A stretch of 64,000 nt of DNA, taken from contig CM034546.1 of the NCBI GenBank assembly GCA_020055645.1, forward strand, positions 75,826,001 to 75,890,000, in the 5' to 3' direction. A model generated the notes under the pieces. That model did no database searches. It was given only the letters and a program-made list of their open reading frames with translations, and was not told the DNA's origin. Shown here piece after piece: positions 1 through 64,000 of this stretch. The position numbers were made by a program, and so were the translations under genes. Source of the DNA: Tomocerus qinae. Lineage: Eukaryota; Arthropoda; Collembola; Entomobryomorpha; Tomoceridae. How positions within the stretch are numbered: position 1 is the first letter of the stretch; every line of letters begins with the position of its first letter.

Positions 1-1079
1 AAAAACGACATTCTAAGGTTACGACGAGGATTAAAAATACCTAAAACTGTAATTACATTTTCTGCGCACAAAGTATCTGGCTTGGAAGGTTTATGCATAC
101 TGTTAAAAAGACTGGAATATCCTAACAGGTAAATAACAGTATTATTTGTCGAGTTTTATAAAATCATTAAGTGACATGTCATTAATTTGGATTATTATAT
201 GTTGTAATATTGTATTTATTACTAGGCTTGCTGACTTATGCTCAATATTTCCTAGAACCCAGTGTGAAATATCAAGAATATTTAATACTATGGTCTCATT
301 TGTTTATGATCATCACATTCAGCTCCTCAAAAATTTACACCAGTCATATTTATCTCAAGAAGTATTATCCTCATTCGCAGACGCCATTTTGAATAAAGGA
401 TCACCTTATCCCAAATGCATCGGATTTTTGGACGGGACAGTACGACCAATATGTCGTCCTGGAAAAAATCAGAAAGAAGTACGAAAGCTAGACAATTATA
501 AAATCCTCTTACAACGTCAAATTCCATTTAGTAAACATGTTTAGTAAAATGTAATTTTCATATTTTTAGTTCTACAACGGCCATAAAAGAACGCATGCTA
601 TTAAGTTTCAATCCGTGATGCTTCCTGACGGCATAATTGGATGTCTATATGGACCGGTTTCAGGACGAAGGCATGATGCTTATTTGCTTCAACAGAGTGG
701 ACTTATAAATGAGCTAGAAAATATATTCAAAACTCCTGAAGGGGAACCGTATTACTTGTATGGAGATCCAGCCTACCCACTCAGAAAATGCTTGATGGTA
801 CCTTTCAAACGCTACCAAAATTTGACTCCCTCAAAGTTGTTATGCAACAAGCGAATGAGTCAAGTTAGGGAATCTGTTGAATGGGGATTTGGCAAAGTGA
901 CTAATGTTTTTGCTTTTTTGGACTTCAAGAAAAATTTAAAAATCGGGTTACAGCCTGTTGGCAAGTATTATTCCGTGGGGGTAATTTTAACTAATTGTCA
1001 TACTTGCATTTATGGGTCACAAGTTAGTGAATATTTTAATTTAAACCCACCATCCATGGAAGACTATTTGGCCCAATGA
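1..1079 (+). CDS. Harbinger transposase-derived nuclease (HARBI1/DDE_Tnp_4 type), 5' partial
   Basis: The gene is predicted in three exons: before 1 to 128, 226-478 and 570-1079. Introns 129-225 and 479-569 have GT-AG ends and the phases join cleanly. The first exon carries the family N-terminal helix region around LEGLCILLKRLEYP. The catalytic triad is visible: FLDGT (first D, exon 2), GDPAYPL (second D) and the ESVEWGFGKV block (E). In the family this nuclease cuts at terminal inverted repeats with help from a Myb-like partner, which sits just downstream and convergent. No stop or frameshift is seen in the visible part, and the protein ends at TGA 1077-1079. It could be a live transposase, but the 5' end is missing and the partner gene is broken. 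Confidence 0.88.
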
Positions 1080-1233
1080 AAACCAAGTAACTAAATAGAA
1101 TTACAATAATATTTTATTTAAAAATGTTCATTTGTGTTAATTAATTTTATTCATAATACTGAAACGTTAGATGAAGAATGAAATAAAAGTCCAGTACTTA
1201 AAAATAATCCACTCAGTCTTTAGCACAAATAAT

Positions 1234-2247
1234 TCAATTTTTACTTTTCTGAACAAATTCCAATAGCGCACGAGTCATTGCACTCCGCTCTTCGAACTCC
1301 ATTGCCTGTTTTTGCTTAGTTAATTCCAATTCAGATTTTCGAATTTCGGATTCTGTCTTAATTCTTTCACGTTCCACGGTCAGTTCAAGAAGCTTATTTT
1401 CTGCTTCTTGTTGCCTAATTTTCAGCTCTTCGCACTTAAATTTCATCTCAATCTGTGAATAATTTTAGATTTGACATTTACAATCAGAGGCAGATAATTA
1501 TTAGGTAATAATTGTATCTTTAGCTCACACTGACTTACATCATGTTTTTCTCTCAAATATGACACAGCATCAGTTCGTCCAGCAGTACGCTTATTTTTGG
1601 GCTCTTGTAATTCTTCTGCATTGCGTTTCTCAGGAAATTTTGAACTGGCTCCATCATCTGGCTCTAAAGTTTTGGAAACATTAATGCTTGTTTCACCCTC
1701 TTCTTCCTGACTATTTCGTGTATCGTCCCCGTCTTTGGGCTCACATGCTGATCCTCCAGAATTAATGTCCTTTTCCAAATCGATCAATACCGAATCTCTT
1801 GTTTTTTCGGCACTCTCTCTGTTTTTTTTGGAATATAACTTGCGAATATTTTTGCAATCCACATCGTTGCGCAACTTCAAAATACTTGTTAGCAAATATT
1901 TAACTGTTTCGAAATCACCTTCATCAATACCAGACCTGTAATTATACAGAATTAAAAAGGATAAACTATTATTTATATATTTATTCGGACCATTCTACTT
2001 CAAATTGTAGAGCCTTACAATCTTTTGCTAATCGTTTCTTCTTTTGAAAAATCCTTCAGCAGTAGATTGGCTCTATCTCTGCAACTTCTTCCAGTAACTG
2101 ACATCTTCAATTCACACTTCTGGACTTAATGGCAATTTCATCCCAAACGGGTTGTTCAACTTGAAATGCGTATGGGTTGAGTGCTTCTACTTCAGCTAGG
2201 AGAGCAATGTCATAATTGACATTGGACTTAAAAGAAAACTTCCCCAT
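1234..2247 (-). pseudogene. Harbinger Myb/SANT-like DNA-binding protein, frameshifted
   Basis: Predicted exons on the minus strand are 2247-2019, 1935-1539 and 1452-1234, with good donors (GTAAGG, GTAAGT) and acceptors. Exon 1 starts MGKFSFKSN and carries the Trp-containing Myb/SANT-like region (VWDEIA), followed by VTGRSCRDRANLLLKDF, which fits the third helix and its extension. These two parts lie in different frames, so about one base is lost near 2110-2135. The last exon is a Glu/Lys-rich coiled coil, as is usual at the C-terminus of these proteins. The known family role is to bring the transposase to DNA and into the nucleus. The frameshift makes this copy a probable pseudogene. Confidence 0.75.
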
Positions 2248-2371
2248 ATCACTTTTGGTCAATTGAACTATCTAATTAACTTAAAAGAATAATATTCACA
2301 ATACAGTAGTAAAAGGAATTTGCTCAGTTATTCAAAATTTGTTCGAAAAAGTCTTCGATAAGGAGTAAGTT

Positions 2372-3319
2372 ATGCATCCCGTAATGAGCACGGTAAATAC
2401 AGCATATTTACGTTGCACATTCGTGCGCGCCGACGTAAGTCGTAAAGAGAAAGCCAGCGAAAGTCTGTCCCGCCGCGTGGAATTCAAATTTTACGGCCTT
2501 ACGATGCACGTCCCAGATTGTTGCAAAGTCCCTAATAAATCATATTATGTTGCATTACAATGGACCTCCCAAATTCATTTGGTCGACTCGAAGTTTGAGC
2601 TGAAGTTAAGCATTTTGTGTAGCACAACATACGATCCATTGTCTTTCGAATACAATGGATGTAAGGTGAGTTTGGAACCGTAGTAAGTAAATGCATTTCT
2701 AATCTTAATTTCAGAAAATGAAAGGAGCATGGTTGACCAATTCTTACTTAAAAGGCGCATCTTTGATGGCATTTGGACGATTCTTCCAGGTTAATCTTAA
2801 TTTTTATAATTGTGTCAACTAAAAATCAAGGTCAAAATATAATTAAATCAAATGTTTTTATTAGTGATATTATATTAAGCTTTAATTATAGGGGGCTGGA
2901 AAGGTCATTCTTCTTGACAAATTAAGCCAACGTAGTGCAGAAAACGACGACTTCTTCGAAAAGAGGAATAGTTACGGACGGTTCAACAATTTGGTAGCAG
3001 AGGGATTAATGGCTCCAGTGTTGTCCTACTTTGACATAAAAAAGGTAAGAAATTTATGTTTTTATTCATAACACTTTAATGACAAATAAGCTAAAACACA
3101 AAGTTTGTTTGCAATTAAATATTATTATATTATTAGGTTGAAAAACAGTTAAAAATTCAGCCTACTCAAATGACGAGATTTTTACGTCCGGGACTTCTTC
3201 TATTTGGGAGACAACTTTCGTATACGGGCTCAAAGTACGAAATATTTGAAGAAATAGAGGATTTTTATAGACGGTTGGTTAAAATTAAACTATATTTGCC
3301 AGGCATACAGAAAATATAA
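2372..3319 (+). CDS. Unrecognised spliced gene, four exons
   Basis: Four plus-strand exons join in phase 0: about 2372-2665, 2715-2789, 2892-3044 and 3137-3319 (or a splice out at 3273). Donors are GTGAGT, GTTAAT and GTAAGA, and each acceptor is TAG or CAG. The joined product is about 230 residues and begins MHPVMSTVNTAYLRC; the true start may lie upstream. I recognise no domain. An alternative end at 3273 would join in phase with the exon at 4410, making this the 5' half of one longer gene. The first exon is distinctly richer in GC (2420-2520) than the sequence around it. Confidence 0.45.
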
Positions 3320-3540
3320 TTTTACAGTAACCTCGTTACCAGGCAGGAAAAAATTAGGTTACAGGGCAGATATTTTGTAAAATTTTGTAAAACAGATTTT
3401 ATATTAGCTAATGTGGACTTGCAGACGCAAGACCTAACGTAGTTACCGGGCAGGCAATGATTTTTGGCTGCCCTAACCTGATTATTTCCCGAAAAGGGAA
3501 GCCCTAAATATTTCGGTTAAAAAAATTTTCTGTATGCCTG
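3300..3540. mobile_element. hAT-like MITE, 241 bp, 8-bp TSD
   Basis: The ends are inverted copies of CAGGCATACAGAAAA. The element is flanked on both sides by the same 8 bases, ATATTTGC (3292-3299 and 3541-3548). An 8-bp duplication with CAG-type ends fits hAT non-autonomous elements. It sits just after exon 4 of the preceding gene, in what is probably an intron. It contains no ORF. Confidence 0.75.
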
Positions 3541-3583
3541 ATATTTGCCTAACATTTACAGAGTATTTTTTGCTGGCTGCAGA

Positions 3584-3845
3584 CCTAGCACAGTGTGCTA
3601 GAAAATGTTGAAATAAGTTAATTAAATTTCTAGCGACTGTGCATAGGAATTTAATCAACTGACCGTTGACTATTTAGTAGACCAATTTTTGATGCCTAAG
3701 CATGTTGAAATGTAAAGCAAAATCAGTACTGGTATTCTAGTCATTAAAATTCTTTTATGCACAACTAGTTGAATCCTAGCACACAAAGTGTGCTAGAAAA
3801 TGTTGCAATCAGTAAATTTCTAGCAACTGCGCATTGGCCCGAATT
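3584..3845 (+). repeat. Diverged direct repeat of about 50-60 bp
   Basis: A block around AGTGTGCTAGAAAATGTTG, followed by TTTCTAGC, occurs at about 3590-3645 and again at about 3785-3835. The spacing is close to 195 bp. The block begins with CTAGCACA and contains TGTGCTAG, so it can also form a short hairpin. No gene is visible. Confidence 0.5.
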
Positions 3846-3877
3846 TCATAGACCGTTGATTGGACTCAGTAGTCTAG

Positions 3878-4050
3878 TCCTTGCTCATTAATTTAATTAC
3901 AAAATATTACCCTTACTCATTAATTACAAAATATTACCCTTACTCATTAATTACAAAATATTACACTTGTTCATTAATTACAAAATGTTACCCTTACTCA
4001 TTAATTACAAAATATTACCCTTACTCATTCATTACAAAATATTACGGACA
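3878..4050 (+). repeat. 27-bp minisatellite, about six copies
   Basis: Consecutive 27-bp units read CCCTTACTCATTAATTAC plus AAAATATTA, with single-base changes. Because 27 is a multiple of three, a spurious ORF with a nine-residue period (LITKYYPYS) runs through it. I treat it as non-coding satellite DNA. Confidence 0.85.
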
Positions 4051-4409
4051 TATATACAAAAATTTATTCAAGAATAATGAAAGAATCCCATGCGCATGCC
4101 CCACTTTATGTTTATGTAGAGTAAAGATTTCAATGACTATAACTAGCACCTTAGTCATAATGCAGCCAACATGTTTACCTTTTTGGACTTATTTTGTCTT
4201 TTAAAATCTGAAAAGAAATTTGAAGAAAGGAAAAGGTATACCCCTGTTATTTTGAAGTATTTCAAAATAATTTTAAATTTAAATTTAAAGCACTTGAAAA
4301 ATACACTAAATGCAAATTGTGCAAATAAACAATATCAAATCAACCAATTTGTATTTTTGTTCGCAAGAAGTATGTCTATATTTAATATTTTTACTTAATA
4401 AATTGTATA

Positions 4410-5157
4410 GCTACTGTAAAAACTCTACCTGCATCCTACCCAACCTGGCAAAGCCCGTAGAGGAGGCATTGGTTTCCTCAGTCAGTAAATTTACTGTTGG
4501 TTACTTCATTGGAGCAGTGACACAACCATTAGAAGTACTATATTTACACAGCGTTATGCAACCGAAGCGATCTATATGGAACATTGGAAGAACACTGACC
4601 AAAGGGCAATGGTGTAGAGCCATAGGCATTCGCTCAAAACTAAGTGGAATTACTGCAGTGTGTTCTGCGTAAGAATTTTAACCAGATCTACTATTTAAGC
4701 ATCATAAATAATAACATTTTTAATACCGCAAAAAATCACTCAAATACTTTTTAAATGCTTCTGTTTTCTATTGATTAGAGAATATTATAGATATTTGGAG
4801 TCATTTTTTGGTTTGGCACCTTATCCTGCAATTCCAGAAGCGTGGGAATAAACCATGCATAATCAAAACCCTAACATCAAAATAACTCTTCCTTTAAGTC
4901 AAAGCAGCATAGCATGTAGAAAGGATGACATTTATTTTGGGATTCAATCTAAACCTTTGCAAACCGAAACACGTCATAATTTTAACAAGGTTCGATTTTG
5001 AACTTTTAGTTTGAAAATGATTCACTAATGGTTAATCCGAATATTCATTACTCGTTTATTTATAAAGGAAGTGGAAGTAGAATTAGAACCTTTAGAATTA
5101 GTAGAACCGCACATTTTAGTGCCACCCCCAACAAAAAGACCCACAAAATTGTATTAA
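4410..5157 (+). pseudogene. Spliced gene remnant, weakly mitochondrial-carrier-like
   Basis: Exons are predicted at about 4410-4668, 4779-4989 and 5068-5157, with a GTAAGA donor at 4669 and phase-matched joins. The first has GYFIGAVTQPLEV followed by a Gln and a later WCRAIGIR and EYYRYLE. This spacing recalls a mitochondrial carrier (SLC25) repeat with its Px[DE]xx signature, but the basic residues of the signature are missing, so the match is weak. Exon 2 has an in-frame TAA at 4849-4851, and coding-like sequence continues in the same frame (MHNQNPNIKITLP). The last exon is acidic, then proline-rich (VPPPTKRPTK). The in-frame stop suggests a decayed gene, possibly continuous with the exons at 2372-3273. 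Confidence 0.4.
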
Positions 5158-5471
5158 ATTTCTCTAAATTCAAGTCGGGATATTGTCGTCAATGAAAATA
5201 TTGTAATTGTAAAGAACTTTCCAAAGACCGTCAAAACGTCAGCAAAAAAATAAAAATTAGAAGAATTAAGTACATACATACATACGTCAAAATACTCAAT
5301 GTCAATCTCAATCGTTTTGTACAATTTTATTCAAGAAGATATTAGTCCTTCATCCATTTCCAGACGACTATAGCTTATTCTATAAACCCCAGTAAAGTGG
5401 AGGAAATGAAAGAATGTCTAATAAATACTTTATGAACTGTAGATACTTCTCAATTAAATCCAAGACATTCA

Positions 5472-5683
5472 ATATTTTTGTCTTGTTAATGAATCTGCCC
5501 CAGTTCTACCTCACAAATTATCAATTACTAGTTCAAGTAAATCAGTATCTAGATACTTCTCAATTAAATAAAAAACACTCAAAATAAAACCAGGTAATAA
5601 CAAATTCTCAACTCGTTTTTATATTTTAATATATATAATTTTAATATACTATAACATTTTACATCCGATTGAATATTAGATGA
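5472..5683 (+). repeat. Direct repeat copy 1, about 212 bp
   Basis: This stretch starts ATATTTTTGTCTTGTTAATG and runs to ATTGAATATTAGAT. It is repeated almost base for base at 6088-6305, about 616 bp away. Differences are a 6-7 bp insertion (TTTTTAA) and a few substitutions. Each copy ends in a TTAG that could act as a splice acceptor for a different downstream exon. Confidence 0.85.
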
Positions 5684-5980
5684 TGAAGCTTCTTAAGACT
5701 CGAAACTTAAAGAAAACCAGAATCGCTCCAACTACATTCCATTTTTGACTGTCGTTGAAACAAAAGTTGATAAGTACCGTTCTCAGTTGGTTGAAATTCT
5801 TGGATCTCCTGAACTGACTATATCGTTGGCTTCCTCAGGTTGGATTTCCAATATTTAGGATTTATTTTTCAATACTACATAATGTATAATTTCATCGCGT
5901 TACAGAAATGGCACAAGCCCTTATCATAAATGTTTCGGAGAAAGTACATGTTATCAATAATGTAGCTTAATTTATCCTTG
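5684..5980 (+). pseudogene. Two exon-like fragments of an unrecognised gene
   Basis: A coding-like stretch reads NYIPFLTVVETKVDKYRSQL and ends near 5839 at a CAG|GT donor. A second begins after TTACAG at about 5907 with MAQALIINVSEKVHVINNV, then a stop. In the first frame a TAA lies near the exon start (about 5698), so the unit is broken or the acceptor differs. No domain is recognised. It lies between the two 212-bp direct repeats, so it may be part of a duplicated segment. Confidence 0.35.
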
Positions 5981-6087
5981 CTTTAATTTAATATTTTTGT
6001 TGAAACACTTTGATAGATAAACGCAGTAGACAGTTCAGGAAGTCGGTGGAAACGCTGGATTCCTCCATCTTTTGGTATCGTCTATTA

Positions 6088-6305
6088 ATATTTTTGTCTT
6101 GTTAATGAATCTGCCCCAGTTCTACCTCACAAATTATCAATTACTAGTTCAAGTAAATCAGTATCTAGATACTTCTCAATTAAATAAAAAACACTCAAAA
6201 TAAAACCAGGTAATTTTTAATAACAATTTCTCAACTCGTTTTGATATTTTAATATATATAATTTTAATATACTATAACATTTTAATTCCGATTGAATATT
6301 AGATT
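6088..6305 (+). repeat. Direct repeat copy 2, about 218 bp
   Basis: This is the near-identical partner of 5472-5683. The pair marks a segmental duplication inside the decayed gene region, and the sequence after each copy differs (ATGATGAAGC versus ATTCGGAGTC). Confidence 0.85.
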
Positions 6306-6577
6306 CGGAGTCACTAAGTCATGGCGAAATGGAAACGGTGACGAAAATCAACTTATACAAAAGCAAATAAAGACTTGAGAATTGAATGAAAGAGAACTGC
6401 GTGCAAATCAGCTGTGTGCAACTCAACGTCAAATCAACTCAGATCCGTTCCCAAATGTCCTTCCTAAAAAACCCCCACGGTCACAGCACACTCCGATATT
6501 GACAACATTTCAAAAAAAGAAAAGAGACCAAGAAGTAAAAGCAGCCGAAAGCCAAATGAATGGTCAGCAAAAATCAG
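6306..6577 (+). pseudogene. Exon fragment of an unrecognised gene, in-frame stop
   Basis: The open frame holds DENQLIQKQIKT, then TGA, then ELNERELRANQLCATQ in the same frame. It ends in QMNGQQKS at a CAG|GT donor near 6577. The composition is hydrophilic and basic, with a Pro/Lys patch (LPKKPPRSQ). It is the same strand as the homeodomain-like piece at 8.3-9.0 kb and could be its upstream linker exon. The in-frame TGA argues for decay. Confidence 0.35.
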
Positions 6578-6766
6578 GTATTAATGCTTTTACACATTAA
6601 ATAAGTAAATTAAGTTCGTTTAAACTAGTTTCCTAATATTTTGATGTTGCGCTTTAGTTTTTCCTACATTTTTTAAATGTGTAAAATGAGCGGTTTAATT
6701 TGACGCAGGTGCTGCAACAGCAAAGACAGTTACCCGTATTTTTGACATAAATAATTGAATTTACGA

Positions 6767-8309
6767 GAAGAAGTGCCGATTTCAAAAATCCCAATAATTA
6801 CCATAGAGATTTTCGGTCAACTGCAGACCTGTGGGTATTTTCATAAATTATTTCCGCGCGCATTTGCTGTTTGAATTGATAATATTTTACATTTTCTTTC
6901 AAATTCAGAAATTCAGTAAACCACGTAGACCGTCATATTTGTAGTCTATATTACAGTCGTCACCATGAGTTCTGACAGTGATTCAAAATTTGACCTCGTT
7001 CAAGCCCTTCTTTGATTAATCCAATTTTTGGGTCATTAGCCAATGAAATTGCAGATTTCCATGACATAATGACATAAATTTATACATTTCCAAAATGTAT
7101 TTTAAGGGGTAGGATTTAATGAAGCAAATATCGTGAATAGCGAGTATTATGCACTCATGATAAAGACTCATGATAATGCCCGTGCCCGAACGTGCCCGTA
7201 GAAAATGAGCCCATGCCCGCTCGTACCGCCTGTGAGCTTTCGGATTTGTCTTTGCCTCCCCGTTCCCGCCCGTGAGCATCTTTGATTGGCCCGTGCCCTG
7301 CCCGCCTCTACCTGTGAAAATTCTGTGCTGTGTGCTCGTGCGTGTTTTTTTACTATATATATTTACGGGTAGTTACTGGCGCCCGCGAGCAGCATGAATT
7401 TTCCTGCCCGTGGCAAATGAGCCCATGCCTGCCCGTGAGCTGATTTACCCGTGGCTGCCCGTGCCCATCTGCCTGTGCTCGCCCGTGAAAATTCTTTGTC
7501 ATGTGCCCGTGAAACTCTCTAGGATGAATGCTAAATTTAAATCTCATTGCAACCTCATTTGCATGGACATAGTTGAGTTATTGGAAATTACTTAGAGATT
7601 AAACCTTTAAAAATGAATCTTATTTGTTTTAGGTCAATAAACTTATATTATTAACCTTTTATTCCTTTCGTTTCGTTTCAAAATGGATATAAAGCTTTCA
7701 AAGTCAACTCAAGTGACACGAAATCTCTTTATCGTGAAACTTCAATTTAATGACTATCTTAAATTTAATTTCCAGATTTTAGCTGTAGATATTACTAGAT
7801 GTTTTAATTCACAAGTAATTTCCAATATCTCAAGTGTCCATGCAAATGAGATTTAGATTTGCATTTATCCCAATATTAATTTCTTTATTATGAGTGCATA
7901 ATATTCGCATTCACGGTACCTCTTAAAAATGCATTTTGGAAATCGTATAAATTTAAATCTTGGATATCTGCAATTTCATTGGCTAATGCCAAAAAATTTG
8001 GACCAATGAGAGAGGGGCTTGACCTAGGTCAAATTTTGAATCACCTGTCAGAACTCGTGGATGACGTGACGACAGTAATCTCTGAATTTAATTTAAGTTT
8101 TGTTAATATCTGTGCGGATTTTTTTGCGATCAATGGCAGAAAACATTTTTTCTAATAGCCCAAAAAAGAGATCACCACTGCTACCTGAAGCGATTCATTT
8201 TACAATTTAATTTTTTTATCACATTTGGTATCCCAAAATTGTTGACTGACCCCTCCAATTTTGTTTATTTTATCCCTACATATACAGATTTTGAAATCGG
8301 CACTTCTTC
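6767..8309. mobile_element. Foldback DNA element, about 1.54 kb
   Basis: The outer ends are inverted copies of GAAGAAGTGCCGATTTCAAA (6767 on; reverse complement ending at 8309). A long inner inverted repeat pairs about 6955-7160 with about 7885-8085. It shares, for example, ATTAGCCAATGAAATTGCAG with its inverse. A further pair around CTCATTTGCATGGACA lies at about 7540-7575 and 7835-7855. The centre holds GCCCGTG-rich low-complexity sequence (about 7165-7510). No ORF of note is present and no clear target duplication was seen. It lies in an apparent intron between decayed exons. Confidence 0.65.
7165..7510 (+). repeat. GCCCGTG-rich degenerate repeat
   Basis: The heptamer GCCCGTG and near variants recur many times, in two blocks (about 7180-7300 and 7375-7510), giving an island of high GC in AT-rich DNA. 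It lies in the loop of the foldback element at 6767-8309. ORFs on both strands here are by-products of the low stop-codon density. Confidence 0.7.
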
Positions 8310-8329
8310 ATCCCACCCACTCAATTATA

Positions 8330-8990
8330 CATCAATGGAAACACCGGTTGCTAACAGTGTGGAAGGACTTGTAATTGGAAAAGGGAAACGGCATTTTACG
8401 AACGAATAACTAAGTGTGATGATTCCAAATCCGAATCAACCATGGATACAAAGAGCCAATGCTGCAGCAAAGAAGTTGGAAATTGATAGTATTCGGATTA
8501 CCGTAAGTATTTTTCAACATAATATCATTTGTTTTTAGAGCTACTGATTGATATTTATGAAAAACAAATTAAATAATTGTATATCAATATTAATTTTAGT
8601 TATTAAATCGTCTTCCTAAAATTATAATGTGAGAAGCCACATTACCACTGTCTCTACAATGTAACAAACCATTTTATCATAAACCCTACAATGTGACAAG
8701 CCACAATAATTTTTTTTATGAAAATTGGCCGTAAAGTTCGAAAAACTGCAGACCTTTTGAAGTTTTGAACCCCAAAATTTCTTCATGCTCAACCATTTTA
8801 TTCAAAATGGTTGAGCTGTTAAATTAGAATAGCATAAAATTGAATTTCTTTAGCAAATGAAAATATTTACTTTTCTGTAGACATGGTTTAGCAAACCAAA
8901 GGAAAGCATTTAGAGACGGAAATCATCCTGGTTGGGCAAAGACAAAAGTCAATGGAGAGTCTCGTAAGGATTTTAAATATACCTTCCATC
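8330..8990 (+). pseudogene. Homeodomain-like C-terminal fragment, broken
   Basis: The first part (about 8330-8502, donor GTAAGT) has KGKRHFTNE, an in-frame TAA, then LSVMIPNPNQPW and NAAAKKLEIDSIRIT. The second (about 8881 on, acceptor TGTAG) has TWFS, then after one extra base NQRKAFRDGNHPGW. Set against the homeodomain plan (basic arm-FT..L, helix 2 AKKL, helix 3 WFxNxR), the order and spacing fit. This is family knowledge applied by eye. The stop and the +1 frameshift (AAA for AA near 8894) make it a pseudogene. The product would have been a DNA-binding protein, but I cannot name the class. Confidence 0.55.
8626..8708. repeat. ACAATGTGACAAGCC-type dispersed repeat fragment
   Basis: The motifs AATGTGAGAAGCCACATT and ACAATGTGACAAGCCACA match the arms of the foldback element at 30,856-31,042. 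It is probably a fragment of the same MITE family, here in the intron of the homeodomain-like relic. Confidence 0.55.
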
Positions 8991-9530
8991 TCTATTAATT
9001 TTTTCGAATACATATATTCGTGGGTTTTGTAAAATAATAGTAATAATGTGTCTGTAGTAATTGAATTAGTAGTTACAATAATAAGTAAACTATTAAAAAC
9101 ATCATAATGCAAATGCAACTGTGAACATATTTATGAGTGTATGCCATTGTAAATTCATAATTATTCCAAGTCAGTTTGTCTTGTATGTAGTTTGATTTGT
9201 TAGTATCTGACTAAACGGATTTTTGTAATATTTTCTACTTCTATTGAAATAAACCTATTGTTCCGAGCTAGAATTTATTACAAAGTTATAAAACGTTTAT
9301 TTAGAAAATCTCACATTTGTGTTTTTTATTGTACAATTCATTAAATGGACAATTGAAAGCTTCTCCAAAATGTCTACTGTTGGTCATTGGGCCGAGAACC
9401 CTCAAGGAAGCAGGACTGTATCCTTGATTTAATACTCTGTGTATTTCATCACTTTGTTTTCCTGTAAGATAGGTTTTGCATCGATGCTGTCGAATGCAAC
9501 AGATTGTTAAGACTTAAGACATTAATACTT
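8991..9530. other. Intergenic, no feature seen
   Basis: This is AT-rich sequence with no convincing exon. Short ORFs (for example minus strand 8888-9118) show no domain and no plausible splice context. Confidence 0.5.
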
Positions 9531-11357
9531 TTAAATTAGTAATAAAATTAATAATTTGAATGTACCTGGGCTGCAGCTATGAAAAATATTTGAGTAGGAG
9601 TAAAGTTTTTCAAGTCCAGGCAACACTTCGAAATGTTTTCTGTAATACTCCCCATTGATTGCAAGTCCATTGTACTGTTTCTCCATATAAGTAATTCGGT
9701 CTGTATAATTGTTAAAAAAAGCTTGTACCTTCAGCATAAAATAGTACAAAAAGACGTATATAGTTAATAAGTATCACTTTTACACTGTAAAAAAATTAAT
9801 AAAATGTATTTACCATTTAAATAATGCTGAAAGGCATGGCTCAACTCGTACCCCATTATAGAACCTAGTCTTGCTGAATTAATAATTTTTGGGTATGAGG
9901 ATTGATAAAATGGCTTTTGGCAAACTCCTGCGTGAAACTTTACTTGATTTTCTATCGAAGGAATTCAGCATTTGCAATCCTTACATAATCATAGTCAGGC
10001 TTTAAAATAAGCCGAAGAATCCGCAAGTTTGAAAAGTAAGAGTTACTCTGAATCGGAACGTATTTGTAACGACGCTCAATCGCTTCTTTGTCCAGCTGTG
10101 AGGGAGGGTACCCACAAATGAGTGATAATTGTTTAAATTGAGCTAAAATTCTCTCTTTGTTGTCGTCATCAATCCAGTTTAGATTTCTGACAATATTTTC
10201 ATACACTTGTTTCCTCGAACATTTTGAGAGTATATATCGTCAGCTTTCTCCTGTCTGAATTTCTGGAGCACAAAAAGGCGACCTATAACATCTGGAAAAA
10301 CCTTGCTGTCTCCTTTGCACACTTGGAAGATAGTTTTTCTTCTGTCTCATAGTAATAACTAAGTAAAGCTTGACGACAAGAAACGTAGAAATCGTAAGCT
10401 TTTCTTTCTGCAGAATGTGATCCCAGATAGATGTATATTGTTGGGTCTGCCTTTAAGCCATCTGTTGCAATTGTAAATGTGATTTCGATGAGTATTAATT
10501 TATTCAATTTTCAATAAATTACTATGCTATATACCGTATTAATCGATTTAGTTCCCCATATCGCAATAATTCCCCAGTTGGGGAACTAAATGAATAAATT
10601 TAGGAAAATATGACTCTCCAAATGTTTAGTTCCCCATATCGAAATAGTTCCCCATCCTAAAATCCTAAATTTAAAGACAAGAATATTATTATGCAAATCA
10701 AATCAGTGAATCTGCACTTAGCCAGTGCATCTGTACCCAGTAAGTACATATGTGCCAACCAGTGTACAAAATACTATTTACCACTTATCATTGGTAAGTT
10801 GTTTTTAATGGTATATATAATATACTCATTCACTATATTTACAATTTAATTTTACATTTAAATAATACGAAAATTTGGCATTGAAATTTTTTAATTTGCC
10901 ATTCGAAATATAGTTCCCCATATCATAATAATTCCCCATGTGGGGAACTATAAGAATATTTTTGACCAAAAAATGGTCACCAAATGGGAGTTCCCCTGGG
11001 GAACTAAATCGATTAATACGGTAATCAAAATAGAAGCATTTTACCTAACATTTCTTGTATGGTTTTTGAATTGCCGAGATTCATTTGATCGAACATATCG
11101 TAGGATGTTATGAATTCTTTGGGTACAGGGTAATCCAAACTGGGTAATCCATCCACCACAGGAGTACTAAAAGATTAATGATAATTTCATCACATTTAAA
11201 AACGATAAAGATGAAAGTAAATACTGATGCAATAATAATATTTTACCCCGTAAAAGTTAGTGCAGTTAGTTAGTTAGTGCATAGCTTTCATTCATAAAGG
11301 ATTTTAATTCTGAAGCTGCTTCTTTACAACTGTCCTTTCTTTGTACACTTTTCCACT
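9531..11357 (-). pseudogene. M13 (neprilysin-type) metallopeptidase pseudogene
   Basis: Minus-strand blocks follow M13 order. They are an N-terminal Cys-rich start (SVQRKDSCKEAA, about 11,350-11,265), YSCGGWI (about 11,160), YPVPKEFITSYDMFDQMN, FYVSCRQALL, FPDVIGRLFVL, VYENIVRNLNWIDDD with LICGYP, then VKFHAGVCQKPFY and GYELSHAFQHYLNG, and a last exon with QYNGLAINGEYY. At least four frame changes are needed (near 11,130, 10,300, 10,215 and 9957). The zinc motif HExxH of the family reads YELSH (about 9830-9855), so the first zinc ligand is lost, and the GENxAD block is absent. A 488-bp MITE sits between exons. Family members are ectoenzymes that cleave peptides; this copy cannot be active. 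Confidence 0.82.
10534..11021. mobile_element. pogo-type MITE, 488 bp, TA TSD
   Basis: The terminal inverted repeat is about 25 bp and perfect. It reads CCGTATTAATCGATTTAG then TTCCCCA at the left, and the reverse complement at the right. A TA lies on each side (10,532-10,533 and 11,022-11,023), the usual Tc1/mariner/pogo target duplication. Subterminal copies of TTCCCCATATCG recur on both strands inside. A related element carrying transposase remains lies at 55,265-56,109. This copy sits in an intron of the M13 pseudogene. Confidence 0.8.
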
Positions 11358-11626
11358 GAAACAAAATTGATTGGCAAAATAAAAGAAAACCCACACTTTT
11401 GTTATTATTAACAGAAAGGTACCAACATTTAAGGACTTTTTAATGGTCATTATTATAGTGCCATCCATTTTTTGTCATAAACGTCTGGTCTTTAAAATTA
11501 CATTAGTCAGTTTGCATAAATGGGCCTTTGCCCATTCATAGTATAAATCTTTGGGCTTTGCCAATTCAGCACTTTTAACATCACTTGCACTTGTGATAAT
11601 TATTTGTACTGTTAGTTAATTACCCT

Positions 11627-12110
11627 TCGTGCTTTCTGTACTAGAAATGTGGAAATCACTTTTTGTGCTTTCTGGGCTGGAATTACGGGAATCACTTTTT
11701 GTACTTTCTGTACTGGAAATGCTGGAATCGCCTTTTGTGCTTTCTGTACTGGAAATGCTGGAATCGCATTTTGTGCTTTCTGTACTGGAAATGCTGGAAT
11801 CGAATTTTGTGCTTTCTGTGCTGGAAATGCTTGAATCGGGTTTTGTGCTTTCTGTACTGGAAATGCTGGAATCGCCTTTTGGGCTTTCTGTACTGGAAAT
11901 ACTGGGATCATTTTTTGTGCTTTCTGTGTTGGGAATGCTGGAATCATTTTTTGTGCTTTCTGTACTGGAAATGCTGGAATCGCCTTTTGTTCTTTTTGTA
12001 CTGGAAATGCAGGAATCATTGTTTATGCTTTCGTTACTGGAAATGCGGGAATCATTGTTTATGCTTTCGTGGAAATGCGGGAATCACTATTTGTGCTTTT
12101 GTGTACTGAA
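11627..12110 (-). repeat. 36-bp minisatellite, about 13 copies
   Basis: The plus-strand unit is CTTTCTGTACTGGAAATG followed by CTGGAATCGCATTTTGTG. Because 36 is a multiple of three, frames stay open on both strands, including a minus-strand reading with the 12-residue repeat IPAFPVQKAQKA. That minus reading is on the strand of the flanking M13 relic. The lysine/proline pattern is protein-like, but I see no signal peptide or splice context. I therefore list it as satellite DNA, with a repeat protein as an open alternative. Confidence 0.8.
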
Positions 12111-12114
12111 ATGA

Positions 12115-13325
12115 TTATTGTTATTTTCAGTCAAATGAGTGCAGTTACCGTTGTAGATTTAATTGTCTAAAAATGTAAGTAATGTTATTTTATAATTTTA
12201 ATTTGCCCTATATTTAATAATATGATACATCTTCTAATATAGAGAGAGAATCTTTTGGGTAATGTAAATAAAAATGTTAATGAAACTTACGACCAGGACG
12301 ACCACTTTCATTGCTTGTGCACATTCTCGCAGTGTTAATTTAAAGATTAACATTGGTATTACTTCTTGTAAAAGGTTCTTTGGATTTAGACTTAAATAAA
12401 TAATTAGACATTTTGCTGGGTCATAAGTTACACGATTTTGTTCTTCCACTTGTTACAGTCAACAGGTGCTACTTCGGTTTCTATTAGGCAACTTTGGCAC
12501 CTTAGTGAAATGAGATATAAGATTCTCTGAAAATTAAGGGGATAAATGCTCAAAAATCGTAATTTTGCCCGAATCCAACTGAATGTCGAAATCATCGAAT
12601 GATAATCGACAAAAAATTGAACTTGACATTTGTAGAGAGTTAATTTTGACAGGTTAAGCAATTGAGAAAGAAATATGTCACAGTTATGACTTTTCTCCAG
12701 ACCAGCGTGCAGAGTACTGAACCGGAGGCGGACACCTGATGGGGCGGGTGGGGCGCCCCACACTAAGATGGGACCTTTTAGTCTTGCCGAGTAAAAGAAG
12801 CTCTATGGAACTCATATACGTTGGACGAAATCAAACAAATGCTGAATATCATCCTGACCAACCACAATGCCGTTTCTTAAAGGAATGGGATTGCAGGTGA
12901 GACAGCTGAAAACGGAGCTTGTTTATTTACTTTTGAAATAGTAAATGTAACTTATTTTGCCTGTTTTGAAACAATTTTAAGGTTTTTTTCTCTTGACACT
13001 AAAACGCTAAATACCTATTGTTTAGAAGTAAATGCATAAACTAGAATACATTGCAAAGAACAATAATAAGTTATCAGCACAACAAAAACAACAAATATTT
13101 TCTAAATTATTTATTAGGTTCAAGTTTTTTGATAATACAATTATGGATTATACAAAAGGATTCACTTTGGTGAAACTACTTTTTCCCACTACTTTTGCGA
13201 CCTATACAAAATTTCAAAAATTTGCATGTTGTACCACTTAAATAAATAATTGAGATCAGTAACTAATAGTAAGAGTGGTTAATATACCATTAAATTTGAA
13301 TTAAAAAATATCGGAAAGTATTCAC
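12115..13325. other. Intergenic, no supported gene
   Basis: Two minus-strand ORFs here (12,234-12,449 and 12,428-12,763) show no domain. The second begins in a locally GC-rich patch (about 12,720-12,760, GGGGCGGGTGGGGCGCCCC) that looks like part of a dispersed repeat. The rest is plain AT-rich sequence. Confidence 0.45.
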
Positions 13326-13937
13326 CTTTTTTCTTCTTTGCAGCGCCTTTCTTTTTGGCTTTCTTGTCATTTTTGACGCTCTTTTCTATTTCAAAATTAA
13401 AATCGTTTTATAAAAATTGCTTTAACGTGTCTGAGTAAAAATTTTAATTAAAAAAGAACGCAATGTCTTACTCTTTTTGTTTTTTACATCTTCCTTCGAA
13501 GTCGCGGCTGAGGTCTCTAAAATATTTTAAACATTTGAAATTTTAATCTAAATTAATGACTATATATACTTGATATAAAAATACATTTATATGCACTTAC
13601 TGTCCTTCACTTTACAGGCTCGTGTCTTGTCATCGGCATTTTTACGTTTTTTGTCTAAAAATATTTTTGAACGATTAAATCATAGCAACCTAGATTTTTC
13701 TATCACGCAATTAGTTTTAATATAATGCTATTGAAATGTAATAGATTGTTTCATAAAATTAATTCATTAATTAAATTAAATTGTTTCATAAAAGATAAAG
13801 TAAAACGAAAAATTATTACTTACTATTCACGTCTTCATCCGAGTCAGAGTAATCGTAATAACCTCCAGCGTTGTCTTTCCTGTCGTTACCACGATCACTA
13901 CCTCCTCCTCCACCAGCACTCCCTTTTAAACTGGCCA
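13326..13937 (-). CDS. Lysine-rich spliced gene, partial, four small exons
   Basis: Four minus-strand exons join perfectly in phase 1: 13,937-13,824, 13,654-13,601, 13,516-13,472 and 13,385-13,326. Donors are GTAAGT, GTAAGT, GTAAGA and GTGAAT; all acceptors end in AG. The peptide reads ASLKGSAGGGGGSDRGND, then an acidic YYDYSDSDEDVN, then basic runs such as KKRKNADDKTR and KKAKKKGAAKKKKG. No domain is recognised. The polyglycine, acidic and lysine-rich make-up suggests a disordered nuclear or nucleic-acid-binding tail, but this is inference. The 5' exons (above 13,937) and the end of the gene (below 13,326) were not found. The same phase at every junction means exons could be skipped or added without frame loss. 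Confidence 0.6.
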
Positions 13938-14084
13938 CTAAAAATAAAAAAAATTATTCAATATAATAAAGTGCGAACAAAACAAATAATTTGAAAGGTA
14001 TCTATATAAAAATTATGTAAAATAGGTTACTGGTTTGTGATGTATGATAATAATGTTCGTCAGTCGTCCCTCACAATAACAAGC

Positions 14085-14410
14085 CAAAGCAGCTTTAAAT
14101 AGACCGCCGAACATTCCGTTCTCCCAGTTGACTATTCACGCTTCGCCCCATTAGCAAGACACAGAGTAAGACAACAGTACCGTATTTAGAAGTCTATTTC
14201 GGAGGGGGCGATGATATGATAGGACATTTATATTAGGTATGTTTGCGCGAAGCGCGAAAAATTTTGGCTTATTTTGTCTAAAATGAGTAAAAAACCTAAA
14301 AATCACATGAAATTTTTAGGTGTTTTGAGAAAAAATTTCCCTTTTTCTTGGATTTCGGGGGGGGGGGACATTTGCCCTCAATACCTCCCCTCAATATAGT
14401 CTTGTAGACA
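14085..14410. repeat. Dispersed repeat block with poly-G core
   Basis: The first part, AGTTGACTATTCACGC ... CCCCATTAGCAAGACACAGAG (14,127-14,167), matches the arms of the palindromic element at 44,683-44,892. The second part has a GCGCGAAGCGCG palindrome, a run of about 12 G and closing CCCTC motifs. It resembles blocks at 35,632-35,700, 38,283-38,430 and 52,230-52,430. Confidence 0.55.
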
Positions 14411-14999
14411 GGGTTGGCATTTATTAAGTAGCGGCAGCTGCTTTATTGGAATGCCCAATCTGTCTGTCCGTCCGTAAGCACAACTTTCGAACAGAATGTG
14501 ATAATCCGTTCAAACCTTTATTCCGCATTCTAGGGGTCAAAAGACAGATCAAGTTCGTGAAAGGGAATAATCGGCCACACCCCCTTAGCAAGGGTGGGGT
14601 TCGAAAATTAAAAATTGACGTAACTTCCATTCTGTGCGTCGTAAAAAGTCGTGTAATACCTCGTTCGACATCAAAATGATTTAAAGAACAATATTAAGAA
14701 GGTTACAGTTATCCCCTAACAGGGGGAAGGGGTAAAAACATAAAAATTGACGTAACTTCCTTTATATTCGTCCTAAAAAATCGTTTAATACCTCGTTCGA
14801 TATCAGAATGATTTAAGGAACACTATTAAGTAGGTTACAGTCATCCCTTAACAAGGGAAGGGAGTAAAATCATAAAAACCTACAGCAAAGCCGTAACAGA
14901 AGCTCGAGTAAAGGGGACCATGTGCAAATTTTTGGTAGAATAAAAGTACAAAAGATTTTATTTACTTACTTTATTACATACTTACTTTATTATTAAATT
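14411..14999. repeat. Dispersed repeat, tandem 130-bp-like units
   Basis: The phrase AAAATTGACGTAACTTCC, followed by TCGT...AAAA, TCG and TAATACCTCGTTCGA, appears at about 14,610 and 14,750, with an AAATTGACGTAACTTTCG copy at about 16,065. Accompanying phrases are AGGTTACAGT and CCCTAACAGGGGGAAGG. ORFs here are repeat artefacts. No gene is seen. Confidence 0.55.
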
Positions 15000-15540
15000 C
15001 AAAACAGATTAATGTTGACTATCAAAATCAATAGAAAATCAAAATAGATTGATATTGGCTATTAAAATCAACAGAAAATCAAAATAGATTAATGCTGACT
15101 ATTAAAATCAACAGAAAATCATTATAGGTTAATGTTAAATATCAAAATCTACAGAAAATCAAAATTGAATAATACTAACTATCAAAATCTACATGAAATC
15201 AGAATAGATTAATGCTGACTATCAAAACCAACAGAAAATCAAAACAGATTAATGTTGACTACAGAAATTCAAAGTTGATTAATATTGACTTTTAAGGACT
15301 TATTTAGGGGGTGCTAGGGGTGCTGAAACACCCCTTAATTTCCCAAAAACGTACTAGATATTTTCTTAAAATTAATAAAAATTATTTTTATGCATAGAAA
15401 ATGATTGTCACATGTTCAAGCACCCCCTTAATTTGAGTTCTGGACTTCTGGATACCCCTTGTTGACTGTCATAATCAACAGAAAATCAAATTTGATTAAT
15501 AATGACTATGAGATTAAAATCGGTTAACAGTAACTATTAA
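15000..15540 (+). repeat. About 40-bp tandem repeat with an inserted dispersed element
   Basis: Diverged units of AATCAAAATAGATTAATG, then CTGACTATTAAAATCAACAGAA, run from about 15,000 to 15,290 and resume at about 15,465-15,540. The interruption (15,296-15,465) is a copy of a separate dispersed repeat, so that element inserted into the array. Confidence 0.75.
15296..15465 (+). repeat. Dispersed repeat family A, copy 1
   Basis: The sequence holds TTAGGGGGTGCT, GCTGAAACACCCCTTAATTT, ATGTTCAAGCACCCCCT and GGATACCCCTTG. A second copy with the same order of phrases lies at 37,371-37,497. It is a short interspersed or MITE-like element with GGGGGTG and CACCCCC inverted motifs. Confidence 0.7.
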
Positions 15541-15825
15541 AATTAAAAGGAAATCGAAAAATGAAAATTTTTCCGGTTTTATTTGCTTTATTATAAAATT
15601 TTAAATTTGGTAGAAGTAAAATATATTATACTATCGTGCTAACAATTTATAGGAAACGCAATTGAACTTTTTTAATGCTATGAAAATGAAGACAGAGTGA
15701 GCGCGCGGTTTCTCAGTAACCAATGGACCGATTTCTACGAAAATCAATAGTGGTCGTCAGTAGTCTGTAGGTATTGTTTTGGGAAGTTTGGTCAACTTCC
15801 GTAATTGTGTTCGAAACCAAGCACG

Positions 15826-15985
15826 TATCCAGAGGGGGGCCGGGGGGCCCGGGCCCTCCCTAAATCTTCAGAAAAAGGCGATTTATTTGTCAAAAAAGGT
15901 TAAAAATCCAAAAAATTTCCCTCATTTTACCAATATATTTTGGTGAGCCCCCCTTGGTCAAAATCCTGGATACGTGCTTGTTCGA
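15826..15985. repeat. Palindromic CACGTATCCAG element, copy 1
   Basis: The ends are GCACGTATCCAGAGGGGG and, inverted, CCCCCTTGG ... TCCTGGATACGTGC. The poly-G/poly-C cores make a long stem. A related copy lies at 62,723-62,900. This kind of GTATCCAG-GGGG repeat looks like a high-copy MITE. Confidence 0.7.
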
Positions 15986-16189
15986 AAGTTATCGTGGGGA
16001 CGGACGGACGGACGTACGGTCAGACTGTGCGGTTCTATACGCTGCCTTATTCAGGCGAGCTAAAATTGACGTAACTTTCGTCATATTCGTCCTAAAAAAT
16101 CATTTAATGCCTCGTTCGATATCAGAATGGTTTAAGGAACACTATTAAACTAACAATTCAAGGTTATAATAAACCGTTGCAAAACGGGG

Positions 16190-16620
16190 TATAACAGCAG
16201 AGGAGTTTCGCGTTCCAAAGTATCACCAATTGAAATTTATTTGAGCAGTTTAGGTATAACCGTTCCAAAGTTATCACCAATTGAAATTTTCAACCCTTTC
16301 CCCCAGTCAGGGGATGTGACCGATCCTGCTCATATACAAACTCAGACCTACATTTTACCTCAATATTGTGCTCTGAAAATTTGAGCAGTTTAGGTATAAC
16401 CGTTCCAAAGTTATCGCCAATTGAAATTTTCAACCCTTTCCCCCAGTCAGGGGATGTGACCGATCCTGCTCATATACGAACTCAGACCTACATTTTACCC
16501 CAAGACTGTTTCCTGAAAATTTGAGCATTGTAGGTGTAACCGTTCTAAAGTTATCACGTATAGGGACGGACGGACGGACGGACAGACAGACAGACAGACA
16601 GAAAGTGTAAACGCATACAT
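16190..16620 (+). repeat. About 125-bp tandem units ending in GGAC/GACA microsatellite
   Basis: Units carrying AACCGTTCCAAAGTTATC, CCCCCAGTCAGGGGATGTGA and CGATCCTGCTCATATAC repeat at about 16,260 and 16,400. Partial units lie on both sides (16,215 and 16,540). The array ends in (GGAC)n then (AGAC)n at about 16,563-16,602. The minus ORF 16,430-16,705 runs through this repeat and is rejected as a gene. Confidence 0.75.
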
Positions 16621-16822
16621 CGGAGTAAACTCCTCTGAATAATAATATAATCTGTAGCCATAAAGAGTCGACAATTGATACTATAATCAGTTTCGTACAG
16701 TACATATCGCAAACCGCCCCTGGGTTAATGTTACCTCTGTTATCGAAAATTATTACATTTGGTTGCAGTTAAAGAACTTGGAATTCGATATACTGGGTAC
16801 ATCGAATTGTACATGTACATCT
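16621..16822. other. No feature seen
   Basis: Short unique-looking AT-rich stretch between the microsatellite and the foldback element. Confidence 0.4.
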
Positions 16823-17337
16823 TTTTGCAAATCTAACCGACTCTAAGACTATGCAAATCGGTTAAGAAAAACCGGGTAAAAATTTTTTGAAAATAAAAAG
16901 TTGAAACTTTTCAGAAATTCTGCCCGTTCCAAATGTCCGAATTTCCCCAGGTCCCAAAAAATATTATTTTGGAAAATTGTGTCCAGAATCATTATCAGAA
17001 TCGCATTGGTGATTATTCCACCAATTTTCATCAAAATCGGAGGTGTTCAATTTTTCAACCCTTTTGTAGATTCTCCAATTTTGACAAAATCTCGACAAAG
17101 TTGAAAATTCGACCACCTCCAATTTTGATAAAAAATTAGGGGAAAAATCACTAATACGATTTTAATAATGATTCTATAGAAACAATCTATATTTTTTGGG
17201 ACCTGGAGAAAATCGGTGAGTTAGAAAGCGGGCACAATTTCTGAAAATTTTCAATTTTATATTTTCAAAAAACATTTTTACCTGGTTATTTTTAACCGAC
17301 TTACATGGTGTTAGAGTCGCGGTTAGATTCGCAAAAT
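16823..17337. mobile_element. Foldback element, about 515 bp, arms near 230 bp
   Basis: The left arm begins TTTTGCAAATCTAACCGACT and the right arm ends in its inverse (GCGGTTAGATTCGCAAAAT). Pairing continues inward through GAAATTCTG/CAGAAATT and CCAGGTCCCAAAAAATAT. No target duplication was identified. ORFs 16,849-17,139 lie inside the arms and are not genes. Confidence 0.7.
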
Positions 17338-17429
17338 GATTCTCTATACGATGGTACTAGACCATTTTGACACCTAGTCTGTGTTGGGATGTGATGGGGT
17401 GAATTATGTATACCTATAACTGATGACCC

Positions 17430-17505
17430 TGTACTAGGTCGTACGTAGGAATTTATCGTACGTACGTTTTCGTACGTACGTATTTAGCGTACGTTTTCAC
17501 TTTCA
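17430..17505. repeat. CGTACG palindrome cluster
   Basis: CGTACGTA and its variants recur about five times within 75 bp (for example CGTACGTACGTTTTCGTACG). The function is unknown. It could be a fold-prone repeat or a binding-site cluster. Confidence 0.6.
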
Positions 17506-17692
17506 TGAGGTAAAGAGAGAATTATGAACATGTCACCAATACCTTTTCTATGTCTGATTCCAAAGCAATTACCTTTCTACTGTATATTTGACCTCATGAA
17601 TTTTTATGACTTTGATATGTCTTCCTATTACTTACATGCCTCATGCACATAATATTGTTTTCTAATTTGATAATAGAGGTTATGAAACTTAC

Positions 17693-18050
17693 CAATTAAT
17701 TTCTTCCACAATGCATTACTGGATTGAAATATTGCGACCATTTCGTCAGTGGCTGCACTATCCATAATATGGAAAATGACGCCGTATATAGCAAAGATTA
17801 TCCACAAAGCATGAAATAATTTCTGTGACGGTGAGACTACCGGAGAATTGTATACAAAATAAAACGAAATGACGAGGAATATCAGTTGAAAGAAGATATA
17901 GGCGAAAGAAAAATTGTACAACCGGATTCTCTTTTTTGAGGTAATTTTTAGTATCTCTCCGTTTTTGGTACATTTGAAAGGAGTGAACGGGCTGAGTGTG
18001 CAAAAGCGATTCATGAGATAAAGAAGGTTTGCAGTATTCTTTAAAATCAT
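17693..18050 (-). CDS. Gustatory-receptor-like protein, first exon only
   Basis: The exon starts MILKNTANLLYLMNRFC and ends in a strong donor (G|GTAAGT at 17,692). It encodes 119 residues with two predicted membrane segments, about residues 48-68 (YIFFQLIFLVISFYFVYN) and 82-96 (ALWIIFAIYGVIF). A short N-terminal PFTPFKC region followed by a first helix recalls insect and springtail GR proteins, seven-pass ligand-gated channels of taste neurons. No further exon was found in the 14-17.6 kb repeat region, so the gene may be truncated or its other exons may be too short for me to recognise. The GR assignment is tentative. Confidence 0.5.
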
Positions 18051-19479
18051 GTTTCTTATTGAAAGTAAAAAATCTATTTGGCAAGGTGAATGGCAGAGTT
18101 AATAATTACTACACAATTTCTTTTTTTTTTAAATCAATATTGTAAATGTGAATCCTAAAAGAGAAATTCTGGGTTACGACACAATGACAAGAAGATTAAA
18201 AAAGTTCTAAAATGGAATTTCCAGTATTATGGTAAGAATTAGGGTCAAAATATGTATTGAAACGACGCTGGCTATTATAGACTCTTACTATGGCTAGACT
18301 TACAAACTCTGGGGATAAACTTTTTATTTAACTGCTGGTTACAGTAGCCAAACTCTGACTATAGACTTTAATCCTACTACAATTTAAATTATGGAGTTGA
18401 AATCATTTTAAATACAGTTGTTTACGTGAGAAAGCTACTGCTGTCTGCAACGTGATCTGATATTTAATATTTATACAGGGCGGCTTAAGTTATTTACAAA
18501 TACTTTATAATAGTAAGTCCAAAAATCTTAAATGTTCATAGATAATGATAGCAGTGCGCAAAACTATAATATAAAATATAGCTTATACTGATAAATGTAG
18601 GAACTTTGGCTGCCATTCCAAAGAATAATTTACTAGTAAATTAGTTAAAGGAGTCACCTCAAAAAACGCAAGCCACTGAACTCTCGTATTATGGGTGGTA
18701 GTTATTGTCTCTACCAAAACGTTCCAAGTTAAAATCAGAAGCATGATTCTTGGATGAGCCATTTATGATTCAAACGACGCGACGATGAGGTTTGTTTGTT
18801 TTTCCATACATGAGGGTTAATAATGAAAAGGTTTCTAGGATGGGCTTTTCTTATCCATTAGGGCAGACACCCGATTTACTACTATGTTTAGTTAGACTAA
18901 AGTATTTAAAACATCGTGGCTTCTTGTAGCAAATATTTAGGGCATAAATTTAATGCTCAAGTATTATAAAAGTTGTATTGGTAGACCTCCTTCCTTTTTC
19001 AATATGAACCTATACTTATTATAAACAAAGTATAAATTTAGTATACCCACCCAAATGTGATCAAAAATACTCTAATATATCATCATGGATAATTAATTCA
19101 TTGTCTTGATATATATAGGACCCATTGTTGGTATTGTCCAGTCAATTTACCCTGCAAGAAATAAAAATACGATTGGTCTAGAAAATTGTGAGAAATGGAT
19201 GTGAGTATCACACGTTACGAAGTGGATTACATAGAATTGTCGATTTAAGTTACATATAGCATAGTTATGTATAATATAGTTATCTTATTGTTTGCGAATT
19301 GCTATGCATTTATCACGGTTCTATTTTTAAGCCACTAAGCATCAGCATAGGAATTGGAATATAGGCAGGTATATGTAGTGAAGAAAATTGTAAATACATT
19401 TTAAATTTTTAAACTGTTTTAAAGAATGTCACGGATACAATAAATAATTCCAAAGCATATTTAGCTTAAAAAGGGCGCT

Positions 19480-19680
19480 ATGATTTGGAACCTATTAGTG
19501 ATTGTGTTATTTTCCGTCATTAGTTTTGGCTATTACAATAATATTCTAAATGATAATGGAAGATCGCTTAAAATCAATTGCAACTTTAAAATCTGTACGA
19601 TTTTCAAGGAAATTTGTTCTTGTAATTGTAAGTTGTTTTCATCGCACCTACCATTAAATATATACGCCCACATGTTTTAA
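19480..19680 (+). CDS. Possible small Cys-containing secreted peptide exon
   Basis: The ORF starts MIWNLLVIVLFSVISFG, which looks like a signal peptide, followed by a Cys-rich part (CNFKICTIFKEICSCNCK). A GTAAGT lies at 19,628. Splicing there to the TTTCAG at 19,752-19,757 would create a stop at the junction and give a peptide of about 49 residues ending CSCN. No family is recognised. It could be chance in AT-rich DNA. Confidence 0.22.
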   Translation: MIWNLLVIVLFSVISFGYYNNILNDNGRSLKINCNFKICTIFKEICSCNCKLFSSHLPLNIYAHMF

Positions 19681-22659
19681 CTTAGTTCGAAGTAAATATT
19701 TAGCAACAGTTTTAGTTTTGATTATCGAGCATTATTAAGTAATTAACATTATTTCAGAGTCACTATAGCTATTGTAAAAGATAAGAGACGATAACAGAAG
19801 AAAAAACTATTAAAGAACAAAAATACTCTATTTTATTTTGTTCCCAAGTTAGATAAAGTATAAAAGGTCAGCACATGAGAGGAGCGTGGGTTTAAATAAT
19901 TTATTGTTTTTATTTATTTACTGGGTCATCAAGTTGTACTGGTCACGGAGTCAAATGGTCTGTAAATTTAGCAAGACGAAAATATACACAAATATCGCAT
20001 TTTTATTCTGCCCTTGAAATGAAAATGAAACTTTCGGTTGGGGTTTTGGAAGCTTACTTATATCGAGTGTCAAAGGATATAAGCGGAGTGATAATGCAAT
20101 CAAATATTCTGTAGTGTTTTACAGCTTTAATGAGGCCAGTACTAATTCCTTATTCTCGCATGGCCATCAACCTACCACCAAAAAATCATCAAGCAAAGAA
20201 GGTTGATGGTACTTGCTGGTATTTGTATTGCCCTTATCTGAAAAACCCTTGTTAAAAATGTCCGATAATCATACTATATGTAGTTCGTAGATGCACATTG
20301 ACTATTTCCTTGATTCAGAATAAAAAAGTTTCATCAAATGTTCAACTTACATTTCCAGTGGTTGTCATTTTAGCTGAAATACTACAATTGAGAAAGAAGA
20401 CACGGTTTCTTGGGTTTTGATTTGGGCGTTTAGTAGTAGTAGTGGTAGCTAAACTGAATGCTATGTATTAATGCAATCATGTAGATGAAAATAAATATTA
20501 ATTGCCATCTTTTTCCACTGAATTTGCGCCTTGTGCCTGTGGTTCGGATTTCAATTGATGAATTTCATACACTGCAAAAAGAACGTTAATAAATATTAAC
20601 TGGGTAATGATTTTAGATTTCGCTGCAGAAAATCTTAGTTTTATATTTCACTTCTGATTAGTATTTCTTCTGTTCTTCTATGTCCAAACTGTCCACTTTC
20701 TGATACAAGACAAACCATGAGATGTTGTCTAAACTCAAAAGTTATCTATAAGAAGGCCAACGCTTACAAAAGCTATTTATAGTTTAATGAAACCTTGAAT
20801 AGTATATTAGGTATGATGTTTTGCGTTTTGCTATGATGGCACTATTGGCACGGTTGACAACAAGCTGAGACTCAACTCTACAAACGTTAGTATAATAAGT
20901 AAAACGGTACTATTTTATTCAAACAACGCTAAGCTGCCAAAAAGTAAGAGACAAGAGAGTTCCTAGTCCATTTTGACTGAATTTTAATAAAAGACTTGAC
21001 TTGACGTACAATGTATAGTCGTGAGTTAATTTCATATTAATAAAGCCTAGTAAGTTTTTAATTTAGTTATCCATGAAACTCTGCGTATCTCATTTACTAA
21101 TGAGGCGATACAAAATTACTAAGCAAAGTTCTTGGGAACAAGACTAGCTAGATTCGTGATGGTTTATAGTCCGTTTAGTTTTGAATAAATATAGGTATAA
21201 TATGTACATGCACTGCACAAGTAATATCATCAGCACATCAGTAGTTTTATAATTATATCGTTAATTTTAGTCGATATTACTTTCGCTATCACAATGTAAG
21301 CATAGCCACTAGTTCTCAAAGTTACTAATTAATGGAACTTAATAGACCATTCACTTTCTTTGCTTTTATTCTCACCTACTCAAATTAATTTTATTTAAGT
21401 TTGAATATCGTAATATAAATTATTGAAATACAACATTGTTCAGTCCAGGAATGATTAGGTCATGCTTTAATGATGAACAAGTATAGAATTAAAAATAATT
21501 ATGTAATGTTTATATATATGCTTAGTTATTATAGTTCAATTCAAATAAACCTCATAAACAAACGTAATTTGTAAATTATTACATTAGGTACGCATTTTAC
21601 GTAGGCATAAAACAAAACTTTATTGTTTGAAGTCAGCAAGTTCAAAATTTTTCTCAAGCAAAGAAACGCATGTGTGTGAACTCAATCTAAAAGTCTCTGA
21701 CTTAAAAGATAACTTTCCCCTGAGTCAGCTCTGTTGTCTTTGTCTGTGACACTTTAGTTCGTTAAACAACTTCTACTTACAAATCAAATAGAAGTAAACG
21801 TAAGTCAATAATAATAACTCACTGTCATGGTCGGACAAAATTATAGATTAGAATAATGTACGTATCGTCACAAAAAATGTCAATCCAATCAATTTAATAT
21901 CACGAAACTTTAACTTGCATTTTAAATAACACAATGAGCAATTACTATTGTAAGTACATTTCGTTGATAATAAATTATGCGCATATCAGCGATTAATCTC
22001 GCCTGCGTCTTATTTTTTGCAACCAAAATAATATTATTGCTGAATTGCATTAAAACATATCATACAATATTTGTCTTAAACAAACCTGGTCTTATGGTCC
22101 ATGTCCCAGAATAACAAATAGAAACGCAAAATAATATCTATGTTGTAGTGAGCTATAAGAATCTTCTCAGGCAAGTCACTACGTTAATTATTGCTACATT
22201 TTTAGAAGAAATTTTTCATGTGTATTTAGTGTTCATAGTATAGTTATTATTTCTACACAATTAATCATCAAACTAAATTCAAATTACTTCATACTTTTCA
22301 AACTGAGTTTTGTACAAGACCCGGAAAAATAAGTCCCGCCACTTAGACTCAATGTTCCATTTTACCCGGCTAAAAATGGTTTTTACCATCCGACCGGCTA
22401 AATTGCTGATATAACAAGCAATGGACCTAAATGGCCAAAAATTATTGCTTTTTAAGTTGCCACTATATGAAGGATGATTTTCTCAATTCAGTGAGCTCAA
22501 TTTTATATTTTTTGGCCATTTTGGCAATGACTGACAAATAATTTCAACCAGCCGACTATCCATTTAAGTCGGCCGGCTAGAAACCCAACACTGGTCAATT
22601 CCAATGAGATTTGTCAGTTGAAATTGTATATAAAACACAGTGGCGGGCTTAGGTATATC

Positions 22660-22858
22660 GTTCTTTGTAAGTAAACCACTAACTAGCTATAATAAAGTCC
22701 GGGCTTTTAAATATCTCCTTCCATCATCCATCGAGTTGGCACGTTGGCAATAGTATCTTCCGCATTGTGCTGTGCATTGTACCAGAGGTTTGAGAACGTG
22801 AACTTGTTTGTGTGAAGGGAAGCGATTTCTAATATTGAATTGGCAAGATAACTTGTAG
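22660..22858 (+). promoter_or_regulatory. Possible promoter and non-coding first exon of the F-box gene
   Basis: A relatively GC-balanced stretch after a TTTTAAATA element (about 22,706) ends at TTGTAG|GTAAAG (donor 22,859). A matching acceptor, CATTCTAG at 23,998, lies 30 bp before the F-box start codon. This would make a 5' UTR intron of about 1.14 kb. It rests on sequence signals only; there is no transcript evidence. Confidence 0.3.
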
Positions 22859-24027
22859 GTAAAGTAAAAAATTTGATTTTAAGTTTTTCATTTTCATGGG
22901 TTTTTTAAATGGCGTTTGACAGATATTATTATGTAGTGATTGATAAATGATTGACAAAAAACCATCTTCTAAGTTAGGTAGGGTCAAGGGTTCTAAACTT
23001 CAAAAAATAGAATTCAAGGGTAGGTCCACTAAATGACAAATGAAAAATCGTCAATCGTAACAAATAAATAGCATACATACTTTTACATGACTTTTCCGAC
23101 ACATTTCAATAGATATTTTCTAGTCTTCTTCAATGACAATTTCTTATTTTTAATATTGGAAAATGTACACTTCAAAGTAAATTTTAATTTTAACTGAAAA
23201 TATTAAAAACAATTTTACCTTATTTTTAAATGGTCCCACCAGCCACCTGTTATTTAATAATTAGGTAATAAGCGTTAATTCAATTCCATTTAATGTTTAA
23301 TTATTCAGTTTTTGCCTTAAGTCCATAATTCATTTCATCTGTTGTCTGTGATCATTGGTTGGTGAAAATTTTATTTGTTCGATTAATTAATTACTGGCTG
23401 ATCAAGCTATTTCAAGTTGTAGGTCCCAATTTTTATTCAGCATTTAATTCAAAATGAAAAAATAAAAATTTTTTTACATGCCCGTTACCACCTATTTTTA
23501 TGTAGAAGTATTTAACGTTAAATACTATTAAAACCATTAGTAAAATAGTGGTGAATGGTATTTTGTACACTGATGACTGAGCGTATATAGCTACATCAAT
23601 ATACGTGTTTATTGACTACTATAATTTACTAAATAGATGTAAGCATAGCATATAGGTAATAGTTATATAAAGCTAGGTACATGTTATTTATTATAGGTTT
23701 ACTAGGTACTTTCGTTTCGGTGTAAATTTTATGACTGTACTGGCTCAGTTGAATGTCAGTGCAATGCAACTTTTAAGCATTTTGTATTCCTTCTAAACAA
23801 TAACACAAATAAGCTATATTTAATTTGTTGTGTTTACTTTAATATTCACGTCTCATGATACGTATTGCTAAATTTAGATCATATAACTGACTGTTGATTT
23901 GACAGTAATATTTTTACTCTGTAACTAGATCACATTTAATTTCAAGTTCTGTGGTTTTGATTTGAAATAATAATAATATTCTACATTTGACATTCTAGGA
24001 AAGGACTTTTATTACACTGAATACACG

Positions 24028-26142
24028 ATGGCAGGCAATGGAAATTTGGCCGAAGGTGAAGTGAAGAAATTCAGTGCTATTTGTTCTCTAGCTTTTTCGA
24101 ATGACCTGGTAAGTAAAATGTTTAAATCAAAATTCAAAATTCGATTATGTATCTTTTAAACTAAATTAAATATTGAATTATGTAGGTATAGGTATGTATA
24201 GTTGCATATTCATCATATTTTACTGCGTTATTATGTTAGATATGGGGCTAGTAGAAAAGATTTGAGTCAAGAAATATTTTAAGTAGTTTATTCATTTATG
24301 CCAAAAACCTATAATATTAAATAAGTTATTGACAAAGATGGTTAATATTCCTGTGGGCAATAACACAGTAAAAATTATTAACAGCAAATATAGTGATCAA
24401 TGTAAAAACAGAAAGATAGAAAGAAAACAAATAAGCTGAATTATAAGTTATATTATAAGAATTATAAGTACTTACCTATTTCGACTTCTTATTTCTCATT
24501 TTAACATACAATTTTAAATACATTATTATTAATGTTTTTTAGTATGTAGCCATGACATATTTATTGAGGGTCCCATAAATCACACTTTACGAATAAGGGC
24601 ATCAATAATTTGTGATAATCTGTTTTGTTTTAGATTCTTGATCAGATATTCTCTTTCGTGGACTTTGAAACTCTTAGAAACTGCAGAAGAGTTTGCAGTA
24701 AGTGGAATTCTGTTATTACACCAAGCTTACAAAAGCAAGCCAAGATTGTTTGTCACCGTTTAAGCGTTAGAGTTAGCGCTGAGAATAGTTTTTCTATTTT
24801 CAAAAGCTTAATTTTCCCAGATGAATCGGATTTTAGCTTCACTTCCATTTCGTTGGTTGAAAGAATAGTTTGGAAGCTTTCAGCTGTAGAAAGATTTTTG
24901 TTCAATGAAGGAAGATTTATCACTGAGTTGGAAATAAACAATTTGGCTCTTTCAAATGATGGAGCTCAAGTAGGCGACGCAGTCGACATTTCGGGCCTTG
25001 TGACCCCAACTTTAAAAAAACTAGTACTTAACGGTTCTACAATTGCTTCAGCTGCTTTCCCTCCTGTCCCAGCTTCGTTGAATTGGAGCTCTCTTGCTTC
25101 CATTGACACTTTGTCTGTAAGTGGCATCCGAATAATTTTGAGTGACACTAAAATTTCCCCAGTTGAACTGAATCTGCGAGTAGATAATCAATATTTCAGG
25201 AGCAATGGTATTAAAATGCATTTTGGAAGTTTATTTTTGCAACGGTTTATCAATTTTGATCGCCTGGAGAGATTGATAATCCAGGACACTCATCCTTTAT
25301 GGGACATGGTTGGCACGAAGACACTGAAGAATCTTAAAGTTTATAATCTACACAACATCATTAATTGGGGATCATCTGGATGGACTGTCGAGAATATGGA
25401 GCTACAAGGTACTGCTTTGACAATCAAGACAAGAGTGAATGTCAACGAATTGATTGTACGCAAAAGTCTAGTTGATCTTAATGCTATACCGAAAACCATC
25501 AGAAAATTGGTATTGGAGGACTGCATTGGAGAAATAATTGGCTCTACTGCACCCGTAAATTTTCCAGATTTACAATGCTTAGTCATTATGACTAAAACAT
25601 GTTTGGACATTCCTTCCTATTTCACGCATTGTGACAACATTACAGAAATGAGCATTTGCAATCATCCAGTTGCCGAATTGTACACTGAAAGTTTACCTAA
25701 AAATCTTGAAAAGTTGTTTTTGAATCCGCAATACAGCATCGTAGGAACTCGAGCAACCAAGTTGGATTATCTTGTTTTGGCTGATCGTCATCCAAATGAC
25801 ATGGATGGGAGGGAACTATCCCACTTGCCTGCAAAACATCTGGTTTTTCTGAATTGCACTTGGGGACATGTAAATTTCAATGATTATTGCGTTCGGAAGC
25901 TTACCCAAATTTCTCAAAATTTGTGCGAGACGGTCACTGTTGGTCCATTTTCTTGGGATGCTGTAAACAAAAAAAAATTCACGGAATCGACCTTCAGTGA
26001 TTACATACTCACTGGAGAAGGGGAAACTGAATATTTTTATGTATTCAAAGCCGGAGTTGGCAAAGTCATTGGTGGATACTTGGTTCGCCGAAATATTGAC
26101 AACATCGCAAAGCATTGTAAAAAGTACGTTGTAAGCAACTAA
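24028..26142 (+). CDS. F-box protein with long leucine-rich C-terminal region
   Basis: Exons are 24,028-24,108 and 24,634-26,142; the intron has GTAAGT and TTTTAG ends, phase 0, giving 529 residues. The F-box starts at the exon 2 boundary: LDQIFSFVDFETLRNCRRVC then KWNSVI (about residues 28-57). This matches the family plan of IFxxL/V ... L ... CRxVCxxW. F-box proteins bind SKP1 and choose substrates for an SCF ubiquitin ligase. The remaining 460 residues have irregular leucine-rich repeats (LKKLVLNGS, LKNLKVYNL, IRKLVLEDC) and a conserved tail (DMDGRELSHLPAKHL, ETVTVGPFSWD). The gene is paralogous to the one at 46,862-48,770, with the same exon plan. It looks intact. Confidence 0.88.
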
Positions 26143-27738
26143 TCTTGCTTGTCCTGGAAATGATGGATCAAATGCTGTTTTTGGATTTCAATGCTAATTT
26201 TAAATAAAAATTAATTTTATTGGCTTGTATGAATGAATAAGAATTAGCAAAAGCTCCGTAGTGAGAAATCAAAATACTAACAGTTTGCTAATTATTCAAA
26301 GCTCCTAAAGAGAAAGTTTGCTTCAAATCGTATGGATAAGCATAAAGGCTTTTGCTGCAAATGTGCAAATACAGTTATTTTACAATTGCAGAATTTACGT
26401 CCTAATTTATAAGAGTCACAATAAGTCTATAGTTGCCCCAAACCTTATAATCAGCACCCACTCCAAAACGACATGTCATATCAGGCGTAATAACCTTCCA
26501 TTCCTCTTATATCAAATTAATCTCATTTGGTAACCGTGGTTACTAAACTAAACATGCAATTTTGAACTCTCGTTATGAAGGAGAAACTTTTGTTTTGATT
26601 TTATTCATGCCGTTTGCTTCAAATCGGAGCAAAAATTATGACTAACAAAGTTTTTGATTTTGACTTGGATACAGACAGTATTAGCTAAACCTGTTCCTTC
26701 GATTTTTATTCATAAACTTTAAAATTTTCACTTTAAAAAGTGGAGTTACTTTTTCTTATTCATTCCAGCCTTTATGTTTTTCATTGATGTTCACGATCTA
26801 CCAATTAGTATGCTATAGTGGTAATTGTAATTGCTTTATTCTCAGACATAATATACAAATTCAATTGTAGTTATGGTAATTGTAGTCTATTTGGGTGTTT
26901 AGTATATTAGTAACAATTTAACCATTAGTAAATTGTAGTTTACTTTAGAAAAGTATAGTTTAGCTGTGTTCTTACACTAAATGTACAGAAAATTTATTCA
27001 TATAAACTGATTTTTTGTTGTTTGAACTTTTTTGTTTTACATTTGTTATTAATGATTTTGGTATCTTTCTCGGTCTTAGTGCGCCTATTTACAATATCAT
27101 TTACATTTACAATCAAATTGTAATTTTTCAAGATGAGATGTAAGTCTTTCGTTAATTTACATACATTCAGAGAAGTTATACAAAACTTGTTATGCTATGT
27201 TTTACTTCTATATACGTAGTGAAAGTATCTTTGCTAAAAATCCCATTCTTGTTGATATATCTGGAATATTATAGTTGGCTTGTTAGTTTCCATCTGTTAT
27301 TCAGAATATCTGACCAATCAAAATAACTGACGACAATCCTAGATCTTTACTAAATAACTTGCAAGTATGATAGCAGATAATGTTTTATAAATATATATAG
27401 ATAGATATAAAGTTGTAGATATAAAATTATAAATACTGTCATTCGCCCTGTGCGTGTATCTTTATATTGACCTCAAATAATCTTTTGTTTGTACAAGTTT
27501 GAAACTCTTAAGTGAATTAAAATAAAATATATTATAAGTTACTACTTATATTCCATTTTGACGTAAATAATAATTTGTTTCTCTTTGGGTATTGTTTCAA
27601 TGTTCATGATTTAATACCTTGATACTTATTTGTTACAATAAAAAAATACAAAATGTTGAAATAAGTCTTGAAACAAAATTTAATATAGATAAGCATTAAA
27701 ATGTCACATAAACATAATTTTAGGTTTTGATAGACTTT
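26143..27738. other. Intergenic, AT-rich
   Basis: This contains the F-box 3' UTR (AATAAA-like signals near 26,200) and about 1.5 kb of AT-rich sequence with no supported exon or repeat. Confidence 0.5.
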
Positions 27739-29724
27739 TTAATTAATCGCTGTTACTTGGTTTTTTGAACAGGGCATAATTCGTTCTCTGATATTTAACA
27801 TTGATTGACATACAGTTGCGATACTTTGAAAGATATTTCGGAAAGAAAATTTAGAAAGTACATGACGTAATACTTCCACGAGTAATATGAAAGCGGAGAC
27901 AAGAAATAGATAGCCAGACAAAATAAAAATTGTGTGAATTTTCATATTGAGACTTATGCCTATAGGTTGCTCGTCGTTGTATTTGATTTCCAAATAAGAG
28001 ATTTTAGACGGGAGGTAGAGTTTATATAAATATTGGTCTTTCCAATTATTTAAAAATCCTTTGTCTAACATTTGTTGAAAATAGGAATGAAAATTGTAGC
28101 GAAAACACTTTTCAAAGTAATAGCTAAGTGGCTGTGTGATTGCAATTTCTTTGGTTGTCATACACACTCCGTCGGTTAAAAGATTAGTAGGGATTAATGG
28201 AATGAAATATTTTCCGCCTTGTGCATCGACGAGATTAAATAATTTCATTGAGTAATTAGTAAGTAATTTGAAACTAGCTTGGTCAAAGGAGTAACTCTTG
28301 TTAATGAAACTTTTCGCGGATTTCTCCGTTTGCCAATTATATTTGTAAATACTCGTATTCATTATTTTCAGTAATTTATTTAATCTAAAGACATCCGTTT
28401 TGTCTTGATACAAACTTCTCCGCTGGTCTTTCTGCAGTAATAGTTTGTAGTTATTTTCCAAGAGTTCTTTAAAATCCCAAAACTGTCTTCTTTCTGGAGG
28501 AACGACAATTTCGCTGGTAATATAAGTTCCATACTGAATAGTAATTACAAATCCCATTACTACTATTATAAGGTAGAGAATATTTTTTCTATTGTAAAAT
28601 GCAGACTGATCTAGAAGTACGGATATTATCGAAATAAAAATGAAATCGACTTTTTTGTAAAGTGTTGAGCCATTGGTCGTTGTAATAAACAAAAGTAAAA
28701 ATGAAATTGGAAATAAAGAAAAAATTAATATCCAGCAATATTCATCAAATGTTCTCTGAATTAAAACCGTGAGATGTACGTCAAGATATTGAGATCTGGA
28801 CTCGCAGTAATATGGAATCATTGTATCGAAAGATTCAATGAAAATCGTCATTTCTGGTTCATTGTAGTTATAAGTGGAGATATATTTTCCCAACATTTGA
28901 ATATTTCCACAGCTTTGTGATACAAATCCGCGTCTTGGTATCATTTTTCTATTTGTATACAGTGCAGTGAAATTTAATCTGTCTCCCATTGTCGAAACTG
29001 CTCTGAAGGAATTACGACAGTCATAATTTGATTTAATTATAGAATAAATACTTTCCTTGCATTTTGGAATAATTTCATTTCTGTCCATTTGGAATTCAGA
29101 AGTGATGCCTCCAATAATTATTCCGTGCAGATGTCCGTTGAAACTATTCCAAATTCTCTCCCAGCCTTCTCCCAAGGTAGTGGATTCGATTTCTTGGAAG
29201 GGAGGATAATAGTCCCAACGCCAGTCTCTGTAAAGGTGCACGGTGAAAGCTGAAAGACTCTCCGAACTTTCGATGACAAGTAAAAATAGTGGAGTAGTCA
29301 ACTCTTCCTTTAAGAATAAATGCCAAAAGCGATTCATCCTCGATATTTTACCTACGTCGTAGACAATAATGAATGTGGAAGTGCCTCGGTTAACTTCTGT
29401 GCCAAAAAATCGACTCAGTTTATCGAAAGAGTAGTCTGGCTCCATGATAATATTTACACTGCAACGGCTATTCGACAAATCCCGTGGATTGTATTCGTCT
29501 CTGCCATAAGCTGATTTATTGTAATCGGAAGTTGCTACCGTCCATGGCTGGTTGTTTTGATTCGCCAATAAAAATTCTGTCTTCCACAAAGAATTTTTGA
29601 AGTTGACCATGTTGAAGTCGCAATTTTTATAAAATGACAAATTTTGGAAGCAATGAGCGAATTTAAAGGAAATAAAAATCCATAGCAAGAGTGCCTCGAA
29701 ATAGTTAATTCTTTCCACACCCAT
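27739..29724 (-). CDS. Divergent ionotropic receptor (IR)
   Basis: A single-exon ORF. I choose the Met at 29,724 because it is followed by a signal-peptide-like run (YFEALLLWIFISFKFAHC); this gives 661 residues, a normal IR length. The open frame extends upstream to 29,877. Order: extracellular N-terminal region, S1 half, TM1 (CWILIFSLFPISFLLLFI), pore-like VDFIFISIISVLLDQS, TM2 (ILYLIIVVMGFVITIQYG), S2 half with the EIAITQPLSYYFEKCF segment, and TM3 (IHTIFILSGYLFLVSAFILL). This is the layout of ionotropic glutamate-receptor-derived chemoreceptors in the dendritic membrane of sensory neurons. The glutamate-binding Arg/Thr/Asp residues are not clearly kept, as in divergent IRs. No stop or frameshift is present. 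Confidence 0.82.
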   Translation of the reverse strand: MGVERINYFEALLLWIFISFKFAHCFQNLSFYKNCDFNMVNFKNSLWKTEFLLANQNNQPWTVATSDYNKSAYGRDEYNPRDLSNSRCSVNIIMEPDYSFDKLSRFFGTEVNRGTSTFIIVYDVGKISRMNRFWHLFLKEELTTPLFLLVIESSESLSAFTVHLYRDWRWDYYPPFQEIESTTLGEGWERIWNSFNGHLHGIIIGGITSEFQMDRNEIIPKCKESIYSIIKSNYDCRNSFRAVSTMGDRLNFTALYTNRKMIPRRGFVSQSCGNIQMLGKYISTYNYNEPEMTIFIESFDTMIPYYCESRSQYLDVHLTVLIQRTFDEYCWILIFSLFPISFLLLFITTTNGSTLYKKVDFIFISIISVLLDQSAFYNRKNILYLIIVVMGFVITIQYGTYITSEIVVPPERRQFWDFKELLENNYKLLLQKDQRRSLYQDKTDVFRLNKLLKIMNTSIYKYNWQTEKSAKSFINKSYSFDQASFKLLTNYSMKLFNLVDAQGGKYFIPLIPTNLLTDGVCMTTKEIAITQPLSYYFEKCFRYNFHSYFQQMLDKGFLNNWKDQYLYKLYLPSKISYLEIKYNDEQPIGISLNMKIHTIFILSGYLFLVSAFILLVEVLRHVLSKFSFRNIFQSIATVCQSMLNIRERIMPCSKNQVTAIN

Positions 29725-30855
29725 TGTGTACAACTTACTAATTAGCAGAGCTATACAGAAGATACAGAAAAAATAAGAAACATTATTATATTGTTTGTTT
29801 GAATGGTATAACATAAATTCAATATAGAAACTGCTTTGTGTTCTCTTTTCCACCATGACTATGGATGCCAAACACAAATATATAGTAATTTAATGGTTTA
29901 TAAATAGTACCTAATATTCCTATAGTTGTATATGGAAGCAGACTTGGGAGCGATTTAATTAATTTAGGGCTTATTTATAAGCCTATCTCTTGTTGAGATA
30001 CAGTATGTGCAAAAAATTACCAAAAAACAAGTCTCACTAAATGAGATGATACAGAGGCTACCTTTAACGATCATTGTGTCACTTGTGATTTGGTCTCCTA
30101 TATTATTCCTATGTATTTTACACGAACTTTTCAATTGTAATTATGAATACAAAATAAAATTTTAACCCCTCTATAAATTGTTTAAACGAATTTATTTGTC
30201 TTACTGTCATAACATGACAAAATTTTTAATGGTATACAATCTATATAAACATTCTAAATATTTCCTGGAAATCCAATTGTCGCGTGCGTCTGCTTAATGT
30301 TTAGTCTTCCAGTCCACTAATAAATAGGATTCTTTATTTACTAGATATTTAATCCTATTGTCAATGATTTTACTCCGAATATTTTTCCATGAAATACAAA
30401 TGTATATTGAAGAGTATAATAAGATTCTTAAACCTTTAAATAACCAAAAAGCACCTATTTTGTAATTTTGATAGACGAAAAGGCATTATGCCGTGTAGTC
30501 ATTTTTGCAGTGCTGTAGTAACCTCATTTAGCTCCGCTAACAACAGATAACTTTTCGTTAAACAAATTTTTAATGAAAAGGTGTTTATGTACGTATGTTT
30601 ATATGTATGTTTATGTACAGTTCCGCTTTATGATTTTTGGGAATTTTAGGCAGAGGCTATATAATCAAAATTAGATAAATGTGAGTAAAAATAGCATACA
30701 TTTTTGAGATGGAACTTATGGGGGATCCTAAGTAAAGTATTGAAACGAATCATTACTGTTTTAATTAATCAATATAGTCTGGTATTAGATATTTTGGGGC
30801 CGGAAAATCGGAAAACAATTATTCCTGCTAGTTCATCGGAAATTGATGTGACGAA
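29725..30855. other. Intergenic, IR upstream region
   Basis: AT-rich with no supported exon. At about 30,590-30,615, GTTTATGTACGTATG/TTTATATGTATG forms a short tandem motif. Confidence 0.45.
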
Positions 30856-31042
30856 ACCACAATGTGACAAGCCATTCTCCGTCAAGAATGCCACAATGGG
30901 AAATACAAGCCATTTAATCAACGAGTCTACAATGTGACATCCCGGTAAGTAATTGGTACGGTATGGGACATTGTAGTCTCTATGATGGATTGGCTTGTTC
31001 CACTTTAGACTTCTTGATAGAATGGCTTGCCACATTGTAGTG
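30856..31042. mobile_element. Small foldback MITE, about 187 bp
   Basis: The left arm (CACAATGTGACAAGCCATTC ... TCTACAATGTGACATCCCGG) is the inverse of the right arm (TGGGACATTGTAGTCTC ... AATGGCTTGCCACATTGTAG), with arms near 90 bp. Fragments of the same motif occur at 8626-8708. No coding content. Confidence 0.75.
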
Positions 31043-31405
31043 TTAGTGCGACGACATGATATTTTATTAAACAATATGTAACAAAAACTTATTATTATAA
31101 TAATTAAAATCATTATTATAAATAAAACGTCAACTTATCAAGTCATACAAAGAACAAATATAAAACCAACAATTAAACCATATAACATTTAAATCAATAA
31201 TTTACTTCAATCAGTTCGGTCTACAAAAACTTCTGAACATTAAAAAACTGCATTGCCTAATCTAACAATAAGTCAAATACAAAGCAGGTATGTATCGGTA
31301 TACTACTATGTAACATATTTACAATCGGGTGATATTTAGACTGAAATAAGTCTCAATGCTAGATAGTGCGTTTTGGACTTATATTAATTTAAATCCAAAA
31401 ACGTT

Positions 31406-34400
31406 TTACATGGACAATCCGTGCCGAGACCGCAAATGAGCCTTTAACTGGGAACCTTGAATGTAAGAATTTCCGCAGTGAAGGCACCTGTAAGGCCGCT
31501 CGCCAGTATGAATTCTTCTGTGATCGTTTAAATGACTTGTATTTCGAAAACGTTTACCACAAAATTCACACTCACAAGGTCGTTCACCCGTATGAGTTCT
31601 GTAATGATGTCTTAAACGGTAGGAACTGGGGAACATCTTCCCACAAACATCACAAGGATGTCCCTGTTTCTCCGAAACTGTTTCGGCACTTCTACTGCCA
31701 TGCTGGTAAGACATGTGACGATGAAGACCTTTAAAATATATTAAAAACATTTGGAGAATTACTACAATTGTTATTTGTTTTGGAATAGAATTTATATAGA
31801 AATAGAAAAATATTAAATTAGTTAAGGATAAAAACTTAATAAGGACCTTAAATAAAACTAATATTAGTAAATACTTGGATTTATTGAAAAATGTAATTAC
31901 GAGTTAAAGTGTCGTATGCTTTTCCGCAAACTTCGCATCTGTTGTCTGGAGAGTTCATGGGATTGGTCTTATGACGAGAGCGCAAATGCGTGTTGAAGCT
32001 TGGCAGATTTTTACAAGTTTTTCCGCACAGCCCGCAGCAGTATGAGTCATCCATGGGCATTTTGTAGATTACGCCACTTGCATGATCCTTCATTGCTTCT
32101 AAATGGGAATCATCTTCATGTTCTTTTAGTTCCTCCTTGGTAATGAAATATGTGTCACAAAGTTGGCACTTTAACAATCCTTCCCCTTTTGTTGACGAAT
32201 CGTCGTCGTCTTCGTTATCTACAGTCATTTCATTTGAGCCATCCTGACTTGAACCTGCAAAAGATCCTTCGTGGTCATTAACGTTACTCATTCCTTCTCC
32301 ATTTAGCAACGGACATATATGCTCAGTCGCTTCTTCTAAACTGTAAAATCCCATTTGACATTCGCTGCATTCGTGAGTGAGTTGATGCGACTGCATGTGC
32401 GTTTGAAGTTGGTCTAAAGATTTGAAACTTAAATCGCAAACTGGGCAGTGCATCCAATTACTGCCGCATTGCTGGGTCACTTTGTATTGAAGTAAATTTT
32501 GTTTTCTTGATGTCCCTTCGCTTACGACATAAGTAGCAGCTGTTTCCTCTGCAACACCTTCCATTTCTTCTTCATCATCTTCCTCATCCTCTGCTTCTGT
32601 AACATCACAAATAATTAATAAAAGGAGGATATGCAATAAGAAACTGAGACGGTCATTTTGTAGCCTTTAAAATTTCACCCAGACAACATGTATATGTTCC
32701 TATACCTAAAATAACATAAGACCCTGCGAGCCTGTAGGATTTTTTAAAGAAATTATAATACATGGCCGGAGTAGAACATTTTTTTTCAAAAATCGATTTG
32801 AAGGGGTTGGAGGGGGCTTTTTGACACTTTTAAGCATACCACTTAGGGGGCTTCAGAGAGAGGGAAAGTTCGAGCAATTTTTATCAAAAAATTGCGTTAT
32901 ATTCTTTTTTGATTTTTAAATCAAGTTTGGAAACCACAAAAAACCGACGATTTTTGGCATCATGACTTACCCGACGGCCGTGATGCGACATACCCATTAC
33001 CATTATAATAAAAGTCGATATAATACCATCTAGATTATCATTTTAGAATAATTGTGGTTTCCATAGTCCTGTCAGGGCCTATATAATTATGGATAAGTAT
33101 AGTCAGCACGCAAGCACCGCGAGCGCTGACACAAATCATCAGTTTTAAAGGAATTGGATAATTTTCGGCACCGAGATGAAAACATTTACACTGATTGCGG
33201 ATAAAATAATTAGAGTTACTAGAAAATTAATATTAGCGCACAGCCACGGCGCGCGTCAATTTTTTCATCTCGGTGACGAAGATTATTCAATTCTATTAAA
33301 ATTGATGATCTGTGTCAGTGCGCCCAGTGCTTGCGTGCTAATATTAATTTTCTAGTAACTCTATTTAGTTTATCCGTAATCAGCTTCATTTTTTCATCTC
33401 GGTGCCGAAAATTGCCCAATTCCGTTAAAATTGACGATTTGTGTCAACGCGCTAATATGAATTTTCTAGTAACTCTAATTAGTTTATCCGTAATCACCGA
33501 CAATTTTTACATCTCGGTGCGGAAAATTATCCAATTCCTTTAAAATTGATGATCTGTGTCAGCGCGCGCGGTGGCTGCGAGCTGACTATACTTAATGATT
33601 CCATAATTATAGGCCCTAATAGGCCTGTGAATACTCCAATTATTCTAAAAGGATAATCTAAATAGTATTATGTCGACCTGTACTATAATTGTAATGGTAA
33701 TGGGTATGTCGCATCACGGCCGTCAAGTAAGTTATGAAGCCAAAAATAAAATGGTTTTCAAACTTGATTTAAAAATCAAAAAGACAACACAGGCAAATTT
33801 TTCATAAAAATTGCTCGAACTTTCCCTCATTGTTTTTCCTACTCCAGCCATGTATTATAATTCTTTAAAAAATCATACAACCTCAGGGTCTCATTTTAGG
33901 TAGGAACATACATGCTGTCGGGGTAAAATTTTAAGGGCTATGCCAGTTTCTTATTTCTTATAGTTTTCTTATATCCTCCTTTGCAAACACAGTTTTAAAA
34001 AAATTTGAATTTTTTCTTAATTGTAAATATGCAGTAACATACCGAACAATGCGGCTGCAGATTTTATTACAATTTTAGGGGTGATAACTGAATCCTCGTC
34101 CTCTTCACATTTTTGATTCCTAACAGGTTCAACTTCACATGTTTCCGCACTTGCATCGTTAGAATCTACATCCTCTTCTTTTACAATAATGTTTGCTACA
34201 CCAACTATAAAATTACACAGAGAATTATATGATGTTATGATATTATATTATATGACATTATTAAAATGTATAAAACCCCAAATTAAATTCTAAATTGGCT
34301 CATTTCATCATTAAAAAAATTTCTAACCTTCTTGGTTCACCCAGTCATCCTGCCAATTCCAATCGCTATTCAGAAACGCATTAATTTCCCTCCGGAGAAG

Positions 34401-34553
34401 AGGCTGTAGGTCTTCTGAGAATGCCAATTTGAATTGCCCAACTAAACTTTGGAGTCCGGAGACATTATTGAACAAACGTTTTAACTTCTTGCAGTTATCG
34501 CAACCACAAGATTCTGTGGCAGGTTTCCCCATGTGGGTAGCAATGTCGTACAT
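31406..34553 (-). CDS. C2H2 zinc-finger protein, eight fingers
   Basis: Four exons: 34,553-34,328, 34,204-34,043, 32,596-31,901 and 31,728-31,406. All junctions are phase 1, giving 468 residues. The N-terminus has a CGCDNCKKLKRL motif and amphipathic helices, then KEEDVDS acidic linkers and a Glu/Asp run (EDEEDDEEEMEG). Finger-like units follow from exon 3: CPVC, CSEC (degenerate), CQLC, CGLC, CEVC (split by the last intron), CDVC, CEFC and CLHC. The last three are joined by TGERP linkers, as expected for DNA-binding fingers. It is probably a nuclear transcription regulator; the target is unknown. Intron 2 (32,597-34,042) is almost wholly occupied by a foldback element, and the gene appears intact despite it. 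Confidence 0.87.
32621..33982. mobile_element. Foldback element, 1362 bp, inside a zinc-finger gene intron
   Basis: Perfect 12-bp ends AAAGGAGGATAT and ATATCCTCCTTT. Arms pair for several hundred bases, for example ATAAGAAACTG, CTTTAAAATTT, ACATGTATATGTTCCTA and AATTATAATACATGGC with their inverses. The core (33,090-33,600) is itself a palindrome built of about 110-bp units carrying AATTTTCTAGTAACTCTA and CATCTCGGTGC in both orientations. No ORF of note and no clear target duplication. It starts 24 bp inside the intron from the exon 3 acceptor and ends 60 bp from the exon 2 donor. Confidence 0.75.
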
Positions 34554-35340
34554 ATTGTAACTTTTTACTTAGGATAATTAAGAGAGCCTGAAATACGAAA
34601 TTTCAAAATTAAATTTTTTTAAATTCTATTCATTAAAATTAGAAGTATGTAATTCAATTTGAAATACAAAAAAAATAAATTTTAAATGGTACAAACACTA
34701 TTTTAATGTAAATTACTTTAATGTTATTTTTGATTTTTCACACCTTAAATGCTAACATGCATAACATTTATTTTTTATTATAGCTATATTCAGTATTATT
34801 ATCTATATAATAATAGCAATTCATTTCCCCTTTAACATCAATGTACAACTTTCAAATTTTTACTGGATGTTCTTATCATAGTCAGAACCCCAAACCTCAA
34901 GTTTCAAAACGATATCTTTCATAGAAATCGTTTTATGATTTTTTGAATTTCGAATTTTAACATTGAAGGAGTGGGAGAAAACGCTCCGATCTGTCACGCT
35001 TTGTCCAGAAACTCCTCCTACAGTTTTTATCCGATCTTCACCAAACTTTTTCCTGGCCTACTCGACTTAATAATGAAGACGGTAGCCACTCCAATTTTTT
35101 ATTTTTCAGTAGAAAATATTTTGCCAGCGAAATTCAAAAATTTGACAAAGTCCTACTCTTTAAGCAGGCAGGCCTTTGCCATGTAAAGGGATTAGTGTCC
35201 CTTTCACCTCGAACGGGGCGACCGCAGCGGAGTCAAACTATTAATAGCAAGGCAATGTTTATTCAGTTAGTATCATTTGGTTGTGGATTGAATAGGCTGA
35301 CTTGACTTGACATAGGATTGTTTAGTTAATGTAACGGGGC
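34554..35340. other. Upstream of the zinc-finger gene; dispersed repeat text
   Basis: AT-rich, then from about 34,870 to 35,230 a repeat-like stretch (for example TTTATCCGATCTTCACCAAA) of the kind that recurs in arthropod genomes. No exon is supported; the plus ORF 34,971-35,186 lies in this repeat. Confidence 0.4.
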
Positions 35341-35399
35341 AAGAAAATAGATAGAAATAACGAGGACGATTAAAATAGTGGTAGATAATTAAAATAACA

Positions 35400-35910
35400 G
35401 AGCTACTTAAAATGAAGAGGTGAAAATGACGGAATATTTAAGATGACGGGAATATTTAATATAAAGAGATTATTTAAAATGACAGGAATGTTTAAAACGA
35501 CGGGGTTATTTAAAACGACGGGGTTATTTAAAATGATGTCTATTTAAAATGACGGGGTCATTTGCGATGACGTCTATTTTAAATGACGAGGTATTTACAA
35601 TGAAGTCTATTTAAATTGGCGGTGTCATTTACCAGGGCTGTAGCCAGAAAAAAATTTGGAGGGGGGGGAGGGGTCGACAAATTATCAGCGAAAATAAGAA
35701 AATTTTGGGTTTTAAGGCAAAACTTTCTTTTTTTCACAATGAAGTATATTTAAAATGACGAGGTTATTTAAAACGACGGGGTTATTTAAAAAGATGGGGT
35801 TATTTAAAATGACGGGGTTATTTAAAATGACGGGGTTATTTAAAATGACGGGGTTATTTAAAATGACGGGGTAATTGAAAATGACGCAGGGTGATGTAAA
35901 ATGATAAGGT
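35400..35910 (+). repeat. 18-bp minisatellite (TTATTTAAAATGACGGGG)
   Basis: The unit TTATTTAAAATGACGGGG repeats nearly perfectly at 35,745-35,890 and in diverged form at 35,420-35,630. The gap (35,632-35,700) holds a poly-G dispersed element (GGCTGTAGCCAG ... GGGGGGGAGGGG) that seems to have inserted into the array. The minus ORF with a six-residue period (NNPVIL) is an artefact of the 18-bp unit. Confidence 0.85.
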
Positions 35911-37370
35911 GATTTAAAATTATATATTATGTCCATTTAATATTAATCATAATATAATGAAAATCAACATTTACTTTAATTTCGGTGTTTAGTTAAATGA
36001 TGTTGAATTTGGTTCACTATTACTATGTTGATTCGATAAGCATTGTATTTGTTCCCCGTCCGTATGATGTTGTAGCAATGCAGCAAGAAATTTTTTAAAC
36101 ATTTTAATCCGTTAATTTTCATACTTTTCTAAATGCAAATGCATACTCATGATCTACCGTCCCCATTAAGGGGTTACCCATTTCCCGTTCGGAGAACGGG
36201 CCTATTACTAGTACTATTATAATTATGAAGTATTTACAACAACTATTGACTATAACTATGCACAGTAGTAGTTGTGCAATGTATGTAGTATTGTACTATG
36301 CAGTGCAATACAAACAAACGACAAACGCGTATAGTACCGTACATTGCACATAGTACTTATTACTTATCCCATACGATACGTAAGTATAATTATATCCAGC
36401 AAAGAAATACAGAACGTATGATATTGTAAACAAAAGGGTTAAGCAAAAATACGTAGAACTATAACACTGAATGCGTTCAAAAATAACATACCGTAACCCA
36501 TTTGCTGTAAAACACGCAAAAACTTACTTGGAATATTGTTAAAGTTGATGTAATGAATAGATTCTGAGAAATAGGTTCACAAAAATTGTAATTTTGTCTA
36601 ATTTCAATACCGTCGTTTTATTTATTCAAATTTTAGTGAAAACGAGTAATGGATGCAAACGCAGTGTCTCAATATTTAGCTTTTCGTTGGAAGTTGGAAC
36701 TTCGACCGCAGTTCAATCAGAGCTCATCAGAGCAAACGTTTTTTGGGCATAAGGAAACTTTCTGGGTAACGTGCAAACGTAAAAGGTGAAAGGAGAACAA
36801 CAAACGATACGAATTAACTACGTATCTCCGTATGCGGGACATGACATGGCTATATTTTGATTGATTGATTGATGGATTTATTTAAGTGACGTGTATTTTT
36901 TACAACTATTATTTGTGTAACAATTTTATATGGTAAAATAATTGTTCCAAAATCTAGTACTTCTGAAGGAAAATGCTGATTTTAATGAATATCTTGGGTA
37001 ACACTAAGTCATTGTTTTGTCTAGTAATCCTGCATAAAGACGACTTTAAGAAATAATCAGTTTCTATTATAAATTCATGAACATTTTGGCTATGGATGAC
37101 ACAATGAAATAGGCTGTAACGCTGTAAAGATTTAAAGATAAAGATAAATTATTATTGATTATCAAAACAAAAGTCCAAGATAAGCAAATATCGAAACATT
37201 TTCCAAAATTATGGTTCATGTTTAACAAATTAAGAACTTTTATGATCATCTATGGCACCACCCATCAGCATCAACTTTACATAAAATAAAATATTATTCA
37301 ACATTCATTATTAGCTAACTTATTGACTGCATGAAGACAATTTTATGTTATTTACTCGTAATTCCAAGGT
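35911..37370. other. Intergenic, no supported gene
   Basis: AT-rich. Around 36,158-36,200 is a short palindrome (CCCGTTCGGAGAACGGG). A 47-codon ORF from 36,650 (MDANAVSQYLAFRWK) has no recognised domain. A (TTGA)n stretch lies at about 36,858. Confidence 0.4.
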
Positions 37371-37497
37371 CGTATTTAGGAGGGGGTGCTGAAACATCCC
37401 ATTAATTTCCTAAAAACACACTAGATTTTTTTTACATAAGAAAATTCTTGTCCCATGTTCAAGCGCCCCCTAAATTTGTGTTCTGGATACGCCCTTG
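37371..37497 (+). repeat. Dispersed repeat family A, copy 2
   Basis: It matches 15,296-15,465 in phrase order: GGAGGGGGTGCTGAAACA, TTAATTTCC, AAACACACTAGAT, CATGTTCAAGCGCCCCCT and TTGTGTTCTGGATACGCCCTTG. This copy lacks about 40 internal bases. Confidence 0.7.
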
Positions 37498-37879
37498 TAT
37501 TACGAAAGTGTGATGTTATATATATGTAGGCTTTATACCAACATATTGCAGAGTTTAGTTCAAAACAATGGATATTGTATTTGGAGGTAAACAATATCAT
37601 AAAAAATGACAAAATATACTTACTAACATTAGATTTTTTTGTTACAAATCAACCTTTCGTTCATTCATTAGAAATATCTAGAATTGTTGCAAGTGGATCT
37701 TCCCACGTTGATTGTTAATTTCCAGTGTAATAAACTGCCGTTGATTCATGTGAATGTTTCTTTAAACTGAATGGCTTAAGTATACCCATCAAGAGGATTT
37801 TCTAGCACGCTTTACAAATTCCATAGCACTTGCTAGAAAGTACCCTATATCTTATATCCAGCACAAACCATGTATATAA

Positions 37880-38075
37880 AATCTATAAATATTTTAAAAG
37901 ACGTTTTCCACAAATTGTACAAATGAAATGCCAGTGCAAGTTTTTAAATGGCCATCCAAATGTTCTCCTTGACGAAAAGTATTTTCACTTCTGTAATGTT
38001 TTTCACCGGTATGAGTTTTTAAATGATCAGCCAAATAAATACGGTATTGACGAATCAAAGTATACGTATGTTCTT
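37880..38075 (-). pseudogene. C2H2 zinc-finger gene relic
   Basis: On the minus strand the frame reads DHLKTHTGEKHYRSENTFRQ, then GEHLDGHLKTCTG. That is the H-x3-H, TGEK linker and finger pattern with the second Cys pair lost and a later His changed to Cys. A shifted frame then gives CTICGKR. Deletions and frame loss mark it as a pseudogene fragment of the same general class as the finger genes here. Confidence 0.65.
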
Positions 38076-38282
38076 AGATGGAACAACGGAATTATGTCGT
38101 GGATATTCATGAGAGTCGTTAATGTACTCGTATTAGAATAGTCTTGACCTCTGACCTGAGGCAATTACTCGGAAAATATTAATAAGAGTAAACAAGAAAC
38201 AATATACAATGGAAAATTAATTTTAGTGAATACATCGTGGAATAATACTAATAGCGTAGCGTACAGAATATCCGCTATACCC

Positions 38283-38430
38283 TCCAGGGCCGCAGCGAGG
38301 GAAATCGAAGAAAAGAAAGGAATTTTTTGCCTTAAAACCCAAAAAATTTTCGCGCATCGCGAATATAGTATTAATTTTCATTTATTATTTCTCGGGCCCC
38401 TCCCGAAATTTTTTTCTGCCTGCGGCCCTG
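38283..38430. repeat. Dispersed palindromic repeat (AGGGCCGCAG ... CTGCGGCCCT)
   Basis: The ends CCAGGGCCGCAGCGAGG and CTGCCTGCGGCCCTGATA are inverted, and the middle carries TTCGCGCATCGCGAA. It belongs with the poly-G/GCGCGAA elements at 14.2, 35.6 and 52.3 kb. Confidence 0.6.
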
Positions 38431-38644
38431 ATACCCTCGCCTCGGGACTCTGGACTCTTCGTCAATTTTGCAGTGTGAGTGTATTTGAAGTATTATGAAG
38501 TACAAAAAGTTTGTCATGAGTGTATATATACCCTATTTTATTTGGCTTCAAATCACATATATACCTATTAGGTATACAGGTGATTTAAAGTCATTAGTCA
38601 GGATACACTCTTGGTGTAGAAAATTAGATTATTCCTACTTTTCT

Positions 38645-38745
38645 ATTAATGTTTTCAATAATGTACCCCAACACATACCTTCATGTGCTAAACTTAGTAC
38701 ATAGAGGTATGTGTTGGGGTACATTATTGAATTGAAAATATTAAT
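38645..38745. repeat. Hairpin repeat, copy 1 (ATGTACCCCAACACATACC)
   Basis: The left arm CAATAATGTACCCCAACACA plus TACC pairs with GGTATGTGTTGGGGTACATTATTG, loop about TTCATGTGCTAAACTTAGTACATAG in total. The right arm has an extra ATTGA. A second copy at 62,315-62,410 has a paired base change in both arms. It lies just before the LTR retrotransposon. Confidence 0.85.
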
Positions 38746-38809
38746 TGCATAGTACGTTCGATTTCTCCTTGGTGAAAGCATGACTTATTTTTGTACATTT
38801 TATTATGCG

Positions 38810-39283
38810 TGTAAGAGTGTGCTTCGACCCCTTCTCAGTCACCCTCTTACCCCACCGCACCACCTCACCTAAGACAACGTATAATCTAAGGAACCACGTC
38901 CGCCAACAGTCAGTTGCTCTCTGGACTGGAACCTGAACATACATCTATTGACTTGTATCATTCTATTATCATTCTCAGTATCATTCTCTTATTCCAAAGT
39001 ATATTTATCATTGATTCACATTACACTTTATTGGTCTCACAATTTACTTGCTAAATAAACTTTCCTTCCGTGTTTGCTACCAACTCCACTTGCGTTGTTC
39101 TCCCACTGACATTTCACATTTCTAAGTATTTCGGTCACATTCAATCACAATACAATTCATCTCAGTTATTATTCGTATCCCACCTTCTTCCGCATATCCG
39201 GTAATCACACTTGAACCTTGTAACACTCATTAAGAGTAGTCGTCACTACCTTATTGAGCATAACTGGATAGACCATCCTTTCA
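38810..39283 (+). repeat. 5' LTR, 474 bp
   Basis: It begins TGTAAGAGTGTGCTTCGACC and ends CCATCCTTTCA. It carries an AATAAA (CTAAATAAACTTTCC, about 39,050) that may serve as the polyadenylation signal. It matches the 3' LTR base for base as far as I can read. Confidence 0.95.
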
Positions 39284-39285
39284 AC

Positions 39286-39302
39286 TGGCGCCTCCAACCC
39301 GG
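39286..39302 (+). promoter_or_regulatory. Primer-binding site of the LTR element
   Basis: TGGCGCCTCCAACCCGG lies 2 bp inside the 5' LTR boundary. Starting with TGG (pairing with the CCA tail of a tRNA) is the standard position and form of a minus-strand primer site. The donor tRNA was not identified. Confidence 0.8.
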
Positions 39303-39470
39303 TTTTGTTTCACCGTTTTGCGATAGAACAGGTGTGCAAACCATTCATTTTTGATTACCAATTGTGATTATTTTAAGTAAAAATTTCTTGGAGTAAACTG
39401 GAGCACACGAACCAGAAAGTAAGTAAAGCTTTTATAAATCTATATTTGGGTACTCACAGGTATAAAAATT

Positions 39471-39690
39471 AAATATTTCAGTGCAGAACGTGTTGATAGC
39501 GTGATCCTGAAATATAAGAGTAATTAAATATTTCAGTGCAGAACGTGTTGAAAGCGTGATCCTGAAATATAAGAGTAATTAAATATTTCAGAGCAGAACG
39601 TGTTGAAAGCGTGATCCTGAAATATAAGAGTAATTAAATATTTCAGAGCAGAACGTGTTGAAAGCGTGATCCTGAGATACGAGTGTAAGA
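39471..39690 (+). repeat. 55-bp tandem repeat in the element leader, four copies
   Basis: The unit is AATATTTCAGTGCAGAACGT, then GTTGAAAGCGTGATCCTGAA, then ATATAAGAGTAATTA, at 55-bp spacing. It lies between the primer-binding site and the first ORF, where packaging or transcription signals usually sit. ATATTTCAG and CTGAAATAT within a unit can pair. Confidence 0.85.
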
Positions 39691-39740
39691 GTAACCAAAT
39701 ATACGATCCTTTTAAATTCCTATTTTCTAAATAATTTTCA

Positions 39741-40034
39741 ATGAAAGAAGTCGTACTTCAATTAAATTTAGTTAACACTTTGCCAAGAGTACAGATTCTA
39801 GAAAAGGAAACGGTAATCGAGTTAGTCAAGCAGTCTAGTGGGAATTTTCCTATTGAAGTTAATCAAGTAAAAAGTAGCCTAACTATAAGAATAACTCATT
39901 TATTTACAACTTTTCAGTGTACAACATTGGTCGAGAACATCAGAATTTCATTGAATAGAGAATTACAAAAGTCACTAATTAATTTTTCAGTCATTCATAT
40001 AGATAACAGACTTCCGTCCGAATTGGGTTATTGA
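39741..40034 (+). CDS. Small leader ORF of the LTR element
   Basis: A 97-codon ORF starts MKEVVLQLNLVNTLPRVQIL and ends at TGA 40,032-40,034. It is in the same frame as the Gag ORF, with two stops (TGA, TAA) and 15 bases between them. I do not recognise a domain. It may be a separate accessory protein or the severed N-terminus of Gag. Confidence 0.4.
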   Translation: MKEVVLQLNLVNTLPRVQILEKETVIELVKQSSGNFPIEVNQVKSSLTIRITHLFTTFQCTTLVENIRISLNRELQKSLINFSVIHIDNRLPSELGY

Positions 40035-40049
40035 GGTATAACTTAATTA

Positions 40050-41024
40050 ATGTCAAGTCGAGAAGAGAGATATCATCGTAGAAACAACCCTGACCACATC
40101 GAAAATCAACAAAGGTTGATTGAGCAGAATCGAAGAAGAAGAGGTGGGGGTAATCGACGACAGTCAGATCCAGTATCCAGAGAGGGCCAACTCTTTCCGT
40201 TGTTCTTCGAGATGGAGGAGCAAGGAAACCATGTACAGAATGTAATAAACGAAGTGATTGGGGCAGCTAGAGACGAAGAAATTCCTCGAATTCCGCCATT
40301 GATGAACAATGAGCAAGCGGAAAATCGAAACGAAGTGAGTCCTAGACAGGCGCCACGAGCAGCAGCCAATCAGAGAGAGAGGTTAAGACCAGATAATGAA
40401 AGACATAACAGGCAAGAATATCCTAATCTAACACTTAACATAATTCAACAGCAACAAGCACAGATAGCCCAGCTTATAGATTTACTTAGACACCAACCAA
40501 GGTATGAACAAGCAGTTCAACAACCGGTTATGAACCAACAGGCACCAAGGCAATTACCATTTCCTATAGCAAATTCTAATATTCCAATTCCAAAGTATAA
40601 TTCTAATACACAGACGGCAGCTAATTACTTAGTCGATGTCGAAGCTTATTTCAGAAGTCAACATTATACTCGGGACAGCTGGATTTACATGATGTCAACC
40701 GTTATCACTAAGGAGACAAAGGCCTGGTACGACTACGTTGTTCAACCACATTGGGTATGGGAAGATTTTAGAGAAGCTTTTATCAATAAATTCGATACAT
40801 GGCTAGAAAGAAATAAGCGTACTCAACACCTAATTACCAAAGTTCAAGGCGAGAAGGAAAATGTAGAAAAGTTCGTCTGGGAGATGGTCAGACTGGCAAG
40901 GCAAGTATTCCCTGATGAACCTGAGGCTGAAAGCGTTAGACGATACAGATATCTATGCCGGGCAAAACTTACGTCATCGATCCATTTCCTATTGGCATGC
41001 AAGAATTTATTAAGACTGATTTAA
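40050..41024 (+). CDS. Gag capsid-region protein of the LTR element
   Basis: 324 residues. The N-terminal third is Arg/Gln-rich (RRRRGGGNRRQ, QQQQAQIAQL). From about residue 185 there is a Retrotrans_gag-like domain: TAANYLVDVEAYFRSQHY, then TKAWYDYVVQ, W.WEDFREAFINKFDT and later EKFVWEMVRLARQVF. This is the capsid of a Ty3/gypsy-type Gag, which builds the particle that packages element RNA. After about residue 300 the frame leaves the Gag-like text and runs to TAA at 41,022-41,024, overlapping the next ORF in the -1 frame. No zinc knuckle lies in this frame. Confidence 0.8.
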   Translation: MSSREERYHRRNNPDHIENQQRLIEQNRRRRGGGNRRQSDPVSREGQLFPLFFEMEEQGNHVQNVINEVIGAARDEEIPRIPPLMNNEQAENRNEVSPRQAPRAAANQRERLRPDNERHNRQEYPNLTLNIIQQQQAQIAQLIDLLRHQPRYEQAVQQPVMNQQAPRQLPFPIANSNIPIPKYNSNTQTAANYLVDVEAYFRSQHYTRDSWIYMMSTVITKETKAWYDYVVQPHWVWEDFREAFINKFDTWLERNKRTQHLITKVQGEKENVEKFVWEMVRLARQVFPDEPEAESVRRYRYLCRAKLTSSIHFLLACKNLLRLI

Positions 41025-42169
41025 AGACTCTTCTTGAGAATCCTCATATTATCAAAATCACACACGGAGCCGGAAACGACATTCGCCACCTACAACGGGA
41101 CTTCGATATATTTATCGTCGGACTTATTGACTTGCAATTCGTTTACCAACACTTTACAGGTCATACTCAACTGATTGGATTCCAGAAACTATACCAATGG
41201 GCGTTTCCAAATCATCCCACTCCAGATAAACTTCCACAACTTTCGGACTGGACGATAAGACCACTCCATCCCAGACAAATGGAATATGCTGTGCACGATA
41301 GCGGCTTAATTCTAAAAGTTTGGGACAAACTACTTCCGAGGATAATAGCAGATTATCAGAACATTGTACCGGGTTTTGATACATTCATTCCTATCGATAA
41401 ATCTATTTCTTTAACTAGAGTATGCTATTCATTTCCAGTACGTAAATCTCATCTTGATTCTACTTACTATAAGACTCTAACAGCTGATGACCAATCTTTA
41501 TTCACTGAACTGTTTTACTGGAGGAGAAACACAGCAAAATTACTAGACGAAGCGGAGACTACTATTATATCGACTTACGAGCTCTCCAGAATTGCCAAAA
41601 AGAAACCTGACCTGCAGGAACTATCATCTCCAACAAACTATAAGTACTCCACAGCTATCATTCCTCATCTCTCTCAGATCATCCAAATTCTGAATCCTGA
41701 AGAAGAAGAAATGACGACCGAGTACTACGAACTTTTAACCAGTACCAACGGAGCAGAGCAGCTAACTCCAATTTCTCCCGTTCCGAGACTTTTTGATGAA
41801 GATCATTCAGACGACGACGTACTCGAGCTTGATGTCGAATCGAACGAGTTTGCTGACAACCCTTTCAAGGATAAGAAGTGCAGAAGGTGCCAAGAAGTAG
41901 GCCACTACGCTAAATCCTGTACAAACCCAAGGAACAACCAAGCAACAAGACAGTACCGCAGACAGTTTGGAAATGTTCGAGACAAGCAAAATAAAAAGAG
42001 GAACAGCAGACAGCAAAATGCACGGATAGACAAGGCTTTCGCGAAAGTTATGGACCATCTTAAGCAGAAGACCAGCAGCGTACCCAACGTTCAGAGCGAG
42101 GGAGGTTGTAAGAGTGTGCTTCGACCCCTTCTCAGTCACCCTCTTACCCCACCGCACCACCTCACCTAA
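40940..42169 (+). CDS. Rrp6/RNase D-like exonuclease + HRDC + CCHC knuckle ORF
   Basis: The -1 frame opens after TAG 40,937-40,939; the first ATG is 40,955 (404 residues, TAA-less overlap with the 3' LTR, ends 42,169). It opens TIQISMPGKTYVIDPF, which fits a DEDDy fold just after Exo I. Exo II follows (HGAGNDIRHLQRDF, Asp42), then QLSDWTIRPLHPRQMEYAVH with D115 giving Tyr111-x3-Asp115 of Exo III, then an HRDC-like part (LFTELFYWRRNTAKLLDEAE, about 182-245). This order is that of Rrp6/EXOSC10. An acidic linker precedes CRRCQEVGHYAKSC (CX2CX4HX4C, about 309-322) and a basic tail. The Exo I Asp-x-Glu is absent, so nuclease activity is doubtful. Expression would need a -1 frameshift or separate initiation. 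Confidence 0.78.
   Translation, partial: TIQISMPGKTYVIDPFPIGMQEFIKTDLKTLLENPHIIKITHGAGNDIRHLQRDFDIFIVGLIDLQFVYQHFTGHTQLIGFQKLYQWAFPNHPTPDKLPQLSDWTIRPLHPRQMEYAVHDSGLILKVWDKLLPRIIADYQNIVPGFDTFIPIDKSISLTRVCYSFPVRKSHLDSTYYKTLTADDQSLFTELFYWRRNTAKLLDEAETTIISTYELSRIAKKKPDLQELSSPTNYKYSTAIIPHLSQIIQILNPEEEEMTTEYYELLTSTNGAEQLTPISPVPRLFDEDHSDDDVLELDVESNEFADNPFKDKKCRRCQEVGHYAKSCTNPRNNQATRQYRRQFGNVRDKQNKKRNSRQQNARIDKAFAKVMDHLKQKTSSVPNVQSEGGCKSVLRPLLSHPLTPPHHLT
42094..42106 (+). promoter_or_regulatory. Polypurine tract
   Basis: GAGCGAGGGAGG lies directly before the 3' LTR (42,107). This is the expected primer for plus-strand synthesis. The exonuclease-CCHC ORF reads through it into the LTR. Confidence 0.75.
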
Positions 42170-42580
42170 GACAACGTATAATCTAAGGAACCACGTCCGC
42201 CAACAGTCAGTTGCTCTCTGGACTGGAACCTGAACATACATCTATTGACTTGTATCATTCTATTATCATTCTCAGTATCATTCTCTTATTCCAAAGTATA
42301 TTTATCATTGATTCACATTACACTTTATTGGTCTCACAATTTACTTGCTAAATAAACTTTCCTTCCGTGTTTGCTACCAACTCCACTTGCGTTGTTCTCC
42401 CACTGACATTTCACATTTCTAAGTATTTCGGTCACATTCAATCACAATACAATTCATCTCAGTTATTATTCGTATCCCACCTTCTTCCGCATATCCGGTA
42501 ATCACACTTGAACCTTGTAACACTCATTAAGAGTAGTCGTCACTACCTTATTGAGCATAACTGGATAGACCATCCTTTCA
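42107..42580 (+). repeat. 3' LTR, 474 bp
   Basis: Same sequence and length as 38,810-39,283. It is followed by the target duplication TGCG at 42,581-42,584. Confidence 0.95.
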
Positions 42581-42584
42581 TGCG

Positions 42585-43272
42585 TGTGGACTTTATTGTA
42601 AGTAAGTAAATTTAAATTAATTAATTAAGTGTAGTGTGGTAGTCAGAGAGTTGGCAACCTGCAGGTTGCGTAAAGTAGAGTCAAAACCGTAATGCCTTTC
42701 AATGGTACAAAAATCAATCCCTATTGTCTTCGATTATGCATCAGTAGGTATGGTAAAAATTTCGCGCCGTTTTACGGCGGAAGTTGTCGGATGTATTAGT
42801 AGGTATCGGTAAATTTTCGCGCCGTTTAACGGCGGAGCTATTCATCAATGTTATAAAAAAAATATTCTCCACTTTTGCTCTATTTCCCTGTGTATTATTA
42901 GAAGCTCTTTGGTGGTAGTATGCTCTATTCTCTGCTGAAAATTGCTGATAATCCCCGACCTAAAGATGTTACGAGGAGAGTCTATAAAGAGGCTAAAGAA
43001 CTAGCATACTCCTACGGGTTGAAAGCACGTAATTTAAATGTTAATATACCAACAACCGCCAAAGCAGATGATTTTTTGGGTGCTTTAAAGTTTTATAAAG
43101 AAAAATTCCGTCACCTCACCTCAGCCATCCGTCACACCTCACACCTGTTCTGTCATTTCTAATAGTGAGTTTTTATAATTCAAATTGACATTTGCATTTA
43201 GACATTAAACATTAATCAAGACTTCCTGTATTCTATTCTTATTATTTCATAATAAGAGAATCAAGAGTCGGA
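42585..43272. other. Intergenic, CGCCGTTTTACGGCGG motif pair
   Basis: A phrase with GTAGGTATGGTAAAAATTTC and GCGCCGTTTTACGGCGG occurs at about 42,745 and again, slightly changed (CGCCGTTTAACGGCGG), at about 42,800. Each is a near-perfect palindrome. An 80-codon ORF from 42,920 (MLYSLLKIADNPRPKD) looks helical and basic, but no family is recognised. Confidence 0.45.
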
Positions 43273-44208
43273 CAGTGGGAGACTTATAGGCCAATCTGGC
43301 TATAAAATAGTCAGAAATAACTATACCAAAATATAGTCAGCTCTGACTGTACACATAGACATTTCTGACTATATGATCAAAATACTATACTTACGACGCT
43401 GCTGTCTGTCTGTCAACTGCCAGCATGCAAGAAAATTATTATGTAACTATTGAAGATGCCCATATTAATAAGTAAATAGAAAAAAAATTAAAAATTAAAT
43501 TTTTAAAAAATAACTAGGGAAAATTGTATGGACTTAAAAAATTCTTATCCTAAAAGAAAAAAATTGTATAAACTTTAAAAATTTTCGCCCAATAAGGGCG
43601 AAACTGCTCTAAGTTTACTAATACTATACCAAAACCATTTTTTCAATTCAAAATTTTGGTTGATAAAATTAATTTTATTATTTTTACAAAGGATTTTACC
43701 GAAGACGAGCTGAAATTTTAAACAGCTACATCTTTCATGATATTGTAGTTTGCATCTGTATTCTGTTTGAGAAAACGAATCATAAAATCTTAAAATTAGA
43801 TATATTTATTATGTAATGCATTTACGTGCATTTATTAATGACACATATAGATACAGACTACCGTTATCTTTTAATCGCGTTTATTTAACACAGGAGTGAC
43901 TGCCGATTCATTCTTTTCCCTGTTGAACGATACCTAGGCATAATATAAACAAACCCAACGGAAATTCTGACCGAAATTTTTTTCTCTTTTTTATGGTATA
44001 CTTTACATGTAAATCAACCGATATTTACTAGTGTGCACAGGCGAAAAACTAAAAGTATAATCAAAAGTAACTATATGACAGTTTTAATACATAGGCCCAG
44101 TACAAGCTGCAGTCAGAAATGTCTATATATACAGTCAGAGCTGTCTATATTTGCGTATAGTTATTTCTGACTATTTTATAGCCAGATTGGCCTATAAGTC
44201 TCCCACTG
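43273..44208. mobile_element. DNA transposon derivative with about 100-bp TIRs, 936 bp
   Basis: The ends CAGTGGGAGACTTATAGGCC ... and the exact inverse continue through AATCTGGCTATAAAATAGTC and AGAAATAACTATA for about 100 bp. TCGGA flanks both sides (43,268-43,272 and 44,209-44,213), a probable 5-bp target duplication. The interior is AT-rich with no ORF. The superfamily is unclear: CAGTG ends plus 5 bp could point to Transib-like or other elements. Confidence 0.8.
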
Positions 44209-44682
44209 TCGGAGTCAAATTTTTGAAAATCACCTTAGCTACTAGCTAATTTTTATTTAAAATCCCTCTCCTTCCCCTTAGCATAAAATTGTACACTGTA
44301 GGTACCAAAGGTATCAATTCGGTGTATTATCATACTTTTGTGTGCCAATTTATGCTAAGAAGATGGGGCGGGAAAAATGGAGTGAGGTGCTGGAGTGAGG
44401 TGCTAAATTCCTACTCCGACCCCAGACTAATTAAACATTAGATAAGCACTTATAATATTTTCTTAGTTGTTACTTTAAATACTTAAATTTAAAATTATTA
44501 TGGTATCTCTGTGACTGTCACTGATTGATACTAGAACTGTCACTGCGAAAAATTTTTCTCCTAAATCCATGCAAAAAATTAACTGCTGACGAAGAAAATT
44601 CCCTGATAATTAAAATGTTGAAATAATTATTTTTTTTGATTATGATAACTTTTATACGTGGCAACCACCACCGTTTTTAGAA

Positions 44683-44892
44683 ATTGACCTGTTGGCTATT
44701 CACGCAGCGCCCCATAAGCGAGACACAGAGACATTAAAAAGATAGACCCAACAACCGAGTTTCGGTCCGCCGTAGTGTCTATAAACCATTAGGCGGTCGG
44801 CCGAAAGTCGGCTGCAGGTCTATCAGTCTATCTTTTTAATGTCTCAGTGTCTCGCTATAATGGGGCGCTGAGTGAATAGTCAACTGGTCAAT
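44683..44892. mobile_element. Palindromic MITE, 210 bp
   Basis: The ends ATTGACCTGTTGGCTATTCA and the inverse TGAATAGTCAACTGGTCAAT. Pairing continues through GCGCCCCAT, GCGAGACACAGAGACATTAA and AAAGATAGAC. The core has CGGTCCGCCG and CGGTCGGCCG. An arm fragment of the same family lies at 14,127-14,167. Confidence 0.75.
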
Positions 44893-45390
44893 CGGTTTCG
44901 AAGGAAATCACCAGACTAAGATGTTATAATAATTTTGAATTTAAGTAGAATTTTTGTCCAAATTACCATAAAGTGTGGTAAAAACGATTGAAATTGAATC
45001 CAAAAGGACAAACTGCTTTGAAATTTTAATTAAAATAGTTTTTAAGAGCCCAGTTCCTCACATTTGGAAATCTCCGATGACTATCAAAATACATGTAAAA
45101 ATTGCTTTACAACTCTTGGAATTCTGTCTAAAGTTCTTCCCCGATTTTCCTGAGGCACATTTTTGGAATCTTGAATGTATTATCGACCACCCCACTGTAT
45201 AAAATATATGATATGTTTACTCATTAATATATCTTATTGCGATTATAATTTTGTAAGCGACAAAATCTGTTAGAAAATTCTAGTTCGTGATAACTGAAGA
45301 CATGACAATAACATATCGTACTATATTTTATACAATGGGGTGGTCGACAAAATATTCAGGATTCCAAAAATGTTCCACACAACAAAATCG

Positions 45391-46374
45391 GTAAGAACTT
45401 TAGGCAGAATTCCAAGAGTTTTAAAGCAATTTTTACATGTATTAAAAAAAAAGGATAAAGGATAGGGGTTTATACTCCAAATTTGGCTCAAGGCACATTC
45501 AGAGTGGTAACGTTACAGGAAAGGGCAACTAGAGAACTTGGAGATCGCTGGCGTTTTATGTGAGTTTATCCCTCAGAACCTTGCCTTATTTCATCAAGGG
45601 CGCTCACTCCAAGTGGTTAGTGCAGGAATAGGAAGGCAGAGCATAGGATAGGAAGCAGAAGCGGTTAGAACAGAAGACTGTTAAGGTACATCCCAATTAC
45701 GGGCATTTCTCCTATCTGACAAGTCAGTTAGTTGAGAGTAGGGAAAACCATTGCATATTAGTAATGTGACTACTAACAGCTGTGGAGAAAAACCCACTCC
45801 ATGTACCAATGTTCCAAGCCACTGACAGGATTCGAACCCTTGACCGCCAGTATGGAATTGAGTGTCCACACCAACAAAATCGGTAAGAACTTTAGGCAGA
45901 ATTCCAAGAGTTTTAAAGCAATTTTTACATGTATTAAAAAAAAAAGGATAAAGGATAGGGGTTTATACTCCAAATTTGGCTCAAGGCACATTCAGAGTGG
46001 TAACGTTACAGGAAAGGGCAACTAGAGAACTTGGAGATCGCTGGCGTTTTATGTGAGTTTACCCCTCAGAACCTTGCCTTATTTCATCAAGGGCGCTCAC
46101 TCCAAGTGGTTAGTGCAGGAATAGGAAGGCAGAGCATAGGATAGGAAGCAGAAGCGGTTAGAACAGAAGACTGTTAAGGTACATCCCAATTACGGGCATT
46201 TCTCCTATCTGACAAGTCAGTTAGTTGAGAGTAGGGAAAACCATTGCATATTAGTAATGTGACTACTAACAGCTGTGGAGAAAAACCCACTCCATGTACC
46301 AATGTTCCAAGCCACTGACAGGATTCGAACCCTTGACCGCCAGTATGGAATTGAGTGTCCACACCAACAGACCA
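45391..46374 (+). repeat. Tandem duplication, two units of about 492 bp
   Basis: Units 45,391-45,882 and 45,883-46,374 are almost identical; one difference is the poly-A run (9 versus 10 A), another TTTATCCC versus TTTACCCC. Each unit holds part of the foldback arm plus the SINE body. The junction sits at CCACACCAACAAAATCGG, next to CACACAACAAAATCGG in the arm, suggesting a microhomology-driven duplication. Confidence 0.85.
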
Positions 46375-46384
46375 AGGTGGCTTG
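45938..46384 (-). mobile_element. tRNA-derived SINE, about 440 bp
   Basis: On the minus strand the element begins ACCTTGGTCTGTTGGTGTGG, with a pol III B box GGTTCGAATCC (46,321-46,331 reversed) about 50 bases on. It ends in a T-rich tail (CCTATCCTTTATCCTTTT). A box-like sequence TGGTGTGGAC precedes the B box. A 14-bp target duplication flanks it. A second, 5'-shortened copy lies in the first tandem unit (B box at 45,828-45,838). Confidence 0.65.
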
Positions 46385-46450
46385 GTATTTTTACATGTAT
46401 TTTGATAGTCATCGGAGATTTCCAAATGTGAGGGACTGTACTCTTAAGTA

Positions 46451-46861
46451 TTATAAGTAACCAGTAACCTGCACTTTTCATCAAATAGGTTTTACAAAAT
46501 TAAATGATTAATGAATTAAAGGACCCAAAAATGAATAAAGAAAATGCAGTTTCAAAGCACTGTACTTTCAATGTAGCTTTACTAAAATTGTAAATGCATT
46601 GATTTAGTTCTATTTTCTCATTCTTGATTGAACAGCCATTATCTATAATTATCTACTGATAGTTAAGTTACATTTTTTTTAGAAAACAGAATCATAAAAA
46701 TACACATGTAACCGTAGTCATCTTTTTGTGTTTTAGCATTGGATGTCTTTCATTTTCGTCTTGTTCCATTTCACCTCTCTTCCAGATGAAATGCTAAACC
46801 AAAAAACCGAGTATAACTGAAAAAATTTTCCCATTATATTTCGTACTTGAATTAAACGGAT
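46451..46861. other. Upstream region of F-box gene 2
   Basis: AT-rich, with no clear exon. The last 120 bases are more balanced in composition and may be the 5' UTR. Confidence 0.35.
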
Positions 46862-48770
46862 ATGATGACAACCGAAGGAGACAGTAATAGTCCGGCTGAG
46901 CCTCTACGAGCTATGCAAAATGAATTGGTAACGAAATAAGCATTTAAAATTATTGATAAGTAAATTGAAGTGAAATAGAAAAGACCAGAGATGTTTATTA
47001 TTCAGAAAATGCAGTGTATTTTCTAATTATGAAAATGGTGATTTGATATGGAGCAAATTTTGGATTTTAATCGCCTCTGCATGGTCCCTACTTTTTGTTT
47101 TTGATTTAATGGAATTCAGCATTACATTAATTTTCGGTTGTATTTTTTTTTAATTCTAAACTTTAGCCAGTAATTTATTAGCGGTTAGTGATTAATATTG
47201 TTAATATTAATAAAAAAAATTGGGATCTGATTTGTAATTATAATAGGTTTATTTTCTTGTTCGTGGAAAATTTAAAAATTACTGATGTGTATTATTTTAG
47301 GTACTTCAAAACATCTTCAAATTTGTCAACTTCAAAACCCTGAAAGATTGCAGACTCGTAAGCATAAAATGGAATTTGATTTCCAACTCAAGTTTTAAGA
47401 AACGAGCCAAAGTCGTTTGTCAAAAGTCACATTTCTCGATTAGTATTTGTTTTAACGATTTTAAAGATATATTTTTCCGGGATGGATCTGCATTTCCTTA
47501 TTCTTCACTTGAGCTTGTTGGCAATCTACAGTGGAAAATTTCCGATTTGCAAAGTTTTTTTCTTAACGAAGGAAAATCAGTTATAGATTTGAAAATTAAA
47601 GACTTGAGCCTGGTTGATGATAATTTACAGGCATTAACGAGTTTTGACGTGGCGTCATTTATAACTTCGTATTTGAAACGTGTAATTATTGAGAATAGCT
47701 CTCTTTATAATGATGAAACTACAAACTTGTTAAATATCAACGCACTAGCCTCCTTAGATTACATTCATTTGTGTGGCTGTCATATCACTTTAAGTGATAA
47801 TTTCCAAATTTCGCCAAAAGAATTTTCCATTCAAGGTTCCAATAAATATTTTCGCAACGGAACTGAACTGAGAATACGTGAAATTTCTATATGGCAGTTT
47901 GTAAATTTACAACGGCTTGAAAAATTGACATTCGGTGATGGCAATCTTTCATTGGATTTAAGTGGCACCAAGTCACTAAAGTCTCTTACGCTTATTGATG
48001 TTGACGGTGAAGAAATTGGAAATTGGGTGACATCGGAATGGCGAATTAACAGACTAGACGTAAAAGGATTTTATTTCCAAAGGACACGGATGACAATCTA
48101 CGAATTGAAAATATGGCGAAATCTTGTAGTCAACATTGCATTGTTGCCAACAACTGTGGAAAAATTAATATTAGTGGAATGTGAGAAACTAGTCGGCTGT
48201 GGCGACATAAATTTGCCACATTTAAAATCTTTAGTCTTGCGGAGAAACGAATTCATCAATTTCCCTTCCTGTTTCAAAAGTTGTAGTACCATAACGGATA
48301 TTGCTATCTATAATAATCATGCATTCAGAGGAGGGAAGTTAAACGTCGATAATTTACCAAGCAATGTCAGTAAATTGCTGACAAATACTCATTTCGTTTC
48401 TGGAACCAGAACAAGTCAATTAGACACTCTTGTTCTTGTTGATTATCCACCAGGCGACATGGATGGCAGGGAAATGTCACAATTGCCTGCAAAACATCTA
48501 ATTTATCTAAATATTGCAAATCCTTTGAAGTTCGACTATGCTTATGTTAAAAAAATCATAACATTTTCCGAAAATGGATTATGTGAGTCCGTCACAGTTG
48601 GACCATTTGGGTGGGACAAAGCTAGCAAACACAACTTGGAAAATTCCTGCTTACGTCAATATGTAGGTGAATCGGAATTCTACACATTCAAAGCAGGACA
48701 CGTCAATGCTAACAGTGGATTCTTCGTTCGTGAAAATATTAAAAGTTTGTTACCCGAGAAAGAAAACTGA
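46862..48770 (+). CDS. F-box protein, paralogue of the gene at 24.0 kb
   Basis: Exons are 46,862-46,927 and 47,301-48,770, phase 0 (donor GTAACG, acceptor TTTTAG), 511 residues from the first of two in-frame ATGs. The F-box crosses the start of exon 2 (LQNIFKFVNFKTLKDCRLVS then KWNLIS). A leucine-rich region (LKSLTLIDVD, VEKLILVECE, LKSLVLRRN) and the same tail blocks as the first F-box gene follow (DMDGREMSQLPAKHL, CESVTVGPFGWD). The position of the intron just before the F-box is shared, so the two are duplicates of one ancestor. The role is substrate choice for an SCF ubiquitin ligase. No lesions are seen. Confidence 0.87.
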
Positions 48771-49950
48771 AATATTTGTAACAATCCAAGTCCCTAAACT
48801 TCCTCTTGTATACTTTCCAAAGTCACTTAATTTTTTGTCTAATTTGCAAAAATTCTAGTCGTACAGTCGGAGAAGGGTTTTCGCAGCTCAGAGGATAATA
48901 ATCTGTAAAAAAGGTATCAACACTCAATAATCGTAACGTATTCCAGAAATATTTCGTCTTTCAAAAGTACGGCATTCGGAAGTCAGCCTGCTATGCGAAG
49001 GCAAATTCTATTTCTTCAGTTCATTCCCTTGCAATTTTTACTCTTTCGTGAAAACAATTTCCCAACCTTACAATATAGTACTTTTGGATTTTTCCTCACC
49101 AGTGTAATATAATAATAATATACTTCTACTGTAACGTTATACATCCTTACGGCTGCAGGTTTAATTATTTATTGTTTTTCTAATTGTCAACAGATAGGAA
49201 TATTATTTATTATTATTGAATCTTCATTAATGCCATTATTACTACTTAAGTCATTTATGCTCTAAATTATGTCAACTCGTCAACAGTTTGTGTCGAACCC
49301 AAAATAGAATAATATGTGGGATTGATGACTTAACTACAGCACTGTGAAAATAAGAAATGATAGTTGGCAGTAAAAATACCAAAAATGGTAATATTATTTT
49401 GTAACCCTTAATAAAAGATGCTGGAAAAATGATCTAGATTTATAAAATCGGATATCTTCTCTAAATCTGAAAGTAATATACGGTCTCTAGTACCGAACAT
49501 TATACCGATGAAAAATTAGAAACTAGCCAAGAAAAAATAATTTTGTTTTAAGCAAATAAACTGTTTGGAAAATAAATAACGGCTTTGTTGCACGTCAACA
49601 AAAACGTTAATTAAACAATTAATTAACGTTTTACAGATTGGTATCCAACTTTTTGATAAAACAGATCAACATTTAAATTTTCGGGATAAAATCGCAAAAA
49701 TATTAATTTATTATAATTCAAGAATACCTACTAATAACGTTACCATTGTTAAATTATATATGTAATAGTGTCAGGAAGCTACGCATACGTAACGTACGTA
49801 GTCAGGTCTATCTGAATTTTCTGTAAGTCTGTAATCTGTAACTAAATAATGTTAGTTCACAAATTGACTGACTTTTTCTTATAATTCATGCAGGCATCAA
49901 TAATAAAATTACTTACTATAAAAATATTTTTCAGAGTGAAATTGAAATAT
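48771..49950. other. Intergenic; short perfect palindrome
   Basis: No gene. At 49,601-49,632 AAAACGTTAATT and AATTAACGTTTT flank eight bases, an AT-rich hairpin. The rest is 3' UTR-like AT-rich sequence. Confidence 0.5.
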
Positions 49951-52900
49951 TTATTGCTTAGGTTTTTCTTTTTCTGAGGTTTTTCCGAACGTTTCTCCTC
50001 GTTTCGTATGGGAGCGCATATGAATGTAGAGATAGTTTCTAACAGGAAATTTTTTGTGACAAATCTGACATTCATGAGGCTTGATTCCATCTGAGTGTAC
50101 TCCTTGGTCATGACGTTTTAACATGCCTCGACAGTAGAAAGATTTCTTACATTTTGGACAATGAATAGATTTTTGTCTATTGGAATGAACTCTTTTGATA
50201 TGGGCTTGAAGTGAATAATTAGTGAGAAAAGACTTTCCGCATTCAGCACACAGTTCCGGTTTCTCTCCTTTGTGTCGGAGTAAATGAAGCCGTAGAGCAG
50301 ACCTGATACTAAATCCTCTATTGCACAATGAACAATGATATTTAAACTGTCCCAGGTGTTCCTTAGTATGGGTTTGTAAATACATTGGACTTTCAAACAT
50401 CTTCCCACATATCTGACACTTGTACGGTTCCAGACCCAGTTCTTCGTAATGTTTGCTATGGCGATGATGTTTTAGCATTTGGTTGTTTTTAAAAGTGAAA
50501 CCGCATAAATCACAGATGTAGGGTCTATCACAATCATGCTTCTTAATGTGGTTTTGCAAAGTCCACTTGGATTTGGTTTTGAAGGGACAGAGATGACAAA
50601 CGTGGAATTTATTTAACACCGGGGTATAGAATCTTAATTTAAATTCTTTGGGATGTTCCTTTTCAAAATGTGATTTCAAGTCTCGCCTAGTTACGAATTT
50701 CACATCACAAATGTCACAAGTTTTATTGCTTTTAATCAAAAGCAGTTGAGCATAAAATTCTGGGTGATGCTTTCTATAGTGTTGTCTCAAAGCGCCCGCA
50801 TGAGCATATATAACCTCACATTTTTCACAGGTAACCATTTCCTCCGGTGTGGGAACGATTGATTCAGCTTTTTTTCTGGGGATTTGAAGTTCTCCGCTTT
50901 CATTGAGGTGTTTCTTCTCAAAATGCATTTTGAGCAATCTTCTACTCTTGAAATATGTATCTATGCATGTTGGACATGGAAAAGCAGTCTCGGTGTGTAA
51001 GTTTTCATTGTGCTCCGTAAATTCGTCTTCATTCACCATCTTAGCAAAACATTTTTCGCAAGAAAAGGGAAGTTCCCCGTGTACATTAACAAAATGCTCT
51101 TTTAGAGCTCCGCGTCTTCCGTAAAGAGCGGAACACAATTCACAAACGAATTTTTTCTTCTCACTTGCATCGGTATTAATCTTTGATGAATAAATGCTTT
51201 CGCCATTTTCACAAAAGTCACGACCTTCAAATTACAAATATTATTATCATCAATTTTATAAGACAATGTATTTTAGTATTTTGTCGAAATTATTTTTAAA
51301 TAATTTTAGATTTTTACCTTCATGCTTTGCAATGTGGAATTCCAGATATTTTTTGTTGACTGTTTTAAATTGACAATAAGAGCAAGGAAATACAATGGAT
51401 TGGTCTCTATATTTCGATTTGAAATCTTCTGGATGCTTTTTTTCATAGTGTAACTTTAAAAGTAATTGATTTTTAAATTTTTTTGGGCACACATCACAAA
51501 ATAAAGATTGACCTTTCTTGCTAAACAATTCCGAAACTTTTTCAGGATGGAACTTTCTACAATGAGCTCGTAATGTGCTGACAAGCAACACTTTACCACA
51601 TACTTTGCACGATGTAGAGTTATCATCCGATACTACACGAGGGCTACATCTCATTGGTGGAAGCAATTTGTCCACCTCACTGGGGTGCTCCCTTTGGCAG
51701 TGTTTGCGAAGGGATCCACTTCTAAAATTCCCCCTGAACAGTTTGCCACATTTCGGACATGCGATACTATCATCGCTAACGTAGTGGAGTCTTTCAATGT
51801 GTTTTTTCAGTTCGGCATCATTTAACATTTTTTCACCACACTTCTCGCAAGTGATGGGCAGTTGTCCATGTACAGCGATGAAATGATCTTTCAGTATATA
51901 AATTGATGCGTAGGCTCTATCACACTTTTCACATTTGAAGTTCTTCTCTTTTCTGGCCTTATGACTATTTCTGTTACTGATCCTAGAGCTCCGTTTTTTA
52001 GGAACTTTATCTTCCGATACAGAGGAGCTATCTGTATCTTCGGAATCTAAACCGGAGTAGTCAGCGTCCCCATCTGGTAAAAGTAATAAAAATATATACT
52101 TAATTATTAATTATAGTTTTGTTATAAAATAAGAAATGAATTTGTTAACATAATCAAAGCATTTCAAATGCTGCTTTTATAATATTGTGCAAGATAATAA
52201 GTTACCAAGCACTAAGCACGCATACAGAACTGATCTTCGGGGGGCCTAAGAGTTTCAATAGATATTTTAATTATGTATCGCGTTTTTGGCATTTTTGACG
52301 GAAATGAGTCAAAAATGACCTGAAAATGGCAAATAATCGCTCGGAGCGCGACATTTTTTGCTAAAAAGGGGGAGGCTGCAGCCCATTATATCCATCCCTC
52401 AATAAGTCCTTGTAAGTTACTGTAATCAATAAAATAGTATGTAATCAAAAGATCAAATCTCCTGATCACTGATTTTGCCATCATGATAATTTGCTTATCA
52501 AAGAGTCAAATCAGGACAATCAATACGAATTTATCAGATCGACATAAGTCGGGATCATTATATTATGGTCGCTGTTTTTCAGCATACTTATGACACTATT
52601 CATTAACTATTTCTCCACGATCTAGTATACTAACACAATCCATTTTGATCATTTGCATCAATACTTGAACATTTCATCACAATCCCCAACCATTCAAACT
52701 TTAAAAACCAAAGAACGCTTATTGCATACCAAACCGAATCATCCGAACTAGAAAATCCGAAAGAACAAAAATATCGTTATTGAAGAACCGTTAATTATGC
52801 ATTAACACTCTTCAAAGCCGATTTTCTTGAATTTTCAAATGCCAAATAATATTTATATTGTTCATAATATAGTCTATTGTTTATTTCGTGTTTACTCTTA

Positions 52901-54265
52901 CCATTTTTGTTGCTAATATCATCATTCACTTTGTCTGAACTACTATCCAAATCATCATCTGACCCAGTAAAACTCTTCCGTCGCTTAGGATCTCCTTTTT
53001 GTTTGACTTCTGATGTTGTCAAAACTTCGGATTTAGGAACAAGGTTATCCTTTTCCTGCAAGTTGGTACTGGGAACATCGTCCGAACAGTCGGAAGTAAC
53101 ATTATATCGAGCATCGTCATCATCAAAAATATTGACACAATCGAAGGTTTCTATCTTGATTTCAGTTGTTGAATCTTCCACATCAAGTCGACCTTTAATA
53201 AAAGAATGAATAAAAGTGTTCAAGGTTGTTATGCAGATAGTTTAGGTGATAACGGGATAAGGCTATTCTTCTTGAAATGTTTTTAATTTGACAGTTTGGC
53301 ACCATTCTCCATCTGGGGGACAAGTTATCGACGTTTCCCCATAATTAACATACCAAAACTACAATCAACGGCCACCAAGGTAGCAAGCTATATAATTGAG
53401 GTCAAAGCCAGAAAATTGTTGTCCGATTAAAATAACTCAAGCTAAAAAACTTCCAAGCCAGAGAAACTAATCCTCAAATATAACTTTGAAAAATTGTTAA
53501 AATAAATTAATATTAAATTCATATAATAATAGAAAAGTGTGATGAAAAATAAAATTTATTTATAAAATAGTCATGATTACTTTTTACAATTCTTACCCAG
53601 TTGACTTTTTTTCTGGGTGAAATTTAATCTAATAACTTCTGTCGCTCCCCAACCCAATTCTTGTTCTTCTCCGTTTCTGGGAGTTTCTTGACATTGTTTT
53701 TCCGACACATGCACCGCATTTATCAATTCCACTTGCAGTGATTCAACTTGCTTTGCTAGCAGTATTGTTTGATCCATAACACATTTTACTTTCTCCACCA
53801 AAAACGAACAGGAATCGCACCAGTTTATCCATTCACTGGGATTTCCATATTTCTTCAGAAACTGAAGACAAGTGGCTTGAGATGTTTTGAAGAATTTTTT
53901 CAGTAAAAATATGACAATTAGCTGCCGATTTAATGCTGTATCTCCCTTTAAACCTGAAATGTTAGACCACAAAAGTAAAAGTCAAAAGTATTCATTCAAT
54001 AACTCATTTCTAATTTTATGAATTTTTAGTCAATATCTATCTTGGTATTTATTATTTTTTGTTAAATTAAAATTTAGACATTTGCAGTGAAAATGTTTTA
54101 ATAAAATATAACAATAACATTACATTCTTAGAATAGCAGGTAAAACAATATGAATATATCATTAGCATAAACTTAAGACTGTTAAAACTTACTTGTATTT
54201 TTACTGTTAAAATCAACAGCTGCAATTTGTGTATAACATATTATACACTTTTTGTTCCCCATCAT
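49951..54265 (-). CDS. ZAD-like, 18-finger C2H2 zinc-finger protein
   Basis: Five exons, all junctions phase 1: 54,265-54,193, 53,953-53,597, 53,192-52,902, 52,073-51,318 and 51,224-49,951; 916 residues. The N-terminus MMGNKKCIICYTQ and, after one intron, NWCDSCSFLVEKV give Cys-x2-Cys ... Trp-Cys-x2-Cys, followed by a leucine-heptad helix. This resembles the zinc-finger-associated (ZAD) dimerising module of arthropod finger proteins. Exon 3 is acidic (DDDLDSSSDKVND) with an RRKS basic patch. Exons 4 and 5 carry six and twelve C2H2-type units. Linkers are mostly non-canonical, so not all fingers need bind DNA. It is probably a nuclear regulator. It is head-to-head with the THAP gene at 57,083. 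Confidence 0.9.
52230..52430. repeat. Dispersed poly-G element in intron 3 of the finger gene
   Basis: CGGGGGGCCTAAGAG ... GCTCGGAGCGCGACA ... GGGGGAGGCTGCAGCCC ... CCTCAATAAGTCCTTGTA. It resembles 14,190-14,410 (poly-G core, GCGCGA motif, CCTCAATA ending). Confidence 0.55.
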
Positions 54266-54836
54266 CAATTTCACTTTAAAATGAATATTAGTTACTTATG
54301 ACTTATAGTGATAGTTTTACGAAAATTAAATACTTTTAAAAATGTGAACAAGCAAGGTTCAATTGTTTTAAAATATTGGAAAATGATCAAAATTAAATAG
54401 AGTTTTGGGATTCGCGCACTTTAAAGATCTAAAACTCAAAATGTTTTGGTAAGCAATTGGAAATTGAGGCAGTTGTTTTGTTTCAGTCAATGTAGATTAA
54501 TTAATTTAACATTATTAATTTGTTATTTATTTAAAATTGTAAATTTCAAATTTTAACGGCCTGAAATAAATACACTAAAAATATCAGAAAATATTTTTTG
54601 TTTTATGACATTCGCGGGTATGTAGTGTCTTCGGTGCGCTATTTAAAGTACTTAAACATTCTTCGAATAAAAATAAAATCAAAATTCAAGTGCCAAAAAG
54701 TTCAAATCATACAAGATGAATTGTGTTTTGAATTGTATTTAATGGTTTCCCTCTCTCCTTGATATTTACAGAACTAAAAATTTCAAATTCAATTTTTGAA
54801 ACTAAAATTATCTTATCTATCGGCATAATCACAACA
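54266..54836. promoter_or_regulatory. Shared upstream region of two divergent finger genes
   Basis: This lies between the minus gene start (54,265) and the transposon. Together with 56,970-57,082 it makes about 690 bp between two head-to-head genes, so it likely holds both promoters. I see no clear TATA box or other motif. Confidence 0.4.
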
Positions 54837-54859
54837 CAACACTATAGGGTCAGGGTAGG

Positions 54860-55075
54860 TACACGAAACCCGAAAGGTATATACCCGAACCCGAAAGCGT
54901 GTATACCCGAAACCCGAAAGGGTGTATACCCGAACCCGAAAGCGTATATACCCGAACCCGAAAATGTATATACCCGAACCCGAAAGGGTATATACCCGAA
55001 CCCGAAAGGGTATATACCCGAACCCGAAAGGGTATATACCCGAACCCGAAAGCGTAAATACCCAAACCCGAATGA
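54860..55075 (+). repeat. Foldback left-arm tandem repeat (about 20-bp units)
   Basis: Units of TATACCCGAACCCGAAAGGG with small changes repeat about nine times. The matching array in the right arm (56,765-56,945, inverted) has fewer units, so the arms have changed length independently. Long ORFs here are artefacts. Confidence 0.85.
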
Positions 55076-55264
55076 CTTATTTCCGGAATTTTTTTCCCCC
55101 AAAACACCCGAAACCTGAAAGTTCCCCAGGAAACACTAGTATGTAGTCGAAGTGTGTTGTTATTAAAATCGACTACCCCATTTAGTGGTACTTTGTCCTA
55201 ATTAATCAATATTACACTTAATTTAACCAACGGTGTTATAACTTGTCCAAATAAGCAGTATATA

Positions 55265-56109
55265 CCGTATTAATCGATATAATCCCCCGCATCGAAATAG
55301 TTACCCGGTAGGGGAACTATATCGATTTTCCCTGTAAATGTCAGCCTTTGAAACTATAATTTCCCGTTTCGAAATAATTCCCCGGTCAAAATTTAGGGAA
55401 TTTGGTACGTGTGTACTAAAACACATGTATTTACAGTTTAAGTACAGGTGTACTAACAGTAAGTACAAGTGTACTAAAAGAGAAAGGAAGCAAGAACATT
55501 GGTATTGAAAGGTAGAATAGTTGCAGTCCACAGTAAATCTGAAATGTCAGAAGAATGGGTGAAAACACCTGGATGCATTGAATTAACCAAAGGAGGAAAC
55601 CCTAAGCCACCCCCATTGCTTATTGTCTGCAATTGGATCATCGAAGCCTGGGATAACATTCCTAAAGATGTAATAAAAAAATTCGTTTTATTCTTGCGGA
55701 ATTCTTAATGCCGTGGATGGAAGTGAGGATCATTTGATCACCGCCTTAAACCAGGCAAAGATTGCAGTGAAGGACTGGAAAGGTTAAAGCAGTGCAATCA
55801 ATTTTCACAAATGGAACAGCCATTGATTAACGAGGATGACATTTTGCTGCCCTCGGACGATGATGATATGGATGTACCTATCACGGAACCTATGGAAGCA
55901 TTACTGTCCTCTGACGAAGAAAATTAATTACATTTTAATAAAACTTTAAATTTTTTTTAAATAATGCATTGATAATCTAATAAATCTTGACTTTAAAACT
56001 ATAATTCCCCGTTCCGAAATAATTCCCCATCCGGGGAATTATTTCGATTTTTCTTGCACAAAAGATGGCCATGAAACTATAATTCCCCTGAGGTATTAAT
56101 TCGATTCGA
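55265..56109 (+). mobile_element. pogo-type element remnant nested in the Foldback arm, 845 bp
   Basis: The left end CCGTATTAATCGATATAATC matches the 10,534 MITE; the right end is diverged (ATTAATTCGATTCGA). TA flanks both sides (55,263-55,264 and 56,110-56,111). The Foldback right arm shows the uninterrupted sequence (TACTGCTTATTT/GACTATATACTG region), proving insertion. It carries the end of a pogo/Tigger transposase gene. Confidence 0.82.
55499..55927 (+). pseudogene. pogo/Tigger-type transposase C-terminal fragment
   Basis: The frame reads EWVKTPGCIELTKGGNPKPP, then CNWIIEAWDNIPKDVIKK. This is the C-terminal block of pogo/Tigger DDE transposases, where W..aW..i..e.i.kSF..CGI is typical. 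The continuation (ISNAVDGSEDHLI, then KPGKDCSEGLERLKQCNQF and an acidic end DILLPSDDDDMDV) needs two or more frame changes near 55,690 and 55,745. The catalytic DDE core is missing altogether. It is a deletion derivative and a pseudogene. Confidence 0.72.
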
Positions 56110-56224
56110 TAGTCAAAACAAGCCGTAATTAATAGAAATCTGCATTGTTTAGTCAATACAAGTATTATTCAATCAAAATAATTCATTTGTGTGAAACAAA
56201 TGTTAATTAGGGTAAACATACTTC

Positions 56225-56465
56225 AATTATTAAAAGTTAGCTTCAAATAATGATATTTATCTTTGAATAATGTTATTCATCTTTGAATAATGTTCTTTGA
56301 ATAACATTTTTCAAATATGAATATCATTATTCAAAGATGAATAACATTTTTCAAAGATGAATAACATTTTTCAAAGATGAATATCATTATTCAAAGATGA
56401 ATAACATTTTTCAAAGATGAATATCATTATTCAAAGATGAATATCATTATTTGAAGATAACTTTT
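56225..56465. repeat. Foldback centre, TTCAAAGATGAATAnCATT tandem repeat
   Basis: Units of TTTTTCAAAGATGAATAACA and ATTATTCAAAGATGAATATC alternate. A short inverse start (ATCTTTGAATAATG) lies at 56,255-56,290. This marks the turn-around point where the two arms meet, with the loop array expanded on the right. Confidence 0.75.
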
Positions 56466-57082
56466 AATAATTGCAGTATGTTTACCCTAATTAACATTTG
56501 TTTCAAACAAATGAATTATTTTGATTGAAAAATACTTGTATTGACTATACAATGCAGATTTCTATTAATTACGGCTTGTTTTGACTATATACTGCTTATT
56601 TGGACAAGTTATAACACCGTTGGTTTAATTAAGTGTAATATTGATTAATTAGGACAAAGTAACACTAAATGGGGTAGTCGATTTTAATAACAACACACTT
56701 CGACTACATACTAGTGTTGCCTGGGGAACTTTCAGGTTTCGGGTGTTTTGGGGGAAAAAAATTCCGGAAATAAGTCATTCGGGTTCGGGTATTTACGCTT
56801 TCGGGTTCGGGTATATACCCTTTCGGGTTCGTGTATATACATTTTCGGGTTCGGGTATATACGCTTTCGGGTTCGGGTATATACCCTTTCGGGTTTCGGG
56901 TATGCACGCTTTCGGGTTCGGGTATATATCTTTCGGGTTTCGTGTACCTACCCTGACCCCAACACTATAGGCACTGTTGACTGTTGACTGTCAAACTGTA
57001 CTAATCAGCTGACAGCCGACAGCCGAGAGAAGAGGATACCATTGGAAGACAATACCAGAAGAATCCTCGGAATTTAAGAAAA

Positions 57083-59182
57083 ATGGTTAGTAACGAACGG
57101 TGTAAACTAAAAAACTGCAGAAACACTAGAAGTAATCCTTCTAACTCATTTTACACGTTTCCTAAAGACGAAATCAGAAGACGGAAATGGTTAGAAATTT
57201 TAAATCTTGATGAAAACGACGTTACCCGAAATACTAGAATTTGTCAAGACCATTTTAATTCCGGCCAGTTTGCTACGAAACCCGGGTCAAGATTAAAGAA
57301 AACAGCTCTTCCCAAACCATGGCCACCCATTAGTTGTAAATTAGACCAATCTGTCAACCTTCTTGTGCCTTCTTCTAATTCAACAACTACTGTATTTAAC
57401 TTGCCAACTTTCACATTAATTGTACCCACCACAGTCCGAAAATTCGGAAATAAACAGTGCTTTATATGCAACAATTTTCAGCCTTGCGAAACTACAGGTA
57501 AGAATTTTGTTAATGTCAGTATTGGATGGATGTCAGTATTCAAGTATAGCCAGTGGTCCCTATTTGGAGATCCAAGTATCTATGATCTACATGGATATGT
57601 AAATTCCTAGATTATTTATGCTGTAATTGAGAATAATTTTTAATAATTCAATTTTAATAATAGATAGAAAACATGAGCTCAGAAAGAATGAGAAAACATT
57701 TGCGTTTCTTTTGAAAACCTGTTTGGACATCCCGAACGATTTATACTCCCAGCTGTGGCAAGAAGGAGACCCGTTTGAAAGAATATATTGGTGCAACGGT
57801 TGTTCAATATTTGTTGACGAAGCCATGAAAATTAAAGAACAAATGAAAACTTTGCAAAAACAGTTTGAAAATTTGAGACATGTTTTGAAAAAGTTGATTA
57901 CTCAGTCAGCTGGAATACCACAACATAGAGAGTCTTCAAACCAATCATCAGCTGAAGGCATTAGATCTTACGTCTCTAGAAGTAAGTGTTTTATGTTATA
58001 ATTAAAACTAAAGATTTATACCTACCATTGCACTACACATTCCTACATAACCAAGTACATAATTAATCATGTTATACTGTCCCATTTATGAAGCAATGAA
58101 TTTTTTAATCAAATGCATTTATATTCGAAGTAATATAGTTAGCAACTAGATTTAGATAGTAAAAGTAAAATAATAGCAAGAACGTAAAGGGAGCTTTAAA
58201 TCCCTGAATCTGGTAATCCGCGGCCGCGAACAGAATTTTGGTATTTTTACATGACATAAAATCATTGTGGTAATGAGATACTTCTTTCCCCCGCCCCATG
58301 GCCCAGAGTTGGAAACACCGTTAAAAAGGCCTTTGGTCAATGAATCATCATATAGTTTTAACTACATTTACATAATATACTTGTAAATTGTAATGTTCTA
58401 AAATTAATTTTTGAATAGTGAACCACCAACGTACAGAAAAAGGACCAACAGTACACGAAGAAGCAACTTCAAAAAGCAAAAGAATATCCCCCTGTGGGTC
58501 ACCGTTATTTATCCATGGCAACTTAAATGACTCAAGCACTTTAGAAGACGAACAGGAGTCAGTCGTCGTACCTAAAATCGAGTATTCAGAAGAACTAGAA
58601 GATCCACTGAGGTTTGACGATGTTGGTGTATCTAATCAATCAATTCCAACCCCAGAGGTCTATTCTGAGTCAAGTAGAAGCAACACCAACACCCAAATTG
58701 AAATTGAAATTGCAATCAAGGAAGAATTAGAAGATAAATTAAATGACTATGATGATTTCTCCGATCAGCAAAGTATAAATTCTTTTTCGGAGGCAAAGTG
58801 TAATAACTCCCTAAACGAAGATCCGATAAAGGAAGAATTGGAAGATCCACTAAATTGTGATGATGATGATTTATCTAATCAAATAAACCACGAAAGTTTT
58901 CCTGATGCAAAGGGCAACAACTGTGGAGTCCAAAATACTATCAAAGTGGTTTATAAACATGGTACCTCCGAGAAAAAACAGTTTTCCTGTACACGTTGTG
59001 AAAAGAAGTTCTCAAAAAGCGAATTCTTCAATCGCCATATGGAATGTCACAGAAAAAAAAGGACTTATTCATGCTATATTTGTGGCAAAAGTTTTTATTT
59101 ATTATCTTCACTCCACTCCCATAAAAGTACTCATGCGCGCGTATACTCAGACTCACACTTAGGTATAGTTAAAACGCTCTAG
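57083..59182 (+). CDS. THAP-domain, ZAD-like, two-finger C2H2 protein
   Basis: Exons 57,083-57,497, 57,664-57,981 and 58,419-59,182, all junctions phase 1, 498 residues. Residues 1-80 are a THAP domain: C7 and C12 (RCKLKNC), FYTFPKDEIRRRKWL and ICQDHF (the C-x2-H pair). A C-x2-C (CFICNNF) then WCNGCSIFVDEA, split by intron 1 and followed by a coiled-coil-like helix, matches the ZAD-like module of the two neighbouring finger genes. An acidic region with repeated EELEDPL/EELEDKL follows. Two C2H2 fingers (CTRC, CYIC) end the protein. THAP and C2H2 domains both bind DNA, so this is probably a chromatin or transcription regulator. It ends 150 bp from its convergent neighbour. Confidence 0.88.
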
Positions 59183-59331
59183 CTATGTACTTTTATGAAC
59201 AATAAAATGAACTCAGTGTTCAATTATTAACATAATATGTTGTCAACAAAAAGCCGTTCACGTTCTTAACTTAAATTAACAAATAATAAAAACTATAAAC
59301 CCTATAAATAAATACCAAACAACATAAAAAA

Positions 59332-61868
59332 TTAGGTTAACACTTCGGGCTTTTCGATTGCCATTTCCATTGTACACTCAACCGTTTCAAGCTCAAGCTC
59401 AACTGTATCTATTAGAAATCCATCAATTTTAACAGTATTCTTAGTGTTGTCAACATCAGAATGGGTACCAGCAGCATGAGTAATTTCGTGTTTTTGCAAT
59501 CCGTGCTTTTGGCGAAATTCTTTTCCACACACTAGGCAAGGGTAAGGTTTGCCTTCGGAATGACATTTTTTGTGCTTGTTCAAAGTACTGGCGCAGATAA
59601 ATCTTTTATCACAGACATCACACGAGAAGGGTTGTTCGCCTGTGTGAATGCGTTCATGGATGCGTAAGTGGGATAAAAGTGTGAAATCTTTGTTGCATTG
59701 GGAACAAGGGTATGGCTTTTCCCCTGTATGAGTTCGTGTGTGCTTTAAATAGTCATTTCTATGATTAAAGGGTTTTCCACAGAAATCGCATCTATATCTC
59801 TTCCCATCGGCATTAGGCCAATTCTTTATGTCCACGATGTTGCTATTCTTCTTCTCACGTGGTTTCTTGACTTTTCCTGAATGCATTGCTCTGGTGTGCA
59901 AAGTCAAAGTGTGAGAAGCCCTGAAACTTTTTCCACAAAGTGGGCAGAGATAAGGTTTTTCGCCGGTATGCAACATTTCATGTTTCTTCATTTCTGCTTT
60001 ACGAGAAAATGCTTTGCTACAAAACGAGCATTCGTATGGCTTTTCCCCCGAGTGGACTTTAAGGTGCTGCGACAAAGTCTTGGGATGGGCAAATGATTTG
60101 GGGCATTGTGGACACTGGTGGGGCCTTTCCCCCGTGTGGGTTCTTACATGGTACGTAAACTCCTTTTTATCTTTAAAAGGCTTCGAGCAGTATTCGCAAA
60201 CGTAGTCCTTTTCTTTCTCGTGCCTTTTTAAATGTCCATTAAGTATGCCCAAGGTTGCGAAGTTCTTCCCACATTGTGAACACAGGAAAGTTTCTCCAGT
60301 GTGGAACCGTTCTTCGTGCTTTTTCAAAGCGTCAGCACGGAAAAATCCTTTATTACATTGTTGGCAAAAGTAATTTTTAATTCCTTCGTGCCGCTTTTCA
60401 TGCTTGATACACTCTGCCTTCCGGGAAAATCCCTTGTCACAAAATGTGCATATAAATGGTTTTTCCCCAGTGTGCACTACATTGTGTTGTCTCAACGTTT
60501 GTGAATCTACAAACTTTTTCGGGCACAGTGGACATTGAAACGGCCGTTCTCCAGTGTGTCTTCTCTCATGCTTTCGCCGATCGCAGTTGAACCGGAATCC
60601 TTTTTTGCAGAATCGACATTTATATTTATACTCGCCTTTACCATTCACATCCGACTGCTGAGGAGACTTTTTAATTTTCTTTTTGGAAGTTTTGGATTTT
60701 TCTTGTGCATCTTCTATATCTGACCCAGGCTCATAGTCGTCATCCTCCAAGTTATCTGAAAATTCGTCAGAATTTTCAGCGTCGGACTCGACCTCGACTC
60801 TTTTAACTATATAAAGGGAAAAAATTTTGCTATTTGTTTGACAATTTTGATGAAACCATTATAATGTGATTACTATGAAAAGATAGTACCTTCTTTTTTA
60901 ACCTTCTTGACATTCCTTCCTTTGCGACCTTTTACTTTATTATCAAAAGTGGCAAGAGATTCTATTTTCTTTTTGCTGAGTTTAGAATTTCTTGAAGATT
61001 GTCGCCTTGATGAATTTGGTATGTTTTCAGAAACACGTTTTAGGGAATTGTCTTCAATTGGAACAAAGTCATCTGAATAATCAGACATGTTATTCATTGG
61101 TGACATTGGGTTGTCCATCTCGGAATCATTTGCTTCTCCACCAGAGTCAGAATTAACCTCTTGCTTCACTTGTACATCCAAAGTTAGAAAATTGTCCCCT
61201 TCTATAATGATTATTACATTATTTATTATGATTTTTAAACTACACGTACACAACATTTGACTACAGCTTGAAATCACTAAATGATGCTTACTTTGCATAA
61301 TGTAAGATCGAAGAATTTCGGTTGGTCGGCTTTGAATTTCGCCATCAATCCCACGAGAAGATTCGTCTATAGATTCAGATTCAACTATTGTTTTCTTTAA
61401 TTCTGATTGTAGCTTCTCAAACCTCTTTTCCAAAAGTTTGATTTGATAAAACACATTTTCTGCCTCCTTGACCAAAACTGAACAAGATTCACACCAATGA
61501 ATCCATGAACATGGATCTCCATAGTTTTCTAGAAGCTTACAGCACTTTTCTTGTGGAATTGAAAGGAACTTTCTCAATAAAAGTATTACGGGGAGTTGAC
61601 TCTTTATAAACACATTTTCTTCTGCTTCTGAAAATATTGTGATAATCCCAATGACAATTAATTAGGACAGGAAGTAAAAAATTAAGCGCTAACTTTAACG
61701 AACCCATTAAATATAAGGATTGTAATAAATAAACATTAACTTGCCATAATTATTGCCTGTTCCGTTTGTTTCCTTTTCAGTATCAATTTCTGGCCACGAA
61801 GCCTTGTAACATATGAAACATTTTCTGCAATATACCATTTCTAGTTGTAAATCCATTGTTTGGTCCAT
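59332..61868 (-). CDS. ZAD-like, 13-finger C2H2 zinc-finger protein
   Basis: Four exons, phase 1: 61,868-61,745, 61,627-61,292, 61,201-60,890 and 60,806-59,332; 748 residues. Intron 1 seems to use a GC donor (G|GCAAGT), the only choice that keeps phase. The N-terminus CFICYKASWPEID and, after intron 1, IHWCESCSVLVKEA give the ZAD-like Cys pattern, then a coiled coil. Acidic and basic linkers (GRKGRNVKKVKKE) follow. Thirteen C2H2 fingers fill the last exon, many with canonical TGEKP/TGERP linkers, so strong sequence-specific DNA binding is likely. The stop is 150 bp from the end of the THAP gene, tail to tail. It appears intact. Confidence 0.9.
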
Positions 61869-62314
61869 CTCTAAAACATTAAAAAATATTTTTTAATAAA
61901 GTTAGAAATTAATGAATGAAGGTCAAGGTTAAATTTTTATGGAAATCCAAATATCCAAATATTGAATTTCAAGCAATTTTTTTCCATTTTGATGAATCAG
62001 TACAGATTTTTTTAAAAAAATGTAAATTACCAATGACTAATACAGGTGTTTATATTTTTGATAGTTGCATTGGAATTTTAAAAATATTAAAAATCCACCA
62101 CATTCAAAACAAAAGCAAATTGAAATGAAATAAACAGAGCTTCAGATTTATTTTGCTAAAGCGAAGCAGCTAAAAACAATAAATTCAAATCTTCGCACGT
62201 TCCCTTATGTACATTTCGCATTGCATTCTCACCAAGCCCTAATCCGCGAAAGAGAAAAACTCTTAAGGAGAAGCTGTACCTGTACTCTGTAGTCTGTTCT
62301 GTACCAAAGTACCA
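61869..62314. other. Upstream of the 13-finger gene
   Basis: A TTTTAG stands just before the start codon on the minus strand (61,871-61,876 reversed), so a 5' UTR intron is possible. No other feature is seen. Confidence 0.35.
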
Positions 62315-62410
62315 ATTAATGTTTTCAATAATGTACCCCAACGCATACCTTCATGTGTTAAATTTAGTACATGGAGGTATGCGTTGGGGTACATTATTGA
62401 AAACATTAAT
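62315..62410. repeat. Hairpin repeat, copy 2 (ATGTACCCCAACGCATACC)
   Basis: 96 bp, almost perfectly self-complementary: ATTAATGTTTTCAATAATGT then ACCCCAACGCATACC pairs with its inverse. Compared with 38,645-38,745, the arms carry ACGCAT/ATGCGT in place of ACACAT/ATGTGT, a change present on both sides of the stem. Confidence 0.88.
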
Positions 62411-62722
62411 AGAAATAATAGGAAGTGCTTGACAATCAAAGCACCCACAATTAGTATAAAACATCGTTTAAAAAAATACTTCCCAGTTTACAGTCCAAGA
62501 CATTCCCCAAAATTAAAATACATTAAAATTTTCCGAATGATGACATCCGTGCAAGATGCAAGTATTGCAGAATGACATGGTAAGAAAGTAAATTTTTTAG
62601 CAAAATATGAATATATAAAAATGCACATGCACAAATTAATATTTTCAAAGGAATTTTCTCAGCTATCCCCAAAACATATATTTTGCTTGATAAGAAATGG
62701 TTTCATTTTTAGTGATACTGAA

Positions 62723-62900
62723 CAGGCACGTATCCAGAAATTTGGTCAAAGCGGGGCGGAACCAAAAATAATGTCAAAATAAGACAAATTTAAGAGAAAT
62801 TTTTGTAATTTTTGTCCTTTTTTGGAAGAAATGCCCTCTTTTTCTCAGGTTTAGGGGGGGGGCGCTGCGCCCCCCACCCCCTACTGGATACTGCTTGATA
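62723..62900. repeat. Palindromic CACGTATCCAG element, copy 2
   Basis: It starts GGCACGTATCCAGAAATTTG and contains a GGGGGGGCGCTGCGCCCCCC palindrome and CCCCCTACTGGATACTG. It corresponds to the copy at 15,826-15,985, with a different inside. Confidence 0.65.
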
Positions 62901-64000
62901 CTGAATACTGATGTTAACTATCAGATCTCAAAAGATAACTGCGAAACCATCTTAGTTGTTGGAGCATTAATTACATTGAATAATACATATATAATAAAAG
63001 CTGAATAATACGCGTTCAAAGCTGGACAGTTCCTGAAAAAGGGAGGGGAGGCAGTTCCTGAAGACTAATTTTTAATTACCCGGTAGTTTAAATGAATGAG
63101 CCTTTAAATTAAAATGTAGTATACTGCAGAGATATGATACTTTAAACTTAATGATAATTTCCTTAAACCATTTCCTTAAACAAATGAATTGTCTTTATGC
63201 ATAAAGGAATCAATCTTTGCCCATAAAACAATTAGCCATTATAGTCAATTTTTTTTGAATGGAGTAGTATGGCTATGCCAATGCCATACCTGAAATGTAT
63301 TGGTTGGTATTTAGTATTGCAGAAACGTATTGGTAGGTAATATCGGAATTTTATTTATATAAACTTTTTTGAGAATGAACTTGAGTCAAGACAAGAGACA
63401 AGAATCTTGAGATTTTGTAACTTTGTAACTCGACGTTTCATGCCCTTAAGATTTCAAAAATGTAAATCTGTTAAAAAATCTTTTTTTAAATTTGTGGCTT
63501 TAAAAATCTAAATTTTTAGTAAACGTTTTCAAATTTCAACGGACTATTATATTTTGTACAAATAAACGTGTTCCAATTTTTTGTAAGTTCTCGTTAGATT
63601 ATTTTTAAACAAATTATAATTGGTATTTATCGTGATTAATGTTATAGGCATCGGCATCATGTTGTAATATTATATAAGTTGTAAAAAAGAAAAGAAAAAA
63701 TCGAGGAATGTGAGACTTCGTTTGCGACATGGACAAACTTTGTCGTATAAATTGCCGCTAAATGTACGAATAACAAGAAGGATAACATAACATAACATAC
63801 GAACGAAATCATCAAGACTTTTCTTTTGCAATAATTACTGATTTAGCAAAAAATAACAACTGGGCACAGCAGCATAACAGTCCATAAAAGTGCAGATTAC
63901 AGAGTTAAGCAAACATTTTAAGCACGCATGTAAATGATCATGTAAGATGAATAAAAATTATATTTCTCATCCCTGTAGATCGAAGCAGAACCAACCGTTC
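62901..64000. other. Intergenic, no supported gene
   Basis: AT-rich. A short ATAACATAACATAACATA microsatellite lies near 63,785. Phrases such as GTATTGGTTGGTATT and CGTATTGGTAGGTAA (63,297-63,340) repeat weakly. No exon is supported. Confidence 0.45.

Follow-up and report, generated by a model that had tools for sequence, protein, structure and literature searches.

Enzyme-coding extra open reading frames (ORFs) are already known in LTR retrotransposons. In bdelloid rotifers, the LTR retrotransposons Juno and Vesta carry a third ORF (ORF3) for a DEDDy exonuclease (Rodriguez, Kenefick and Arkhipova 2017, PMC5408684). These ORF3s, which were acquired at least twice, are RNase D-like, with the motif DEDD changed to DEED, and are closer to each other than to cellular homologues; a Cys-His-Cys motif is described in Vesta2 and Vesta5, and a dUTPase is encoded by three of the four rotifer lineages (PMC5408684). 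The passages of that paper which treat the extra ORFs state no departure from neutrality, name no role and leave open whether the element benefits, and a term search of its main text returned no mention of HRDC. Among the matches listed in the open-licence literature, we found no report of a DEDDy ORF3 layout outside bdelloid rotifers.

The elements of the collembolan Tomocerus qinae reported here vary this described kind. As in Juno and Vesta, the layout is LTR-gag-pol-ORF3, with a DEDDy 3'-5' exonuclease at the usual place of env, and the ORF3s appear nearer to one another than to cellular homologues (PMC5408684). A preliminary description of the locus, made from its sequence, had held that no family with this layout was described, a claim that the rotifer elements contradict (PMC5408684). 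Going by the description of the rotifer ORF3s in that paper, those of T. qinae are nevertheless set apart by a strongest match to Rrp6, with an HRDC domain, by a CCHC motif that all the aligned open ORF3s share, by strong purifying selection on older branches, by their occurrence across one large group of pol genes, and by a conserved ORF0. The window, that is, the whole stretch of 64,000 nucleotides that was analysed (contig CM034546.1 of assembly GCA_020055645.1, positions 75,826,001 to 75,890,000, forward strand), very probably holds a deleted copy of such a gag-pol-ORF3 element, whose ORF3 would encode an Rrp6-like protein that selection has maintained and whose nuclease site is intact.

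Errantivirus and gypsy are env-bearing insect LTR retroelements. Their env, like ORF3, is a third ORF downstream of pol, and an acceptor-like site precedes the ORF3 ATG in most lineages; however, ORF3 encodes a nuclease-type protein, and a hydropathy scan gave no transmembrane support. Maize Bs1 is an LTR element that carries host genes, and it likewise has cellular-type coding sequence between its LTRs. However, capture of the Bs1 type is a one-off, whereas ORF3 has long belonged to an entire group of elements and is kept there by selection.

Anatomy of the window element

The window element (38810–42580) is a single Ty3/Gypsy LTR retrotransposon copy that inserted recently and has undergone an internal deletion. 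It has the direct LTRs and short target-site duplication of Ty3/Gypsy (Metaviridae) elements, and its LTRs (38810–39283 and 42107–42580) are 100% identical over 474 bp, as the preliminary description had reported. Its features are as follows.

38806–38809, unstranded: target-site duplication TGCG, 5' copy, repeated after the 3' LTR
38810–39283, + strand: 5' LTR, 474 bp, TG...CA, identical to the 3' LTR
39286–39302, + strand: putative tRNA primer-binding site TGGCGCCTCCAACCCGG, placed directly after the 5' LTR
39412–39741, + strand: 55-bp tandem repeats in the leader (repeat family D1, start-to-start spacing 55)
39419–39424, + strand: leader GTAAGT, a putative 5' splice donor, from a motif scan
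39741–40034, + strand: ORF0, 97 aa, a conserved small ORF upstream of gag, from genome matches
40050–41024, + strand: truncated gag ORF, matrix/capsid to about 40939, then an out-of-frame nonsense tail from the joint
40940–40944, + strand: deletion junction ACGAT, a 5-nt microhomology, as aligned with L042 on the gag side and with L022 on the ORF3 side
40940–42169, + strand: 5'-truncated ORF3, an exonuclease-HRDC-CCHC remnant without Exo I and the N-terminal part
40964–41344, + strand: DNA_pol_A_exo1 match, profile positions 51–172 of 173, with Exo II and Exo III present and Exo I absent
41492–41611, + strand: HRDC-like segment, 19.4 bits, under the Pfam cutoff
41873–41926, + strand: CCHC zinc knuckle of ORF3, a Pfam match
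42094–42106, + strand: putative polypurine tract GAGCGAGGGAGGT, placed directly before the 3' LTR
42107–42580, + strand: 3' LTR, 474 bp, identical to the 5' LTR
42581–42584, unstranded: target-site duplication TGCG, 3' copy, matching 38806–38809

Several elements of the preliminary description stand. The ORF at 40940–42169 is confirmed with 409 codons, the last of which fall within the 3' LTR. Its DEDDy-like exonuclease matches DNA_pol_A_exo1 (PF01612) with 63.5 bits, against a cutoff of 23.6 (E=2.7e-17), and the comparison with EXOSC10 that had been called for gave a match to the human protein (E=3.8e-14). The proposed HRDC domain stays below its cutoff in the window ORF itself (19.4 bits, cutoff 23.8) and exceeds it in some relatives, such as L040 (33.7 bits). 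The knuckle is also present (zf-CCHC, 22.7 bits, cutoff 20.8), but it is part of the exonuclease protein and not of Gag. In the window gag ORF, the Retrotrans_gag model scores under its Pfam cutoff (18.4 bits, cutoff 24.1). The window copy should yield no working gag or ORF3 product, as predicted from its sequence, because it has lost Exo I along with the beginning of ORF3 and its gag halts soon past the joint.

ORF0 is free of internal stops in all 17 of its genome matches, the window's own included. No Pfam family matched it above cutoff (the best was a poxvirus poly(A) polymerase model, 18.6 bits, cutoff 27), and its PDB matches were no better than E 0.93. Two pol queries had no match in the window, nor did Rfam (at the gathering threshold) and tRNA scans. 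Genes of the F-box, THAP and C2H2 types neighbour the element.

The deletion joint and the layout of longer copies

In the window, a gag-like ORF, an exonuclease, an HRDC segment and a CCHC knuckle follow one another between identical LTRs, and this order had been read as an exosome nuclease module taken into Gag between capsid and knuckle, and hence as part of the particle protein. However, the gag-like ORF (40050–41024) and the exonuclease ORF (40940–42169) occupy different frames, no slippery heptamer of the form X XXY YYZ begins in 40920–41019, the stretch scanned across their overlap, and the junction sequence occurs only once in the genome, even when up to 3 mismatches are allowed. These three results rule out a Gag-exonuclease fusion made by frameshifting. 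Moreover, Exo I, which the window copy lacks, is present in 18 of 18 open ORF3s, pol sits between gag and ORF3 in copies C3, C4 and L026, and gag and ORF3 are separate ORFs about 0.9 kb apart even in the pol-less copies L040 and C5. A nuclease module within Gag is thus extremely improbable, and the module is instead a separate ORF3, found downstream of pol in longer copies.

The alignments show a deletion of about 5 kb that removed pol and the Exo I motif and left the capsid portion of gag abutting, in a different frame, the middle of the downstream ORF3 gene. The 5' part of the window element is 97.5 and 98.3% identical to L041 and L042, and its 3' part 96.0 and 97.7% identical to L021 and L022; the two sets of alignments overlap at 40940–40952. 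The enzyme looks like part of the coat protein because the element lost its middle: a single deletion, seen once in the genome, left the Gag-like domain layout behind. This case shows that an internal deletion can mimic a domain fusion within one stretch.

In longer copies, the order is LTR-ORF0-gag-pol-ORF3-LTR, with ORF3 in the env position, downstream of protease-RT-RNaseH-IN; a DEDDy ORF3 downstream of pol is the arrangement of the rotifer type. The pol of L026 contains, by Pfam and in order, protease (22.3 bits, under the cutoff of 24.3), RVT_1, RT_RNaseH, Integrase_H2C2 and rve, which is the PR-RT-RNaseH-IN order of Ty3/Gypsy (Metaviridae). Target-site duplications of 4 bp flank other copies as well (CCTT at C3, AAGT at C4 and GCAC at L023). 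The gag frame of C3 and C4 has 503 codons and ends with a knuckle of its own, additional to that of ORF3; its Pfam matches are weak, and the gag knuckle of L026 scores above the Pfam cutoff. As had been proposed, then, an LTR retrotransposon family with an Rrp6-like exonuclease and HRDC exists in many copies: there are 101 match pieces genome-wide, so the objection that the window might hold the only such copy falls away and the core of the idea survives.

The ORF3 protein

As judged from its sequence, ORF3 codes for a complete Rrp6/EXOSC10-type core, a CCHC knuckle and a basic tail. The alignment was made of open ORF3s only, and several of its 18 members are near-duplicates (11 lineages by our grouping). 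Six copies were dropped from it and from the selection analysis: L022, L024 and L034, whose ORF3 is broken; L035 and L036, in which it is split or cut; and L029, which is open but nearly duplicates L027 and reads in another frame over one stretch. All 18 carry Exo I DxE, Exo II D and Exo III YxxxD. The five DEDDy residues D160, E162, D221, Y290 and D294 and the zinc ligands C488, C491, H496 and C501 (L021 numbering) are invariant in 18 of 18, among 26 invariant columns in all, and the CCHC motif and a basic C-terminus are likewise present throughout. The window copy is scored as lacking Exo I because its exonuclease match begins at profile position 51 of 173. In a Pfam scan of nine members, PF01612 was found in all nine, HRDC in six (E up to 0.01; alone, this is a weak call in several) and the CCHC model in three (E 0.01), so that the knuckle is called from its motif.

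A profile of nine sequences (eight ORF3s and the matched protein P0001) was compared with the PDB, where Rrp6 scored highest (187 bits), followed by RNase D (82), a MUT-7 homologue (75), WRN (69), Egalitarian (45) and EXD2 (37). ORF3 has the EXO-then-HRDC order of Rrp6/EXOSC10, and Rrp6 is its best match among the DEDDy families in the PDB; these scores rule out bacterial RNase D or MUT-7 as the closest relative. The N-lobe, EXO and HRDC align to yeast Rrp6 over residues 153–509 (E=7e-54) with all DEDDy residues kept, and the alignment to the yeast protein extends no further than 153–511, stopping after HRDC. In human EXOSC10 (entry 7mqa) the aligned stretch continues to residue 745, so a weak likeness to Rrp6 may extend beyond HRDC. 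The N-terminal PMC2NT domain of Rrp6/EXOSC10 had no match in any of the nine members (Pfam, E up to 0.01), and for lack of this domain ORF3 is classed, provisionally on its domain content, as Rrp6-like rather than as an exosome subunit. It further differs from Rrp6/EXOSC10 in adding the CCHC motif and basic tail. In the mobile elements its ORF runs unbroken, whereas matches to the host EXOSC10 gene come as separate segments that resemble exons.

In the protein database, a single query returned one relative, P0001, and the nine-sequence profile three proteins: P0002 and P0003, both named Rrp6, and the unnamed P0004, which we read as a bacterial RNase D (our own label) and which served as outgroup in the ORF3 tree. 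Among viral contigs, two single-protein queries gave 10 and 3 stretches that fit a pattern, none of them confirmed. An env-like function through a membrane segment was not supported by a hydropathy scan of the 18 ORF3s (best 19-residue stretch of each, 0.80–1.94); only that of L045 exceeds 1.6, and its stretch lies inside the exonuclease domain.

The kept catalytic site suggests that the ORF3 enzyme is probably active as a nuclease. DEDD proteins that act as decoys usually lose catalytic residues. In ORF3, the five catalytic residues are invariant among lineages down to 22% identity, which argues against a role like that of Maelstrom or EXD1, as a decoy that binds RNA but has lost its cutting activity; DEDD folds can lose activity and still bind RNA (PMC5408684), but we regard such a decoy as improbable here.

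Selection, association with pol and possible roles of ORF3

Older ORF3 branches are under purifying selection. Across 14 of the 18 sequences and 357 codons (near-duplicates L027, L028, L031 and L032 left out), a codon model gave an omega of 0.066 (lnL -13097.7; when omega was set to 1, with kappa fixed at 2, lnL was -13725.6), a single-rate value that is only rough because synonymous sites are saturated between families. Pairwise dN/dS is 0.17 for L040/L043 (CI 0.10–0.26) and 0.18 for L025/L026 (CI 0.08–0.35). On recent branches neutrality is possible, given the values for L037/L038 (0.56, CI up to 1.08), L026/L028 (0.48, CI up to 1.28) and L031/L032 (0.53, from three differences).

These recent pairs would be compatible with ORF3 as a cargo gene acquired by chance and drifting without function. 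Such an origin is nonetheless very improbable in view of the omega across lineages, of the association of ORF3 with pol and of the ORF3 branching, which is consistent with the pol identities of five families. ORF3 is tied to one group of pol genes: among the 66 pol loci scored, from 1063 first-look candidates, 42 are followed by an ORF3 match at no more than 6.5 kb and one more has a match at 6.7 kb, and the 23 without ORF3 show 39–41% identity in the RT-side piece. The pairing left out second pieces, LTR-borne pieces and some of the weakest ORF3 rows, and none of the left-out ORF3 rows lies near those 23 loci.

The preliminary description had also supposed that the element took up a gene of its host. 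In the tree, built without near-duplicates L026, L027, L028, L031, L032, L038 and L043, host EXOSC10 clusters with a further two Rrp6s (support 100), and none of the 11 ORF3s falls within that clade; the deeper nodes have supports of 28, 64 and 71. A recent capture of the host EXOSC10 gene is rejected on this grouping, and the case for capture from the present host gene is weak.

The Rrp6 parts outside the EXO-HRDC core contact Rrp47 and the exosome. Joining the exosome would be the less likely benefit of ORF3, because PMC2NT is missing and the yeast Rrp6 match stops after HRDC; judging from this domain content, protection of the element's RNA cycle is most likely the better candidate. The knuckle and basic tail would hold the enzyme on RNA, most likely the element's own, which it would trim or degrade from the 3' end; the likely benefit would be the trimming of element RNA ends or the destruction of small or antisense silencing RNAs. 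That ORF3 acts on the element's own RNA is a reading we hold only tentatively.

Two roles can be weighed within this frame. Nibbler and PNLDC1 are DEDD relatives that function in small-RNA pathways. Mut-7, EXD1 and Maelstrom have been discussed in the same terms (PMC5408684). With such relatives, and with invariant catalytic residues that are in line with activity, ORF3 might be an exonuclease that counters silencing by degrading small RNAs (piRNA, siRNA) or their precursors, or by trimming them too far; however, its sequence is nearest Rrp6 and not MUT-7 (187 against 75 bits), and we consider this role rather unlikely.

ORF3 could instead be a particle-associated RNA-processing enzyme, recruited to element RNA by its knuckle and tail, that trims the 3' ends of RNA or removes RNA while reverse transcription proceeds. 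Apart from the CCHC motif and basic C-terminus of all 18 ORF3s, this role, possible but doubtful in our view, is favoured by the pol-less copies L040 and C5, in which ORF3 is open and dN/dS between the two ORF3s is 0.17. Yet their synonymous distance is higher in ORF3 (0.138) than in the compared part of gag (0.061, 397 codons), and the C5 gag contains a stop; the histories of the two genes may therefore differ by recombination, and selection may have acted in pol-bearing parents.

The chances are about even that a large animal Ty3/Gypsy group uses an Rrp6-derived exonuclease with a zinc knuckle in place of env, as a lasting component of its life cycle that serves either to overcome silencing by small RNAs or in the maturation of its own RNA, with pol-less members keeping it open. 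If so, this would be a retrotransposon lineage with an RNA-decay enzyme, and not an envelope, as its third gene, under long-term purifying selection. One genome here offers many copies of a nuclease ORF whose older branches show clear purifying selection and whose aligned open copies all keep the catalytic and zinc residues, so why a retrotransposon carries an exosome-type nuclease is directly testable.

The ORF3s of LTR elements are typically expressed via spliced messages (PMC5408684), and ORF3 of T. qinae would likewise be translated from a spliced subgenomic RNA, as env is. When leaders were scanned for GTAAGT, GTGAGT and GTATGT, a single GTAAGT was the sole instance in the window, L041 and L042; GTAAGT also occurs twice in the leader of L023 and once in that of L040, and the scan found none in that of L026. 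On the acceptor side, YAG stands immediately 5' of the chosen ORF3 ATG in four of eight lineages (the ATG of lineage D was picked for following the YAG, and an earlier in-frame ATG exists), and two further lineages have CAG 1 and 4 nt upstream of the ATG; in lineages C and F there is no YAG within 4 nt. In L044, CAG is 4 nt upstream of the ORF3 ATG. At the end of gag, UUUAAAC is present in the gag frame in all four cases checked.

An internal deletion in the window element

The exonuclease reading frame lies within an LTR element whose parts are listed below; as the preliminary description had recognized, the LTRs around it are identical.

Parts of the window element (window coordinates)
38810-42580 (+ strand): LTR element with two identical 474-bp LTRs and TGCG at both flanks
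Inside the leader: 55-bp tandem repeats
39741-40034: ORF0, 97 aa, upstream of gag
40050-41024: gag-like ORF; the gag frame ends in a short nonsense tail
40940-42169: reported ORF (exonuclease), its last codons falling in the 3' LTR

Against two longer copies, the 5' part of the element (38810-40952) aligns with leader and gag at 97.5 and 98.3%. The 3' part (40940-42580) aligns, at 96.0 and 97.7%, with the gene adjoining the 3' LTR in those copies. The break falls at ACGAT (40940-40944), within an imperfect 11/13 match counted by eye. From stretch coordinates, the copies on contigs C3 and C4 measure ~8.85 and ~9.07 kb and the window element 3.77 kb, so ~5.1-5.3 kb was lost from the latter. The joint sequence occurs once in the 334-Mb genome (≤3 mismatches allowed), and the scanned overlap of the gag-like and exonuclease ORFs contains no slippery site of the X XXY YYZ form. 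The two-part alignment, the single joint, the frame break and the lack of a slippery site therefore indicate that one internal deletion produced the apparent Gag with exonuclease. The module had first been placed inside Gag, a reading that is not borne out, since in the longer copies the exonuclease gene (ORF3) is also separate. The deletion would be of the microhomology type, which either template jumping by reverse transcriptase or subsequent repair could be expected to leave; the two are indistinguishable here.

The reported ORF clearly matches DNA_pol_A_exo1, in agreement with its initial assignment to the DEDDy-type exonucleases; in the PDB, its closest match is human EXOSC10. Of the HRDC and CCHC segments described at the same time, CCHC was matched, whereas the HRDC match is below threshold in this copy. 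The exonuclease match starts only at profile position 51, and thus the Exo I motif is missing. With two pol proteins as queries, no pol match was found in the window. Without pol and Exo I, and with a truncated gag, this copy is non-autonomous; as it retains its LTRs, a putative primer site and a putative polypurine tract, it could be mobilized, but only by proteins of other copies. Its ORF0 shares 60-67% identity with those of element families B and C, and all 17 genome matches are without internal stop; no Pfam family scored above the cutoff, and the best PDB match was no better than E 0.93.

The ORF3 protein and its expression signals

The relatives are arranged as LTR, ORF0, gag (with its own CCHC), pol, ORF3, LTR; their pol comprises protease (below cutoff), reverse transcriptase (RT), RNase H and integrase. 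The LTR pairs are identical in the C3 (473/473 positions) and C4 (474/474) copies, whose insertions are therefore recent. A TTTAAAC heptamer stands in the gag frame at the end of gag in all four copies checked (L041, L042, L026, and L037). A YAG immediately precedes the ORF3 ATG in four of eight lineages; in two further lineages a CAG ends 1 and 4 nt upstream of the ATG, and lineages C and F have no YAG within 4 nt. In lineage D the ATG was picked for its place after a YAG, and an earlier in-frame ATG is present. The window element and its close copies have a GTAAGT in their leaders; L026 has none there. Given these acceptor-like and leader motifs, expression of ORF3 by splicing is likely.

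Eighteen open ORF3s from this one genome, which we grouped into 11 lineages, share 26 invariant columns; the five DEDDy residues and the four zinc ligands are all among these. All 18 carry a CxxCx4Hx4C motif and a basic C-terminus (the last 80 residues have a net charge of +10 to +24); their best hydropathy windows range from 0.80 to 1.58, except in L045 (1.94, within the nuclease core). That ORF3 binds RNA without cutting it is, in our view, improbable. A profile of nine sequences (eight ORF3s and the metagenome protein P0001) matched yeast Rrp6 over residues 153-509 (E=7e-54, 187 bits), with lower scores for RNase D (82), the MUT-7 homologue (75), WRN (69), Egalitarian (45), and EXD2 (37); in the human EXOSC10 entry 7mqa, the aligned stretch extends to residue 745. 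At E ≤0.01, PF01612 was detected in 9/9 members, HRDC in 6/9, the CCHC model in 3/9 and PMC2NT in none. P0001 (489 aa, from a 4096-bp contig), the sole database relative in a single-protein search, has all three Exo motifs and no CCHC.

Distribution, descent and selection

The pol search gave 91 pieces at 66 loci, a lower bound, since scoring covered 66 of the 1063 first-look candidates. At 42 of these loci, an ORF3 match on the same strand follows within 6.5 kb, so that further exonuclease-bearing copies, for which a search had initially been suggested, do exist; at one more, C1:51228959, it follows at 6.7 kb. None was detected near the remaining 23, in all of which the RT-side piece has 39-41% identity. 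Identity is not a perfect divider: a C17 locus with ORF3 combines a 39% and a 51% piece, and where ORF3 was not detected a second piece can reach 48-50%. A B-family element also forms a head-to-tail array (C1:51209756-51238835), in which ORF0 and pol (three each) and two ORF3s recur at exactly 8330 bp, a third ORF3 match lying 13.4 kb further on. In L026, the 1571 bp that recur are 100% identical.

Identities of pol and ORF3 give the five pol-bearing families the same ranking, in which A pairs with B and then joins C, and D pairs with E. The ORF3 tree has this order too, the pol side resting on identities. The host EXOSC10 gene, matched on C4 in separate exon-like pieces, forms a clade with two further Rrp6 proteins (support 100) that includes none of the 11 ORF3s in the tree; this weakens the earlier idea that a host RNA-decay gene was taken up, as far as the present EXOSC10 gene is concerned. 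As deeper nodes have supports of 28, 64, and 71, one acquisition is not separable from two; the simplest reading would be an old acquisition followed by co-descent with pol.

A single-omega codon model (14 of the 18 ORF3s, 357 gap-free codons) gave omega 0.066 (lnL -13097.7; fixing omega at 1 and kappa at 2 lowered it to -13725.6), a value that is approximate because synonymous sites are saturated between families. Pairwise dN/dS was 0.09 for L021/L023 (synonymous distance ~2.7), 0.17 (0.10-0.26) for L040/L043, 0.18 (0.08-0.35) for L025/L026, 0.22 (0.11-0.39) for L027/L028, 0.26 (0.12-0.53) for L025/L028, 0.48 (0.22-1.28) for L026/L028, 0.53 for L031/L032 (three differences only), and 0.56 (0.29-1.08) for L037/L038. 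Purifying selection is thus clear on the older branches, though not on the youngest, as expected of mobile elements. That ORF3 is chance cargo seems most improbable.

Some relatives are likewise deleted. L023 lacks gag and most of pol, and its ORF3 is open. L040 and the C5 copy (L043/L048) share a layout of LTR, gag region and ORF3 (97.95% over 4049 nt), and neither gave a pol match over the stretch searched; ORF3 is open in both, and the C5 gag has a stop. Two more copies have LTR-borne matches at similar spacing (C4:7972623 and C1:12522758). An ORF3 kept open in pol-less members suggests that it benefits the RNA carrying it. However, between L040 and the C5 copy ORF3 has a larger synonymous distance (0.138) than the part of gag that was compared (0.061; dN/dS 0.40, 397 codons), so recombination with pol-bearing relatives may account for their selection signal.

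Rotifer parallels, possible role and neighboring features

The preliminary description knew of no described family with the layout it proposed, yet DEDDy ORF3s are described in the Juno and Vesta elements of bdelloid rotifers, the nearest case (PMC5408684; restated in PMC5718144, PMC6431247, and PMC6338049). According to that study, DEDDy-type ORFs also occur in rotifer Athena Penelope-like elements, the rotifer ORFs are nearer to one another than to cellular homologues, and intragenomic evolution of the extra ORFs does not depart significantly from neutrality. Compared with the rotifer elements, the T. qinae elements share the overall plan with a DEDDy ORF3, and differ in their Rrp6 affinity with HRDC, the CCHC motif of all aligned open ORF3s, the purifying selection on older branches, and the span of ORF3 over one large group of pol genes. 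Outside rotifers, no DEDDy/Rrp6-type ORF3 was reported among the matches listed in a full-text search of open-licence literature.

What the sequences show are the conserved residues of ORF3, the selection on it, its position and its association with pol. ORF3 would be made from a spliced message, would be enzymatically active, and would be brought to RNA by its knuckle and tail. Its target may be the element's own RNA, which we propose tentatively; a counter-silencing role is only slightly less likely.

Elsewhere in the window, a direct repeat of at least 300 nt (45444-46236; 100% identical, spacing 493 bp) with tRNA-like B-box text, noted by eye, is probably a SINE duplication. Two long ORFs resemble each other by eye (24634-26142, with an F-box, and 47301-48770, with no Pfam match at 0.01). 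A 716-codon ORF (27739-29889, - strand), also without a Pfam match at 0.01, looks by eye like an ionotropic-receptor-type membrane protein. Long ORFs overlapping on both strands at 11616-12114 encode repetitive protein text and apparently derive from a tandem repeat, and a DDE_Tnp_4 transposase fragment lies at 570-1079.
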